53,281 nt of DNA from Bacteroidales bacterium (GTDB lineage Bacteria > Bacteroidota > Bacteroidia > Bacteroidales > P3): NCBI GenBank assembly GCA_017454015.1, contig JAFTDW010000033.1, positions 1 to 53,281 of the forward strand, in the 5' to 3' direction. Below are positions 1 to 53,281 of the stretch, piece after piece. The notes beneath the pieces are model-generated. The model ran no database searches. It saw only the letters and a program-made list of their open reading frames with translations, and had not been told where the DNA came from. Position 1 is the first letter of the stretch. Every line of letters begins with the position of its first letter. The position numbers and the translations under genes are program-made.

Positions 1-618
1 TTCGGTTGGGGCACCAGCGGTTGGAACAGCGGAGCCAACTGCTACCAGCCGTGGTCGACCAGCACAGATAGCAGTGACTATTACCCCGGTGGTTCGTACA
101 CCAACAATCTCACCGGAGCCTACGCCAATGCCGACTGGGGCGTGTACAACGCAATATCTAACGGCGGCAACGCCGCCGGTCTGTGGCGCACATTGACGCA
201 GAGTGAGTGGTATTATCTTATAAACACCCGAGCCAATGCATCCAGCAAATGGGGAAACGCCACAGTTGCCGGTGTGAATGGAGTTATACTGTTGCCGGAC
301 AGTTTCACCGACCCTATGAAGAACAACGGCAGCGGTGCTTTTTCGTCGAGCCATTCAGGCTGGAGTGACAACGTGTACAGCGCAGACGACTGGACAACCG
401 CGATGCAGTCCGCCGGCGCAGTGTTCTTGCCGGCCGCAGGCAGCCGCTACAGCATGTGGGTCTACGACGTCGGGTCCATCGGCGGCTACTGGTCGTCCTC
501 GTACTTCGACTACGACGAGAACTACGCGTGCATCGTGTACTTCTACAGCGGCATCCTGTACGCCAGCGGCGCGGACATCCGCTGCGACGGCCTCTCCGTC
601 CGTCTGGTCAGGGGCTAA
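1..618 (+). CDS. FISUMP-domain protein, C-terminal part (gene begins before the window)
   Basis: The frame is open from base 1 (FGWGTSGWNSGANCY...) to a TAA at 616-618, so about 205 C-terminal residues are visible. The text matches the Fibrobacter succinogenes major paralogous (FISUMP) domain: ANADWGVYNAISNGGN, GLWRTLTQSEWYYLINTR, VNGVILLPD, AGAVFLPAAGSRY, GGYWSSS and the terminal SVRLVRG. In Bacteroidales these are usually exported or surface lipoproteins of unknown role. The N-terminus, where a signal peptide would be, lies outside the window. The stretch between GGYWSSS and SVRLVRG is rich in NNC codons (TAC, GAC, TTC, AGC, ATC, GGC, TGC), as in hypervariable C-lectin-like tips. The last residues recur in the gene remnant near 17.05 kb. 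The family is well supported; the function is unknown. Confidence 0.85.
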   Translation, partial: FGWGTSGWNSGANCYQPWSTSTDSSDYYPGGSYTNNLTGAYANADWGVYNAISNGGNAAGLWRTLTQSEWYYLINTRANASSKWGNATVAGVNGVILLPDSFTDPMKNNGSGAFSSSHSGWSDNVYSADDWTTAMQSAGAVFLPAAGSRYSMWVYDVGSIGGYWSSSYFDYDENYACIVYFYSGILYASGADIRCDGLSVRLVRG

Positions 619-646
619 ACATTAATCTTAGCGCATTGCGCCACAC

Positions 647-680
647 AAAAAGGCGGCTGCTGCGCAGCAGCCGCCCTTTT
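647..680 (+). terminator. Rho-independent terminator of the FISUMP gene
   Basis: A perfect 12-bp inverted repeat (652-663 with 664-675, GGCGGCTGCTGC) is preceded by A-rich and followed by T-rich sequence, 33 bp after the stop codon. The arms abut with no spacer, so the real hairpin loop takes a few bases from the stem ends. Confidence 0.85.
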
Positions 681-694
681 CTTGTCCTTCTGAT

Positions 695-725
695 TTTGTC
701 AATTGGCTATTTTTTTGTAACTTTG
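695..725 (+). promoter_or_regulatory. Bacteroidales-type promoter of the AAA ATPase gene
   Basis: TTTG at 695-698 and TAACTTTG at 718-725, separated by 19 bp, match the Bacteroidetes -33/-7 consensus (TTTG and TAnnTTTG). Transcription would start near 732, immediately before the 33-bp repeat array, so the whole array would lie in the mRNA leader. Confidence 0.7.
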
Positions 726-733
726 CATTTCGT

Positions 734-865
734 AAGGTGTTTTCCGTGGAAGACAAAATAATGGTTAAAGTGTTTTCTATAAAAGACATATTATAGTTGA
801 ATGTGTTTTCTGCGGAAGACAAAAAACGCAAGAAAATGTTTTCTAAAAAAAACAAAATGACATGG
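734..865 (+). repeat. Four tandem 33-bp repeats in the AAA ATPase leader
   Basis: Units begin at 734, 767, 800 and 833 with exact 33-bp spacing; each carries (A)GTGTTTTC followed by roughly GGAAGACAAAA. Units 1 and 3 contain GTTTTC-N4-GAAGAC (739-754 in unit 1), a dyad that would pair in RNA with one G-U. Unit 2 has one mismatch. Unit 4 can form TGTTTT/AAAACA. The last unit runs into the start codon at 862. The array is not CRISPR-like: there are no unique spacers. Confidence 0.85.
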
Positions 866-2061
866 ATGAGCTGTATAAAAAACATGATGTAATGCTGCGT
901 GGCACAAGCCTCAAGATAGTGCGGGACTATATGCATAACATCAACTGGAAGGCTCCAATGCTGTGTCTGCGCGGGGCGCGCGGCGTGGGCAAGTCGACAC
1001 TTCTGCGGCAATATGCCAAGACGAATTTCCCGGCGGGCAGCGAAGAAGTGCTTTACTGCTCGGTGGACGGCATGTATTTCTCCACCCACAGCATACTCGA
1101 CGTGGCGGAGAAGTTCAACCAGAGAGGCGGGCAGCTCCTGATACTGGACGAAGTACACAAGTACAATGGGTGGAGTCGCGAGGTTAAGGAAGTGGCTGAC
1201 CTATATCCTGATATGAGGGTTATGCTCAGCGGCTCGTCGATGCTTACTTTGACCGACGGTGATGTGGACCTGTCGCGCCGCTGTGTGTGGCACGATGTGC
1301 CGGGACTTTCGTTCAGGGAGTACCTCCAGTTCTATAAGGGCATAGAGTTGCCAGTGATAACCTTCGACGAGCTGCTGGCAGACAGCAAGCGGGCGGCGGC
1401 TATGGTCAACGAGGCGTGCAGGCCACTGCAGCATTTCCATGACTACCTGCGCTACGGCTATTACCCATACTACCTCAAAAACAAGGTGGACTATTACACT
1501 ATTGTGGAACAGACGCTCAACTATGCCATAGAGGTGGAGCTGCCAGTGCTGCGCGGAGTCGACCCGGCAAACAGCCGGAAGCTCAAGGCACTCGTGTCGG
1601 TGCTTGCCCATCTGGTGCCGTTCGAAGTGGATGTCAGCAAGCTGTCGGCGACCATCGGAGTCACACGCGGCACTGTCATAGAATACCTGCGGTATCTTGC
1701 CGACGCTGGAATTCTCTCGTTATTATACAGTGACCTGCTGTCGGTAAAGAAGATGCAGAAACCCGACAAGATATATCTTGACAATCCCAACCTGCTCTAT
1801 GCCATTGCAGGCGGCGGCGTGAATATCGGCACCGCCCGTGAATGTTTTGTCGTCAATCAGCTGAAGTATAAGCATAAGGTGGAATACGGGCGCACAAGCG
1901 GCGACTTTATGGTCGACGGGCAGTGGACTTTCGAGGTTGGCGGCGAGGGCAAGGACTATAGTCAGATAGCCGACCTGCCGGACTCGTTCATACTTGCCGA
2001 CGACATAGAGATGCCACATGGCAATAAAATACCGCTGTGGCTGGTGGGGTTTCTGTATTAG
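862..2061 (+). CDS. AAA ATPase with DUF4143-type C-terminal region
   Basis: The 399-residue protein is an orphan P-loop ATPase of the AAA_14/DUF4143 type. The Walker A motif GARGVGKST is at residues 38-46 and Walker B LLILDE at 92-97, followed by the sensor-like SGSSM. The C-terminal half contains a winged-helix-like stretch (around TIGVTRGTVIEYLRYL) and a C-terminal EVGGEGKD typical of the DUF4143 nuclease-like fold. The family is very abundant in Bacteroidetes and archaea; its role is not established. The first ATG in frame is 862, at the end of the 33-bp repeat array. A strong promoter precedes it and a weak hairpin follows, so it is probably transcribed alone. Family assignment is firm; function is unknown. 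Confidence 0.9.
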   Translation: MDELYKKHDVMLRGTSLKIVRDYMHNINWKAPMLCLRGARGVGKSTLLRQYAKTNFPAGSEEVLYCSVDGMYFSTHSILDVAEKFNQRGGQLLILDEVHKYNGWSREVKEVADLYPDMRVMLSGSSMLTLTDGDVDLSRRCVWHDVPGLSFREYLQFYKGIELPVITFDELLADSKRAAAMVNEACRPLQHFHDYLRYGYYPYYLKNKVDYYTIVEQTLNYAIEVELPVLRGVDPANSRKLKALVSVLAHLVPFEVDVSKLSATIGVTRGTVIEYLRYLADAGILSLLYSDLLSVKKMQKPDKIYLDNPNLLYAIAGGGVNIGTARECFVVNQLKYKHKVEYGRTSGDFMVDGQWTFEVGGEGKDYSQIADLPDSFILADDIEMPHGNKIPLWLVGFLY

Positions 2062-2080
2062 AAGAGCCCCGTGGGCTCTT
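2062..2080 (+). terminator. Possible weak terminator after the AAA ATPase gene
   Basis: An 8-bp stem (AAGAGCCC, 2062-2069, with GGGCTCTT, 2073-2080) and a 3-base loop start directly after the stop codon. Only a short T run follows (2079-2081), so termination is uncertain. The rest of the interval to 2272 shows no gene and no glycine riboswitch-like structure that I can recognise. Confidence 0.5.
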
Positions 2081-2272
2081 TGAAAGTGCCCATTTCCCTT
2101 TTCGCTATCGAAACATCCACTGGATTATTATTCCCTCCGGTGCGCTGGGGTGTCCGCTTGCTTGATGAAAATGAGGGGGTTGGTGGGGCTTGGGGTATGG
2201 GCAGAGGTGGCGTTGTTAATTAACATTGAATAATTTTTATTATAAAAAGCAGTGATTAACGAATAAAAATCG

Positions 2273-2280
2273 TACCTTTG
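2273..2280 (+). promoter_or_regulatory. -7 element upstream of gcvP
   Basis: TACCTTTG fits the Bacteroidetes -7 consensus TAnnTTTG and lies 48 bp before the gcvP start, within AT-rich DNA. No good TTTG is present at the -33 position. Confidence 0.6.
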
Positions 2281-2328
2281 CTTTTTGTAATCAAAGTGTA
2301 ATAATAACATAATAACAACAACAATAAT

Positions 2329-5175
2329 ATGATTACCAACAATTTTGCTGTGCGCCACAATGGCGTTTCCAAAGCTGCCGATGAGCAGAAAATGCTGGCA
2401 GAAATCGGCGTTTCGTCGATGGATGAGCTAATCGAGAAGGCTGTGCCTTCGGCCATACGTCTTCCCAACCCCCTCGCCTTGCCCGATGGCATCAACGAGT
2501 ATGAGTTCCTTGCCCGTTGCCGCAGCCTCGCCCAGAAGAACAAGATGTACAAGAGCTACATCGGCATGGGCTACTATGGCACCATCACCCCGTCGGTTAT
2601 CCAGCGCAACGTGTTCGAGAATGCCGGATGGTACACAGCCTACACCCCCTACCAGACCGAGATAAGCCAGGGCCGCCTTGAGGCTCTGATGACCTACCAG
2701 ACCATGGTGAGCGCCATGACGGGTATGCCTCTTGCCAACGCATCGCTCCTCGACGAGGCTACCGCCGGCGGCGAGTGCATGATAATGTTCTTCAACAGCC
2801 GCAGCCGCGAGGCTGTCAAGGCTGGCGCCAACAAGATCTTCGTCGACAACGGCGTCTTCCCCCAGACCCTCGACGTGATGCGCACCAATGCCGCCCCCCG
2901 TGGCATTGAGATTGTTACCGGCGACGCCGCCAAGATGGAGCTCGACAACACCTACTTCGGTGCCGTGGTGCAGTACCCCGACCAGTTCGGCTCGGTCAAC
3001 GACTACACCGAGTTCATAGCCAACGCCCATGCCAAGGGTATCTTTGTGGGTGTCGCCACCGACCTCATGGCTCTGGCGGTGCTCAAGACCCCGGGCGAGA
3101 TGGGTGCCGACTGCGCCTTCGGCAGCTCGCAGCGTTTTGGTCTGCCTATGGGCTTCGGCGGCCCCCACGCCGGTTTCTTCGCCATCACTGAGGCTTTCAA
3201 GCGCAGCTTTCCCGGCCGTATCATAGGCTGGAGCGTCGACGCCAAGGGCAACCCCGCACTGCGTATGGCTCTCGGTATGCGTGAGCAGCACATCAAGCGC
3301 GAGAAAGCCACCTCCAACATCTGCACCGCCTCGGCTCTCCAAGCCATCATGAGCGGCTTCTACGCCGCATGGCACGGCCCCGAAGGCATCAAGCGCATAG
3401 CCTGCAACATACACAAGATGGCCGGCAAGCTCGCCGCTGGCGCCGAGAAGCTGGGCTACAAGCAGCACAACAAGGTGTTCTTCGACACCCTCGCGCTGCA
3501 GTGCCCCGTGGCTACCGACAAGGTGCGCGAAGTGGCCCTCAAGCATGAGATGAACTTCCGCTATATATGCAGCGAGTGCATAGGCATAAGCCTTGACGAG
3601 ACCACCTGCAAGGCCGACATAGAGGCTATCCTCGCAGTGCTCGCCGAGGCCGCCGGCAAGCGGGCCGAGCCGGTAGAGTGCACAGGCTGCTGCTGCGCAG
3701 AGCCTCAGGACATCCCCGAGCAGCTCATGCGCAAGAGCGCCTACCTCACCCAGAAGGTGTTCAACCAGTACCACAGCGAGACGGAGATGATGCGCTACAT
3801 GAAGAAGCTGGAGGTGAAAGACCTCAGCCTCAACCGCGCCATGATCCCGCTGGGAAGCTGCACCATGAAGCTCAACGCCGCCGCCGAGATGCTGCCCCTC
3901 AGCTGGTCGCGCTTCGGCGCCATGCACCCCTTCGTGCCCGAAGACCAGGCTCAGGGCTCCATAGAGCTCGCCAAGGAGCTTGAGAGCATGCTGGCCACCG
4001 TGACCGGCATGGCCGGTGTGTCGCTGCAACCCAACTCGGGCGCAGCTGGCGAGTACAGCGGACTTACCGTGATACGCAACTACCACATCGACCGCGGCGA
4101 CACGCAGCGCAACATCTGCCTTATCCCCGCTTCGGCCCACGGCACCAACCCCGCCTCGGCTGCCAAGGCCGGCATGACGGTGGTGGTGGTGAAGTGCGAC
4201 GAGCGCGGCGATGTCGACATTGAAGACCTCAAGGTGAAAGTGGCAGAGGCTGGCGACCGCCTCAGCTGCATCATGATAACCTACCCGTCGACCCACGGCG
4301 CCTTTGAAGAGGGCATACTCGAGATTGTCGACATCATACACCGTGCCGGCGGCCTCGTCTACATGGACGGCGCCAACATGAACGCCCAGATAGGTCTCAC
4401 CTCGCCGGGGCACATGGGAGCCGACGTGTGCCACCTCAACCTCCACAAGTCGTTTGCAGGCCCTCACGGCGGCGGCGGCGCCGGTGTAGGCCCTATCGCT
4501 GTCAGCCAGAAGCTGCTCGACTTCCTGCCGCGCCACTCGCAGCGCAAGGTGGGAGGCGACAAAGGCAACGCCATGGCTGCCGCTCCTTACGGCAACTTCC
4601 TCCTGCTGCCCATCAGCTACGGCTACCTCCTCATGCTGGGCGGCTGCGGCCTCACCGAGGCTACCAAGCACGCCATACTCAACGCCAACTACCTCCGCGC
4701 TCGTCTGCAGAAACACTACAAGATTCTCTACACCAACAAGAACGGCATGTGCGGCCATGAGATGATTGTCGACTTCAGCTTCTGCAGCCTCAAGATAGGC
4801 GTGGGCGACATAGCACGCCGTCTCGACGACTACGGCTTCCATGCACCTACCGTGGCATTCCCCGTGCATAACACCCTCATGGTGGAGCCCACCGAGAGCG
4901 AGCCGCTCTCCGAGCTCGACCGCTTCTGCGATGCCATGATAAGCATCAAGGGCGAGATCGACGACGTGCTGGCGGGCCGCTATGACGAGAAGAACAACCC
5001 CATAGCCAACGCCCCACACACCATGCAGGTGGTATGCGCCGACGAGTGGAACTACCCCTACAGCCGCAAGACTGCCGCCTTCCCCATGGAACACGGCGAC
5101 AAGTACTGGCCGACAATCAGCAAGATCGACGACGCCTATGGCGACCGTAACCTCCAAGCCGTATGGCCTGAATAA
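2329..5175 (+). CDS. gcvP: Glycine dehydrogenase (aminomethyl-transferring), P protein of the glycine cleavage system
   Basis: The 948-residue protein decarboxylates glycine with pyridoxal phosphate (PLP) and passes the aminomethyl group to the lipoyl H protein. It is full length, with the two P-protein halves fused as in E. coli rather than split. The PLP-binding site is recognisable in NLHKSFAGPHGGGG; by family knowledge K707 (codon at 4447) forms the Schiff base. Other signatures are GSCTMKLN, NSGAAGEYSG and PASAHGTNPASA. The T and H protein genes are not adjacent, so the system is dispersed in this genome. A strong terminator follows at 5284-5340. The 909-residue open frame on the opposite strand is a codon-bias shadow. 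Confidence 0.97.
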   Translation: MITNNFAVRHNGVSKAADEQKMLAEIGVSSMDELIEKAVPSAIRLPNPLALPDGINEYEFLARCRSLAQKNKMYKSYIGMGYYGTITPSVIQRNVFENAGWYTAYTPYQTEISQGRLEALMTYQTMVSAMTGMPLANASLLDEATAGGECMIMFFNSRSREAVKAGANKIFVDNGVFPQTLDVMRTNAAPRGIEIVTGDAAKMELDNTYFGAVVQYPDQFGSVNDYTEFIANAHAKGIFVGVATDLMALAVLKTPGEMGADCAFGSSQRFGLPMGFGGPHAGFFAITEAFKRSFPGRIIGWSVDAKGNPALRMALGMREQHIKREKATSNICTASALQAIMSGFYAAWHGPEGIKRIACNIHKMAGKLAAGAEKLGYKQHNKVFFDTLALQCPVATDKVREVALKHEMNFRYICSECIGISLDETTCKADIEAILAVLAEAAGKRAEPVECTGCCCAEPQDIPEQLMRKSAYLTQKVFNQYHSETEMMRYMKKLEVKDLSLNRAMIPLGSCTMKLNAAAEMLPLSWSRFGAMHPFVPEDQAQGSIELAKELESMLATVTGMAGVSLQPNSGAAGEYSGLTVIRNYHIDRGDTQRNICLIPASAHGTNPASAAKAGMTVVVVKCDERGDVDIEDLKVKVAEAGDRLSCIMITYPSTHGAFEEGILEIVDIIHRAGGLVYMDGANMNAQIGLTSPGHMGADVCHLNLHKSFAGPHGGGGAGVGPIAVSQKLLDFLPRHSQRKVGGDKGNAMAAAPYGNFLLLPISYGYLLMLGGCGLTEATKHAILNANYLRARLQKHYKILYTNKNGMCGHEMIVDFSFCSLKIGVGDIARRLDDYGFHAPTVAFPVHNTLMVEPTESEPLSELDRFCDAMISIKGEIDDVLAGRYDEKNNPIANAPHTMQVVCADEWNYPYSRKTAAFPMEHGDKYWPTISKIDDAYGDRNLQAVWPE

Positions 5176-5283
5176 TCATCGCCAACCTCCAATAAACAGT
5201 AAAATGAATACTAAATCAAAACTGTTTCTAATGTTAAGTTCAATTTATTGGAGGCGACCTGCTGTGAATAGTTAATTGCAATT

Positions 5284-5340
5284 GAATGTCGGGTGGTTGG
5301 TTTGCTATAACTAACTGCCCGACATTCTGTTTTTTTTGTT
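5284..5340 (+). terminator. Strong terminator after gcvP, immediately before yggS
   Basis: A long stem (5284-5302 with 5309-5327; GAATGTCGGG pairs with CCCGACATTC and continues through GTTGGTT/AACTAAC with wobble pairs) has a 6-base loop and is followed by a T run (5330-5337). It ends only about 7 bp before the yggS ATG, so it could also act on yggS transcription. Confidence 0.85.
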
Positions 5341-5346
5341 ACAGTC

Positions 5347-6039
5347 ATGTCTAACATCAGTGAGAAACTCCAGAGCGTGAAGTCCTCGCTTCCCGAGGGC
5401 GTGAAGGTGGTGGCGGTGTCCAAGCTCAAGCCAGCCTCCGACATCAAAGAGGCATACGATGCAGGGCATCGTCTCTTTGGCGAGAACTATGCCACGGAGA
5501 TGCGCGACAAGCACCAGGAGCTGCCTGCCGACATAGAGTGGCACTTCATAGGCCACCTGCAGAAGAACAAGATCAAGTACATCATACAGTACGTGAGTCT
5601 TATCCACGGTATCGACAGCCTTGAACTGTTGCAGGCTGTCAACGACCATGCAGCCCGCGCAGGCAGGGTGGTCGATGTGTTGCTACAGTTCCACATAGCC
5701 ACGGAGGCCACCAAGTTCGGCATGGACATGCAGGAGGCCTGCGAAGCCCTCGACTGGGTGGCTGCCGCCTCGCGGAGCGAGGCGGGCCTTCACGTGAGGC
5801 CCGTGGGCGTCATGGGTATGGCTACCAACACGCCCGACAGAGAGCTGGTGCGCAGCGAGTTCCGCACGCTGAAAGGCTACTTCGACACCGTCAAGGCTAC
5901 GCGTTTTGCCAACGACCCAAGCTGGAAAGAGGTGTCGATGGGCATGAGCGCCGACTACCACATAGCGGTGGAGGAGGGCTCGACAATGGTGCGGATAGGC
6001 AGCGCCATATTCGGACCGAGAGACTACAGCAAGAAATGA
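5347..6039 (+). CDS. yggS: YggS/PROSC family PLP-binding homeostasis protein
   Basis: The 230-residue protein belongs to the PLP-binding protein family that buffers pyridoxal phosphate and affects amino-acid metabolism. The single domain is a TIM barrel. AVSKLKP contains the expected PLP lysine (K26), followed by FGENYATEM, WHFIGHLQKNK, LLQFHIATEATKFG and the phosphate-binding end MGMSADYHIAVEEGSTMVRIG. The length is normal for the family. It follows the PLP enzyme gcvP, but a terminator lies between them and no separate promoter could be recognised. Confidence 0.95.
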   Translation: MSNISEKLQSVKSSLPEGVKVVAVSKLKPASDIKEAYDAGHRLFGENYATEMRDKHQELPADIEWHFIGHLQKNKIKYIIQYVSLIHGIDSLELLQAVNDHAARAGRVVDVLLQFHIATEATKFGMDMQEACEALDWVAAASRSEAGLHVRPVGVMGMATNTPDRELVRSEFRTLKGYFDTVKATRFANDPSWKEVSMGMSADYHIAVEEGSTMVRIGSAIFGPRDYSKK

Positions 6040-6054
6040 CTCCCTTGTCAAACC

Positions 6055-6129
6055 AACGTTTTCGTTAAGCAAGAGCAGTGGAAGCTTGCTTACACTGCCG
6101 CAGCCAGAAAACGACTCACGAAATGGAAC
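6055..6129 (+). repeat. Dispersed intergenic repeat, family 1, copy A
   Basis: It starts AACGTTTTCGTTAAGC and ends AGAAAACGACTCACGAAATGG, with a core containing GCAGTG...CACTGC. The same framework recurs at 14869-14954. The ends are roughly inverted (CGTTTTCG... versus ...GAAAACG). It looks like a short palindromic repeat of the REP or MITE kind. Confidence 0.75.
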
Positions 6130-6225
6130 CAATCCATCAATTTGCAAAAACCAACAACAACCAAACGCCAAGCAAGGGGATGAACCACACGGATGGCACC
6201 CTCCTTCAACCGGCATAAAGAGACT

Positions 6226-7110
6226 ATGCAGATTTTCAAGAAAAAGAGCAATATAGTGCTCTCCTATGTGCTCATCACGTTGGGCATCATAACCTACACC
6301 TTTGCGTGGGCGGCTTTCATGTTGCCCAGCAAGATAATAGGCGGCGGCGTGTCGGGTATCTCGTCGATACTCTACTTCCTGCTGCCGATACATATCCCAG
6401 TGGGTATCATGAACCTTGTCATCAACGCCCTACTGGTGCTGTTGGGCTTCAAGATGCTGGGCTCGCGGTTCGGCGTCAATACCATTTACGGCATTGTCAT
6501 GTCGTCGCTTATGTTTATCATGTGGCAGCAGGTGCTTCATGTGGAGGAGTGGTTCCATGTGGAGGAGTTTGGCAGCTTTATGTGTGCCATACTCGGCGGC
6601 GCCATCTGTGGCGCCGGCATAGGGCTCACCTTCTCTATGGGCGGCAACAGCGGCGGCACCGACATCATTGCGCTCATAGTGAGCAAGTACTACAATATCT
6701 CGCCGGGCAAGGTTATCATGTACCTCGACATAGTCATCATAGGCTGCTCTTTCTTTGTGTCGCACAAGATTGAGAACGTGGTGTTTGGCTATATAGTGAT
6801 GGTAACCATGACCTATGTGCTCGACATGGTGATAGACGGCAACAAGCAGTCGTATCAGGTTATGGTGTTTTCGCCCAAGAGCCGCGAGATAGGCGAGGCC
6901 ATAACCCGCGAGGTGGGCCGCGGCGCCACGCTCCTCGAGGGCGAAGGCTGCTACACCGGCAAAGAGCAGCAGGTGCTTATGCTTATTGTACACAAGACCG
7001 ACAAGCCGCACGTGATGCAGATAATCAACCGTATCGACAACTCGGCGTTTATCAGCGTTGCCAAGGTGCAGGGCGTTTATGGAAAGAACTTTGAAAAACT
7101 CAAACTATAG
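6226..7110 (+). CDS. YitT family membrane protein (DUF161 and DUF2179 domains)
   Basis: From the ATG at 6226 (MQIFKKKSNIV) the protein has 294 residues; an upstream ATG at 6193 would add 11 residues without a membrane character and is less likely. Five to six hydrophobic segments (for example VLSYVLITLGIITYTFAW and VPVGIMNLVINALLVLLGF-like) are followed by a cytosolic DUF2179 domain of about 80 residues with GRGATLLEGEGCYTGKEQQV. GGNSGGTDIIA in the fourth loop is a family signature. The transported substrate of YitT proteins is unknown. The rpe gene starts 2 bp after the stop, so the two are probably co-transcribed. Confidence 0.9.
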   Translation: MQIFKKKSNIVLSYVLITLGIITYTFAWAAFMLPSKIIGGGVSGISSILYFLLPIHIPVGIMNLVINALLVLLGFKMLGSRFGVNTIYGIVMSSLMFIMWQQVLHVEEWFHVEEFGSFMCAILGGAICGAGIGLTFSMGGNSGGTDIIALIVSKYYNISPGKVIMYLDIVIIGCSFFVSHKIENVVFGYIVMVTMTYVLDMVIDGNKQSYQVMVFSPKSREIGEAITREVGRGATLLEGEGCYTGKEQQVLMLIVHKTDKPHVMQIINRIDNSAFISVAKVQGVYGKNFEKLKL

Positions 7111-7112
7111 TC

Positions 7113-7769
7113 ATGTCAAGCGTTAAACTACTCTCTCCGTCGCTGCTCAGTGCCGACTTCGGGCACCTTGCCAACGATATAACAATGCTCAACAACAGCG
7201 AGTGCGACTGGCTGCATGTTGACGTAATGGATGGCGACTTTGTGCCCAACATAAGTTTCGGGCAGCCGGTGCTGAAACATATCAAGCGTTTCGCTGCCAA
7301 GCCGTTGGATGTACACCTCATGGTTACCGAGCCGTCGCGTTATGTGCGAGAGTTCGTCGATGCCGGTGCCGCGTGGGTCACCGTGCATGCCGAAGCCTGC
7401 CGCCACCTCGACCGCACGTTGCGGCTGGTGCGCGAGTGCGGCGTGAAGAGCGGCGTGGCTCTCAACCCCGCCACGCCGGTGTCGGCGGTGGAGAATGTGG
7501 TGGAGCTGTGCGACCTGGTGCTGCTGATGTCGGTAAACCCGGGCTTTGGCGGCCAGAAGTTCATAGAGAACACCTACAAGAAGATTGAGCAGCTCTGCGC
7601 GTTGCGCAGCAGCAGGGGAGGGGAGTTCCTCATCTCCGTCGACGGTGGTGTCAACGACAAGAACGCCGCCAACCTCTACGCCGCGGGCTGCGACGTGCTG
7701 GTGGCCGGCAACGCCGTATTCGCCGCACCCAACCCTACAGAGATGATAAGCCGACTGAAAAAGATGTAG
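7113..7769 (+). CDS. rpe: Ribulose-phosphate 3-epimerase
   Basis: The 218-residue TIM-barrel enzyme interconverts ribulose 5-phosphate and xylulose 5-phosphate in the pentose phosphate pathway. Metal and catalytic residues are in place: H35 and D37 in LHVDVMDGDFVPN, H68 in DVHLMV, and D177 in SVDGGV. The phosphate-binding MSVNPGFGGQKF loop is intact. It starts 2 bp after the YitT-type gene and is followed after 13 bp by the dipeptidase gene, so the three probably form one operon. Confidence 0.97.
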   Translation: MSSVKLLSPSLLSADFGHLANDITMLNNSECDWLHVDVMDGDFVPNISFGQPVLKHIKRFAAKPLDVHLMVTEPSRYVREFVDAGAAWVTVHAEACRHLDRTLRLVRECGVKSGVALNPATPVSAVENVVELCDLVLLMSVNPGFGGQKFIENTYKKIEQLCALRSSRGGEFLISVDGGVNDKNAANLYAAGCDVLVAGNAVFAAPNPTEMISRLKKM

Positions 7770-7782
7770 TTATAGTATCATA

Positions 7783-8514
7783 ATGAAAAAAGTATTTCTT
7801 TTTTTAGGTTCTTTTGTGGCGTTGTTGTTCGCTGCTTGCTGTTCGTCGAATATCTCCGCTACCGACGACAGCTCCGATTTCGTGGAGGTCGCCGAGGTGA
7901 TTCCCGACGTTATCCTTGAGGTGCGGTATTACACTACCTATAACTTTATAGGTACCCGCATCGACGGCTATAACCAGCCCAAGGTGCTTCTCACCCGTCA
8001 GGCCACCGACAGCCTGCGCGTCGTGAGCGACGAGCTCATGGCCAAAGGCTACCGCCTGAAACTGTACGACGGCTACCGTCCGCAGTGTGCCGTCGACCAT
8101 TTTGTGCGCTGGGGCAAAGAGATTGCCGACACAGCCATGCGCTCCTATTTCTACCCCAATGTAGACAAACGCGACCTCTTCAAGCTCGACTATATAGCCA
8201 CCCGCAGCGGCCATTCGCGCGGCTCCACTATCGACCTTACCCTTTTCGACATGAACACGGGCAAGGATGTGGATATGGGCGGCACTTTCGACTGGTTTGG
8301 CGACGAGAGCCATCCCGACTGCGGCGGCAACCCCGTTACCGGCGAATACCGTCCCAACGACACCATCACTGCCGAGCAGTTCGCTGCCCGTATGCTGCTG
8401 CGCAACGCCATGCTTAGCCACGGCTTCAAGCCCTACGACTGCGAGTGGTGGCATTTCACCCTCATCAACGAACCCTACCCCGACACCTACTTCACCTTCA
8501 CCATCTCTAAATAA
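7783..8514 (+). CDS. D-alanyl-D-alanine dipeptidase-like lipoprotein (VanX family, M15D)
   Basis: The 243-residue protein begins with a lipoprotein signal (MKKVFLFLGSFVALLFAAC, lipidated Cys about 19). The VanX zinc site is complete: H144 and D151 in SGHSRGSTIDL and H224 in EWWHF, with E221 as general base and R99 in YDGYRP at the position of the VanX catalytic arginine. Chromosomal relatives are thought to trim D-Ala-D-Ala in wall turnover; this one is expected in the periplasm or outer membrane, not in the cytosol as VanX is. No vanH or vanA-type partner is nearby, so it is not evidence for glycopeptide resistance. Confidence 0.92.
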   Translation: MKKVFLFLGSFVALLFAACCSSNISATDDSSDFVEVAEVIPDVILEVRYYTTYNFIGTRIDGYNQPKVLLTRQATDSLRVVSDELMAKGYRLKLYDGYRPQCAVDHFVRWGKEIADTAMRSYFYPNVDKRDLFKLDYIATRSGHSRGSTIDLTLFDMNTGKDVDMGGTFDWFGDESHPDCGGNPVTGEYRPNDTITAEQFAARMLLRNAMLSHGFKPYDCEWWHFTLINEPYPDTYFTFTISK

Positions 8515-8559
8515 CAATTCTGCGAAATACTTCAATTTGAATTAACAACATTACAATTA

Positions 8560-9957
8560 ATGAAACTTCTTGCACTGCTTCTCAGCCTCACGTTGCTGGT
8601 AGTAACCCACGAGCTTGGCCATTTGGGTTTTGCCAAGCTGTTCCGCACGCGTGTGCGCCGCTTCTATGTCTTTTTCAACCCCAAGTTCTCCATCTTCAAG
8701 GCCAAGCGTTTCGGCGGCAAGTGGCATTTCCTCTTCTTCAACAGCGAGACCCCCGAGGAGTGGGACGAGAAGAACCTCGCTCCCGAGGATCAGGACAACA
8801 CCCTGTGGGGTCTGGGATGGCTGCCGCTGGGCGGATACTGCGACATTGCCGGAATGATCGACGAGACCAAGAGCGCCGACGACCTCGAATCCACGCCCCA
8901 GCCGTGGGAGTACCGCACCAAGCCAGCATGGCAGCGTCTCTGCATCATCAGCGGCGGCGTACTGGTCAACTTCCTCAGCGCCCTGCTCATATACACCTGC
9001 ATCTTCGCCCACTGGGGCAAGGACACCCTGCCGCTGCGCAACGCGGGCATGGGCTACGCCTACCACCAGATACTGCTCGACGAGGGCTTTGTCGACGGCG
9101 ACATCATCTGGTCCATCAACGGCGAGGAGATGACAGACTTCACCCAGACCACCTCCACGCTCCTTCTCGGCAACCCACACACCGTGGTGGTGAAGCGCGG
9201 CGAGGCTTTCGACACACTGCATATCTCCAGCCGCATGGCTGAGCGTATCAACACCGAGCAGCCCCGCGGCCTCATGTCGGTGCGCTATCCCTTTGTGGTG
9301 AAAGACTTCACCGCAGGTTCGGCAGCTCAGAAGGCCGGCATAGTGGCGGGCGACAGCATAGTGTGCATCAACGGCGAGGAGAAACCCCTCATCACCGACG
9401 TGATGGAGGCTCTGCCCGGCCATGCCGGCGACACCATCACCGTGGGCTTCTACCGCGGCGGCGAATACCACGAGCTTCCCGTGGCTCTCGGCTCCAACGC
9501 CAAACTGGGCGTCTTTATGAGGAGCTTCGACGAGATATACCCCGTGGAGCATGTGGACTACAACTTCTTTCAGGCCATACCTGCAGGCATCTCTTACGGC
9601 GTCGAGACACTGGTGACCTACGTCTCGTCGTTCAAGCTGCTCTTCTCCGCCGGCGGCGCCCAGAGCCTTGGCGGCTTCGGCACCCTCGGCAGCATTTTCC
9701 CGCGCGAGTGGGACTGGCTGCAGTTCTGGAACATCACAGCCTTCCTCGCTGTGGTGCTCGCCTTTATGAACATCATACCTATCCCCGGACTCGACGGCGG
9801 ACATATAGCCTTCACCCTCTGGGAGATGATCACGCGCCGCAAACCCTCCGACAAGTTCCTCACCTACGCCCAGAACGTGGGAATGGCCATACTCCTTGCT
9901 CTGCTGGTGTGGGCCAACGGCAACGACTTGATACGATGGATACAAGGAATGTTCTGA
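8560..9957 (+). CDS. rseP: RseP family site-2 protease (M50)
   Basis: The 465-residue integral membrane zinc protease cuts membrane-anchored regulators within the bilayer. The HExxH motif (H17 E18 L19 G20 H21) is in the first transmembrane segment, and the third ligand lies in IPIPGLDGGH (D412) near the C-terminus. Two PDZ-like stretches lie between: around MGYAYHQILLDEGFVDGDIIWSING and around AGSAAQKAGIVAGDSIVCING. Only 45 bp separate it from the previous gene and 27 bp from the next. In many bacteria rseP sits with envelope-assembly genes, and here too an Lpt permease follows. Confidence 0.95.
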   Translation: MKLLALLLSLTLLVVTHELGHLGFAKLFRTRVRRFYVFFNPKFSIFKAKRFGGKWHFLFFNSETPEEWDEKNLAPEDQDNTLWGLGWLPLGGYCDIAGMIDETKSADDLESTPQPWEYRTKPAWQRLCIISGGVLVNFLSALLIYTCIFAHWGKDTLPLRNAGMGYAYHQILLDEGFVDGDIIWSINGEEMTDFTQTTSTLLLGNPHTVVVKRGEAFDTLHISSRMAERINTEQPRGLMSVRYPFVVKDFTAGSAAQKAGIVAGDSIVCINGEEKPLITDVMEALPGHAGDTITVGFYRGGEYHELPVALGSNAKLGVFMRSFDEIYPVEHVDYNFFQAIPAGISYGVETLVTYVSSFKLLFSAGGAQSLGGFGTLGSIFPREWDWLQFWNITAFLAVVLAFMNIIPIPGLDGGHIAFTLWEMITRRKPSDKFLTYAQNVGMAILLALLVWANGNDLIRWIQGMF

Positions 9958-9984
9958 TAGGTTGGCTGTCAAAATGCTGACGGC

Positions 9985-11478
9985 ATGTTTACGTTGCACG
10001 GCATGAAAAAACTCGATAGGCTTATACTCAAATCCTTTGTCGGCCCGCTGGCTCTCACGTTTGCCATTGCGGTGTTTGTGCTTCTTATGCAGTTTGTGTG
10101 GAAGTACGTCGACGACCTTGTCGGCAAGGGTCTTGAGTTCAAGGTCATTGCCGAGCTGCTGCTCTATGCCTCGGCCACTTTCGTGCCCATGGCGCTGCCT
10201 ATCGCCACGCTCTTTGCCTCGATAATGACTATGGGCAACTTTGGCGAGAAGTACGAGCTGGTGGCCATCAAGGCCGGAGGCATATCGCTGCGCCGCGTCA
10301 TGATGCCTATGGTCCTGGTGGTGCTGCTGCTCACCGGCGTGGCGTTCTACTTCGCCAACAACGTCATGCCCGTGGCCATGCTGAAATACCGCACCGCCCT
10401 CTACGACATAACGCGCAAGAAGCCAGCCTTCAACATACGCCCCAACGAGTACTACACCGACATCAACGGCTATGTGATACGCATAGACCAGAAAGACTCC
10501 GACGGACGTTCGATGCGCGACATAACAATTTTCGACCACACCCACGGCGCCACCACCAACAACATCATAGTCGCCAACAGCGGCATCATGCAGGTGAGCC
10601 CCGACCAGCATTACCTTGTCTTTACCCTCTACGACGGCTGCAACTACAGCGAGGATATAGGCGGCAAGGATTATGTTACGAGGCCAATGACGCGTGTGGA
10701 GTTCGAGGAGCAGGTGCTCACCTTCGACATCAGCGACTTCGCCTTCGACAAGTCGGAGGCCGGTTTCCTCAAAGGCGGCTACCAGATGATGAACATCTCG
10801 CAGCTCGACACCGCTGTGCGCAAGCTCAAGCATACGAGGCAGGAGCGTTTCGACGACAATGCGCAGGTCACTGTGGAGCGCATGAAATGTTATATGCAGT
10901 TCCTTGCCGCAGACACCGTTGAGCCGGTCTATAAGCTCTATATGCTGCAAAGCCGTCAGTCGACATGGTGCGCGGGCGCGCATCCCCCCATGCGTGCCTG
11001 CCGCAACCCCAAGCCGTCATGCAGCGGGCAGCTTGCCGCCAACCACCTGCGACAGGCACGCTCCATAGCCGACGCCGTGCGCAACGACGCCCGCGTGCTC
11101 AAGGAGGTTGTCAAGGCCGACGACGAATACATCAACCGCCACTACATAGAGTGGCAGCGCAAATACACCCTCTCGGTGGCATGCCTGCTGCTGTTTCTCA
11201 TAGGGGCGCCCTTCGGCTCCATAGTGCGCAAAGGCGGTCTGGGCATGCCGCTGGTGGCCTCGGTGGCTTTCTTTGTGTTCTACTATGTGGTTGGCATGAT
11301 TGCCGAGAAGGCGGTGCGCGAATCGGCCATGGGCCCCATAGGAATGTGGATGTCGACATTTGTGCTGCTCCCGTTGGGTATATTCTTCACCTACAAGGCC
11401 ACAACAGACTCGGCGCTCTTCGACCTCGCCACATGGAAACGGCGCCTGCATATAGGAAGAAAAAACCAAAATCAATAA
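9985..11478 (+). CDS. LptF/LptG family permease (YjgP/YjgQ)
   Basis: The 497-residue protein is an inner-membrane permease of the lipopolysaccharide export complex, working with the LptB ATPase. Three N-terminal membrane segments (with KSFVGPLALTFAIAVFVLLM and GGISLRRVMMPM), a large periplasmic domain and three C-terminal segments (IGAPFGSIVRKGGLGMPLV) are typical. The start may be 9985 or the ATG at 10003 (MKKLDRLILKSF), which fits the family better. Residues about 322-350 (MLQSRQSTWCAG...KPSCSG) are Cys/Pro-rich and do not resemble the usual linker; this could be a lineage insertion or two compensating frameshifts. Whether it is LptF or LptG cannot be decided here. Confidence 0.9.
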   Translation: MFTLHGMKKLDRLILKSFVGPLALTFAIAVFVLLMQFVWKYVDDLVGKGLEFKVIAELLLYASATFVPMALPIATLFASIMTMGNFGEKYELVAIKAGGISLRRVMMPMVLVVLLLTGVAFYFANNVMPVAMLKYRTALYDITRKKPAFNIRPNEYYTDINGYVIRIDQKDSDGRSMRDITIFDHTHGATTNNIIVANSGIMQVSPDQHYLVFTLYDGCNYSEDIGGKDYVTRPMTRVEFEEQVLTFDISDFAFDKSEAGFLKGGYQMMNISQLDTAVRKLKHTRQERFDDNAQVTVERMKCYMQFLAADTVEPVYKLYMLQSRQSTWCAGAHPPMRACRNPKPSCSGQLAANHLRQARSIADAVRNDARVLKEVVKADDEYINRHYIEWQRKYTLSVACLLLFLIGAPFGSIVRKGGLGMPLVASVAFFVFYYVVGMIAEKAVRESAMGPIGMWMSTFVLLPLGIFFTYKATTDSALFDLATWKRRLHIGRKNQNQ

Positions 11479-11505
11479 CTCCGTCGCCATTAACAAAAAA
11501 AATCG

Positions 11506-11513
11506 TATCTTTG
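11506..11513 (+). promoter_or_regulatory. -7 element upstream of the M49-like peptidase gene
   Basis: TATCTTTG, an exact match to TAnnTTTG, lies 42 bp before the start codon at 11556 in an AT-rich spacer. Confidence 0.6.
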
Positions 11514-11555
11514 CATGTTTCTTATTTATGTATGTAATTTAAAAAATATCTCACA

Positions 11556-13202
11556 ATGAAAAAGTTATTACTAACGATGGTAGTCATCTCCAGCATTATG
11601 GCAGTAGGCTGCAAATCCAACAAGTCTGCCGACGGTAACAACACCCCCTCCGAGATTGAGCAAAAGGTGGCGGAATACGCCCCCTTCACTCTCACGACCA
11701 ACCTCAACGTGCTCACCGAGAACGAGCGTCAGCTTATCCCTATCTTTATCCAGATAGCCGATATTATGGACGACCTCTTTTGGGAGCAGTCGTTTGGCAG
11801 CGACAACCGCGCCGCCCTCGACACTATCAGCGACAGTGCGCTGCGCACCTTTGCCATGATTCAGTATGGCGCGTGGGACCGTCTCGACGGTGAGAGCACC
11901 TTCCTGCCCGGCTACGGCGAGAAACCCAAGGGTGCCAATTTCTACCCCACCGACATGACCGAAGAGGAATATGCCCGTCTGAGCAGCGACGTGCGTGCCG
12001 ACCAGTACAGCATCGTACGCCGCAACGACAACGGCAGCCTTGAGTCGGTGCCCTACCACGTGGCCTACGCCGACAAGCTGGCTGTCGTCGACTCCCTGCT
12101 GGGCGAGGCCATAGCCATTGCCGACAACCCCGGCATGAAGCGTTACCTCGAAGAGCGCCGTCAGGCTTTCCGCAACGACAACTATTTCGCCAGCGACATG
12201 GCCTGGATGGACATGAAGGACAGCCGCCTCGACTTTGTGGTGGGCCCCATAGAGAACTACGAGGACCAGCTCAACGGCCTCAAGACCGCCTACGAGGCTT
12301 TTATTCTCGTGAAGGATGAGAAGTGGAGCAACGACATCTCGCGCTTTGTACACCTCCTCCCCGAACTGCAGCGCCAGCTGCCCTGCGACCCCAAATACAA
12401 ACAGGAGGTGCCGGGCACCGAGAGCGACCTCAACGTCTACGATGTCATCTACTACGCCGGCGACTGCAACTCGGGTAGCAAGACCATCGCCATCAACCTG
12501 CCCAACGACGAGCGCGTGCAACTCATAAAAGGTGCCCGCCGCCTGCAACTCAAGAACGCCATGAACGCCAAGTTCGAGATGATTCTCAAGCCCATCGCTT
12601 CGCTTATGATATGCGACGAGCAGCAGGACAACGTCAAGTTCGACGCTTTCTTCAGCAACGTCTGCTTCCATGAGGTGGCCCACGGCCTCGGCATCAAGGA
12701 GACCGTCAACGGCAAGGGCAGGGTGCGCACCGCCCTCGGCAACCAGTACAGCACATGGGAAGAGGCCAAGGCCGACATCTGCGGCCTCTTCATCACCCAG
12801 AACCTCTTAGAGCGTGGCGAACTCAAGGGTATCACCGCCGAGGATGCCTACGTCACCTTTGTCGCCGGCATACTGCGCAGCGTGCGTTTCGGCGTCACCG
12901 AGGCTCACGGCATCGCCAACATGATGTGCTTCAACTACCTGCAGGACAACGGCGCTTTCACACGCAACAACGAAGGCAAGTATGTCATCAATGTCGAGAA
13001 AGCCCGTGCCGCCATGGAGAGCTGGGCTGCCATGATTATCGCCATAGAGGGTGAGGGCGACATACAGAAAGCCGCCGACTATGCCCGCGCCAACGGCATA
13101 GTGCGCGAAGACCTGCAGCGCGACCTCGATGTTATCAAGACCGCCAAGATACCCCGCGACATACGCTATAACCAAGGTCTCGAAGCCCTCGGCCTCAAAT
13201 AA
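11556..13202 (+). CDS. M49-like (dipeptidyl peptidase III-related) lipoprotein
   Basis: The 548-residue protein has a lipoprotein signal (MKKLLLTMVVISSIMAVGC, Cys about 19). The metallopeptidase core is HEVAHG at residues 372-377, followed by EEAKAD at 402-407, the second zinc-ligand motif. Classical dipeptidyl peptidase III has a hexapeptide HExxGH; here the pentapeptide HExxH is used, as in the divergent M49 branch that includes the peptidase part of plant Nudix 3-type proteins. It should release peptides from the N-terminus and, being lipidated, acts outside the cytoplasm. It has its own promoter; recN follows 10 bp downstream. The substrate is unknown. Confidence 0.85.
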   Translation: MKKLLLTMVVISSIMAVGCKSNKSADGNNTPSEIEQKVAEYAPFTLTTNLNVLTENERQLIPIFIQIADIMDDLFWEQSFGSDNRAALDTISDSALRTFAMIQYGAWDRLDGESTFLPGYGEKPKGANFYPTDMTEEEYARLSSDVRADQYSIVRRNDNGSLESVPYHVAYADKLAVVDSLLGEAIAIADNPGMKRYLEERRQAFRNDNYFASDMAWMDMKDSRLDFVVGPIENYEDQLNGLKTAYEAFILVKDEKWSNDISRFVHLLPELQRQLPCDPKYKQEVPGTESDLNVYDVIYYAGDCNSGSKTIAINLPNDERVQLIKGARRLQLKNAMNAKFEMILKPIASLMICDEQQDNVKFDAFFSNVCFHEVAHGLGIKETVNGKGRVRTALGNQYSTWEEAKADICGLFITQNLLERGELKGITAEDAYVTFVAGILRSVRFGVTEAHGIANMMCFNYLQDNGAFTRNNEGKYVINVEKARAAMESWAAMIIAIEGEGDIQKAADYARANGIVREDLQRDLDVIKTAKIPRDIRYNQGLEALGLK

Positions 13203-13212
13203 GACATAGCAC

Positions 13213-14946
13213 ATGCTCACCCACCTCTCCATCGACAACTACGCGCTCATCGAGCATGCTGATGTCGATTTCGCCAGTGGCTTTGTGGCCATTACCGGCG
13301 AGACGGGAGCGGGAAAATCCATACTGCTCGGCGCCCTCGGCCTGTTGCTTGGCCAACGTGCCGAGCAGTCTGTTGTACGTGAGGGCGGCAAATGCATTGT
13401 CGAGGCTCTCTTCGACATTGAACACCTCGGTTTGGAAAGCCTCTTCGAGGAGGCCGACGTGGACTACAGCCACGAGCTTATACTGCGCCGCGAGGTGCTG
13501 AGCAACGGCAAGTCGCGTGCTTTTGCCAACGACACTCCTGTGTCGCTCGCCTTCCTGCGCCAGATAGCGCCACATCTTGTCGACATCCACTCGCAGCACC
13601 AGACCCTCGCCATCGCCGAGAGCTCCTTTGCCTACAGCCTGCTCGATACCCGCTGCGATGCCTCGGCGGACTACGCCAAGGCCTACGGCACCTACAGCGC
13701 ACTGAAACGCCGCATGGAGGAGCTTACCGCCGCCGACGCCCAGGCCCGCCGCGATGCCGACTACGTGGAGTTTCAGTGGAACGAACTCAACGAGGCACGC
13801 CTCACCGCCGGTGAGCAGGACGAGCTGCAGCGCGAGCTCGACCTGCTGGACCACGCCGAGCAGGTCAAGGCAGCACTCACCACGGTGGTGCAGCTCTTCA
13901 GCGCGGAGGGGCAGGGGACACTCCCGCAACTCTCCTCGGCAACCACGGCGCTCTCGCGCATCGCGGCCTACCACCCCGACATTGAGGCGCTGGCCGAGCG
14001 TATGCAGTCGGCACGCATCGAACTCGCCGACATAGGCGACACCATAGAGCGGCTTGCCGACACCATAGACTACAACCCCCAGCGGCGCGACGAAGTGTCC
14101 GAGCGCCTCGACCTTATCTACCGGTTGCAGCACAAGCACGGAGTGGACAGCGTGGAGGCCCTTATAGATATTAGGGAAGGCCTTCAGCAACAGATGCTCA
14201 GGGCCCAGAGCCTCGACGACGAGATAAGGGCCGCCATGGAGCAGGTGGACAGCGCCTTTGTGGAGCTGCAGCAGGTGGCCTCCTCGCTCAGCGTGCAGCG
14301 CAAGTCGGCGGCGGCGTGGTTCGAGAAAGCCGCCAAGCCTCTGCTTGCCGACCTCGGCATGCCCTACGCCTCTATAGCGTTGCCGGTGTCCGAGTCCAAG
14401 GAATACACGGCGCACGGGCACGACGAGGTGCGCCTGCTCTTCAATGCCAACCGCGGCGGCGAGCTCTCCGACATTGGCAAGGTGGCGAGCGGCGGCGAAC
14501 TGTCGCGCCTCATGCTTGCCATCAAATGCCTCTATGCCACACAACTCGCCACAGGCATACGGACGGGCTCCTATATCTTCGACGAGATAGACAGCGGCGT
14601 GTCGGGCGCCGTGTCGGTGCGTGTCGCCGACATGATGGCGCGTATGTCGCAGTCGGTGCAGGTGGTGGTGATAACCCATCTGCCGCAGATTGCCGCCAAG
14701 GCTTCACAGCATTTCCGCGTCTACAAAGAGCAGGAAGCCCAGGGCAGCGCCACGGCAGTGTCGCGCATAGCCCGGCTTACAACCGAAGAGCGCGTGCACG
14801 AGATAGCCGTGATGCTCTCGTCCGACCCCCCAACCCAATCGGCAAAAGAGACCGCCAAAGAACTGATGAACGTTTTCGTTAAGCCGAGTGCAGAGGGCAA
14901 ATCACGCAGTGTTTGCGCTATGCCGAGGCGAGAAAACGACTCATGA
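13213..14946 (+). CDS. recN: DNA repair protein RecN with a repeat-derived C-terminal tail
   Basis: The 577-residue SMC-like ATPase acts in recombinational repair of double-strand breaks. Walker A GETGAGKS is at 29-36, the ABC signature is VASGGELSRLMLAIK, and Walker B and D-loop are YIFDEIDSGVSG, with coiled-coil segments between. Family members end near AKETAKELM (about residue 552). Here the frame continues through roughly 25 residues (NVFVKPSAEGKS...MPRRENDS) that are encoded by intergenic repeat family 1 (14869-14954). The normal stop has therefore been lost and replaced by repeat DNA. The catalytic part is intact. Confidence 0.95.
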   Translation: MLTHLSIDNYALIEHADVDFASGFVAITGETGAGKSILLGALGLLLGQRAEQSVVREGGKCIVEALFDIEHLGLESLFEEADVDYSHELILRREVLSNGKSRAFANDTPVSLAFLRQIAPHLVDIHSQHQTLAIAESSFAYSLLDTRCDASADYAKAYGTYSALKRRMEELTAADAQARRDADYVEFQWNELNEARLTAGEQDELQRELDLLDHAEQVKAALTTVVQLFSAEGQGTLPQLSSATTALSRIAAYHPDIEALAERMQSARIELADIGDTIERLADTIDYNPQRRDEVSERLDLIYRLQHKHGVDSVEALIDIREGLQQQMLRAQSLDDEIRAAMEQVDSAFVELQQVASSLSVQRKSAAAWFEKAAKPLLADLGMPYASIALPVSESKEYTAHGHDEVRLLFNANRGGELSDIGKVASGGELSRLMLAIKCLYATQLATGIRTGSYIFDEIDSGVSGAVSVRVADMMARMSQSVQVVVITHLPQIAAKASQHFRVYKEQEAQGSATAVSRIARLTTEERVHEIAVMLSSDPPTQSAKETAKELMNVFVKPSAEGKSRSVCAMPRRENDS

Positions 14947-14954
14947 AAAGGAAC
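14869..14954 (+). repeat. Dispersed intergenic repeat, family 1, copy B (overlaps the recN end)
   Basis: It shares AACGTTTTCGTTAAGC at the left and AGAAAACGACTCATGAAAAGG at the right with copy A at 6055-6129; the centre differs. It supplies the last codons and stop of recN. A weaker third copy can be traced at 16801-16850 (AGAGGGC...ATGCC...GAAA). Confidence 0.75.
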
Positions 14955-15045
14955 GGTGCATAGCCCTCTCTGTTCGTTGTCACGCTATTACGTTATTACG
15001 ACATTACGTTATTGCGAAAACATAACACCCAACTCAATTAGCAAG

Positions 15046-16800
15046 ATGCGTCTATTACAATTACTAACTGTCTTGGTACTCCTGTCGCTCACCGCACCCT
15101 CGTGCTGCCACAGCCAGCCAGTGCAGCCTGTCAAGGCTGCGCAGGCCGATACCCTCATGCCGTGGCAGCGTCGCCCCGACAGCATCCCCACCACCTATTT
15201 CGACCCGCCGCTGCAGTGTCCTGTCTCTATGAGCGGCACCTTTGCAGAGCCGCGCTCCAACCACTTCCACGGTGGCATAGACCTCCGCATAGGAGGTGTG
15301 GTGGGCGAGAAGGTCTACGCTCCCGCCGACGGCTGGGTGTCGCGCGTCAAGGTCTCCCCGTGGGGCGGCGGCAAGACACTCTACATCACACATCCCAACG
15401 GCATTCGCACGGTATATATGCATCTCGACGATTTCTGCGGCGAGATGGCCAGCTATGTCCTTGCCTTCCAGTATTCGCACCACACGTTTGTCCTCGACGA
15501 GGAGTTTCCCGTGGGCAAGTATCCCGTAAAGCGCGGCCAGCTGATAGGCTATGCCGGCAACACCGGCGGCAGCGGCGGCCCACACCTGCACTACGAGACG
15601 CGCTACGCATACAACGACGAGCCGTTCAACCCTCTCTACCTCGGGCTGCCCTACACGGATGCTGTGCTCCCCGTGGTGCGCGGCGTGCATGTGTATGGCG
15701 CCGACGGCAAGGTGCTGTCCGCCAAAGCCGGCCAGACGCTCAACGTCTCGGCAGGGCGCTGCTATCTGGGCATCTGCGCCTCCGACGTGTCGGAGACCGG
15801 CTCCTCGGGACGCAACGGCATAGAGCGTATAGAGCTCTACTGCGACGACAGCCTTTTCTGGACCTACAACGTACACTCCTTCCTCTACGAGGATACCCGT
15901 GCCATCAACGCCATCATCGACTATGCCGAATATCGCCGTTCGGGTATGGCTTATTTCCTCACGCGCCGCTTGCGCGGCGACCCGTCGCCCCACAGCAAGC
16001 CGGTCAACGCCGACGGCTATCTGACGCTTGTGCTGGGCGAGAGCTACAAGATGCGCTATGTGGTGCGCGACACCAAGGACAACGCCACCGAGATGGAGTT
16101 TTCGTTGCATGCCGTGGCATCCTCCTTGCAGGCCATTGCCGCCAGCACCAAGACCCCCGCAGGGGTGGCGACTTCGGTGCCCGTAACATATTTCAAGAAG
16201 ACAGTGCTGCGCGACTCCTCGTTCCAAGCGGTGCTCGAAGCCAACACGGCCTACGACAACGACTGGCTCGACCTCAGCGAGGTGGCCTATCCCAACATGC
16301 TCTCCATAGGCTACAAGCTGCGCTTGAGAACCAACGACCTGCCACCTTCCATGGCCTACACCATACGCATAGCACAGCCGCCGGCGGGCTCTGCACTGCG
16401 CGACAGGATGATAATAGTGCATATCGATGGCAGCAAGACCACGGCATTGGCCACGCGTGTCGAGGGCGACTGGCTGGTGGCCAGTCCGCGCGTCTTCGGC
16501 ACCTTTGCAGTGACCACCGACAACGAGCCGCCCAAGTGCCGCCCCGTGAACTTCGCCGCCGGCAAGCCTGTCAACAAAAACGACCTCCGTGTGAAGATTA
16601 CCGACAACCTGTCGGGCATTGAGGACTACAACTGCTACATCAACGGACAGTGGGTCCTTGCGGAGTTCGACGGCAAGAGCGCCACACTGGCTATGTCGCC
16701 CCGCAGCTTCCTGCATCAAGGCAACAACACGCTTCGTGTGGTCTTGCACGATGCCGCCGGCAACGAGACGGTGGCCGAATACAACATACTCTCCAACTGA
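15046..16800 (+). CDS. M23 family metallopeptidase (LytM-like) lipoprotein
   Basis: From the ATG at 15046 the protein has 584 residues and begins with an export signal (MRLLQLLTVLVLLSLTAPSC, probable lipidation at Cys 20). The upstream ATG at 14956 would place 30 odd residues before the signal and reads through AT-rich microrepeats, so it is rejected. The LytM domain has NHFHGGIDLR (first His and Asp ligands) and GPHLHYET (HxH), indicating an active peptidoglycan endopeptidase. The following 400 residues are beta-rich and end in ...HDAAGNETVAEYNI, like an Ig-type or metallophos-like fold. It probably cuts cross-links in the cell wall. Confidence 0.9.
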   Translation: MRLLQLLTVLVLLSLTAPSCCHSQPVQPVKAAQADTLMPWQRRPDSIPTTYFDPPLQCPVSMSGTFAEPRSNHFHGGIDLRIGGVVGEKVYAPADGWVSRVKVSPWGGGKTLYITHPNGIRTVYMHLDDFCGEMASYVLAFQYSHHTFVLDEEFPVGKYPVKRGQLIGYAGNTGGSGGPHLHYETRYAYNDEPFNPLYLGLPYTDAVLPVVRGVHVYGADGKVLSAKAGQTLNVSAGRCYLGICASDVSETGSSGRNGIERIELYCDDSLFWTYNVHSFLYEDTRAINAIIDYAEYRRSGMAYFLTRRLRGDPSPHSKPVNADGYLTLVLGESYKMRYVVRDTKDNATEMEFSLHAVASSLQAIAASTKTPAGVATSVPVTYFKKTVLRDSSFQAVLEANTAYDNDWLDLSEVAYPNMLSIGYKLRLRTNDLPPSMAYTIRIAQPPAGSALRDRMIIVHIDGSKTTALATRVEGDWLVASPRVFGTFAVTTDNEPPKCRPVNFAAGKPVNKNDLRVKITDNLSGIEDYNCYINGQWVLAEFDGKSATLAMSPRSFLHQGNNTLRVVLHDAAGNETVAEYNILSN

Positions 16801-16806
16801 GAGTAG

Positions 16807-17073
16807 AGGGCGCGTGTCACGCATAATGCCTCGCAGAAAGCGCAATTAACTAGTAAGTATGCCTACGGCACGGACGAGAACCTTCACTTCTACAACCTGT
16901 GCGGCGTGGTGCGATTCCGCCTGTCGGCCTCTGAGGCTGTGAGCGTGAGCTCGATAGCCGTGACCGCCAACCGCAACATCAACGGCGTTGCCGCCATCAG
17001 CGGCAGCGGCGGTCTCAGCCGGAGCTACTACTACCGCTACGGTGGGTTCTCCGTTCGTCTCGTCCGGGGCTAA
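16807..17073 (+). pseudogene. Remnant of a FISUMP-type surface protein gene
   Basis: The frame is open from 16807 to TAA at 17073 but has no ATG. It reads YGTDENLHFYNLCGVVRFRLSA, then VSSIAVTANRNINGVA, then jumps to SYYYRYGGFSVRLVRG, the exact kind of C-terminus seen at 1-618. The first part resembles the N-terminal beta domain found in Bacteroidales surface lipoproteins; nearly all of the FISUMP domain is missing. This looks like an internal deletion that joined the front part to the last codons, with the promoter and start also lost. The region 16801-16850 includes a decayed copy of repeat family 1. Confidence 0.7.
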
Positions 17074-17119
17074 ACACAAAAGCCCTGTGTCGCCTCACGC
17101 AGTGGGGTTCACGCTATAC

Positions 17120-17168
17120 AAAAGCAGCCGTGGCTCGGAAACAAGGCTTCCGAGCCACGGCTGCTTTT
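17120..17168. terminator. Bidirectional terminator between the FISUMP remnant and folK
   Basis: A perfect 20-bp inverted repeat (17120-17139 with 17149-17168; arm begins AAAAGCAGCCGTGG) with a 9-base loop has A and T runs at its ends, so it can serve both the + strand remnant and the - strand folK transcript. Confidence 0.9.
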
Positions 17169-17200
17169 CCTCTCCCCGTAAACAACACCTCCCCAAAAAA

Positions 17201-17232
17201 CTTAAACCTTAACCCATTCCCCCCTTAAACCT
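17201..17232. repeat. Telomere-like microrepeat tract (C/T-rich, CTTAAACC type)
   Basis: CTTAAACCTTAACCCATTCC followed by CCCCTTAAACCTCTTCC has the same degenerate CCCTAAAACC/AACCTT style as tracts at 24682, 25424, 26823 and 45692. It overlaps the last bases of folK. Confidence 0.5.
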
Positions 17233-17713
17233 CTTCCACCATCTGTGCCACTGTGCGTTGCAGCACGGGGTGTGTGTATTGCGGAATGATTTCGGCGAGG
17301 GGGCGCAGCACAAAAGCCCGCAAGTGAGCCCGTGGATGCGGTATTTCGAGGGTGGCTGTGCGCAGCGTGAGGTCGTCGTAGAAGATGATGTCGATATCGA
17401 TAGTGCGCGAGGTGTATATGCGAGAGCCTGTGTCGGGGTGGCTCTGCTCGGGGGGACGTATGCGCCCCAGCTCCCGTTCTATCGTGTGTATGGCATCGAG
17501 CAGTTGCAGGGGTGTGAGGTCTGTGCTTACCACCATGCCTTGGTTGAGGAACGGCTTGGCATCGTCGGCGAAGGTGCCCCACGGCTCCGAGGTGTAGATG
17601 TTCGAGAGCCGCTCCACGCGTCCTATCCGTTCATTAATAAGGGCGACAGCCCGCCCGAGGAGGTCGTGGCTGTCGCCCATGTTTGAGCCGCTAAGCAGCA
17701 CAGCTTGGTGCAT
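17225..17713 (-). CDS. folK: 6-hydroxymethyl-7,8-dihydropterin pyrophosphokinase
   Basis: The 162-residue enzyme transfers pyrophosphate from ATP to the pterin in folate synthesis. Signatures are LLSGSNMGDS near the N-terminus, NIYTSEPWG, SRIYTSRTIDIDIIFYDD with the metal-binding Asp pair, and IPHPRAHLRAFVLRPLAEI. The length is normal. It starts 4 bp after the stop of the secreted protein gene upstream, so it may be co-transcribed with it; the pairing has no obvious functional sense. folE is 6 kb away on the other strand. Confidence 0.95.
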   Translation of the reverse strand: MHQAVLLSGSNMGDSHDLLGRAVALINERIGRVERLSNIYTSEPWGTFADDAKPFLNQGMVVSTDLTPLQLLDAIHTIERELGRIRPPEQSHPDTGSRIYTSRTIDIDIIFYDDLTLRTATLEIPHPRAHLRAFVLRPLAEIIPQYTHPVLQRTVAQMVEEV

Positions 17714-17717
17714 GGCG

Positions 17718-18953
17718 TTATCTCACATAAATCTTTCGTGTGGGCAGGCCGCTGAGGCGCAGCAGGTACACGCCCGGATGGTCGAAGGAGAGTCTCTGGG
17801 TGCCTGTGGCGCCTTGTGCGCTATGCAGTGTGCGGCCTTGGAGGTCGACAATGCTGTAGTCGGTGCTCTGCTGCATGGTGATGGTGAGCTGGCGTCCGTC
17901 GACAGTGACGACAGGCATGGCCTGCGAAGCCTCGCTGATGCCGTTGTTGCCGCCGCCGTTGCCACCGCCGTCGTCGCCGTTGCCGTCAACAAAGGTGGCG
18001 CGGAGGGTGATGTTCTGCGTGACCACTAAGGTGCGCGGGTTGTCGGCGTTGCCGTCGCTCCAGTTGCGGAAAGTGTAGCCTGCAAACGGGGTGGCGGTGA
18101 GTGTGATAGACTGGCCGGAGGTGTAGGTGCCGCCACCGGTAACAGTACCTCTGTTGGGGTCGCAGGTTACAGTGACGGTGTATTGGGTCTGGTCGTCGTC
18201 GCGCACAAACTCCGCGCGGAACGACTTGTTGGCGTCCATCACCACACGGCGCGGGTTGGCGGTGTTGCCGTCGTTCCAGTAGAGGAAGAGGCAGCCGGGT
18301 TTCGGGAAAGCTGTCATCACAGCGGTGTCGCCAGCGGTGTAGGAGCCGCTGCCCACCACGCGGCCAAGGGTGGTGTCGCAGTCAACAGTGAGGGTGTAGG
18401 AGGGGGCTGCGCCCGGAGCCGACACGGAGGCGCGTATCATCCAGTTCCATGAGGCATGGTCGTCTTGTACAATGTTCTTCCAGCCAGTGCTGTCCTCGCT
18501 GTAGTAGCCAGCGTTGATGGTGGTGCCCACACAGGCGGAGGCGACACCAACGGTAGCGGCATGGCGAGCCTTGAAGATAACCCACAAAGGCTTGGTGGCA
18601 TCGAGGGTGGCGGGGGTTGAGAGTGCGTAGTGGTTCCATGTAACTGCCGTTACGCTTACGTTCTGGCGATAGAGCAGGGTGCCTGCATAAGGAGTCGGTC
18701 CTTGGATTACATAAAACTCAGCGGCAGTTGGGGAGCTGGGACCATAGAGATGCACGGTGTCGATGGTGCGGTACGCTGCAATCTGTCCGGCTTCGAACTT
18801 CACTGCCCACAGGAAAAGTCCATTGTCGCCGCCGATGTCGGTGGCGTGGGTGTTGTTGTCGTACTGCAATGTTTGTACAACAGGCTGTTGCGCCATTGCG
18901 TTGCCTCCAAGCAGAATGAGTCCGCTCAGGATGAGGAATAAGATTTTTTTCAT
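17718..18953 (-). CDS. Secreted protein with two InlB-like repeats and a type IX-like C-terminal tail
   Basis: The 411-residue protein starts with a signal peptide (MKKILFLILSGLILLGGNAMAQ). Residues 25-185 form a beta-rich domain with no family I can name. Two InlB B-repeat-like units follow (YTLTVDCDTTLGRVVGSGSY...FLYWNDGNTANPRRVV and YTVTVTCDPNRGTVTGGGTY...FRNWSDGNADNPRTLVV). A glycine/asparagine linker (DGNGDDGGGNGGGNNG) leads to an 80-residue C-terminal domain ending VYLLRLSGLPTRKIYVR, which resembles type A sorting domains of the type IX secretion system. It is probably exported to the cell surface. No component of that secretion system is seen in the window. Confidence 0.8.
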   Translation of the reverse strand: MKKILFLILSGLILLGGNAMAQQPVVQTLQYDNNTHATDIGGDNGLFLWAVKFEAGQIAAYRTIDTVHLYGPSSPTAAEFYVIQGPTPYAGTLLYRQNVSVTAVTWNHYALSTPATLDATKPLWVIFKARHAATVGVASACVGTTINAGYYSEDSTGWKNIVQDDHASWNWMIRASVSAPGAAPSYTLTVDCDTTLGRVVGSGSYTAGDTAVMTAFPKPGCLFLYWNDGNTANPRRVVMDANKSFRAEFVRDDDQTQYTVTVTCDPNRGTVTGGGTYTSGQSITLTATPFAGYTFRNWSDGNADNPRTLVVTQNITLRATFVDGNGDDGGGNGGGNNGISEASQAMPVVTVDGRQLTITMQQSTDYSIVDLQGRTLHSAQGATGTQRLSFDHPGVYLLRLSGLPTRKIYVR

Positions 18954-18999
18954 AACTTTTTGTATTGATTTGGGATTAATAATTTTCCTAAACAGGTTA

Positions 19000-20505
19000 T
19001 TAGCCGCAGTGCATGTGGGTCTCTACGAGTTGCAGTATCTTTTCGTTGTCGCTGCCTATGTCGGCACGCAGGGTGCGGTCGTTGTAGGCGCGGAGGTCGT
19101 GGATGATGCCGTCGATGAGTGCGGGGTTGAAGACGCCGTGGTTCTGGTATATCTGGCGGTCGCGTTCCAGCAGGTCGGCGCTGGCGGCGCAGCTGTCGGG
19201 AAGCACGTCGAGGCGTTTGAGCACATCTTCGTGCTCGAAGATGTTGACGCTCACGTAGCGCTCCTTGGCATACTGCACGGCATTGTCCATCTCAAAGCCG
19301 CGGGTGGCGGCAACCGTCATGCCGGCGAGTAGCAGGTATACGTTGGCGCTGCCGTCGGGGGTGCGCAACTCTATGGTCTGTTTGTGGCTGAAGTCCACGG
19401 GGTCGTTGGGCTCCAGTGGGTTGCAACGCGCCATCATGTTGCCGGCCGATTTCTGCCAGCCCAGCGGCACGCGCACCATTGCCGAGCGGTTGCGGTCGCC
19501 CCAGCAGATGTTGGTGGGAGCCTCCTGGTGGGGCACAAGGCGGAAGTAGGAGGTGGGGTTGGTGTCGCCGAAGGCGGTGAGCGAACCGGCCAGGGAGAGC
19601 AGTCCGGCAATGGTTTTCATGGCGGTGTCCGACAGGCCGTCGGCGCCGAGGTACATGTTGCGGCCCTCTTTCGACACGCGAGTGTGGATGTGCATGCCGC
19701 TGCCAGCCTTGCCCACGGTGATCTTGGGGGCAAAGGTGACGGTGATGCCGTACTGGTGGCCCAACTCGCGGAGTATCCATTTGGCTATGACCAGCTGGTC
19801 GGCGGCATCCATCAGGTGGGTGGGCAGGAACTCTATCTCGTTCTGCTCGTACATGGTGTCGCCAATGGCGAAGTTGCCCACTTCGCTGTGTCCGTATTTT
19901 ATCAGTCCGCCGCACTGAGCAATGAGCTGCATGGCGTGGACGCGGAAGTCCTCAAACTTGCAGAAAGGGTCGGAGGCGTGATAGCCGCGCTGGTCGGCGG
20001 CGAGGTAGAGGTTGTCCTTGGGGGCTATGACGTAGTATTCCAGCTCGCCCATCACCTCGAACTCCATGCCTCCCGTGGCCTGCTCAAAGGCCTTGGCGGC
20101 CTTGGCGAGGGTATGCTCGGGAGCCATGTCGAAGGGGTTGCCGTCTTTGTCGAAGAAAGAGCAGAGCAGGTCGATGGTGGGTATCTCGGCGAAGGGGTCT
20201 ATAAAAGCGGTGCGGAAGCGGGGGATGACATAGAGGTCGCTGCTGCCGGCCTCGAGGAAGGGGAAGAGCGACGAGCCGTCGACGCGCTCGCCGCAGGTGA
20301 GCACCTCGTCGGCGTGCTCTTTGCTGTTGATGACGAAGTTGAGGGTCTTCAACTTACCGTCGTGCGCCATATAGCGGAATTTCAGCATCTCTATGCCGAA
20401 GTGCTCTATGGCGTTGAGCAGGTCTGTTTTGGTAAACTGCGATGCAGGTTTTTGCAGGTAGGTTACCAGCTGGTTGGGGTTTAATGTGAGGGAGTTGTTA
20501 CTCAT
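19000..20505 (-). CDS. glnA: Glutamine synthetase
   Basis: The 501-residue enzyme joins ammonia and glutamate using ATP. Catalytic signatures are RVDGSSLFPF, the FEVMGELEYYV glutamate-binding strand, GSGMHIHTRVSKEG, and NRSAMVRVPLGW with the arginines that bind glutamate. The N-terminal beta-grasp domain and C-terminal catalytic barrel follow the usual order. It differs from enterobacterial GlnA around the adenylylation loop, and I see no adenylylation tyrosine in the usual context. It is transcribed divergently from pepP; a -7 element is at 20602-20609. Confidence 0.93.
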   Translation of the reverse strand: MSNNSLTLNPNQLVTYLQKPASQFTKTDLLNAIEHFGIEMLKFRYMAHDGKLKTLNFVINSKEHADEVLTCGERVDGSSLFPFLEAGSSDLYVIPRFRTAFIDPFAEIPTIDLLCSFFDKDGNPFDMAPEHTLAKAAKAFEQATGGMEFEVMGELEYYVIAPKDNLYLAADQRGYHASDPFCKFEDFRVHAMQLIAQCGGLIKYGHSEVGNFAIGDTMYEQNEIEFLPTHLMDAADQLVIAKWILRELGHQYGITVTFAPKITVGKAGSGMHIHTRVSKEGRNMYLGADGLSDTAMKTIAGLLSLAGSLTAFGDTNPTSYFRLVPHQEAPTNICWGDRNRSAMVRVPLGWQKSAGNMMARCNPLEPNDPVDFSHKQTIELRTPDGSANVYLLLAGMTVAATRGFEMDNAVQYAKERYVSVNIFEHEDVLKRLDVLPDSCAASADLLERDRQIYQNHGVFNPALIDGIIHDLRAYNDRTLRADIGSDNEKILQLVETHMHCG

Positions 20506-20601
20506 GATAATCTTGTTATTAATTTTGTTTAAGTTGTAAGTCGCATGATATGAGTGTGTTATTTGAGAAAAAGGGAGTATTGGGAGTCAACTTTAACAAT
20601 G

Positions 20602-20609
20602 CAAAGATA
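20602..20609 (-). promoter_or_regulatory. -7 element of glnA
   Basis: On the - strand the bases read TATCTTTG, matching TAnnTTTG, about 97 bp upstream of the glnA start. The divergent spacer 20506-20724 is strongly AT-rich and holds no gene. I could not find an equally good element for pepP. Confidence 0.6.
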
Positions 20610-20724
20610 GTAAAAATAATTGACAATAATTAATTCGGTTTGTACAATTTTTACAAAATGCCCGCGTTATACCTTATAAATAACAAATTCCGAACAGGTC
20701 TATCCATTATCTAAAACAACAACA

Positions 20725-22134
20725 ATGCAATCTGTAAAAACCCTCTTCAGCAAAGAGACTTACGCGTCGCGTCGCGAGCAGCTCCGCCGCGATGTGGGTC
20801 ACGGCATCATAGTGCTGCCGGGCAACCACGAAGCTTCGTGCAACTATCCAGACAACACATACTGGTTCCGTCAGGACAGCACATTCCTCTATTTCTTTGG
20901 CCTTCAGCGCGAAGACCTGGTGGGTGTGCTCGACTGCGACACAGGCAAGGACTATCTTTTTGGCAACGACTACGACATTGACGACATTATCTGGACTGGC
21001 CCGCTGCCGAGCGTGAGCGACTTGGCGGCCAGCGTGGGGGTGTCGGAGAGTGGCGACATGGCGGCCCTGCAATCCCTATGCAACAAGGCTGCCGCCTCGG
21101 CACGCCGCGTGCATTACCTGCCGCCCTACCGCGCCGACATACAGCGTCAGCTGTCGCTGCTGCTCGGCTTGCGCTACGACGCTGTCTGCTGCCATGCCTC
21201 GATGGACCTTGTCAAGGCCTGTGTCAAACAGCGCAGCATAAAGAGCGCCGAGGAGGTGGAAGAGATTGAGAAAGCCATCGCCACGGCCTACAACATGCAC
21301 GTGGGAGCCATGAAGATGGCTTTTGAAGGCCGCTATGAGTATGAACTTGCGGGATTTATGGAAGGGGAGGCACGCAAAGGCAACGGCCCCGTGTCGTTCC
21401 CCGTCATCATGACTATACACGGCGAGACACTCCACAACCACGGCCACAACAACCGTCTTGAGAAGGGCCGCATGCTTGTGATGGACGCCGGTTGCGAGAC
21501 GGCTATGAACTACTGCAGCGACATCACACGCTCGGTGCCCGTGGGCGGACGCTTCGACGCACGCCAGCGCGCCATCTACGAGATAGTGCTGAAAGCCCAG
21601 ATGGAGACCATACGCATCTCGCGCCCGGGCATAACCTACCAGCAGGTACACACCGCCATAAGCAAAGTGCTCGCCGAAGGCTACAAGGGCCTCGGCATAC
21701 TGCGTGGCAATGTCGACGACATAGTGGCTGCCGGCGCCCACAGCCTCTTGATGCCTCACGGCTTGGGCCACATGATGGGTCTCGATGTCCACGACATGGA
21801 GAACTACGGCCAGATAAACGTTGGCTACGACGAGGAGACGCGCCCCAGCACCCAGTTCGGCCTTGGGAGCCTCCGCTGCGGCCGCAAGCTCGAGAGCGGC
21901 TTCGTGGTGACCGACGAGCCCGGCTGCTACTTCATTCCCGCCCTCATCGACAAATGGCACGCCGAGGGCACAAACAAGGACTTTGTCAACTTCGACGAGC
22001 TGGAGAAGTGGAAAGACTTCGGCGGCATACGTATAGAAGACGACATACTGATCACTCCCGACGGCTGCCGCGTGCTCGGCAAGCCCATACCCAAGACGGT
22101 GGACGAGATAGAAGCCACCATGAGCGCCTGTTGA
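20725..22134 (+). CDS. pepP: Xaa-Pro aminopeptidase (M24B)
   Basis: The 469-residue dinuclear metallopeptidase removes N-terminal residues preceding proline. The N-terminal creatinase-like domain (FSKETYASRREQLRRD, GIIVLPGNHEASCNYPDNTYWFRQDS) is followed by the pita-bread catalytic domain. Predicted metal ligands are D254 and D266 in VMDAGCETAMNYCSDITRS, H349 in HGLGHMMG, E398 in DEPGCY and E438 in GIRIEDD. It is soluble, without a signal peptide. The methyltransferase gene starts 2 bp after its stop, so the two are translationally close. Confidence 0.95.
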   Translation: MQSVKTLFSKETYASRREQLRRDVGHGIIVLPGNHEASCNYPDNTYWFRQDSTFLYFFGLQREDLVGVLDCDTGKDYLFGNDYDIDDIIWTGPLPSVSDLAASVGVSESGDMAALQSLCNKAAASARRVHYLPPYRADIQRQLSLLLGLRYDAVCCHASMDLVKACVKQRSIKSAEEVEEIEKAIATAYNMHVGAMKMAFEGRYEYELAGFMEGEARKGNGPVSFPVIMTIHGETLHNHGHNNRLEKGRMLVMDAGCETAMNYCSDITRSVPVGGRFDARQRAIYEIVLKAQMETIRISRPGITYQQVHTAISKVLAEGYKGLGILRGNVDDIVAAGAHSLLMPHGLGHMMGLDVHDMENYGQINVGYDEETRPSTQFGLGSLRCGRKLESGFVVTDEPGCYFIPALIDKWHAEGTNKDFVNFDELEKWKDFGGIRIEDDILITPDGCRVLGKPIPKTVDEIEATMSAC

Positions 22135-22136
22135 CG

Positions 22137-23345
22137 ATGCATCGCGCAATACTTCGTTTAAATAAAGGAAGGGAGAAGTCGATAGAGCGGAGGCACCCGT
22201 GGATATTCTCGGGTGCCGTCTCCCGTGTTGACGGCAATGCCACGGTGGGCGACATTGTCGATGTGGCCACTGCCGACGGCCGCTGGGTGGCCATGGGCCA
22301 CTACGAGGGGGGCAGTATAATATGCAAGGTGCTAAGCTTTGAGCAGAGGGAGGCCGACGAGGCTTTCTGGCGCGAGAGGCTGGAGAGCGCCCTGCTGTAC
22401 CGCAGAAACATGGGGCTGTTTGCAGACATCGCCGCCGAAGGCAAACGCCGCCTCGACGTGTTCAGGCTGATACACGGCGAGGGCGACCAGCTGCCAGGCC
22501 TTATAGTGGATTACTACAACGGCATAGTGGTGTTGCAGGCTCACAGTTGCGGCATGCATAATGAGTTGCAGCATATTGCCACGCTGTTGTCCGACCTGTT
22601 GCCTCGCTATGGCTTGCCAGTGTCAGGTGTCTACAACAAGTCGGCTGCGACGCTGCCCAAGGGGGTGCCGTGCGAGGACGGTGTGTTGGGTGGCGAGGTG
22701 CCGCAGGAGGTGGTGGTGACGGAATACGGCAGCCGCATGTTTGTCGACGTGCGCGAGGGACAGAAGACCGGTTTCTTTGTCGACCAGCGTGCCAACCGCC
22801 ATCTGCTGTCGCTGCTCTCGCAAGGCCGCAGGGTGCTCAACTGCTTTGGCTACACCGGCGGCTTCTCTGTGGCTGCACTCAATGGCGGTGCGTCGCAGGT
22901 GGCAACCGTCGACATAAGCCAGCGTGCCATAGAGGCTTGCAACCGCAACGTGGAGCTCAATTTCGGCGGAGGCGCACCGCACCGCAGCATAGTGGCCGAC
23001 GTGCCGCGATGGCTCGATGAGGTCGACGAACAATACGACATCATAATACTCGACCCTCCCGCTTTTGCCAAGAACCACAAGGTGTTGCAGCAAGGGCTTA
23101 AAGGGTACAGGTATATCAACATGCAGGCCCTGCGCAAGTTGCCCAAGGGAGGGCTGTTGCTGACTTTCAGCTGTTCGCAGGCTGTGAGTGCCGACGATTT
23201 CCAGACGGCATGCTTCTCCGCGGCAGTCTTTGCCGGCCGCAAAGTCCGTGTGGTGCAACGCCTGACGCACGCCGCGGACCACCCAGTAAGTATCTATCAC
23301 CCCGAAGGGGAGTATTTAAAAGGATTGCTCCTGCAAGTGGAGTAG
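22137..23345 (+). CDS. rlmI: Class I SAM-dependent rRNA methyltransferase (RlmI family)
   Basis: The frame is open far upstream, but the ATG at 22137 (MHRAILRLNKGREKSIERRHPWIFSGA) is the family start and gives 402 residues. The order is an N-terminal PUA-like domain (RRHPWIFSGAVSRVDG), then an EEHAD-like linker and a Rossmann methyltransferase domain. NCFGYTGGFSVAALNGGA is the SAM-binding loop, and LDPPAFAKN (D306-P-P-A-F310) and FSCSQAVS are the catalytic parts of the 23S rRNA m5C1962-type enzymes. It is encoded directly after pepP and 13 bp before folE. Confidence 0.9.
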   Translation: MHRAILRLNKGREKSIERRHPWIFSGAVSRVDGNATVGDIVDVATADGRWVAMGHYEGGSIICKVLSFEQREADEAFWRERLESALLYRRNMGLFADIAAEGKRRLDVFRLIHGEGDQLPGLIVDYYNGIVVLQAHSCGMHNELQHIATLLSDLLPRYGLPVSGVYNKSAATLPKGVPCEDGVLGGEVPQEVVVTEYGSRMFVDVREGQKTGFFVDQRANRHLLSLLSQGRRVLNCFGYTGGFSVAALNGGASQVATVDISQRAIEACNRNVELNFGGGAPHRSIVADVPRWLDEVDEQYDIIILDPPAFAKNHKVLQQGLKGYRYINMQALRKLPKGGLLLTFSCSQAVSADDFQTACFSAAVFAGRKVRVVQRLTHAADHPVSIYHPEGEYLKGLLLQVE

Positions 23346-23358
23346 TGAAAAAAAATAA

Positions 23359-23946
23359 ATGACAGAAGAATACAACACTGAGAAAGTCGCGGCGATAGCC
23401 GCGCATTACAAAGAGATAATAAGCCTCCTCGGAGAGGATGTGGAGCGCGAGGGGCTGCTCAAATCCCCTGAGCGCATAGCCAAGGCCATGATGTTCTGCA
23501 CATTGGGCTACCATGCCGACCCGGGGGCAATACTGCGCTCGGCGTTGTTCCATGAAGACTACCGCCAGATGGTAGTGGTAAAGGACATAGAGATATACTC
23601 GCTCTGCGAGCACCACATGCTGCCATTCATAGGCAAAGCCCATGTGGCCTATATACCCAACGGGCGCATAGTGGGTCTCAGCAAGATACCGCGCGTCGTG
23701 GATGCTTACGCCCGTCGCCTGCAGGTGCAGGAACGTCTCACACGGCAGATAAAGGACTGCATAGAAAAGGAGCTTCAACCGCTGGGTGTGGCCGTAGTCA
23801 TAGAGGCGCAGCACCTCTGCATGTCCATGCGTGGCGTGCAGAAACAAAACAGCGTCACCACCACGAGCGACTTCACCGGCGCCTTCCTCGGAAGCAGCAA
23901 GACGCGCGAGGAGTTTCTGCGTATCATCGGCGTGAACCTGCACTGA
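23359..23946 (+). CDS. folE: GTP cyclohydrolase I
   Basis: The 195-residue enzyme opens GTP to dihydroneopterin triphosphate, the first step of folate synthesis. Zinc ligands are C83 and H86 (in [11 protein letters not shown]) and C154 (in [13 protein letters not shown]). [23 protein letters not shown] is the typical helix signature. The length is normal. It lies in a run with rlmI; the spacer that follows (23947-24014) contains no clear hairpin. Confidence 0.97.
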
Positions 23947-24014
23947 AAGTAACCGAAGCGTTACGCGGTCAATGCCAATTCAGCGAGAGTTAAAGAGAAA
24001 CTAAAAGGAAAGAG

Positions 24015-24677
24015 ATGAAAAACAGTATTTTGGCTTTATTTATGCTTTTTGTCGCCATCGGCTATTCCGCCGGTGCACAGATAACCCATACCAAGGACGG
24101 CAATGTCGACGAGAACGCCCGTGCCATACTCAAGAAAGCCACCGACAAGATGTCGTCGTCGGCGGTGAGTTTCGATGTCACTGCAGTGATGCGCGACGAG
24201 AATAAGCGGGAAACCAGCCGCACCACCGTGCAGGTGCTCTACAAGGCTCCGCGCTACCGCATCTGCGAGGGTGACAAGCAGGAGGTGTGCTGCGACGGAC
24301 AGTCGGTGTGGTTCTGGACCAAAGAGTCCAACGAAGTGGTGGTCAACAAAGTCGAAGAGGGCGAAGCCAGCCTCCTTAATCCAGCCGTGCTGCTTACCAA
24401 TTACCAGAAATACTACAAAGCCAAGTATATACGCCAAGAGGACGACGGCACGGCGGTTGTCGACCTCACTCCGCTAAAGCCCAAGAGCTATCACAAGATA
24501 CGGCTTTTGATAAACGCCGGCAACGGCCAGCTTAAACGCGTGGAGGTGCATAAATACGACGGTTCGCGCGAGGAGTACGACATACAGAAGTTCAAGTCGG
24601 GCGTCAAGAGCTCCGACAACGACTTCCGTTTCGACCCCCAGAAGCACCCGGGTGCGCAGGAAGTGGATATGCGTTAA
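24015..24677 (+). CDS. LolA-like outer-membrane lipoprotein carrier family protein
   Basis: The 220-residue protein has a signal peptide (MKNSILALFMLFVAIGYSAGAQ) and a beta-rich body with LKKATDKMSSSAVSFDVTAV, YKAPRYRICEGDKQEVCCDGQSVWFW, and VNKVEEGE. This arrangement matches the LolA/outer-membrane lipoprotein-sorting fold common in Bacteroidetes. LolA proteins ferry lipoproteins across the periplasm; several paralogues usually exist and this one is shorter in signature than true LolA, so the carrier role is inferred only. Confidence 0.75.
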   Translation: MKNSILALFMLFVAIGYSAGAQITHTKDGNVDENARAILKKATDKMSSSAVSFDVTAVMRDENKRETSRTTVQVLYKAPRYRICEGDKQEVCCDGQSVWFWTKESNEVVVNKVEEGEASLLNPAVLLTNYQKYYKAKYIRQEDDGTAVVDLTPLKPKSYHKIRLLINAGNGQLKRVEVHKYDGSREEYDIQKFKSGVKSSDNDFRFDPQKHPGAQEVDMR

Positions 24678-24681
24678 CGTA

Positions 24682-24726
24682 ATACCAACCCTAAAACCCT
24701 CCAACCTTAAAACCCTTAAAATAACA
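24682..24726. repeat. Telomere-like microrepeat tract
   Basis: ACCAACCCTAAAACCCTCC followed by AACCTTAAAACCCTTAAAA fills the spacer between the LolA-like gene and the GTG start of tsaB. It is built from degenerate CCCTAAAACC and AACCTT units. Confidence 0.65.
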
Positions 24727-24728
24727 CC

Positions 24729-25424
24729 GTGGCAATATTATTGATAGAGACAGCTACGTCGGTTTGTTCCGTGGCTCTGGAGCAAGAAGGACTGATAATC
24801 AGTGCCAAGCACAGCGCCGACGCCAACTCCCACAGCTCCGTGCTCTCGTCTTATATCAACGACATCGTGGCGCAGGCCGGCATCGGCATGGGCGACCTCG
24901 AAGCCGTGTGTGTCAGCAGCGGCCCCGGCAGCTACACCGGCCTGCGCATAGGCACAAGCACCGCCAAAGGGCTCTGCTACGCCTTGCAGATACCCCTGCT
25001 TGCAGTGCCTACCACACAGGCCATGGCTTGCCACTACTACCGCAACCACCCCGATTACAACGGCATGGTATGCGCCATGATCGACGCTCGGAGAATGGAG
25101 TGCTATGCCGCCATATACAACCGCGAGACAGTTCTGCGCGATGTGGTTGCCGACATTGTGGAGCCACACATCTACGATGAATACCTCGACAGGGGAGAGG
25201 TGCTCTTTGTCGGCGACGGTGCCGCCAAGACGCGCCCTCTGTTGCAGGAACACCCCAACGCCCGCTACGACGACAGCTTTGTCGTCTCGGCAGAAGGCAT
25301 GGCCGACATGGCTCGGCAGAAACTGAAGAACGCAGACTTCGAGGACCTTGCCTACTTCGAGCCGTTCTACCTCAAAGAGTTTATAGCAAAGAAAAGCACG
25401 GTGAGAGGGCTGGGGAGGGATTGA
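24729..25424 (+). CDS. tsaB: tRNA threonylcarbamoyladenosine biosynthesis protein TsaB
   Basis: The 231-residue protein is the non-catalytic partner of TsaD in forming t6A37 in tRNAs that read ANN codons. It begins with the ASKHA-fold MAILLIETATSVCSVAL and carries the family signature VCVSSGPGSYTGLRIGTSTAKGL. The start codon is GTG at 24729, placed right after a telomere-like repeat tract; no better ATG is in frame. MIDARRMECYAAIY is also typical. Confidence 0.93.
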   Translation: MAILLIETATSVCSVALEQEGLIISAKHSADANSHSSVLSSYINDIVAQAGIGMGDLEAVCVSSGPGSYTGLRIGTSTAKGLCYALQIPLLAVPTTQAMACHYYRNHPDYNGMVCAMIDARRMECYAAIYNRETVLRDVVADIVEPHIYDEYLDRGEVLFVGDGAAKTRPLLQEHPNARYDDSFVVSAEGMADMARQKLKNADFEDLAYFEPFYLKEFIAKKSTVRGLGRD

Positions 25425-25465
25425 AGGATGAAAGGTTATAAGGTTTTAGGGTAATAGGGGGATGC
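25424..25465. repeat. Telomere-like microrepeat tract, inverted orientation
   Basis: GGTTATAAGGTTTTAGGGTAA is the reverse complement of the CCCTAAAACCTTATAACC style seen at 24682 and 26823. It fills the spacer between tsaB and the ABC permease gene. Confidence 0.6.
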
Positions 25466-25501
25466 GAGGCTGGGAGAGTTAATATTTAACAGCAAACGAC
25501 A

Positions 25502-26581
25502 ATGTTTCGATACACTATAAAGCGGCTGCTCTACGGACTTCTGGTGATACTGGGAGTGGTGGTGGTGGTCTTTTTCCTCTTCAATGTTTTGCCCGGCGAC
25601 CCCGCCCGCATGATGCTGGGGCAGCGTGCTGACGCCGAGAGCGTGGAGATGATCAACAAAGACCTGGGGCGCGACCGTCCGCTCATGGTGCAGTTTGCGG
25701 GCTACCTCAACGACCTCATGCCATTGTCGTTCCATAACAACAGCGACGAAGAGAGTTATTTCTACCTCGACGACAGCAAATACCAACCCTACGCCAGCCT
25801 GCTCAAGGCTGGCAGCACCACCGTGGTGCTCAAAGCCCCCTACCTGCGGCGCTCGTACCAGTCGAAACGCAAAGTGTCGGAAATTCTCGCCACGTCGTTC
25901 CCACAGACAGCTATACTTGCCGTCACCGCCATGGCTTTTGCCCTCGCCTTGGGCATAGTCCTCGGCATAGTGTCGGCGTTGCACAACGGCTCGTGGGTCG
26001 ACCGCCTCATCCTCTTCTTCAGCACCCTCGGCATGTCGCTGCCCTCCTTCTTCGCCGCCATACTCATAGCGTGGCTCTTCGCCTATGTGCTTGGCGATCT
26101 CACCCACCTCAACATGTTTGGCAACCTCACCACTGTCGACGACTACGGTACCGGCGAGTACCTCGACCTCAAGAACCTTATCCTGCCGGCACTCACCCTC
26201 GGCATACGTCCCCTCGCCACCCTCACCACCCTCACCAAGAACTCTATGCTCGAAGTGTTGTCGCAAGACTATGTCCGCACCGCACGCGCCAAAGGCATGA
26301 CACGCCGCCGTGTCATCATGCGCCATGTGCTCCGCAACGCCATGAACCCCGTGGTGACCTCCGCGTCGGGCTGGCTTGCCGGACTGCTGGCTGGCGCAGT
26401 GTTTGTGGAGTATGTGTTCGACTGGAAGGGTATGGGCGTGGTCATCGTCGACGGCTTGGAGAAATACGACTTCCCAGTCGTGATGGGCTCCATACTGTTT
26501 ATCTGTGTATTGCTTGTGATAATCAATATCTTGACGGATATACTATACGCTCTACTCGACCCCAGAATCCGCCTTCAGTAA
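25502..26581 (+). CDS. ABC transporter permease, oligopeptide/nickel type (DppB/OppB-like)
   Basis: The 359-residue inner-membrane protein has an N-terminal TM helix with FFLFNVLPGDPARMMLG, the family hallmark, then a long periplasmic insertion (about residues 60-125) that is larger than in E. coli DppB, and five further TM helices. The cytoplasmic EAA-like loop reads DYVRTARAKGMTRRRVIMRHVLRNAMNPVV. The second permease, ATPases and binding protein of a complete transporter are not adjacent, so its partners must be encoded elsewhere. The substrate cannot be told from sequence. Confidence 0.9.
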   Translation: MFRYTIKRLLYGLLVILGVVVVVFFLFNVLPGDPARMMLGQRADAESVEMINKDLGRDRPLMVQFAGYLNDLMPLSFHNNSDEESYFYLDDSKYQPYASLLKAGSTTVVLKAPYLRRSYQSKRKVSEILATSFPQTAILAVTAMAFALALGIVLGIVSALHNGSWVDRLILFFSTLGMSLPSFFAAILIAWLFAYVLGDLTHLNMFGNLTTVDDYGTGEYLDLKNLILPALTLGIRPLATLTTLTKNSMLEVLSQDYVRTARAKGMTRRRVIMRHVLRNAMNPVVTSASGWLAGLLAGAVFVEYVFDWKGMGVVIVDGLEKYDFPVVMGSILFICVLLVIINILTDILYALLDPRIRLQ

Positions 26582-26651
26582 TCAGATTTAATCATTTCGT
26601 AATATCGTAATATGAATACTAAATCCTTTACCTAATTATTCTGGAATGCCC

Positions 26652-26700
26652 TGAACTGAGGTCATGAGCACCTATGAAATTAAAAACATGACAGCGAATA
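26652..26700 (+). repeat. Dispersed intergenic repeat, family 2, copy a
   Basis: TGAACTGAGGTCATGAGCACC followed by AATTAAAAACATG and ACAGCGAATA also occurs at 47808-47857 and, inverted, at 35121-35152. The whole spacer 26582-26891 (310 bp) holds no gene: only this repeat, two small hairpins and telomere-like tracts. Confidence 0.75.
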
Positions 26701-26719
26701 AAGGGCATAAATCCAACAG

Positions 26720-26738
26720 CCCAGGGCACCGCCCTGGG
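26720..26738. repeat. Short hairpin in the 26.6-26.9 kb spacer
   Basis: CCCAGGGC (26720-26727) pairs perfectly with GCCCTGGG (26731-26738) around a 3-base loop; a second weaker one (GCCCTGTAAGGGC) follows at about 26763. No T run follows, so they are not clear terminators. Confidence 0.6.
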
Positions 26739-26822
26739 TATAAACGGCATCAAAACATATGCGCCCTGTAAGGGCAAAATCAATTTTAGGTATAACATTT
26801 AGCAATCATATAACGTAATAAC

Positions 26823-26894
26823 GAAACACCCCTATAACATTTTAACCCTAAAACCTTCTAACCTTCCAATCCTAAAACCCTCCTACCTTCCATG
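26823..26894. repeat. Telomere-like microrepeat tract before the kinase/RapZ fusion gene
   Basis: Several units of the form AACCCTAAAACCTTCTAACC and CCTAAAACCCTCC run directly up to the start codon at 26892. It is the longest such tract in the window. Confidence 0.7.
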
Positions 26895-28334
26895 CAGCAA
26901 CTCAGTGCTTTATTCCACAGCTGGGCCGGAGTGCCTTGTGAGCAGATGACTCCTATCACCGCCAATGGCTCCGGGCGTCGCTATTTCCGGCTTTCGGGTG
27001 GCGGCCGGCAGTGTGTCGCAGCCCTCAACGACGATGTGAGGGAAAACGATGCCTTTGTATACTATAGCAACGAGATGCTGCACAGGGGTTTGCCCGTGCC
27101 CGAGGTCTATGCCGTAAGCCACGACAGGCGCGGCTACCTGCAGCAAGACCTCGGCGACCTGTCGCTCTACGGCTTGTTGCAGAGCAAGAAAGCCGAAGGA
27201 GCGGCTTTCGACGTCGAGGTGGTGTCGCTCTATCGACAGGTGTTGGACGACCTCGCGAAGATGCAGGTGCTGTGCCGCGACCTCGACTTTGAGCGTTATG
27301 CCATGCCGCGTGCCGACTTCGACAGCACCGCTATAATGTGGGACCTCAACTACTTCAAATACGACTTCCTGAAGCTTGTCGAGGCTCAGTTCGACGAGGC
27401 TCTGCTGCAACGCGACTTTGAGAGCCTTACGGCAACGCTGCTGCAAGCCGACTGCCGTTACTTCCTCTATCGCGACTTCCAGCCCCGCAATGTCATGCTC
27501 TGTCCTGTCGACGGGAGACTGAGACCTTATTTTATAGACTATCAAGGGGCGCGGCGCGGAGCGCCGCAGTACGACGTGGCCAGTATGCTCTTCAGCGCCA
27601 AAAGCGCCATGCCGCAGCCGTTGCGCAATGAGCTGCTGCATAGTTATGTAGGCTCTTTCATGAACTACGGTAAAGAGGCTGGTCTGGAGGTCGACGAGAC
27701 TCATTTTATGAGCCATTTCCCCTCATACGTCATGGTGCGTATGTTGCAGACCCTCGGAGCTTACGGCTACCGCGGATGCCATCAGCGCAAAGCCTACTTC
27801 CTTGAGAGCATACCCATAGCCCTCGCCAACGCGGTGGCGTGGATGGAGCAACACGACTTGCCGTTGCCTCACGTCTACGAGGTGCTGAAAAACCTCGCCG
27901 CGAGGTATGCCGACAACAGAGAGACGTGCACTGTACAGTCGTCCGACTTGGTGGTCGACATCTGCAGCTTCTCGTTCAAAGGAGAGCCTCCAAGTGATGA
28001 GAGCGGCAACGGCGGCGGCTTTGTGTTCGACTGTCGCGCACTGCCCAATCCGGGACGCTACGAGCAGTACAAGACGCTGACAGGGCGCAACAAAGAGGTG
28101 CAGCAGTTCCTGCAGGCGGAGCCTGCCGTGGCGGAGTTCCTCGGCCATGCCGAGAGCCTTGTGGGACAGGCTGTAAGAAAATACATGGAGCGAGGCTTCA
28201 CCCACCTCAGCGTGGCTTTCGGATGCACAGGAGGCCAGCACCGCTCAGTCTATTGTGCCGAACAGCTCGCCGCCCGCATAAAAAGCCAGTACCCCTGCCA
28301 AGTACATCTGACACACACCGCCCATCCGGAATAA
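26892..28334 (+). CDS. Fusion of an AmgK/aminoglycoside-type phosphotransferase and a RapZ C-terminal domain
   Basis: The 480-residue protein has two parts. Residues 1-340 form a kinase-like phosphotransferase: a nucleotide-binding start (GSGRRYFRLSGGG), and the catalytic loop YRDFQPRNVML with D195, followed by YFIDYQGARRG with the metal-binding Asp. The best-matching group is the AmgK-type sugar kinases that phosphorylate N-acetylmuramate or GlcNAc. Residues 365-480 match the RapZ C-terminal domain, with LVVDICSFSFKGEPP and the GCTGGQHRSV signature at 444-453; in E. coli this domain senses glucosamine 6-phosphate. Both halves thus point to amino-sugar or cell-wall precursor metabolism. The joined form occurs in Bacteroidetes; its exact role is inferred. 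Confidence 0.8.
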   Translation: MQQLSALFHSWAGVPCEQMTPITANGSGRRYFRLSGGGRQCVAALNDDVRENDAFVYYSNEMLHRGLPVPEVYAVSHDRRGYLQQDLGDLSLYGLLQSKKAEGAAFDVEVVSLYRQVLDDLAKMQVLCRDLDFERYAMPRADFDSTAIMWDLNYFKYDFLKLVEAQFDEALLQRDFESLTATLLQADCRYFLYRDFQPRNVMLCPVDGRLRPYFIDYQGARRGAPQYDVASMLFSAKSAMPQPLRNELLHSYVGSFMNYGKEAGLEVDETHFMSHFPSYVMVRMLQTLGAYGYRGCHQRKAYFLESIPIALANAVAWMEQHDLPLPHVYEVLKNLAARYADNRETCTVQSSDLVVDICSFSFKGEPPSDESGNGGGFVFDCRALPNPGRYEQYKTLTGRNKEVQQFLQAEPAVAEFLGHAESLVGQAVRKYMERGFTHLSVAFGCTGGQHRSVYCAEQLAARIKSQYPCQVHLTHTAHPE

Positions 28335-28454
28335 CAAGGTTGAAAGGTTGCGTTGGTGGGATAAACGGCGATTAAATGTTAAAAATGAAATACGGGTGAT
28401 ACGTGTGGAATAACGGTTTTGCATTTTTTTGTCGGCTATCAGCGAAAAAAATTG

Positions 28455-28462
28455 TATATTTG
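28455..28462 (+). promoter_or_regulatory. -7 element upstream of the 28.6 kb unknown gene
   Basis: TATATTTG matches TAnnTTTG and lies 113 bp before the start codon, leaving a long leader (about 105 bases) with no recognisable structure. The best TTTG candidate upstream is 23 bp away, slightly too far. Confidence 0.5.
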
Positions 28463-28575
28463 CATTTCGAGCCGTGAGGCGCATGATGATGTTATGTTGT
28501 TGTATAATAATATAATCGTGCGTTGCGGTGAATGTTAGAGACATTGTTGTGAAACTTTAAAATACATAGAATACA

Positions 28576-29247
28576 ATGAACAAGACAACAAAAACCGTTT
28601 TAGAAATTGCCTTGGGCGTGTTGATCGTTGTGCTTGCAGCGACACTGTACATGAGCATGATGAAACCTGTGAAATTTGAGCGCGAGTACGACCTCCGTCG
28701 CGACGCGTGCGCCGAGAAACTCAAAGACATCAGGACCCTCGAAGAGGTGTATAAACAGGCTTACGGCTGCTACTGCGGCAACTTCGACACTCTCTTCACG
28801 CGCCTCATGACCGAGGACAGCCTCCGTATCATTTTGAAAGAGGTGCAGCACCACCTGATTCCCGAAGATGTGGAGCTCGAAGAGATGAGCGAGCTGGAGC
28901 AGGTGAAGAAAGGTTACCTTATCCGCAAAGAGACCTACGTGAACCCCATAGCACAGCTCCGCGAGAGCGGCAAGCTGACCCTCACCGACGAGCAGATACG
29001 CAACCTGCGCTATGTGCCGTTCCCCAAGGGCAAGAAATACGATTTCACCATTGGCGCCGGCAAGGTAGAGAGCGGCGGCTTTGTGGTGCCGGTGTTTGAG
29101 GTCAAGGTGGATCTCAAAGACCTCCTGAGCGACATGGACAAGCAGCAGGTGATCAACAAGATTGCCGCTCTCGAGCAAATCAACAGATACCCCGGCTGGA
29201 AGATTGGCGACCTCGAGAACCCCATCACCGAGGGTAACTTTGAATAA
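28576..29247 (+). CDS. Unknown membrane-anchored protein
   Basis: I do not recognise this 223-residue protein. It has one N-terminal membrane segment (VLEIALGVLIVVLAATLYMSM, residues 8-28), after which the rest is hydrophilic and probably periplasmic. Notable are a CYCGNFDTL stretch, acidic helices (PEDVELEEMSELEQ) and a beta-rich C-terminal part ending KIGDLENPITEGNFE. It is followed by a hairpin and then the DUF3822 gene; the order is consistent with a small conserved Bacteroidales unit. No catalytic motif is visible. Confidence 0.7.
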   Translation: MNKTTKTVLEIALGVLIVVLAATLYMSMMKPVKFEREYDLRRDACAEKLKDIRTLEEVYKQAYGCYCGNFDTLFTRLMTEDSLRIILKEVQHHLIPEDVELEEMSELEQVKKGYLIRKETYVNPIAQLRESGKLTLTDEQIRNLRYVPFPKGKKYDFTIGAGKVESGGFVVPVFEVKVDLKDLLSDMDKQQVINKIAALEQINRYPGWKIGDLENPITEGNFE

Positions 29248-29272
29248 TTGCAAGTTTCAAGTTCTAAATTTT

Positions 29273-29297
29273 AAGCGGCACCAAGGCGGTGCCGCTT
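29273..29297 (+). terminator. Hairpin between the unknown gene and the DUF3822 gene
   Basis: A perfect 10-bp stem (AAGCGGCACC, 29273-29282, with GGTGCCGCTT, 29288-29297) has a 5-base loop and lies in AT-rich DNA 26 bp after the stop codon. A T run is lacking, so it may be a partial terminator or an mRNA-processing structure. Confidence 0.5.
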
Positions 29298-29318
29298 AAT
29301 AACTTAAAACACAAACCA

Positions 29319-30143
29319 ATGTCGTACCAACTCAACACTTATATCAGTACCGAGCGAGAGCTGCCCACCGACGAGATGATATTCTCGATAGTGCAGATGC
29401 CCACAGGTTTTCTTTTTACGGTAACCACCACACGCGGCTATCTTATCAAGGCCGGCGAGGTGCGCCACGAAGGTGCATCGATGAGCGACTTGATGGCTAC
29501 CCTGCGCGGAGTTGTCGGCGAGTGTGAGATAAGTACTATAGGTGTGGCTTCGTTGGAACTGGTGGTGAGCACCCCCAAGTTTGTGCTCATCCCCGAACAC
29601 CTCTACGAGGCAGGCAACGACCGCGCGTATCTTGAGAGCGTGTGCCACCTCGATGCCGGTATGACGGTTTGTTCGGACTATATAGAGAGTATCAAAGCGT
29701 GGTCGGTGTTTGTGGCCGACAACAACATGGTCTCGGCAAGCCGCATAGTGCTGCCGGGTGTAAGAGTGCGCTGCCAGTACTCCAAACTGCTGGGCGACTA
29801 TATGCTGCGCGAGAGTGAGAACAGCGACACCCTTGCCGTGCATGTGCGCAAAGGTGCCGCCGACTACGTGGTGCTGCGCAACAGCAAGCCACTGCTTGCC
29901 AACACCTTTGTGTGCGACGGCTTTGACGACACGCTTTATTTTGCCCTCGACATGGTGAACCGTATGGGACTGGATGCCGAAAAGCTCAAGGTGATGCTCT
30001 CCGGCGAGGTGACATACACCGATTTCGATACACTGCGCCACTATTTCGGCGACGTGAGGCTCAACAACGGCAAGCCGCTGCGCATACTGGAGCCCGAGTT
30101 CCAGCACCTGCACAGCTACCGCTATGTGCTGGGCCTTAGTTAG
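29319..30143 (+). CDS. DUF3822 family protein
   Basis: The ATG at 29319 (MSYQLNTYISTERELPTDEMIFSI) gives 274 residues; the upstream ATG at 29289 lies inside a hairpin and is rejected. The protein matches the Bacteroidetes DUF3822 family, whose members have an actin-like/ASKHA-type pattern and sit next to rsmD in many genomes, as here. FALDMVNRMGLDAEKLKVMLSG and HYFGDVRLNNGKPLRILEPEFQ are typical. The function is unknown; conserved adjacency to rsmD suggests a link with ribosome assembly, but that is inference. Confidence 0.8.
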   Translation: MSYQLNTYISTERELPTDEMIFSIVQMPTGFLFTVTTTRGYLIKAGEVRHEGASMSDLMATLRGVVGECEISTIGVASLELVVSTPKFVLIPEHLYEAGNDRAYLESVCHLDAGMTVCSDYIESIKAWSVFVADNNMVSASRIVLPGVRVRCQYSKLLGDYMLRESENSDTLAVHVRKGAADYVVLRNSKPLLANTFVCDGFDDTLYFALDMVNRMGLDAEKLKVMLSGEVTYTDFDTLRHYFGDVRLNNGKPLRILEPEFQHLHSYRYVLGLS

Positions 30144-30216
30144 CGGTTGTCCTGTTGGCAACTTGGCCGCCGCGTGTTGGTTGTTAAACGGCAGGGGCGC
30201 GTGCCTCTGATGAGTT

Positions 30217-30765
30217 ATGCGAATAATAGCAGGGACATTGAGAGGCCGACGAATTGAGCCGCCGTCGGGATTGCCGGTAAGGCCTACCACCGACATGGCT
30301 CGAGAGAGCCTGTTCAACATACTGAACAACTATGTGGACTACGATGACTGCACCGTGCTCGACCTTTTTGCAGGTACCGGCGCGGTGAGTGTGGAGTTTG
30401 TGTCGCGCGGCGCCGCCGATGTCACATCGGTGGATGTCAACAACGCCTGCTGTGATTTCATACGCCGCACCGCCGAGCGCCTCGCGCTGCCCAACCTCCA
30501 TGTGGTGCGCGCCGATGCACTGGAGCTGCTCAAACGACACAGCCGCAAATACGACATAATTTTTGCCGACCCACCCTACAACATGGAGGAGAGCAAGGAA
30601 CTGCCCGGCTTGGTGTTCGACAAGGAACTGCTGACCCCCGACGGCATCTTCGTGCTGGAACATCCCGCTAATCTCTCGTTTGCAGACCATCCCCATTTCT
30701 GGCAACACAGGGCCTACGGCAAGGTGAACTTCACCTTTTTCGCCATGGAACTTAATGACGAGTAA
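30217..30765 (+). CDS. rsmD: 16S rRNA (guanine(966)-N2)-methyltransferase
   Basis: The 182-residue methyltransferase modifies G966 of 16S rRNA. The N-terminus MRIIAGTLRGRRIEPPSG and RPTTDMARESLFNIL are diagnostic for RsmD. The SAM site is LDLFAGTGAVSVEFVSRGA and the catalytic motif is IIFADPPYNM. It begins 73 bp after the DUF3822 gene and is 15 bp before purC. Confidence 0.95.
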   Translation: MRIIAGTLRGRRIEPPSGLPVRPTTDMARESLFNILNNYVDYDDCTVLDLFAGTGAVSVEFVSRGAADVTSVDVNNACCDFIRRTAERLALPNLHVVRADALELLKRHSRKYDIIFADPPYNMEESKELPGLVFDKELLTPDGIFVLEHPANLSFADHPHFWQHRAYGKVNFTFFAMELNDE

Positions 30766-30780
30766 AAACACATTAAATAT

Positions 30781-31734
30781 ATGAAAGCAGTAGTAAAGAC
30801 CAATTTCTCTTTTGACGGACAAAAGAGCCTCTATGTTGGCAAAGTCCGCGACGTGTATAACATCGACGACCGCTACCTCGCCATGGTTGTGACCGACCGT
30901 ATCTCGGCATTCGACGTGGTGTTGCCCAAGGGTATCCCCTACAAAGGGCAGGTGCTTAACCAGATAGCCTCGCGTTTTCTGGATGCCACAGCCGACATAG
31001 TGCCCAACTGGAAGATAGAGTCGCCCGACCCCATGGTTACCGTGGGTCTGCGTTGCGAAGGTTTCAAGGTGGAGATGATAGTGCGCGGCTACCTTGCCGG
31101 CAGCGCGTGGCGTGCCTATCGCGACGGGGCGCGCACCCTCTGCGGCGTGACGCTGCCCGAGGGCATGGTGGAGAACCAGCGTTTCCCACACCCCATAGTG
31201 ACGCCCACCACCAAGGCCGACGAGGGGCACGACGAGAATATCTCGCGCGAAGAGATAATAGCCCAGGGTCTCGTGAGCAAGGAGGACTACGACCAGCTGG
31301 AGAGCTACTCGCTGCGCCTCTTTGAACGCGGCACCGAGATGGCCGCCCGTCAGGGTCTTATATTGGTCGACACCAAGTATGAGTTTGGCAAACGCGACGG
31401 CAAGATATACCTTATCGACGAGATACATACCCCCGACAGCAGCCGCTACTTCTACGCCGACGGCTATGAGGAGCGCCAGTCCAAGGGTGAGCGTCAGCGT
31501 CAGCTCAGTAAGGAGTTTGTGCGCGAGTGGCTCATGGACAACGGGTTCCAAGGTCGCGAAGGCCAGCAGGTGCCTGAGATGACCGACGCCATAGTGGCGG
31601 GCATAACCGACCGCTACATAGAGCTTTACGAGCATATCACCGGCAGCAGCTTTGTGCGTGCCGAGGGTGCCGACGACGTGGAAGGCCGCATAGAGAAGAA
31701 TGTTAGCGACTGCCTGAAGCGTCTGAGAAGCTGA
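30781..31734 (+). CDS. purC: Phosphoribosylaminoimidazole-succinocarboxamide synthase
   Basis: The 317-residue ligase joins aspartate to CAIR in purine synthesis. Signatures include [26 protein letters not shown] at the start, [22 protein letters not shown], and [14 protein letters not shown]. It is of the longer (about 310 residue) type seen in Bacteroidetes and eukaryotes. Its TGA overlaps the ATG of the next gene (ATGG context at 31734), so the CYTH protein is probably translated in coupling. Confidence 0.97.
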
Positions 31735-32252
31735 TGGAAATAGAGCGCAAGTACAGGGTGGCGCAGCTGCCCGACAATCTGGAGCAGTGCCGCCACAGCG
31801 ACATGGAGCAGGCTTATTTATGCACCAGTCCCACCATACGTGTGCGCAAGGAGTGGGGTCGCTATGTGCTTACTGTCAAAGAGAGGCTCCCCAACGCCTC
31901 CGGTGGCAGACCGTCGCAAGTGGCGGCTATAGTGAACCGCGAGGAGGAGTTTGCGCTGAGCGAAGAGTCATACAAGAAGCTGCGCGGCAAGTGCGAGGGG
32001 ATGGCGGTGGAGAAATGCCGCTACAGGGTGCCTCTTGAGGGCGGCACGCTGTGCGCCGAACTCGACATTTTCAAAGGGAGGCTTGAAGGCCTTGTCATGG
32101 TTGAGGTGGAGTTTGGCAGCGAAGCAGAGGCGGAAGCTTTCGTGCCGCCGGCTTGGTTTGGGGTGGAGGTGACCGCCGACCCCCGCTACCGCAACAGCTA
32201 CCTGAGCACTGCCCGCTGGGACAGCGCGACACGTGGCCTGTTGCCATTATAA
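31734..32252 (+). CDS. CYTH domain protein
   Basis: The 172-residue protein begins with the CYTH signature MEIERKYRV and continues with IRVRKEWGRYVLTVKE and the acidic strand VMVEVEFGSEAEAEAF. CYTH proteins form a tunnel that binds triphosphates with metal; members include triphosphatases and adenylyl cyclases (CyaB). The N-terminal ExExK motif (E2, E4, K6) is intact, so the metal-binding site is likely active; tripolyphosphatase is the commonest activity in bacteria but cannot be confirmed here. It shares one base with the purC stop. Confidence 0.85.
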   Translation: MEIERKYRVAQLPDNLEQCRHSDMEQAYLCTSPTIRVRKEWGRYVLTVKERLPNASGGRPSQVAAIVNREEEFALSEESYKKLRGKCEGMAVEKCRYRVPLEGGTLCAELDIFKGRLEGLVMVEVEFGSEAEAEAFVPPAWFGVEVTADPRYRNSYLSTARWDSATRGLLPL

Positions 32253-32262
32253 TGCTTTAGAG

Positions 32263-33858
32263 ATGAAGAAAATACCACATACCTTCACCATAGTCTTTGC
32301 GTTGATACTGCTCTCGGCGGTATGCACATGGGTCATACCTGGCGGCGAGTATGAGCGCAGCGCGGTGGATGTCAACGGAAGCCTGCGCGAGGTGGTGGAC
32401 GGCGGCACGTTCCATTATGTGGAGCCATCGCCGCAGACTTGGCAGGTCTTTTCGGCACTCTTCAACGGCTTCTGCGACAAAGCCGACATCATCATCTTCA
32501 TACTCATGGTGGGCGGCGCGTTCTGGATACTCAACAACAGCAAGGCTATCGATGTAGGAGTGATGGCATTCCTGCGGCGCGTGCAGCGGCTCAACCGCTA
32601 CAAGCTGTTCGAGAGGGTAGGGGTGGAGAATATCATCATAGTGCTCATCATGCTAATGTTCAGCCTCTTCGGAGCTGTGTTCGGCATGAGCGAGGAGACC
32701 ATTGCCTTTGTGGCGGTCTTTGTGCCGCTCTCTATCTCCATGGGTTACGACAGCATAGTGGGTCTTTGTATGTGCTATGTGGCTGCCCATGTGGGCTTTG
32801 CAGGGGCTATGCTCAACCCCTTCACCATAGGCATAGCGCAAGGCATAGCTGGGCTGCCTATCTTCAGCGGCTTGGAGTACCGCTTCCTCTGCTGGATACT
32901 GCTCACGGTGCTTGCCATAGCCTTTGTGCTGTGGTATGCCCGCAGGGTCAAGCGCACACCCGAGAAGTCGCCGGTGTATGCCCTCGACAACTACTGGCGT
33001 CAGCGTGTGGAGCAGCAAGGCGCCGAGCCGGTGGTCTATAGAACCACAACAGCAGGATGGGTGGTGTACGCGCTGCTCTGCGGAGTGATGGTGTGGTGCG
33101 CTGTGGCCTATCCTGCAACAACGCTGACAATAGGGCACGCCTCGGTGTCGCTGCCTCTCTATCCCGTGCTTGCCGCCCTGTTTGCAGTGTCGGCATTCTT
33201 CATGCTGCGCAAGTCGGTGCATTTCCTTATACTCGACATCTTTGTGTTCACCATAGCCTATCTTGTTGTGGGGGTGCTGGGCTACGACTGGTATGTCACC
33301 GAGATTTCGGCGCTGTTCCTCGCCATGGGCATAGTGAGCGGCATTGCCGACAGCCAGCGTGCCGACGACATTGCCAAGCTCTTCCTTGCAGGGTGCAAGG
33401 ACATACTCAGCGCCGCGCTGGTGGTGGGACTTGCCAGCGGCATCATCTTCATACTGCGCGACGGGCATGTGCTCGACACTATGCTCTACGCACTTACCAA
33501 GTCGCTGTCGTCGGCCGGCGAGGTGGCGTCGGTAGGGGTGATGTACCTGTTCCAGACGGCGCTCAACATAGTGATGCCCAGCGGCAGCGCCAAAGCAGCG
33601 CTCACCATGCCCATCATGGCGCAGTTTGCCGACCTCATAGAGGTGTCGCGCCAGACCACGGTGCTGGCCTTCCAGTTTGGCGACGGTTTCACCAACATGC
33701 TAACCCCAACGAGCGGTGTGCTCATTGGCTGCCTCGGCGTGGCCAAGATACCCTACGGCACGTGGCTCAAGTGGGTCTGGCCCTTCATCGCGGCACTTAT
33801 CATTGTGGGCTTCGTGCTGCTCCTCCCAACACTCTTTGTGAATTTTCCCGGTTTCTGA
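32263..33858 (+). CDS. YfcC family (C4-dicarboxylate/basic amino-acid) membrane carrier
   Basis: From the ATG at 32263 (MKKIPHTFTIVFALILLSAVCTWVIPGGEY) the protein has 531 residues; the ATG at 32233 lies within the CYTH gene and is less likely. About 12-13 hydrophobic helices and an N-terminal WVIPGGEY followed by GVGAFWIL-like and GMSEETIAFVAVFVPL segments identify the YfcC/DcuC-type family (UPF or AbgT-related carriers), some of which exchange arginine and ornithine. An arginine deiminase gene lies 7 kb downstream, which fits but does not prove amino-acid transport. Confidence 0.85.
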   Translation: MKKIPHTFTIVFALILLSAVCTWVIPGGEYERSAVDVNGSLREVVDGGTFHYVEPSPQTWQVFSALFNGFCDKADIIIFILMVGGAFWILNNSKAIDVGVMAFLRRVQRLNRYKLFERVGVENIIIVLIMLMFSLFGAVFGMSEETIAFVAVFVPLSISMGYDSIVGLCMCYVAAHVGFAGAMLNPFTIGIAQGIAGLPIFSGLEYRFLCWILLTVLAIAFVLWYARRVKRTPEKSPVYALDNYWRQRVEQQGAEPVVYRTTTAGWVVYALLCGVMVWCAVAYPATTLTIGHASVSLPLYPVLAALFAVSAFFMLRKSVHFLILDIFVFTIAYLVVGVLGYDWYVTEISALFLAMGIVSGIADSQRADDIAKLFLAGCKDILSAALVVGLASGIIFILRDGHVLDTMLYALTKSLSSAGEVASVGVMYLFQTALNIVMPSGSAKAALTMPIMAQFADLIEVSRQTTVLAFQFGDGFTNMLTPTSGVLIGCLGVAKIPYGTWLKWVWPFIAALIIVGFVLLLPTLFVNFPGF

Positions 33859-33928
33859 CAAAATAAAAATAGCTCTTTCTTGTTATCTAATAAACTGATA
33901 ATACCGAAGTAATACGAAAACCTTACCC

Positions 33929-35077
33929 ATGATGAGAAAACTACTGTTTGTGGCATTGTTATTTGTGCCGATGATGTCGATAGCGCAAGACACAGCCTAT
34001 GTGCGGTCGGTAATCAGCCGCCTTACGGCTCCCGATATGTATGGCCGCGGCTGCGGGCGGAGCGGCGACTCTATAGCCGCCGAGTACCTGCGTGCCGAGA
34101 TGCGCGCCGCCGGACTGCGTCCGCTGGTGCCCAACTACTGGCAGTCGGTGTACTACGACGTGTACGACATTGACAGCTGCGAACTCTCCATAAACGGGCG
34201 CAAGTATGAGCCTTACAAGGAGTTCCGCGTATATTCTGCCAAGCGTTATGCCACGCCGGAGCGTCTGAAGAAAGCTCGTCACAAGAAACAGATTGACAAC
34301 GTGTGGTATCTGGGTGTGGACAAGTTGCACACCTACTCGCCGGTGTCGGGCGACTACAACCGCCATCCCTATTGTGTAGAGATTGTCGACAGCCTGTTCC
34401 CACGCAAAATAAAGCAGCTCAACGACAACATAGACCTGATACACAACTCAGGTTACAAGTCGCAGAACGTGATGGGCTTCATCAAGGGCGAGACGGACAC
34501 CATGATAGTGTTCACAGCCCACTACGACCACTGCGGCACCATGGGGCGCGAGGTCTACTTCCCCGGAGCCCACGACAACGCCAGCGGGGTGGCGGCACTG
34601 CTCGACATAGCCCGCATGAAAGCCTACACCAATCCGCACTACACCCTCGTCTTTATGCTTTTCTGCGGCGAGGAGTCGGGTTTGAAGGGCTCTATGGAGG
34701 CCGCCGAAAATCCGCCTGTCGACCTCTCCAAGGTTAAACTGCTCATCAATATCGACCTCTTCTGCGGCGGTGCCGACGGCTTGATGGTGTTCAACGCCAA
34801 CGCCACCAACACCAAAGGCTGGATAGACCGTCTGGAGACCATCAACAACAAGTGGCAGCTGGTGCCCAACATCAAGCGGCGCGACAACTCTCCCAACAGC
34901 GACCATTACCATTTCAGCAGCCACTGCCCTGCTGTATACATCCTCTCCATAGGCCAACCCTACGGCGGCTACCACGACCCCGACGACACATGCGAACGCT
35001 GCGGCCTGCAGCACTACCCCAACAACCTGCGACTGATACTCGCCATGCTGGGCATGGACTTCAACCTCGACAAATGA
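33929..35077 (+). CDS. Secreted M28 family aminopeptidase
   Basis: The 382-residue protein starts with a signal peptide (MMRKLLFVALLFVPMMSIAQ). The dinuclear zinc site of M28 peptidases is complete: H198 and D200 in HYDHCG, D216 in HDNASGVAALLDIAR, and E248/E249 in CGEESGLKG, with later ligands in LLINIDLFCGG and the C-terminal SDHYHF. It also has a PA-like insertion region (residues 90-150). It probably trims peptides in the periplasm or at the surface. Confidence 0.92.
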   Translation: MMRKLLFVALLFVPMMSIAQDTAYVRSVISRLTAPDMYGRGCGRSGDSIAAEYLRAEMRAAGLRPLVPNYWQSVYYDVYDIDSCELSINGRKYEPYKEFRVYSAKRYATPERLKKARHKKQIDNVWYLGVDKLHTYSPVSGDYNRHPYCVEIVDSLFPRKIKQLNDNIDLIHNSGYKSQNVMGFIKGETDTMIVFTAHYDHCGTMGREVYFPGAHDNASGVAALLDIARMKAYTNPHYTLVFMLFCGEESGLKGSMEAAENPPVDLSKVKLLINIDLFCGGADGLMVFNANATNTKGWIDRLETINNKWQLVPNIKRRDNSPNSDHYHFSSHCPAVYILSIGQPYGGYHDPDDTCERCGLQHYPNNLRLILAMLGMDFNLDK

Positions 35078-35120
35078 CACCCGCGCAGGCTCCGCGCATC
35101 GCGCTCTGTGCCTTTGCCGT

Positions 35121-35152
35121 TGTCCATGTTTTTAATTCATGACCTCAGCTCT
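35121..35152 (-). repeat. Dispersed intergenic repeat, family 2, inverted copy
   Basis: On the - strand it reads GAGCTGAGGTCATGAATT then AAAAACATGGACA, matching the copies at 26652 and 47808 but lacking the GCACC insert. The spacer 35078-35344 otherwise holds only a small terminator. Confidence 0.65.
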
Positions 35153-35229
35153 TGAGAGTTTGCCCATGACGGGGCAATTCTGTCCCAACGTGTTTCATAA
35201 ACGTTACTAAACAGGGCTAAATAAAAAAA

Positions 35230-35252
35230 GAGCGGTCTGTGCGTGACCGCTC
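35230..35252 (-). terminator. Terminator oriented for - strand transcription
   Basis: GAGCGGTC (35230-35237) pairs with GACCGCTC (35245-35252). The T run follows on the - strand (AAAAAAAG at 35223-35230 reads CTTTTTTT), while on the + strand CCAAAACA follows. No - strand gene ends nearby; the nearest is the PAP2 gene 1 kb to the right. Confidence 0.6.
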
Positions 35253-35344
35253 CAAAACACAAATACCTTAAATAAGCACGTATAATTTATACGCAGGCGT
35301 TGCAAAAAGGTTTCAAAAAAAATTAAATGTTTTTTTACAGCTAC

Positions 35345-36265
35345 ATGAAAGCACGTATTTATAGACATTCCTGCAATTGGCTTTTGGCTTGCGCCCTCTT
35401 TTGTTTTGCAGCCTGCAGCGGCACTGACGATATGTCCCAGCTCACTCCCGACGAGCAACTTGTGGAGCTCAGCGCCCAGGTGCGCCATCATCCGCGCAGG
35501 TCCGAGCCGCTTTATCAGCGCGGCAAGCTCTACACCTCCATGGGGCGCGGCAATGATGCAATAGTGGATCTCCGCAAGGCTATAAAGCTCAAAGGCGACG
35601 TCCCCGAATACTACACCGCGCTTGGCGATGCCTACTTCACCACGGGCAACGTGGGCGAGAGCTATCAGGCGTTGCGCAAGGCATTGGAATTGGACCCCGA
35701 CAACACCGAGGCACACCTTAAGATGGGCGAGATAGCTTTCTACAGCCGCGACTATGACAGGGCTCTGGAGAGCCTGAGCAAAGTCACGGCAGTGGAGCGC
35801 GACAACCGCACGGCACTCTTCATGAAAGCGTTTGTATACAAGGAGAAGGGCGACACCGTCAACGCTGTGCAGCTTTTCCGCCGCGTGATAGACCTCTATC
35901 CGGACTATGAACCGGCTTACGAGGAGATAGGCCTCATATATGCCGACCAGCGCAACCCTCTCGGCGTGGATTATCTCACCACGGCGATACAGCTCGACAG
36001 CACCAATGTCAATGCCCGTTATGCTTTGGGCTTGTTGTACCAGGACCTTGAGGATGCCTTGAAAGCCGAAGCAATGTACCGCTCCATTCTCGCCATAGAC
36101 CCACAGAACACCAACGCCCTGCACAACCTCGGCTACATGGAGATGATTTACTTTGAGGACTACGAGCGTGCTGTGCTCTATTTCGACAGCGTGCTGGCTA
36201 TCGACCCCGCCTTTGAGCAGGCGGTGGTCAACAGAAACCTTGCTATTTCGTTGAAGAAGAAGTAA
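35345..36265 (+). CDS. TPR-repeat lipoprotein
   Basis: The ATG at 35345 (MKARIYRHSCNWLLACALFCFAAC) gives 306 residues with a lipoprotein signal; an ATG at 35327 would add 6 residues. The mature protein consists of about seven tetratricopeptide repeats (for example EPLYQRGKLYTSMGRGNDAI and PEYYTALGDAYFTTGNVGES). Such proteins act as scaffolds in the periplasm; no specific partner can be named. The 3' end overlaps the PAP2 gene on the other strand by 23 bp. Confidence 0.9.
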   Translation: MKARIYRHSCNWLLACALFCFAACSGTDDMSQLTPDEQLVELSAQVRHHPRRSEPLYQRGKLYTSMGRGNDAIVDLRKAIKLKGDVPEYYTALGDAYFTTGNVGESYQALRKALELDPDNTEAHLKMGEIAFYSRDYDRALESLSKVTAVERDNRTALFMKAFVYKEKGDTVNAVQLFRRVIDLYPDYEPAYEEIGLIYADQRNPLGVDYLTTAIQLDSTNVNARYALGLLYQDLEDALKAEAMYRSILAIDPQNTNALHNLGYMEMIYFEDYERAVLYFDSVLAIDPAFEQAVVNRNLAISLKKK

Positions 36266-36800
36266 TCTTGCCTTCGGCCCAAGCGGCAATGAAGCACACG
36301 GTGGCGCCAATGGCGAAGCCGACGAGAGCCCCCGCGACAACGTCGCCGGGATAGTGCTTGCCCAGATAGGGGCGGCTGTAGCACACCACGAGGCACCACA
36401 GGGCCATAAGCCACGAGAGTGCGGCTTTGCGGTAGCGCATGGCCAGGAAGGTGGCGCAGGCTACCACGTTGGCGGCGTGCGACGAGATGAAGCCATACAT
36501 GCCGCCGCAGCCGGTGCGGAACATGCGCACGTCGGGCAGCGCATGGCACGGACGCAACCGGCAGAACCCCGGCTTGAAGACGGTGGCCGACAGCTGGTCG
36601 GCAAAGAGGAAGCATAAGGCGATGCCCGCCAGCACGAGCCACCAGCGTCCGGGCTCTCTGCGCAGCGTGCATATAACGAACACCGCAAGCAGCACCACGG
36701 CCCACGACCACCCCTGGCTGGCACACCACAACACCCAATCGGCCACTGTGCAGTGATGGCTGTTGATCCATTGAAACAGAGTGGTGTCGAAGCCTGACAT
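36243..36800 (-). CDS. PAP2 family phosphatase
   Basis: The 185-residue membrane protein has four to five hydrophobic segments and the three conserved motifs of phosphatidic acid phosphatase type 2: KPGFCRLRP (KX6RP), YGFISSHAAN (PSGH variant, with the catalytic His) and YSRPYLGKHYPGD (SRX5HX3D). Members hydrolyse lipid phosphates, including undecaprenyl diphosphate and lipid A phosphates; which substrate applies here is unknown. It starts 16 bp after obgE and is likely co-transcribed. No terminator follows before the convergent TPR gene. Confidence 0.9.
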   Translation of the reverse strand: MSGFDTTLFQWINSHHCTVADWVLWCASQGWSWAVVLLAVFVICTLRREPGRWWLVLAGIALCFLFADQLSATVFKPGFCRLRPCHALPDVRMFRTGCGGMYGFISSHAANVVACATFLAMRYRKAALSWLMALWCLVVCYSRPYLGKHYPGDVVAGALVGFAIGATVCFIAAWAEGKITSSSTK

Positions 36801-36815
36801 TTTTCTTGGGTGGCG

Positions 36816-37823
36816 TTATCTCGTTGTTTCGTCGTTGTCAACGAGCATTTTGACTATGAGGTCTTTGAGTTTTTGGATGTTGAGCCCCGACGCCGAGCTT
36901 ACGAGTATGGTGGGAAGCGAGGTGGGCAGGGTGGCGGCGAGCTGCGAGCGCATGGTGTCGTCGAGCATGTCGCACTTGGTCACGGCAAGGATACGCTGTT
37001 TGTCGAGCAGCTCGGGGTTGTATTTGCGCAGCTCTTCGAGCAGTATGTTGTATTCCTTGCCTATGTCGAGGCTCTCGCATGACACCATGAAAAGCAGCAG
37101 GCTGTTGCGCTCTATGTGTCGCAGGAAGCGCAGGCCGAGCCCTTTGCCTTCTGCGGCCCCTTCGATGATGCCGGGAATGTCGGCAATGCAGAACGACATA
37201 TCGTCGCGGTAGGGCACTATGCCGAGGTTGGGCACAAGGGTGGTGAAGGGGTAGTCGGCAATCTCGGGGCGTGCGGCGCTCACGGTGCTCAGGAATGTGG
37301 ACTTGCCGGCATTGGGGAAGCCTACCAGTCCGACATCGGCAAGCATCTTGAGCTCCACGATGATGGTGCGTTCCACGGCAGGCTCGCCGGGTTGTGCGTA
37401 GCGCGGTGTCTGGTTGGTGGCCGACTTGAAATGGTCGTTGCCCAGTCCGCCGCGGCCGCCTTTGGCAACGACGAGAGTCTGTCCCTCCTCGGTGACTTCG
37501 CCTATGAACTCGCCGGTGTCGGCGTCGCGACACACGCAGCCCAGCGGCACGTCGAGAATCTGGTCGGCACCCTGTCGTCCGGTGCGCAGGTTCTCGCCTC
37601 CGTGCTGGCCGTCCTCGGCAAACACGTGTTTGGTGTATTTAAGGTGCAGGAGGGTCCACCGCTGGTGTGAACCGCGTAGCACTACGTGTCCGCCCCTGCC
37701 GCCGTCGCCGCCGTCGGGACCCGCCTTGGCGTTGTATTTCACGCGCAGCAGGTGTGCCGAGCCGGCGCCGCCCTTGCCGGAGCGGACATATATCTTTACG
37801 TAGTCTACAAAATTGGAGTTCAT
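36816..37823 (-). CDS. obgE: GTPase Obg (CgtA)
   Basis: The 335-residue GTPase is involved in late 50S ribosome assembly and stress control. The glycine-rich N-terminal Obg fold ([29 protein letters not shown]) is followed by the G domain: G1 GFPNAGKST at 168-176, G3 IADIPG, G4 TKCD, G5 SSASG. It ends shortly after the G domain and lacks the extra C-terminal domain seen in E. coli; the Bacteroidetes proteins often have a longer tail, so this one is on the short side. It is the last but one gene of a - strand run with adk upstream (5 bp apart). Confidence 0.95.
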
Positions 37824-37828
37824 GTCAT

Positions 37829-38392
37829 CTATAACTTGTCGACAGCGGCAGCTATATTGGCAGCGATGCTCTCTATGGAGCCTGTGCCGCAGATGCTTAT
37901 GAGCTTGTTCTGTTTACGGTAGTGCTCGGCCACTGGTTTTGTCTTGCTCTCGTATTCGAGCAGGCGGTTTTTTATCGTGGCCTCGTTGTCGTCGCTGCGT
38001 CCGCTGGTGGCGGCGCGCAGCAGCATGCGCTTGATAAGCTCATCCTGCGGCACGTCGAGGCTTATGAGACAGCTGATGGAGCGTTGGCGCGACGCCAGCA
38101 GCTTGTCGAGGGCCTCGGCCTGCGCCACGGTGCGCGGAAAACCGTCGAAGAGCACGCCGAGGGTGTCGTTGGCTACGACGTTGCCAATCATCTCGACAAC
38201 AATGTCGTCGCTTACCAGTCCGCCGTTGTCCATAATGGACTTGATGCGGCATCCCAGCGGAGTGCCGTCGGCTATCTCCTTGCGGAGAAGGTCGCCGGTG
38301 GATACATGTGTGAGTCCGTAGTGATTGACCAGAAATTCAGATTGGGTGCCTTTGCCAGAGCCAGGGGCTCCGAAGATTATGATGTCTCGCAT
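37829..38392 (-). CDS. adk: Adenylate kinase
   Basis: The 187-residue enzyme interconverts ATP + AMP and 2 ADP. The P-loop [10 protein letters not shown] is at residues 8-17, followed by [17 protein letters not shown] and the short lid [25 protein letters not shown]. It is the short type, without the long zinc-binding lid of about 30 residues, as in other Bacteroidetes. obgE follows after 5 bp. Confidence 0.95.
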
Positions 38393-38440
38393 GTTTTTTT
38401 ACCCTTTTATGGTTTGTCGGGAAGTGTGTTTTTCAGACTT

Positions 38441-39361
38441 TTATTTCACGCTGAGTATGTCAATGGTGAATACCAGCGGGCTGTAGGGCGGTATGTCGGC
38501 ACCTGCGCCGCGCTCGCCGTAGCCCATGGCCGACGGGATGACGAGTTTCACCTGCGAACCTGCGGGGAGTCCGCTCACGCCTTTGTCCCAACCTTTGATG
38601 AGGCCGGTCTTGCCTGCCACATAGGTGAAGGGCTTGTACTCGCGGCCGTCAATGTGTTTGCCTTCGGCCTCGGCGACGCTCTCCACGCTGGTGTCGAACA
38701 GCTTGCCGTCGAGCAGGCGGCCAGTGTAGTTAACCTCCACGGTTTTGCCGGTGGCCACCACGGGGCCGTTGCCGCGTTTGGTGACTATCACATAAAGGCC
38801 GTCCTCGTCGGGCTGAACCTTGATGTTGTTGTCTCTCACGTATTGGTCGATGAGGGTGGGCTCGTTCTGTTTGCGCTGCTCCATCTCTTCCATGAAACGT
38901 TTCTGCTCGGCATCGGCCTGCTCTTTGGTGATGATGCTGTCGAGGCGTATCTCATAGTAGAAATGCTGCCCTGCTCCTTTCTGATATTGCGGGGGCATCT
39001 GGTTGGGTTGCACCACGGTAGCCCATGCGTCGGCATCAATGGCAAAGGTGGCCTTGTCGCCCACGTGCATCATGAGCAGACCCTCGGCGATGTCGCCGTC
39101 AAAGCGGCCGGGGTTGGCCTGCATGATAGGCATTGGCTGGCCAGCGTTGGAGCCGAAAGTGATGGAGTCGAAGCGCACCACCATCTCGCCATAGAGGATG
39201 TCGCCGTCCTGTACTTTCTGTCCGTCGGGGTTCTGGGTCTCAAACTTGTAGTGCAGACCTGTGGAGGTCTTCTTGAAACCGGGTATGTCTGTCTTGTGGC
39301 ACGAGGTGAGTGCCAAAGCCGCTATGACAAAAGCGGCAACAACGGTAAAATGTTGTTTCAT
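38441..39361 (-). CDS. FKBP-type peptidyl-prolyl isomerase lipoprotein, two FKBP-like halves
   Basis: The true start is the ATG at 39361 (MKQHFTVVAAFVIAALALTSCHK), which gives 306 residues and a lipoprotein signal; the longer open frame to 39478 lies in the next gene. A degenerate FKBP-like half (residues about 40-170, with YGEMVVRFDSITFGSNAGQPM) precedes a full FKBP domain (about 200-306) with VEVNYTGRLLDGKLFDTS, GLIKGWDKGVSGLPAGSQVKLVIPS, and GADIPPYSPLVFTIDIL. It should act as a periplasmic or outer-membrane protein-folding helper. It forms a pair with the next FKBP gene. Confidence 0.92.
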   Translation of the reverse strand: MKQHFTVVAAFVIAALALTSCHKTDIPGFKKTSTGLHYKFETQNPDGQKVQDGDILYGEMVVRFDSITFGSNAGQPMPIMQANPGRFDGDIAEGLLMMHVGDKATFAIDADAWATVVQPNQMPPQYQKGAGQHFYYEIRLDSIITKEQADAEQKRFMEEMEQRKQNEPTLIDQYVRDNNIKVQPDEDGLYVIVTKRGNGPVVATGKTVEVNYTGRLLDGKLFDTSVESVAEAEGKHIDGREYKPFTYVAGKTGLIKGWDKGVSGLPAGSQVKLVIPSAMGYGERGAGADIPPYSPLVFTIDILSVK

Positions 39362-39377
39362 TGTTTTTGTTGTGTTT

Positions 39378-39911
39378 TTATTGTTGATGTATTTTTGCGT
39401 CGATAATAAGGATGGCGCTCTGCGGCACGCGGTCGCCGTCGCCGGCGATGCCGTAGCCGAGGCTTGAAGGCAGGGCAAGCCGCAGTTTGCTGCCGCGGGG
39501 CAGCCCTAACAGTGCGTCGTCGAGCCCCACCATGGTCTGGCGGTGTCCGGCGACGAGGGTGTCGGTGACCTTCTCGTAGATGGTTGCGCCGTTGACAGCC
39601 TCCATGCGGTAGCTTACTGTCACGCTGTCGTCGGCGTTGACTATGCGTCCGTTGCCCTGCTCGTACACCCATATCCATGCGCCGTTGGCCATCTGTGTCA
39701 TAGGCCAGTTGCGGCGTGCTATGTAGGCTTGTATCGATGTGGCTTCGGCTTGGGCTATATACTTGTTGGCGTTGGCCAGATGTTCGCTGTATCCGTTGTC
39801 GGTCTTGGTGTTGGGCTCTATCACAGGAGGCTGCCGCCTGCAACCGTCAAGGGACAGCAAAGTGGCAGTGGCGACAATTGTCAGTGCTATATGTATAATG
39901 TTTTTATTCAA
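39378..39911 (-). CDS. FKBP-type peptidyl-prolyl isomerase lipoprotein
   Basis: The 177-residue lipoprotein (MNKNIIHIALTIVATATLLSLDGC) has one FKBP domain: SVTVSYRMEAVNGATIYEKV, MVGLDDALLGLPRGSKLRLALPSSLGYG and VPQSAILIIDAKI. It resembles GldI-type isomerases that, in gliding Bacteroidetes, accompany secretion components, but this similarity is of family level only. Its ATG overlaps the nrnA stop by four bases (ATGA), so the two are translationally coupled. Confidence 0.9.
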   Translation of the reverse strand: MNKNIIHIALTIVATATLLSLDGCRRQPPVIEPNTKTDNGYSEHLANANKYIAQAEATSIQAYIARRNWPMTQMANGAWIWVYEQGNGRIVNADDSVTVSYRMEAVNGATIYEKVTDTLVAGHRQTMVGLDDALLGLPRGSKLRLALPSSLGYGIAGDGDRVPQSAILIIDAKIHQQ

Positions 39912-40951
39912 CGGATTAATTGTTGGTTGTTGGATGGTTTGAGCTCTTTTTTCAGCAGCTCTTCAACCCGCTGCACTGTCACGTCGAAGGGCAGTGACGA
40001 GGTACCGCCCGATGCCTTGGTGTGGCCGCCGCCGTTGAAGTGGCGCTGCGCGAAGCGGTTGACGTCGAAGTCGCCCTTAGCCCTGAACGATATGCGAACC
40101 TTGCCGAAGGTCTCTTTTATCATGGCGCCAACGTCGATGCCCTCCATGGAGAGGGTGTAGTTGACTATGCCGTCGAGCTCCGGCGGCTCTATGCCGAAGC
40201 GTTTCAGGTCGGCGTCCGACACGAAGATGTAGGAGAAGCCGTAGTCCTCAAAGATGCGCATGCGCTCGTTGAGGCAGAAGCCGAGAAATCTGGTGTGGGC
40301 GATGCTTTCGGAGCAGAAGAGCTGGTTGTGTATCCAAGCCGGATGGATGTCGAACTTCATGGTGCGAGCCACAGCCTCGTAGAGCGACGGTTGCTCGTTG
40401 CTGTAGGCAAAGGAGCCGGTGTCGGTGCACATGCCGGTGTACAGGCATAGTGCGGCGTTGTAGTTCATGCTGTTGGGGTTCAGCGCCTCGGCAATCCAGA
40501 GCGTCAGCTCGCAGGTGCTCGATATGTCGGGGTAGGAGAACACTATGTCGAAAGCATCCTCCTGAGGGTCATGGTGGTGGTCTATAAGCACTTTGGGGCA
40601 TTGTGCCGCGGTGAGTGCAGGTTGCAGTGTCTCCACACGGGAGTGGTTGTTGAGGTCTACGCAGAAAATCAGGTCGGCGGCAGCGAGGGCGTCGGAGCAG
40701 GCGTCGGGCTGGTCGCAGGGGTTGATTATAAGGTCGGTGTCGGGCAGGAAGAGCAGGTTGCGCGGCACCCTGTTGGGCAACAGCAGCGTCTGGTGCCCCT
40801 CAAAACCCAGTGCGGGCAGCAGGTGGTGCAACCCGAGCTCCGACCCAATGGCGTCGCCGTCGGGGTTGACGTGGCTTATGACCGCCACATGCTTGGCCGA
40901 CATAGTCAATTGCCGCAAATGTTGTAATTTTGACTGGTCGAGAGGTATCAT
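39908..40951 (-). CDS. nrnA: DHH-family phosphoesterase, NrnA-like (nanoRNase/pAp phosphatase)
   Basis: The 347-residue enzyme degrades short oligonucleotides and pAp in NrnA relatives. Metal-binding signatures are SHVNPDGDAIGSELG (DxD), FCVDLNNHSRVE, the DHH motif in LIDHHHDPQ, and the C-terminal DHHA1 domain with GGGHTKASGGTSSLPF. It is the first gene of a - strand run and shares a divergent promoter region with arcA. Confidence 0.93.
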   Translation of the reverse strand: MIPLDQSKLQHLRQLTMSAKHVAVISHVNPDGDAIGSELGLHHLLPALGFEGHQTLLLPNRVPRNLLFLPDTDLIINPCDQPDACSDALAAADLIFCVDLNNHSRVETLQPALTAAQCPKVLIDHHHDPQEDAFDIVFSYPDISSTCELTLWIAEALNPNSMNYNAALCLYTGMCTDTGSFAYSNEQPSLYEAVARTMKFDIHPAWIHNQLFCSESIAHTRFLGFCLNERMRIFEDYGFSYIFVSDADLKRFGIEPPELDGIVNYTLSMEGIDVGAMIKETFGKVRISFRAKGDFDVNRFAQRHFNGGGHTKASGGTSSLPFDVTVQRVEELLKKELKPSNNQQLIR

Positions 40952-41028
40952 TAATATTGCTGTATTCCTTTATATAATAATGTCTTAACGCTATGCAGCT
41001 CCACAGAAATTACATACAAATAACATTG

Positions 41029-41036
41029 CAAAGATA
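41029..41036 (-). promoter_or_regulatory. -7 element of nrnA
   Basis: On the - strand it reads TATCTTTG, 78 bp before the nrnA start. The mirrored element of arcA lies only 33 bp away (41069), so the two promoters are back to back. Confidence 0.6.
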
Positions 41037-41068
41037 CAAATTTCGGTCGATATTTGCTTTTATTTTTG

Positions 41069-41076
41069 TATCTTTG
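41069..41076 (+). promoter_or_regulatory. -7 element of arcA
   Basis: TATCTTTG at 41069-41076 fits the Bacteroidetes -7 consensus, 89 bp before the arcA ATG. Confidence 0.6.
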
Positions 41077-41164
41077 CACTTTGCCTTGTATGTGCAGCAT
41101 ATTGTCAAAACGCTGATTTATTCGGAGATAATATGTTGTTAAGGTTTTGTAATGATTATCAGTT

Positions 41165-42391
41165 ATGACTAACATAAATATCAACTCCGAGACTGGGACC
41201 CTGAAAGAGGTGCTTCTGCACCGCCCGGGACCGGAAATTGAGCTGATGACACCGGCCACGGCTCACGAATCACTCTACAGCGACCTGCTCAGCCTCGATA
41301 TTGTGCGTGAGGAATACAACCTTTTCAGCGGTGTGCTCAAGCGTTGGTGCAACGTGCATTTTGTTGAGGATCTGCTGGAAAAGGTGTTGAAAGAGAACCA
41401 CCTGAAGTTGCAGCTTGTGCGCGAGTCGTGTCGTATAGACGGCTGCAGTTTCTTGGAGGACGAGCTCTTCTCGCACAATGCCGAGAGGCTTGCCAAGGAA
41501 CTTATAGAGGGTTACAACTGCACCGAGCGGCTGAAAGCCAGCGGTGTGCGCCAATACCAGCTCAAGCCTCTCTACAACCTCTTCTTCACCCGCGACGCCT
41601 CGTCGAGCATCTACGACCAGGTGCTCATCAACAGCATGTCGTTCAAGGTGCGCGAAAGGGAGACTTTGATTTTCAAGACTATAGTGGAGCATTGCTTTGG
41701 AGCTACGACGCTCAATGCCCAAGCCTGGAATCCCGACGCACGCACCGAAGGGGGCGACATACAGGTGGCATCGGACGACCTGCTCTGCATTGGCTGCGGT
41801 ATACGCACAAACCAGCTCGGCATAGACTATATCGGCGAGACCCTCAGCCGCCAGCGCGGCAAGTTCCGCATACTGGTGCAGGAACTGCCCATGGAGCCCG
41901 ACTCGTTCATACATCTCGACATGGTTCATACCTTCCTCGGCGCCCACAGCACTATGGACTACGAACCTATGCTTCGCAAGGAGGCCGAGTTTGCAGGCAA
42001 AGAGACGGTGCTGCTGACCTACGAGGACGGTTTCCTGAGAGAGTCGCAGGAGTGCAGCAATATCATCAAAGGTCTCCAGATGGCTGGCATAGAGGTGGAT
42101 CCGGTGCTCTGCGGCGGCACCGACCTGTGGCACCAGCAGCGCGAACAGTGGCATAGCGGTGCCAACTTTTTCGCCCTCGGCGACGGCAAGGCCATAGGCT
42201 ACCGCCGCAACCGCCATACCATAGAGGCTCTCGACAAGGCCGGCTACAGCATACTGCCGGCCGAGAAGGTCTGCGACGGCTCGGTGGATATGAAGAGCTA
42301 CGACAAGTTCATTGTGGACTTCGCCGCCAGCGAGCTGCCTCGGGGTGGGGGAGGAGCTCGCTGCATGACAATGCCTCTGGCAAGAGAATGA
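41165..42391 (+). CDS. arcA: Arginine deiminase
   Basis: The 408-residue guanidino-modifying enzyme converts arginine to citrulline and ammonia. The family signatures are present: LLHRPGPEIELMTP, NLFFTRDAS, EGGDIQVAS, HLDMVHTFLG, and the C-terminal RGGGGARCMTMPL, with the catalytic cysteine at residue 400. No ornithine carbamoyltransferase or carbamate kinase gene is adjacent, so the ATP-yielding pathway, if present, is dispersed. The next gene begins after 90 bp of AT-rich spacer. Confidence 0.93.
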   Translation: MTNININSETGTLKEVLLHRPGPEIELMTPATAHESLYSDLLSLDIVREEYNLFSGVLKRWCNVHFVEDLLEKVLKENHLKLQLVRESCRIDGCSFLEDELFSHNAERLAKELIEGYNCTERLKASGVRQYQLKPLYNLFFTRDASSSIYDQVLINSMSFKVRERETLIFKTIVEHCFGATTLNAQAWNPDARTEGGDIQVASDDLLCIGCGIRTNQLGIDYIGETLSRQRGKFRILVQELPMEPDSFIHLDMVHTFLGAHSTMDYEPMLRKEAEFAGKETVLLTYEDGFLRESQECSNIIKGLQMAGIEVDPVLCGGTDLWHQQREQWHSGANFFALGDGKAIGYRRNRHTIEALDKAGYSILPAEKVCDGSVDMKSYDKFIVDFAASELPRGGGGARCMTMPLARE

Positions 42392-42481
42392 GGCCATTCC
42401 ATTTAATGATACGTTGTCACGTTATATCGGTATCACGAAAACAAGAACACTCGAACAAAAAAATCTAAATTACAATAACTA

Positions 42482-45400
42482 ATGAAAAAGTATCACTTGG
42501 TGAACAACATCCTCGGCTGGCTCATAGGCTTTGTGGCCTGTGCCGTCTATATCATGACAGCCGAGGCCACTGCAAGCTGGTGGGACTGTGGCGAGTACAT
42601 TGCCACGGCATTCAAACTGCAAGTGGGACACCCTCCCGGAGCCCCTACATTCCAGATTATCGGTAGGATATTCTCGCTCTTCACCGACCCATTGCACGCC
42701 GCCAATGCCGTCAACAACATGTCGGCCGTGGCAAGTGGCCTGTGCATCATGTTCCTCTTCTGGACTATCACTCTGCTGGGCAAGAAGATACTCATTACAG
42801 GCAAGGGCTACGACACCGAACTCTCGCTCAGCGACAGTCGCGTGTGGGCTGTCTTTGCAGCCGGCATCGTAGGCTCCATGGCCTATTGCTTCAGCGACAC
42901 CTTCTGGTTCTCGGCTGTCGAGGGTGAGGTCTACGCCATGTCGTCGTTCTTCACCGCCATAGTGTTTTGGGCGGTGCTCAAATGGGACGAGCAGGCCGAC
43001 GAGAAACACTCCATGCGCTGGATTATCCTTATATGCTTCCTCGTGGGCATTGCCATCGGTGTCCACCTCCTCAACCTCCTGACTATTCCGGCCATTGCCT
43101 ACATGGTGTACTACAGGAAGTGGCAAAAGACTACTCCGATGGGCTTCGTGGTGTGCGGCGCCGTGTCGCTGATACTGCTGGCCTTGGTGCTCTGGGGCGT
43201 CATACCAGGCATTGTCAATGTCGACAGCGCCTTCGACGTGTTCTTTGTCAACAAGCTGCACCTGCCTTTCAACAGCGGCACCATCTTCTTCTTTGTGTTG
43301 CTTGCGGCTGCCATAGCATGGGCCATCTATTATGGCGAGAAGCACAAAAAGCAGATGCTCACCACAGCGGCGGTAGGCCTGCTGGTGCTCATTGTGGGCT
43401 ACAGCACCTTCTTCCTGCTCGTGATACGCGCCAACGCCAACACGCCGCTCAACGAGAACGCCCCCAAGGACGCCGTGGCCATGCGTGCCTATCTCGGACG
43501 CGAGCAGTACGGCTCTACGCCTCTGCTCACCGGCCAGTTCTACACCGCAGGCGACCCCATCGACGCCAAGAACGGCTACGCCAAGTATGTGCGCGGCAAG
43601 GACAACAACGGACGCGACTGCTACATCGTGGCGGCCTATGCCCAGGACTTTGTCTACCGCAGTGAGCACACGGGCTTCTTCCCGCGTATGTACAGCAACG
43701 ACAATGGTCGCCAGCACCCCAAGTTCTACGAGTACTGGGCTGGCAAGCCCGAACCCGGACGCCGTCCGTCGGGCTCGCAGAACCTCACCTACTTCCACCG
43801 CTACCAGATGGGATGGATGTACTGGCGCTATTTCATGTGGAACTTCGCAGGCCGACAGAACGACATACAAGGTCACCACTTCAACGACAACGGCACACGC
43901 GACTATATCAACGGCAACTGGATTAGCGGCATCAAGTTCATCGACCAGGCCCGCCTCGGCCCGCAGGACAACCTGCCCGACAGCCTCGCCAACAACAAGG
44001 CGCGCAACCGCTACTATTTGCTGCCGCTGCTGCTGGGCCTCATAGGCCTTGTGTATCACTGCATGAAACAGGGCAAAGATGCCTTTGTGGTCTTTATCAT
44101 GTTCGTAATGACGGGTATAGCCATTGGCGTGTACCTCAACATGCCGCCGCGACAACCGCGTGAGCGTGACTATGCCTTTGTGGGCTCCTTCTACTTCTTC
44201 GCTGCATGGATAGGACTCGGCGTGATGGCTCTTGCCGACTGGATCACGCAGCTCACCAAGAAGGAGACGCTCCACAAGTTCATCACCCCCGTGGTGTTTG
44301 TCGCCACGTTCCTTGCTGTGCCGGTGCTTATGGCCAGCGAGAACTGGGACGACCACGACCGCTCGGAGAAGACCGCCGCACGCGACTTCGCCAACAATTA
44401 CCTCAACCTCATGAAGCCAGGCAGCGTGCTCATCACCTTCGGCGATAACGACACCTTCCCGCTCTGGTACGCCCAGGAGGTGGAGGGTACGCGCACCGAC
44501 GTGCGTATACTCAACTACACCCTTGCAGGCATGTACTGGTATGTGGAGCAGCTATTCAACAAGACCTACGAGGGCGAGGCTCTCGACTTCACGCTGCCCA
44601 AACGTTTCTACGGCCTCGGACAGGATTTTGTCTACCTCTCCGACAACCTCAAGGACTACGTGGAGGTCTCCGACCTGCTGCAGACGCTCAGCGAGCACCC
44701 CGACCGCTTCAAACAGCGCATGCGCAACGGCGAAGAGGTCTATGTGCTGCCCACCCGTCGCTTCAAGATAACCCTCGACGTGCCCGACCTCGTGGAGCGT
44801 GGCGTGATACCCGCCGAGTATGCCGAGCGCGTTGACCCCGTGATACGCTGGGAGATTAAGAAAGGCACCCTCTACCGCCACGAACTGATGATGCTCGACA
44901 TATTGGGCACCAACAAGTTCCGCCGCGACATCTGCATCATGAACCCCTCCTATATCAAGGATGTGTTCCCCCGCGTCAACGGCTATTCCATAGAAGAGGG
45001 CATGGTGTACAAGGTGCTGCCCTATCCGGCGCAGCAACGCTACACCGACAACACCGCCGACTATTATATCAATGGTGTGAAAAAGGACGACGGCACCTAC
45101 GAGCCTCTCAAGTGGGGTAACCTCGCTGCCGACATCTACGTGGATCCTATAAGCCTCAACATGGGTACCGTGCAGCGCCAGAACTACACCATGGTGGGCG
45201 AAGACCTCATGCGCCACGGCGACACCGTGCGTGCACGCCAGCTGTTCGAAATGGCCGAGACGCTCTTCCCAACCAAGAACTTTCCGCGCGACAAGTACTG
45301 CAACTACATGATACCCGACTATGTGGCCCTCTTCGGCAACGAACGCGCCGGTCAGCTGTGGGACGACATCTTCGAGTACTACCGTCAGGATTTGGTATAC

Positions 45401-45604
45401 TACTCCCAGTATGTGCGCAACCGCAACCGCGACTATCGTCTCGGCGTCTCCATGCAGGTCTCCGATGCAGTGCAGCTCATCAGCACCCTCGGACAGCAGG
45501 CCCGTGTGGTGATGAAGGATGACGAGCGCTACCAGCGTGCCGATGCACTGTTGCAGGAGTATATGGATCTTGTCGACATGGTGCGCTCCATGCAACGCGA
45601 CTGA
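42482..45604 (+). CDS. DUF2723 family multi-spanning membrane protein (TMEM260-like)
   Basis: The 1040-residue protein has an N-terminal membrane part of about 12 helices and a large soluble C-terminal part (from about residue 700). The start LGWLIGFVACAVYIMTAEATASWWDCGEYIATAFKLQVGHPPGAPTF is the DUF2723 signature, with the acidic WDCGEYI loop that resembles the catalytic Asp region of GT-C glycosyltransferases. A eukaryotic homologue, TMEM260, is an O-mannosyltransferase; by analogy this may glycosylate exported proteins. The C-terminal half contains tetratricopeptide-like segments. Two hairpins follow. Confidence 0.85.
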   Translation: MKKYHLVNNILGWLIGFVACAVYIMTAEATASWWDCGEYIATAFKLQVGHPPGAPTFQIIGRIFSLFTDPLHAANAVNNMSAVASGLCIMFLFWTITLLGKKILITGKGYDTELSLSDSRVWAVFAAGIVGSMAYCFSDTFWFSAVEGEVYAMSSFFTAIVFWAVLKWDEQADEKHSMRWIILICFLVGIAIGVHLLNLLTIPAIAYMVYYRKWQKTTPMGFVVCGAVSLILLALVLWGVIPGIVNVDSAFDVFFVNKLHLPFNSGTIFFFVLLAAAIAWAIYYGEKHKKQMLTTAAVGLLVLIVGYSTFFLLVIRANANTPLNENAPKDAVAMRAYLGREQYGSTPLLTGQFYTAGDPIDAKNGYAKYVRGKDNNGRDCYIVAAYAQDFVYRSEHTGFFPRMYSNDNGRQHPKFYEYWAGKPEPGRRPSGSQNLTYFHRYQMGWMYWRYFMWNFAGRQNDIQGHHFNDNGTRDYINGNWISGIKFIDQARLGPQDNLPDSLANNKARNRYYLLPLLLGLIGLVYHCMKQGKDAFVVFIMFVMTGIAIGVYLNMPPRQPRERDYAFVGSFYFFAAWIGLGVMALADWITQLTKKETLHKFITPVVFVATFLAVPVLMASENWDDHDRSEKTAARDFANNYLNLMKPGSVLITFGDNDTFPLWYAQEVEGTRTDVRILNYTLAGMYWYVEQLFNKTYEGEALDFTLPKRFYGLGQDFVYLSDNLKDYVEVSDLLQTLSEHPDRFKQRMRNGEEVYVLPTRRFKITLDVPDLVERGVIPAEYAERVDPVIRWEIKKGTLYRHELMMLDILGTNKFRRDICIMNPSYIKDVFPRVNGYSIEEGMVYKVLPYPAQQRYTDNTADYYINGVKKDDGTYEPLKWGNLAADIYVDPISLNMGTVQRQNYTMVGEDLMRHGDTVRARQLFEMAETLFPTKNFPRDKYCNYMIPDYVALFGNERAGQLWDDIFEYYRQDLVYYSQYVRNRNRDYRLGVSMQVSDAVQLISTLGQQARVVMKDDERYQRADALLQEYMDLVDMVRSMQRD

Positions 45605-45609
45605 TAACA

Positions 45610-45637
45610 ATGCAGTCCGCCCACTGGCGGACTGCAT
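45610..45637 (+). terminator. Hairpin after the DUF2723 gene (first)
   Basis: A perfect 12-bp stem (ATGCAGTCCGCC with GGCGGACTGCAT) and 4-base loop lies 5 bp after the stop codon. It is followed by C residues, not T, so it is probably an RNA-stabilising or factor-dependent element. Confidence 0.55.
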
Positions 45638-45647
45638 CCCCCATGCC

Positions 45648-45685
45648 AAGCGGCAAAGCCCTACACAATAAAGGCTTTGCCGCTT
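45648..45685 (+). terminator. Hairpin after the DUF2723 gene (second)
   Basis: A 13-bp stem (AAGCGGCAAAGCC, 45648-45660, with GGCTTTGCCGCTT, 45673-45685) and a 12-base loop follows directly on the first hairpin. Confidence 0.55.
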
Positions 45686-45691
45686 GCGTTA

Positions 45692-45755
45692 TATACAAAA
45701 CCCTCCAACCCTATAATCCTGTAACCCTAAAACCCTTCAACCCCTCAACCCCTAT
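45692..45755. repeat. Telomere-like microrepeat tract before the HtrA gene
   Basis: Units such as AACCCTATAATCC, GTAACCCTAAAACCC and CAACCCCTCAACCCC run up to the start codon at 45754. Confidence 0.65.
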
Positions 45756-46872
45756 GAACCACACCGTCAATCCCATCCTCATTGCAGCGCTCTTGCTGCT
45801 GACCTCCTGCGGCAACGCGCAGGTGAAGCAGGCTCCATTCACTCAGCAGCCCGAAAAAACATATACCAAAATAAACGACTTCTCCGACGTGGCCGAGCAG
45901 ACCATCGACGCAGTGGTGCATATCAAGACCGAGATGACCAAGCTCACACCACTCTACCAGTCGTTCTTCGGCATGATAATTGACCGCGGCGTGCAGCGTC
46001 AGGTCTACAAAGCCTACGGTTCGGGCGTTATCATCAGTGCCGACGGCTATATAGTCACCAACAACCACGTGGTGCAGGATGCCGAGCGCATCACCGTGAC
46101 GCTCAACGACAAGCGTGTACTTCCTGCGCGCCTCGTAGGACACGACCCCGCCACCGACCTTGCCCTCGTCAAGATTGAAGCCTCGGAGCTGCAGTATATC
46201 GCTTTCGGCAACAGCGATGCCGTGCGTATCGGCGAGCCGGTGTTGGCTATAGGCAACCCCTTCAACCTCACCTCCACCGTCACCTCGGGCATAGTGAGCG
46301 CCAAGGCACGCAATGTCAACATCATTGCCAACCCAGGAGGGCAGGAGAGCCCCATAGAGTCGTTCATCCAGACCGACGCTGCGGTCAACAGCGGCAACAG
46401 CGGCGGCGCACTGGTCAACGCGCAAGGCAAGCTCATAGGCATCGTGACGGCCATAGCCTCCGGTGACGGCTACTACACAGGCTACAGCTTCGCCATACCC
46501 AGCAACCTCGCCAGCAAGGTGGTCTCCGACCTGCAGCAGTACGGCTACGTGCAACGTGCCTACCTCGGCGTCAACGTGGCGGAGATGGACAGCCGCATAG
46601 CCAGCAGCCGCGGCAAGAGCGACATCAAAGGGGTTTATATAGGACGCGTCATACCGGGCTGCGCGGCAGCCAACGCCGGTCTGCAGGCCGGCGACATCAT
46701 TCTCTCCATCAACAACGTGGAAATCAACAGCTATGCCGAGATGATGGAGGAGATTGGCCGTTTCTCGCCAGGCGACAATGTGTCGCTGACTTTCGACCGC
46801 GACAACCATATCCATTCCGTGAAGGTGACCCTCCTCAACTCGCAAGGCACCACCGAAATAAAGCGCCGATAG
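45754..46872 (+). CDS. HtrA/DegS-type serine protease lipoprotein with one PDZ domain
   Basis: The true start is the ATG at 45754 (MNHTVNPILIAALLLLTSC), giving 372 residues and a lipoprotein signal; the longer frame from 45610 reads through hairpins and repeats. The trypsin-like domain has the triad H105 (in NNHVVQ), D135 (DLALVK) and S216 (NSGNSGGALV), and one C-terminal PDZ domain (RAYLGVNVAEMDSR ... ADAGDIILSIN-like). It is shorter than the usual two-PDZ DegP and more like DegS in length, but lipidated. It probably controls protein quality in the periplasm. Confidence 0.93.
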   Translation: MNHTVNPILIAALLLLTSCGNAQVKQAPFTQQPEKTYTKINDFSDVAEQTIDAVVHIKTEMTKLTPLYQSFFGMIIDRGVQRQVYKAYGSGVIISADGYIVTNNHVVQDAERITVTLNDKRVLPARLVGHDPATDLALVKIEASELQYIAFGNSDAVRIGEPVLAIGNPFNLTSTVTSGIVSAKARNVNIIANPGGQESPIESFIQTDAAVNSGNSGGALVNAQGKLIGIVTAIASGDGYYTGYSFAIPSNLASKVVSDLQQYGYVQRAYLGVNVAEMDSRIASSRGKSDIKGVYIGRVIPGCAAANAGLQAGDIILSINNVEINSYAEMMEEIGRFSPGDNVSLTFDRDNHIHSVKVTLLNSQGTTEIKRR

Positions 46873-46927
46873 TCCCAGGGGCACGAATAACACCAATGGC
46901 TCCGTCTGTCAGGAGTCTCTTGGGTTT

Positions 46928-47740
46928 CTATTGCTTTTTGCTTAGCAGCTCGTCGAGAGTATGTTGCAGGTTGAGCAGCTTCTCGTCGAGTTCTCTCTGG
47001 TTCTCGCTCATCTGCAGTTCCAGTTCGCGGAGCTTGTCTTTCACCTCGTCGTTGTTGTCGGCGGCCAGCGCATCGACGAAGATGGAGTTGATGAGCGACA
47101 TTCCAATTATGCCGCCGCCTATGAGTAGCAGACAGAAGTAGGTGCGCACCACATGGATCCATACAGGCTGCATGTGGCCCACCACGGCGTTGGGTATCTC
47201 GTACCAGCCTTCAACGGTGAAGAGCTGGAAGACGGCGTACATGGCATCCAGCGGTGTGGCGAAATAATCGGGCGCGATATTGCCGAACATGGCGCTGTTG
47301 AACATGGCCACCACCACTATGACGATGAAGTATCCCAGCAGAAAGCCAGCCGACTGGCGCAACGCCAGCTTGAAGCCGCTCCATATCTCTCTGATGTTGG
47401 GAAAATGACGCGCGGCGCGAAACGTCTTGAATACACGCAGCGCACGCAGGGTGATGAGTATCTTCATGCCTCCCGTGGCGGGGAGGAAGTAGACCAGCAA
47501 GGCTGGCAGAGTGAGCAGTGTCACCGTGCCGTCGAGGATATTCCATCCGTCGCGCCAGTAGCCTCGGAACCCATACACGCGGTGCTTCACCGCCATCTCT
47601 ATGACAAAGACCAGGGTGCAGAGTATGTCGATGAGGCTCATCACGGTATTCTCAATGCCGAACCCCTGCAGGAACACCACCAGCACGTTGAGCGTCACAA
47701 CGCAAAGCATGAACCGCTCGTTGAGTAAAAGTTTCTTCAT
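46928..47740 (-). CDS. Voltage-gated cation channel, single-domain bacterial type
   Basis: The 270-residue protein has the six-helix plan of the bacterial sodium-channel family. S4 has five charges at every third residue: R99, R102, K105, R108 and R111 in LITLRALRVFKTFRAAR. The pore filter reads FTVEGWYEIP (T175, E177, W179), differing from the TLESW of NaChBac. A C-terminal coiled coil (about residues 228-270) would hold the tetramer. The protein belongs to the ion_trans family; whether it conducts Na+ or Ca2+ cannot be told, but the GxW filter resembles repeat domains of eukaryotic calcium channels. It lies tail-to-tail with the HtrA gene, 55 bp apart, without a clear terminator. Confidence 0.9.
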   Translation of the reverse strand: MKKLLLNERFMLCVVTLNVLVVFLQGFGIENTVMSLIDILCTLVFVIEMAVKHRVYGFRGYWRDGWNILDGTVTLLTLPALLVYFLPATGGMKILITLRALRVFKTFRAARHFPNIREIWSGFKLALRQSAGFLLGYFIVIVVVAMFNSAMFGNIAPDYFATPLDAMYAVFQLFTVEGWYEIPNAVVGHMQPVWIHVVRTYFCLLLIGGGIIGMSLINSIFVDALAADNNDEVKDKLRELELQMSENQRELDEKLLNLQHTLDELLSKKQ

Positions 47741-47807
47741 TGGATTATTATATAAGGTAACCTCTAAAAATAGCCTCGGAGAGGCTAACTCTCAATTGCT
47801 GAGGCCA

Positions 47808-47940
47808 TGAACTGAGGTCATGAGCACCCTTAAAAATAAAAACATGGACAGCGAATAGCACCTATGAAATAAAAACACGGATAGCGAATTGCCGAAGGCT
47901 GCGAACACAAATAGAAATAAAAACAAGGACAGTGAGCAAC
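47808..47940 (+). repeat. Dispersed intergenic repeat, family 2, with internal triplication
   Basis: TGAACTGAGGTCATGAGCACC starts a copy matching 26652-26700. The segment AAATAAAAACATGGACAGCGAAT then recurs twice in degraded form (around 47868 and 47912), so three units of about 40 bp are stacked. The following part (47938-48058) has small hairpins (CCCCGCAC...GTGTGGGG and GAAATGCC...GGCATTTC). The stretch 47741-48066 (326 bp) has no gene. Confidence 0.7.
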
Positions 47941-48066
47941 CCCGCACAAGCGTAGCGCAGTGTGGGGCAACAAGATAAAAAATGACATGCGTCTCGGAGT
48001 GAAGAAATGCCAGTGGCATTTCGATAGCGTAGCGGAGAATGTGCGCTCTCAATGAAAAAATAGAAC

Positions 48067-48459
48067 CTACCATAACGTTAAAGATCCTTCATTAAGATTG
48101 ATTTTTATAGTGTTTCTCCCATCTGGGTCGATTAATTTTATTGGGTTCTACATGCAATAGGCATACGGCTAAATGTTAGGGTACTTGTAGGCCAGCGGGT
48201 CGACGCTGAGCCACATGGTCATCAGCTCGTGATCCATGTACCTTGCGCCGAAGTACCCGTAGCCGGTCTCCTCATCGCGTTCTTTCCCGGTGAAAACAAA
48301 GGGGCAATACCGCACGGTTTGAGTGCGGTTTACCCCTTCGGTTTTATGAACGTATTGGTTCAATTGTTCACTCTTTTCCGATGTGACAGGTACCAGTCCC
48401 CAGTCCCAACCGGGACAGAAATCAACCTCTCGTGAACACTTCCTTTGTTGATATTGCAT
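48067..48459 (-). pseudogene. Decayed RHS core end (third tip, toxin lost)
   Basis: Starting at 48459 the frame reads RHS core FTGKERDEETGYGYFGARYMDHELMTMWLSVDPLAYKYPNI, then meets TAG (48169-48171), then PYAYCM, a second TAG (48148-48150), then NPIKLIDPDGRN and a short tail up to a third stop (48067). The two stops fall at S and W positions of the intact copies (ISPYAYCAWNP), so the gene is inactivated. No toxin domain remains beyond the core. TAG is a normal stop in this genome (for example rpe), so recoding is not a likely explanation. Confidence 0.8.
48119..48295 (-). repeat. RHS core direct repeat, copy 1
   Basis: A stretch of about 175 bp coding for TGKERDEETGYGYF... to PDGR, very similar to the copies at 49654-49826 and 51219-51393 in the same orientation. 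Confidence 0.8.
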
Positions 48460-48462
48460 AGG

Positions 48463-49017
48463 CTACATGCTACTACTACCATAACACCATTTAAAAAAAT
48501 CGAAAGTGCTATCTTTTTCTATCCAGATATCGCCATCATACAATCCGTATCTATATGTCTGTATCACATACCTATCGTCAATATCATCGGTAATATACTT
48601 CATTTCTTTTATACGGACTTCATCTTCTGAATAAGTTTTTCGTGGGGAAAAAAGTAGGGGTCCGTTGTGAGAGTGATTGTAAACAAAAAGTTCCTTTTCA
48701 CCTACAGAAAAACACATTATAGGATGACTATTTTGCTGATAATAAGGAGTGCCCATAAAGGCATCTGCGGGAATCCTATATAGAATTACCGTCATATAAT
48801 GATTTGTGTCAATATCATACAATGTAGCGGACAAACAAGTTCTAATTGTATCAACAATATTGTCACCAATTCGAAAATAACCTGAAAAGTCGTTATTCGA
48901 GACAAACTCTACTAATTCGGCCTCAACCTTCTCGTTGATCATGCATGTTTCTTCTTTACACTGGACAAAAAGAAAGAAAACAGACAATACGGCCATAAAA
49001 AGTAATGTATGTTTCAT
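48463..49017 (-). CDS. Candidate immunity lipoprotein of the JAB-like RHS tip
   Basis: The 184-residue protein starts with a lipoprotein signal (MKHTLLFMAVLSVFFLFVQC) and has no family I can name. The body is rich in aromatic and acidic residues, with RIPADAFMGTPYYQQNSHPIMCFSVGEK and a C-terminal YGLYDGDIWIEKDSTFDFFKW. Its ATG shares one base with the stop of the RHS-JAB gene (TAATG), the arrangement expected of toxin/immunity pairs. The DNA is AT-rich like the toxin tip. Export to the envelope suggests that the partner toxin acts there. The immunity function is inference from position only. Confidence 0.65.
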   Translation of the reverse strand: MKHTLLFMAVLSVFFLFVQCKEETCMINEKVEAELVEFVSNNDFSGYFRIGDNIVDTIRTCLSATLYDIDTNHYMTVILYRIPADAFMGTPYYQQNSHPIMCFSVGEKELFVYNHSHNGPLLFSPRKTYSEDEVRIKEMKYITDDIDDRYVIQTYRYGLYDGDIWIEKDSTFDFFKWCYGSSSM

Positions 49018-49898
49018 TATTTGAAAATGTTCATTAAAGATTGATAGCCCTGATATCGCCCCTGGGATGTATAGCCACCCTTTTTATCAATTTTATAAAG
49101 ATTCTCCGATCGAGACATATATGTGTAATATGATTTATATGAAGCCGTTGGAGCCACTCTTCTATCTCCATATAATGACGACACTTCCTCATCCTTGGAC
49201 CTTGGGTTAGGATGGCAGTGAATCATCGTGGAAACACTCCAGTTATCTACATCTTCAAACACATTTATTGTTGCGAAATCAGACTTGGAGGGCGTTCGAT
49301 CATCATATTGGTATGTAATAATGCCATATTTTGAAGCGTTTCCTTTATGGAATGCGTAAATACCCCATTCTTGATCAGTGTTTTCCGAAGTGAATTTAAA
49401 AAATTTAACAACATCTTCTTTGTTCGTAGAGACAGCCGCCTGTAGTCTACCTGTCTTAATTGGTGTACCCTGAGCATCAAGTCTTTGACATTTTACCCCA
49501 TAGTCTTTTAATTGATTGAGAATATCGTCATTAGATAAATCTACAGATGCTCCAGTTCTTTTCCCTTGCTTATTAACAGCGTATATTGTTGTCTTATCTG
49601 ATTGAGCTTTCCACGTCACATTCCCTTTTCTGTCAATTTCCCAAATATCTCTTCCATCCGGATCAACCAGCTTCACAGGATTCCAAGCACAATAGGCATA
49701 CGGGCTAATGCCGGGGTACTTATCAGCCATCGGGTCGACGCTTAGCCACATGGTCATGAGCTCGTGGTCCATGTACCTTGCGCCGAAATAGCCGTAGCCG
49801 GTCTCGGTGTCTTTCTCTTTGCCCGTGGAGTTTGGACTGCTAAAATCACTGATTTTGTATGATATATCATGCCTTTTTACGTTGTAAAAGCCAAACAT
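49017..49898 (-). CDS. RHS core end with a JAB-like peptidase toxin tip
   Basis: The 293-residue frame has an RHS-associated core (TGKEKDTETGYGYFGARYMDHELMT...SPYAYCAWNPVKLVDPDGR, residues 25-83) and a new C-terminal domain (84-293). The tip includes EWGIYAFHKGNASKYGIITY and SVSTMIHCHPNPRSKD (H227 and H229, with D236 and, further on, D245), the HxH pattern of JAB/MPN metallopeptidases found in polymorphic toxins. The N-terminal 24 residues are not RHS-like, so this is a tip without the long RHS barrel that a working toxin needs. The downstream lipoprotein gene overlaps it. The start (ATG at 49898) may be only formal. Domain assignment is moderately sure. Confidence 0.75.
   Translation of the reverse strand: MFGFYNVKRHDISYKISDFSSPNSTGKEKDTETGYGYFGARYMDHELMTMWLSVDPMADKYPGISPYAYCAWNPVKLVDPDGRDIWEIDRKGNVTWKAQSDKTTIYAVNKQGKRTGASVDLSNDDILNQLKDYGVKCQRLDAQGTPIKTGRLQAAVSTNKEDVVKFFKFTSENTDQEWGIYAFHKGNASKYGIITYQYDDRTPSKSDFATINVFEDVDNWSVSTMIHCHPNPRSKDEEVSSLYGDRRVAPTASYKSYYTYMSRSENLYKIDKKGGYTSQGRYQGYQSLMNIFK
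49654..49826 (-). repeat. RHS core direct repeat, copy 2
   Basis: Second of three copies of the roughly 175-bp RHS core end. Each copy precedes unrelated DNA, so homologous recombination between copies would exchange tips. Confidence 0.8.
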
Positions 49899-50004
49899 AT
49901 GTATTCGAAATTGTCGCCATCAGTAATGTCAACTGCTGTGTTTTCTAATCTCATTTCTTATTGCAAGTTCGCAACAAATAGCGACCATCCTTCACAACAG
50001 ATAG

Positions 50005-50610
50005 CTATTTAGTAGCATCTTTGTCCACGAGACTTTTCAGGGGAATGACTTGTTTTCCAAGATAAACATCGCTACTTGACGATGGTTCCATGATTATTAA
50101 TTCAATTCTATTATTCTCTTTATATGTCCTTATTGGGCGCATTCCCCTACCCTTAATACTAAGGGTGTAATATCTATAGAGTAAACGTTCTTTTATTTTT
50201 AAATTTATGCGACCGCTAATATGTTTGTTATTTGAACAATCGTTTATGTCGATTTGCGTATTGTATAATAGTTTGCCTTTTTCAGTGTAAATTTCTATGC
50301 TTATTTTATTTGTTGATGTGTCTTTGTATTCTTTTTTGTTTAACAATTTTGGACCATCACAATTTAATGAAGGTTGTATTATAAGGGTGCTGTCTTTTAT
50401 CCACCATCCACCATTATATTGTACTGATATATTACCAATACATGAATATACGTGGAAAGAACTGTCTTTATATAATACTATCTTCTCACTACAACCTCTA
50501 CAATCTTCGATATGCCGTTCAAAAACTTTGTATATCTCAGATTGGCAATTTTGAGAAAAAACAGTAGTAGGAATAATACTAATAATTAATAGTGTCTTTA
50601 AATAATTCAT
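50005..50610 (-). CDS. Candidate exported immunity protein of the HExxH RHS tip
   Basis: The 201-residue protein has a signal peptide (MNYLKTLLIISIIPTTVFSQ) and two Cys pairs (NCQSE, DCRGC), suggesting a folded periplasmic protein. I know no family for it; it has YNGGWWIKDSTLIIQPSLNCDG and lysine-rich ends. Its ATG overlaps the stop of the RHS tip gene by four bases (ATGA). The composition is strongly AT-rich compared with the core genome. The immunity role is inferred from its position behind a toxin tip. The spacer to the next tip (49899-50004) holds nothing that I can identify. Confidence 0.65.
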   Translation of the reverse strand: MNYLKTLLIISIIPTTVFSQNCQSEIYKVFERHIEDCRGCSEKIVLYKDSSFHVYSCIGNISVQYNGGWWIKDSTLIIQPSLNCDGPKLLNKKEYKDTSTNKISIEIYTEKGKLLYNTQIDINDCSNNKHISGRINLKIKERLLYRYYTLSIKGRGMRPIRTYKENNRIELIIMEPSSSSDVYLGKQVIPLKSLVDKDATK

Positions 50611-51461
50611 GGCATTATGTAGTAATCATTAGATAAGTCTATCTGTAATTCGGAAGCATTATAAATTGATCTATAATTGGTTCTTTGTCCAACAATACTA
50701 TGGCTATTAGGTCGCTTGTCTAAGAAAGGGTAGTATGTATCAATCTTGGGATTGCCTGCAACCGTAGTTTTGAAATGGTAACTATAATCAACGTTTTTCA
50801 AGGTCTCTAGTTGCTGAATATCATAGGCTCCACCTCTGCGCAATGCAGCTTGTTCGTCGGTTATGTCATATAATTCGCCAAAACAATCACCATTTTTACT
50901 GAAAGACAATTCTCCGTTTTGAAATTGATATGCATGTTTTAATTCATGAGCCAAACTCCCTATCATTCCATCATATTCTACCTCGACACTATTGTCCCCT
51001 GCATTGTATAGTATTCCCCCATTTTCTCTACTATACGACAATCCAATATCTCTTATATGATACATCTGTTTAGATTCCTCCAACTCTGCTATTTCACTAA
51101 GGGCAGCTAAAAGCTCCTTTCTTTTTTCAGTAGTACAGTCCATGGATTTTAATAGTTCTTCCGTGGTCTTCTTAAAGACATTTATGATTTCCTGAGAAGC
51201 CGGATCGAATTCTCTACCATCAGGGTCAACCAGTTTGATCGGATTCCAGGCGCAGTAGGCGTAGGGGCTTATTGAGGGGTATTTGTCGGCCATTGGGTCG
51301 ACGGAGAGCCACATTGTCATTAGCTCGTGGTCCATGTAGCGGGCGCCGAAATAGCCGTAGCCGGTCTCGGTGTCTTTCTCTTTGCCCGTGAAAACTAATG
51401 GGAAAAACCACACATTGGGGGCATGGTTTAGTCCTTTTGTTTTATGTACTGGATGGTTCAA
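50607..51461 (-). CDS. RHS core end with an HExxH metallopeptidase toxin tip
   Basis: The 284-residue frame has the RHS core (VFTGKEKDTETGYGYFGARYMD...SPYAYCAWNPIKLVDPDGR, residues 24-83) followed by a 200-residue tip. The tip contains SLAHELKHAYQF (H172, E173, H176) and, about 27 residues on, DEQAALRRGG (E203), the pattern of zinc metallopeptidase toxins. The frame opens with TTG directly after an in-frame stop, so it has no true start of its own: this is a 5'-truncated RHS gene. The truncation point is about 40 bp from an inverted-repeat sequence (51502-51521), consistent with loss by a mobile element. An exported protein gene overlaps its end. Confidence 0.78.
   Translation of the reverse strand: MNHPVHKTKGLNHAPNVWFFPLVFTGKEKDTETGYGYFGARYMDHELMTMWLSVDPMADKYPSISPYAYCAWNPIKLVDPDGREFDPASQEIINVFKKTTEELLKSMDCTTEKRKELLAALSEIAELEESKQMYHIRDIGLSYSRENGGILYNAGDNSVEVEYDGMIGSLAHELKHAYQFQNGELSFSKNGDCFGELYDITDEQAALRRGGAYDIQQLETLKNVDYSYHFKTTVAGNPKIDTYYPFLDKRPNSHSIVGQRTNYRSIYNASELQIDLSNDYYIMP
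51219..51393 (-). repeat. RHS core direct repeat, copy 3
   Basis: Third copy of the roughly 175-bp RHS core end, with the best preserved upstream part (KTKGLNHAPNVWFFPLVFTG), which is also present in copy 1. Confidence 0.8.
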
Positions 51462-51501
51462 TTAGATGTCGCTTCTATTTGTTATTCCACAGCAAGAAAG
51501 G

Positions 51502-51521
51502 TTTTTTGCCGTGGGCTTTTT
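51502..51521. repeat. Inverted repeat, left copy, flanking the AlbA_2 gene
   Basis: TTTTTTGCCGTGGGCTTTTT is the reverse complement of AAAAGCCCACGGCAA at 53034-53048. Together with upstream CCACAGCAAGAAA (51488-51500) it can also fold into an imperfect hairpin followed by T residues, so it may double as a terminator. Confidence 0.65.
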
Positions 51522-51556
51522 ATGTTGTTTCTGATTGCAAAGTTATTCGGAGTGCA

Positions 51557-52990
51557 TCACTTGACATAGTATCCCCCTGTGCGCTTACTCCCATGGCGTT
51601 CTATCAGACCGAATTGAAGCAATGTATTGATGTGTTTGTCAATGGTTCTAAATGGTTTGCCTAAACCTTTGGCGATTGCTGTTGTGTTGCATCCTTCATT
51701 TACACGTATGTATTCAAGAGTCTCCCGTTGGCTTTCATTTAATTGACCATTTAATTGACCATTTAATTGACCATTTAATTGACCATTTAATATGCCTCTG
51801 CTCTCTATCGGCTGTCCGTTGAGCATTTTGTCAAATCGGAAAACCACAATGACATTACCATTTTGGGAGGTAATTTCCGGTTCGGGCAACCCGGCTTCAA
51901 GGCATTTGCTTTTCATAAGGCCCAGACCGCGACCCCAATTCTCAAATGTGCCACGATAGAAGAACGAACGCGCAATAATGGGGTTGTTAGGTTTGGAAAT
52001 CATTGGCGGGTTTTGGCTTGAATAATCCACCCCTTGGGGGATTTGCCCAAAATTGACAATCTCTATTCGGTCGTTGAATATGGCTATCCCGATAGAGCCT
52101 CCAGGAGTATTGTATTCTCGGTGGATGAGCGCATTAATCACGCACTCCCTCAGTGCATCGCGCGGCACGGTCAGTCGCTCTTCCCTGTATAGACCTTTCA
52201 CTTCGCCCGACAGATTGAGATGGCGGAAGAAGAAAGCCATTGCCTCTTCAAGCATAAGGAACACGTTGCCACACACCTGCTTGTTGTCAAGGAACACGCG
52301 GTTGTCCGTGCCTTGGAATCGGGCAAGGCGCAACAACAGCTGTGGGTATTCCATCGTCTCGTGTTTCAGATACAACACGGCTGCAGCATTTGTCAACCGT
52401 CCATCCTTCATCAATTCCAGATTGGTCAGCACGGTAGGGATGTCCGATCTGTAGGCAGCCTCCGGCAATCTGCCCATCTCCACACCGATGCGGACAGTGC
52501 GCTTGATTTCCTCTTCGTCGAGATCCGACAATGTGAGTTCCTGATTTGTTCTCCGTTCCCATTGAATGACAGCGCGGTTGCTTCGGTCGAGCAAATCGTG
52601 ATACCTCGCCTGTGGCATTGTGGCGGTGGTGCTCTCCACCCTCATATATGGCCGACCTTTGTACACAAACGGTTTGTCGTCGGTACTTGTAGTGGTGATT
52701 ACTATAAGTTGCTTATCTGTATTGGGGATGCCAACATACTCTATGTTGAGCAACGGGAACGGCTCAAACTCGCGGATGCAGGAAGCAATTTCACGCTTGG
52801 TACTGTCGCCGACTTCTTGTCCCACGACATTGCCATCGTCGGTCACACCGAACACCACGCTGCCGCCCTCACTGTTAAGCATTCCGCACAGGCTTTCCAT
52901 TCCGCGCTCCAATTGGCCGGTACTCTTCTTGAGTTCCAGCGTTTCTGATTCTCCTTGTTTGACTTTGTCTAATAATTCGTTCAGTTCCAT
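51557..52990 (-). CDS. AlbA_2-domain, HATPase-like transcriptional regulator
   Basis: The 477-residue protein has an N-terminal AlbA_2 (Schlafen-type) domain (ESETLELKKSTGQL, LCGMLNSEGGSVVFGVTDDGNVVG), a central region, a HATPase_c_4-like part (RECVINALIHREYNTPGGSIGIAIFNDRIEIVNFGQIP; NWGRGLGLM) and a C-terminal winged helix (TTAIAKGLGKPFRTIDKHINTLLQFGLIERHG). It resembles the RecG-like/DUF4325-type putative regulators common in Bacteroidetes. A linker of repeated LNGQ units joins the ATPase part to the winged helix. A perfect palindrome lies 18 bp upstream. It is flanked by inverted repeats and next to a transposase, suggesting a mobile cargo gene. Confidence 0.85.
   Translation of the reverse strand: MELNELLDKVKQGESETLELKKSTGQLERGMESLCGMLNSEGGSVVFGVTDDGNVVGQEVGDSTKREIASCIREFEPFPLLNIEYVGIPNTDKQLIVITTTSTDDKPFVYKGRPYMRVESTTATMPQARYHDLLDRSNRAVIQWERRTNQELTLSDLDEEEIKRTVRIGVEMGRLPEAAYRSDIPTVLTNLELMKDGRLTNAAAVLYLKHETMEYPQLLLRLARFQGTDNRVFLDNKQVCGNVFLMLEEAMAFFFRHLNLSGEVKGLYREERLTVPRDALRECVINALIHREYNTPGGSIGIAIFNDRIEIVNFGQIPQGVDYSSQNPPMISKPNNPIIARSFFYRGTFENWGRGLGLMKSKCLEAGLPEPEITSQNGNVIVVFRFDKMLNGQPIESRGILNGQLNGQLNGQLNGQLNESQRETLEYIRVNEGCNTTAIAKGLGKPFRTIDKHINTLLQFGLIERHGSKRTGGYYVK
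51736..51790 (-). repeat. Four exact 12-bp tandem repeats in the AlbA_2 gene
   Basis: CATTTAATTGAC occurs four times without change, plus 7 more bases. On the coding strand it encodes repeated LNGQ. Because the unit is a multiple of three, slippage would only lengthen or shorten the linker. Confidence 0.95.
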
Positions 52991-53008
52991 ATTTCAATAA
53001 CGACCATT

Positions 53009-53026
53009 GACACAATTTATTGTGTC
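53009..53026. promoter_or_regulatory. Palindromic operator candidate upstream of the AlbA_2 gene
   Basis: GACACAAT-TT-ATTGTGTC is a perfect 8-bp inverted repeat, starting 18 bp before the AlbA_2 start codon on the - strand. It is well placed for binding by the gene's own winged-helix protein. Confidence 0.55.
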
Positions 53027-53033
53027 TCCTATT

Positions 53034-53052
53034 AAAAGCCCACGGCAAGAAA
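53034..53052. repeat. Inverted repeat, right copy, at the transposase side
   Basis: AAAAGCCCACGGCAA (53034-53048) plus GAAA is the inverse of the sequence at 51502-51521. It lies 96 bp before a transposase start and could be the left terminal repeat of that insertion sequence. A 12-bp palindrome (GACCTATAGGTC, 53058-53069) follows. Confidence 0.55.
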
Positions 53053-53107
53053 GAGAGACCTATAGGTCATTTTGCAGGATAAAATCTTTCGAATCGCACG
53101 GATTCAC

Positions 53108-53115
53108 TACCTTTG
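53108..53115 (+). promoter_or_regulatory. -7 element of the transposase gene
   Basis: TACCTTTG fits TAnnTTTG and lies 32 bp before the ATG at 53148. Confidence 0.5.
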
Positions 53116-53147
53116 CGGGTGTTCAAGATACTCAAAAAAAGTAGAAA

Positions 53148-53281
53148 ATGTACAAGATTAAATGCCCTGTATGCAAAGGGACAAATACGGTGAAAAACGG
53201 GAAAAGGAACGGAGTCCAACTCTACATCTGTAGAGATTGTCCGTACCAGTTCCGCAATAGAATCGAAGTGTATGGCGACAA
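53148..53281 (+). mobile_element. Transposase N-terminus (zinc-binding type), cut by the window end
   Basis: The first 44 codons read MYKIKCPVCKGTNTVKNGKR, then NGVQLYICRDCPYQF. The CPxC...CRDC pattern is the zinc-ribbon start of insertion-sequence transposases (InsA-like, or the zinc-binding variant of the IS256 group) that are common in Bacteroidetes. No catalytic residues are visible because the gene continues past the window. Confidence 0.8.

Follow-up and report, generated by a model that had tools for sequence, protein, structure and literature searches.

Organization of the array

The window, by which is meant the whole 53,281-nucleotide stretch analyzed, contains three Rhs core ends that lie head to tail on the - strand (Table 1), as a preliminary description had it. 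The cores were recovered both as a three-copy direct repeat and by protein search (E 3e-34 to 8e-42), and all three score above the TIGR03696 cut-off. Copies 1 and 2 have open tips and, directly behind each tip, a small overlapping partner gene whose product is predicted to be exported. Neither copy has the long barrel, with 23 and 30 codons ahead of the two cores in their open frames, and no secretion N-terminus was seen when these frames and their short N-terminal parts were read by eye. Copy 3 has no partner gene and is decayed. It carries two in-frame TAG codons inside the core, and its tip stub closes at 48067 with another TAG. The three copies are not accounted for by assembly collapse, because they are diverged and lie on one contig; the copy 1 core shares 66-93% DNA identity (60-nucleotide bins) with the other two.

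Table 1. Coordinates of the array features in the window.
Feature	Position	Strand	Description
Flanking gene	51557..52990	-	Schlafen/AlbA_2 and HATPase_c_4 domains above cut-offs; winged-helix match weak
Promoter-like box TAACTTTG	51538..51545	-	matches Bacteroides -7 box TANNTTTG; 153 nt upstream of first core
Leader, family A, before cassette 1	51393..51478	-	conserved stretch and imperfect hairpin, ends at core
Orphan cassette 1	50607..51461	-	Rhs core end 51392-51210 fused to HExxH...E zinc-peptidase-like tip
Putative immunity gene 1	50005..50610	-	signal-peptide-like N-terminus; 4-nt overlap with cassette 1
Leader, cluster W9, before cassette 2	49830..49895	-	about 60-70 nt, extent approximate
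Orphan cassette 2	49017..49898	-	Rhs core end 49829-49644 fused to Tox-JAB-1-like tip
Putative immunity gene 2	48463..49017	-	lipoprotein-like N-terminus, lipobox FVQC; 1-nt overlap with cassette 2
Leader, family A, before third core	48295..48380	-	
Decayed third cassette	48067..48294	-	Rhs core end 48294-48112, two in-frame TAG, then tip stub

The 3' end of the flanking gene and the leader are found again ahead of a cassette on contig C57 of the same genome, and the promoter-like box occupies the identical position in that copy. No -33 TTTG was found at the proper distance from the box TAACTTTG at the window head. The last 60 nucleotides of the W9 leader are shared at 73-80% with two cassettes on contig C46, also of this genome.

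The two open tips

The tips are unrelated to each other, as first described. The accompanying label of peptidase-like stands for tip 1, which has the HExxH motif, and is less certain for tip 2, since toxin JAB domains might be nucleases according to the accessible text of Zhang et al. 2012 (PMC3482391). In the tip 1 family, E88, H91, A92, Q94, and E118 are invariant among eight chosen tips, and the first H is replaced by E in two. Tip 1 scores 15.2 and 16.2 bits against the Peptidase M91 and DUF6782 profiles, below the cut-offs of 25 and 27. For tip alignment A2, nine of 33 loci were tried and seven used; one JAB tip and one locus without an open frame were dropped.

Tip 2 matches Tox-JAB-1 (PF15659) with an E value of 0.00066 and 20.6 bits, the Pfam cut-off being 21. 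It contains NTDQE and HCHP motifs, and similar patterns followed by G-D occur in most of 19 aligned tips, in which the S position is not fixed. The strict JAMM pattern (S-x-x-D) was discarded as a descriptor, as it matched one of 18 JAB-cluster tips and the window tip was not that one. The tip 2 partner has no match to Imm65 (E 1), nor have the partners of 10 relatives (E 0.01), in a Pfam copy that may be without an Imm65 model. Structure predictions for tips 1 and 2 were of low confidence (pLDDT 54 and 38), and the fold search gave no significant match. The Tox-JAB-1/Imm65 pair (PMC3482391, accessible text) shares with the window its occurrence in Bacteroidetes, the Rhs context, the NxxxE and HxH motifs, and a lipoprotein-like partner; it differs in that the window tip falls just under the Pfam cut-off and the partner has no Imm65 match, again with the reservation on the Pfam copy.

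Rhs cores and full-length genes in the genus

To our knowledge, the source group has no cultured member. The Rhs core is present in 83 of 119 genomes of this uncultured Bacteroidales genus. The 71 genus regions analyzed are the better-matching ones among the matches listed, and three of 197 cores were dropped for a late match start, leaving 194. A tip of at least 60 amino acids can be read from the core in 168 of these; at least 18 of the remaining 26 are not cut by a contig end. The 168 tips fall into 68 single-linkage clusters, 33 of them singletons. Truncated barrels of 31 to 693 residues are kept by 27 of the 194 scored cores.

Seven full-length rhs genes with the core exist in the genus set. 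Each has another core within 3.3 kb downstream on the same strand, barrel-less in four cases and with a truncated barrel in three, and six of the seven have a tip family in common with an orphan. Three were inspected at their 5' ends; a lipoprotein-like signal opens two of them, and the third is incomplete. A search of relatives, as the preliminary description proposed, yielded full-length genes with the same core, but the two window tips were found joined to none of them among 120 genus genomes. In two other species, partial barrels terminate in relatives of tip 1 at 38-42% identity.

The source genome, a 94% complete MAG of a gut Bacteroidales bacterium in 63 contigs, contains eight Rhs cores. 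One of these, on contig C13, has a truncated barrel end carrying a stop. No full-length rhs was found in the assembly, either reading into a window tip or elsewhere. Nothing in the assembly can therefore exchange with the store that the preliminary description proposed. A full-length rhs could be missing from the assembly, because it is incomplete and fragmented and because several contigs of related MAGs break within or next to a core. The window array does not lie downstream of a full-length rhs, a location that we treat as usual rather than defining for orphan modules.

Cassette sharing between species

Interspecies pairs with a tip identity of at least 70% numbered 22 among those listed, and the nine with at least 90% were taken for binning. 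Identity in the first 60 nucleotides of the core is 60-85% in these nine pairs. A level of at least 95% is attained within the core by five pairs and at the core end by three; the last pair does not attain it until +420. Tip and partner are for the most part 95-100% identical, the exception being L056/L084 at 75-98%. Four pairs have a further core within 1.6 kb in both copies, and there identity drops to 76-83% at that core. In the other five, no core marks where identity ends on the right; the end falls between the partner gene and the following core, or a nearby core was not recorded.

Near-identical cassettes in different species sit behind different upstream contexts, in one case on a full-length rhs. 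The full-length gene in G002 and an orphan in G066 are 95.7% identical over nucleotides 7-1645. Two further pairs, picked by eye, are 98-100% identical across 300 nucleotides of leader and then have differing tips. The window array head and the C57 copy are 85-98% identical over about 300 nucleotides upstream, 75% in the last 60, and then continue into unrelated tips.

With breakpoints at the core, the pattern in relatives fits homologous recombination between cores, which we infer to be its cause. Together with the tip families shared by full-length and orphan genes and the near-identical cassettes across species, these breakpoints uphold the first assignment of the region to orphan tip/immunity cassettes of an Rhs polymorphic toxin.

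Promoter-like boxes and partner export

Promoter counts cover barrel-less cassettes with at least 250 nucleotides upstream. The box TANNTTTG is present at 27 of 50 array heads, against 7.8 expected from dinucleotide shuffling, and before 12 of 93 internal cassettes, against 12.0 expected. The two-box form is found at eight of the 50 heads (0.4 expected) and at none of the 93 internal positions (0.5 expected). These head counts are not independent, because heads have leader families in common; when leader clusters are the unit, 15 of the 23 at heads have the box and 10 of the 31 at internal positions. In several family-B heads, an ATG follows shortly behind the box, together with a stretch that is in frame with the core and conserved in part.

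Leaving aside cassettes whose tip is short or cut, 155 partner ORFs were counted, and 142 of them have an export-like start; under a slightly different rule, 34 of 96 other ORFs have one. Both the promoter pattern and partner export look unusual for orphan Rhs arrays. In the accessible part of Zhang et al. 2012 (PMC3482391), Imm65 is the sole lipoprotein-like immunity protein of the collection, in contrast to the partners here, among which export-like starts are the rule.

The box excess at heads, the ATG and in-frame stretch of several family-B heads, and purifying selection on the tips in most pairs (see below) are what would be expected of stand-alone mini-toxins, with each head cassette having a promoter that drives its transcription and the short, barrel-less core-tip protein acting through another export route or inside the cell. 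We consider this unlikely. The head counts are not independent, no export signal was seen by eye in the family-B head N-termini, and an unexported toxin would not meet its partner, because the partners look exported. The promoter may also serve the partner genes instead. Rather improbable, too, is a form of toxin switching without any full-length Rhs, in which the promoter-bearing head expresses one core-tip-immunity cassette, promoterless cassettes wait behind fixed leaders, and core recombination swaps the head.

Composition and selection

The window cores have a GC content of 0.52-0.55, the tips 0.37-0.38, and the partners 0.30-0.35, against 0.55 for the whole window. The preliminary description took the AT-rich tips as a sign of transfer. 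On its own, the contrast is no sign of transfer, because it is general across the genus set (GC 0.52 for cores, 0.37 for tips, and 0.35 for partners, cassettes with a short or cut tip omitted).

Pooling gives a pN/pS of 0.36 over 15 tip pairs and 0.42 over 14 partner pairs, and purifying selection on tips is seen in most pairs; window tip 2 and its G028 orphan relative have a dN/dS of 0.13. Selection is uneven. Single tip pairs have dN/dS values of 0.80 and 0.88, one partner pair has 1.36, and one tip pair has six non-synonymous and no synonymous changes. The earlier wording that the cassettes were left behind, in the sense of silence, agrees poorly with this selection and with the frequent box at array heads, although the selection signal could date from a time when the tips sat on carriers.

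It is distinctly unlikely that the cassettes are decaying debris, remnants of an ancestral rhs locus heading for loss with no present role. The stops in the third window copy and in the C13 copy, the full-length rhs not found in the genome, and the few pairs with dN/dS near 1 would suit decay. Two of the three window cassettes are open, however, as are tips behind most scored genus cores; the pooled tip pN/pS is 0.36, and different species carry cassettes with 96-100% identical tips.

Leaders and the core border

Most barrel-less orphan cores share one starting point, the FTGK codon, and the leaders ahead of them are unrelated. Outside the barrel cluster, 146 orphans could be scored, and 141 of them have no barrel residues in the 40 codons upstream of FTGK. 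Among 40 leader clusters unlinked by blastn, with one representative each, information is 0.05-0.40 bits upstream of the core and rises to 1.5-1.7 bits over the initial 12 nucleotides of the core. Two-sided changes affect 14 of the 22 pairs in the imperfect hairpin of leader A (shuffles give 9.5), in an alignment (A1) whose omission of 13 of 46 family-A leaders (12 diverged or frame-broken, one short) favours the hairpin. RNAalifold kept only three pairs.

Four other readings of the leader were set aside. It is probably not an N-terminal coding sequence, being in frame yet variable, with frame breaks at some junctions among those listed. It is not a genome-wide terminator or REP element, as the 50 matches to leader A (strict filters, 105 candidates scored per genome) are confined to 14 of 41 genomes, all 14 with Rhs cores. 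Of twelve leader-A sites outside the regions analyzed, nine adjoin cassettes, partner-like genes, or core remnants, and none of these is visible beside the other three (L115, L119, and L123). It is not the 5' end of a full-length gene, with no match at the starts of L045, L046, L051, and L075, the four genes with a start in the regions analyzed. Leader-A copies seemingly without a core resemble array ends, but several of them precede truncated cores or cores with an in-frame insert.

The sharp border at FTGK, the missing barrel residues before it, and the two-sided hairpin changes would suit a leader hairpin that is a recombination site like integron attC, with a recombinase inserting cassettes at FTGK, but such a system is very improbable because breakpoints fall at the core or within it, the 27 cores with truncated barrels do not keep to the border, orphans of other genera retain variable barrel lengths, and the hairpin is poorly kept by RNAalifold.

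Discussion

The region is best read, with a probability of roughly 85%, as an array in which the cassettes are orphan Rhs C-terminal tips with putative immunity genes; the cassettes would be exchanged through their cores and most likely serve as a bank here. The unit consists of a copy of about 180 bp of the Rhs core end, an in-frame variable toxin tip, and an overlapping gene for a predicted exported partner. With core copies on both sides of a cassette, homologous recombination at these copies would let tip, partner, and leader travel together among arrays, species, and full-length rhs genes. From the sequence patterns, we infer that the tips are toxic and that their partners neutralize them. 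Partners expressed from the array head would guard against relatives delivering the same tips, and the tips would remain ready for loading onto a carrier. A present role as a bank is the most likely one because no full-length carrier was found in the genome.

Orphan rhs tip/immunity arrays are an already known kind of locus; the present one comes from an uncultured Bacteroidales genus. Orphan rhs-CT/rhsI and cdiA-CT/cdiI modules (PMC2935791, PMC3150448, PMC3967940) likewise consist, in tandem, of a core or VENN fragment, an unrelated tip, and an immunity gene. The same tip may be orphan in one strain and on the main gene in another (Jackson 2009, PMC2935791; Poole 2011, PMC3150448; Koskiniemi 2014, PMC3967940), and homology can run from one VENN sequence to the next (Poole 2011). 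The fragments reported vary in length in Jackson 2009 and in amount in Poole 2011. As far as the accessible text of these papers goes, the present arrays differ in that the window genome has no detected full-length carrier, most barrel-less cores share one start codon, many heads have a promoter box, and partners are mostly export-like.

Truncated rhs genes and immunity genes also stand in rows in Snodgrassella alvi; many are transcribed, and they are exchanged via core recombination (Steele 2017, PMC5727410, accessible text). Those rows lie behind complete rhs genes and the Rhs toxins are T6SS-associated, whereas the full-length genes inspected here begin lipoprotein-like where the start is preserved. 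In gut Bacteroidales, orphan immunity genes kept without a matching effector protect against T6SS effectors (PMC12247911, PMC10470768, in part); here, every partner has a tip beside it. No paper on these Bacteroidales Rhs arrays was found among the titles and abstract openings listed, in a search whose coverage leaves out most subscription journals.

The comparison maps the unit of tip exchange at the nucleotide level and across species. It also suggests that orphan arrays may have a promoter at their head and act as an immunity bank of exported proteins, even in a genome with no detected delivery gene.

The Array in the Window

The window holds an orphan Rhs tip/immunity array, here meaning cassettes without a full-length rhs gene. 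Arrays of this kind are known (Jackson 2009, PMC2935791; Poole 2011, PMC3150448; Koskiniemi 2014, PMC3967940; Steele 2017, PMC5727410). The core is the end of the Rhs core, approximately 180 bp long and starting at FTGK. The tip is the variable putative toxin end that follows it, and the partner is the overlapping putative immunity gene.

The layout given in the preliminary description was seen in the window: three core copies on the - strand, two with tips and partners, the third decayed, and no barrel in any of them. The tip read from copy 1 is about 200 codons long and overlaps its partner gene by 4 nt; the partner product has a signal-peptide-like N-terminus. Copy 2 has a tip of about 208 codons, a 1-nt overlap, and a partner product with a lipoprotein-like start. 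Copy 3 contains two in-frame stops and a tip stub. Assembly collapse, raised in the same description as a way the array could be artefactual, does not explain the copies because they have diverged and lie on one contig. Coordinates are collected in the table.

Features of the window array and its flanks
Feature	Position	Strand	Remarks
Stretch holding three Rhs core ends	48067-51461	-	ORF, repeat and protein search
TANNTTTG box of window head	51545-51538	-	one box, no -33 partner
Schlafen/AlbA_2-type gene	51557-52990		similar 3' end directly before a cassette here and at a second site of the same genome (region L011, 1-475)
Short element, translation SIFSLRAHILRYAIEMPLAFLH	47960-48073		after decayed third cassette; also on contig C13 (region L010, inside 5460-6449 ORF, - strand)
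Three imperfect 33-nt direct repeats (AAATAAAAACA...)	47822-47935		between channel gene and decayed cassette

The MAG that holds the window is 2.3 Mb and 94% complete, and it has eight cores: three on the window contig (C14), a head-to-tail row of three on C46, one where C57 begins, and one on C13 with a stop and a longer stretch of barrel end. A full-length rhs gene in the assembly, which would have argued against the preliminary reading had it run into one of these tips, was found neither with the RHS_repeat profile (no matches above the Pfam cut-off, five weak ones) nor with a mid-barrel query (no match). The head, or first cassette, of the window array and the C57 cassette are 85-98% identical over about 300 nt upstream, with 75% in the last 60 nt. 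After this common upstream sequence and the core, their tips are unrelated.

Tips and Partners

Tip 1 contains HExxH with a glutamate further downstream; in an alignment of eight chosen tips, E88, H91, A92, Q94, and E118 are invariant. Its matches to the DUF6782 and M91 profiles are under both cut-offs. Tip 2 scores 20.6 bits against Tox-JAB-1 (cut-off 21), and its NxxxE and HxHP motifs are common to most of 18 aligned relatives. The predicted tip structures were too poor in quality to inform.

By a hydrophobicity rule rather than a trained predictor, 142 of 155 partner ORFs have an export-like start; 55 of these are lipobox-like, a class for which the limit was set lower. Internal tip windows gave 6 of 168, and other ORFs, under a slightly different rule, 34 of 96.

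Pooled over 15 tip pairs, pN/pS is 0.36; over 14 partner pairs it is 0.42. Between window tip 2 and an orphan of genome G028, dN/dS is 0.13 at a dS of 1.6. Single tip pairs reach a dN/dS of 0.88, one tip pair differs by six non-synonymous changes with no synonymous ones, and the value for one partner pair is 1.36. The contrast between AT-rich tips and partners and their core, earlier taken as a sign of transfer, stands but is not special to the window: AT-richness is general, since the genus mean GC is 0.52 for cores, 0.37 for tips, and 0.35 for partners.

Cores across the Genus

Of 119 genus genomes, 83 have the core and 21 have the mid-barrel of the 3000-aa class. Among the matches listed, at least 10 further genomes have open frames of 1378-2083 aa ending in the core. 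Close reading covered 75 regions (71 from relatives, the window, and three more of its genome) with 197 cores, 194 of which entered the upstream scoring. Seven of these terminate genes in which 2555-2802 residues precede the core, and three of the seven genes are cut at a contig end; these are the full-length rhs genes for which the preliminary description had proposed a search in related genomes. Another 27 retain 31-693 barrel residues, and 160 have other sequence upstream. Every full-length gene is followed on the same strand, at no more than 3.3 kb, by another core, and for six of the seven the tip family also occurs in an orphan. The 168 tips of at least 60 aa form 68 clusters.

Some cores (regions L068, L074, L084, L085, L087, and L099, for example L099 at ~100-170) are interrupted after FTG by an in-frame insert, approximately NAPRKGNRAPLNQINCSE, which holds the palindrome CCCCGTAAGGGG. 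Other cores have a second in-frame insert, about EKEGSRGPFASERGDEPRSGIPN. These look like repeat elements tolerated within coding sequence. Bacteroidales-type cores also occur in L148 and L150, on contigs filed under a Ruminococcaceae MAG and an archaeal MAG, which are probably misbinned.

The FTGK Border and Leaders

With one representative for each of 40 leader clusters (the leader being the sequence directly before the core), the 60 nt before the core hold 0.05-0.40 bits per base and its first 12 nt 1.5-1.7 bits. Outside the barrel cluster, 141 of 146 scorable orphans lack barrel-like residues up to 40 codons upstream and five have them. With the 27 truncated barrels counted in, the FTGK border is common, not universal. 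Orphans of other genera (20 regions, 12 genomes) retain barrel of variable length. A special mechanism could be proposed for the border; a single founder junction with later leader divergence would explain it and is preferred.

The leader seen most often is family A, with 46 copies; it occurs in 14 of 41 genomes, all of which also have cores. It forms an imperfect hairpin in which 74% of pair cells are standard (30 distinct sequences). Changes on both sides occur at 14 of 22 pairs, against 9.5 in shuffles, and 4 of 500 shuffles reach 14; RNAalifold alone retains three pairs. In L070 (8070-8180) and L088 (1433-1546), copies of leader A overlap head to head in a long palindrome that no core directly follows.

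Promoter Boxes

The box TANNTTTG, presumably the Bacteroides -7 box, was counted before 143 cassettes with no barrel fusion and at least 250 nt upstream (50 heads, 93 internal). A cassette counted as a head if no core came before it on its strand in the fetched region, or if the previous core was more than 3 kb away; some heads may be false because fetched regions end there. The box precedes 27 of 50 heads, where dinucleotide shuffling gives 7.8, and 12 of 93 internal cassettes, where it gives 12.0. The Fisher p of 3e-7 overstates the enrichment because heads share leader families. By leader cluster, the counts are 15 of 23 for heads and 10 of 31 for internal cassettes. The two-box form precedes eight of 50 heads and none of the 93 internal cassettes.

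Probable Exchange between Cassettes

Identity was profiled in 60-nt bins for eleven interspecies pairs. Nine are those with tips at least 90% identical, out of 22 listed with tip identity of 70% or above; the other two were picked by eye for their shared leaders. Among the nine, identity starts at 60-85% across the first 60 nt of core sequence. Five pairs attain 95% or higher within the core, three where it ends, and one not until +420. Tip and partner are mostly 95-100% identical (75-98% in L056/L084). Four pairs have a further core within 1.6 kb in both copies, and at this core their identity drops to 76-83%. For the remaining five, it declines somewhere between partner and next core, or no nearby core is recorded. 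L070_5408 and L090_2056, for example, are 78% identical over 0-60, 95-100% over 60 to 1320, and then 70-80%, with the next FTGK at +1299.

Left-hand contexts of matched cassettes are unlike (leader family B and A, F and barrel, full length and orphan). From nt 7 to 1645, a full-length gene of G002 matches an orphan of G066 at 95.7% identity. In the two pairs picked by eye, 300 nt of leader are 98-100% identical and the tips then differ.

Recombination between direct core repeats would predict the identity pattern of these pairs. Poole 2011 (PMC3150448) describes a similar VENN-to-VENN pattern for CDI. In literature searched by titles and abstract starts, no description was found of FTGK as a common border, of promoter boxes before array heads, or of the export rule, and these are variant features of this array kind.
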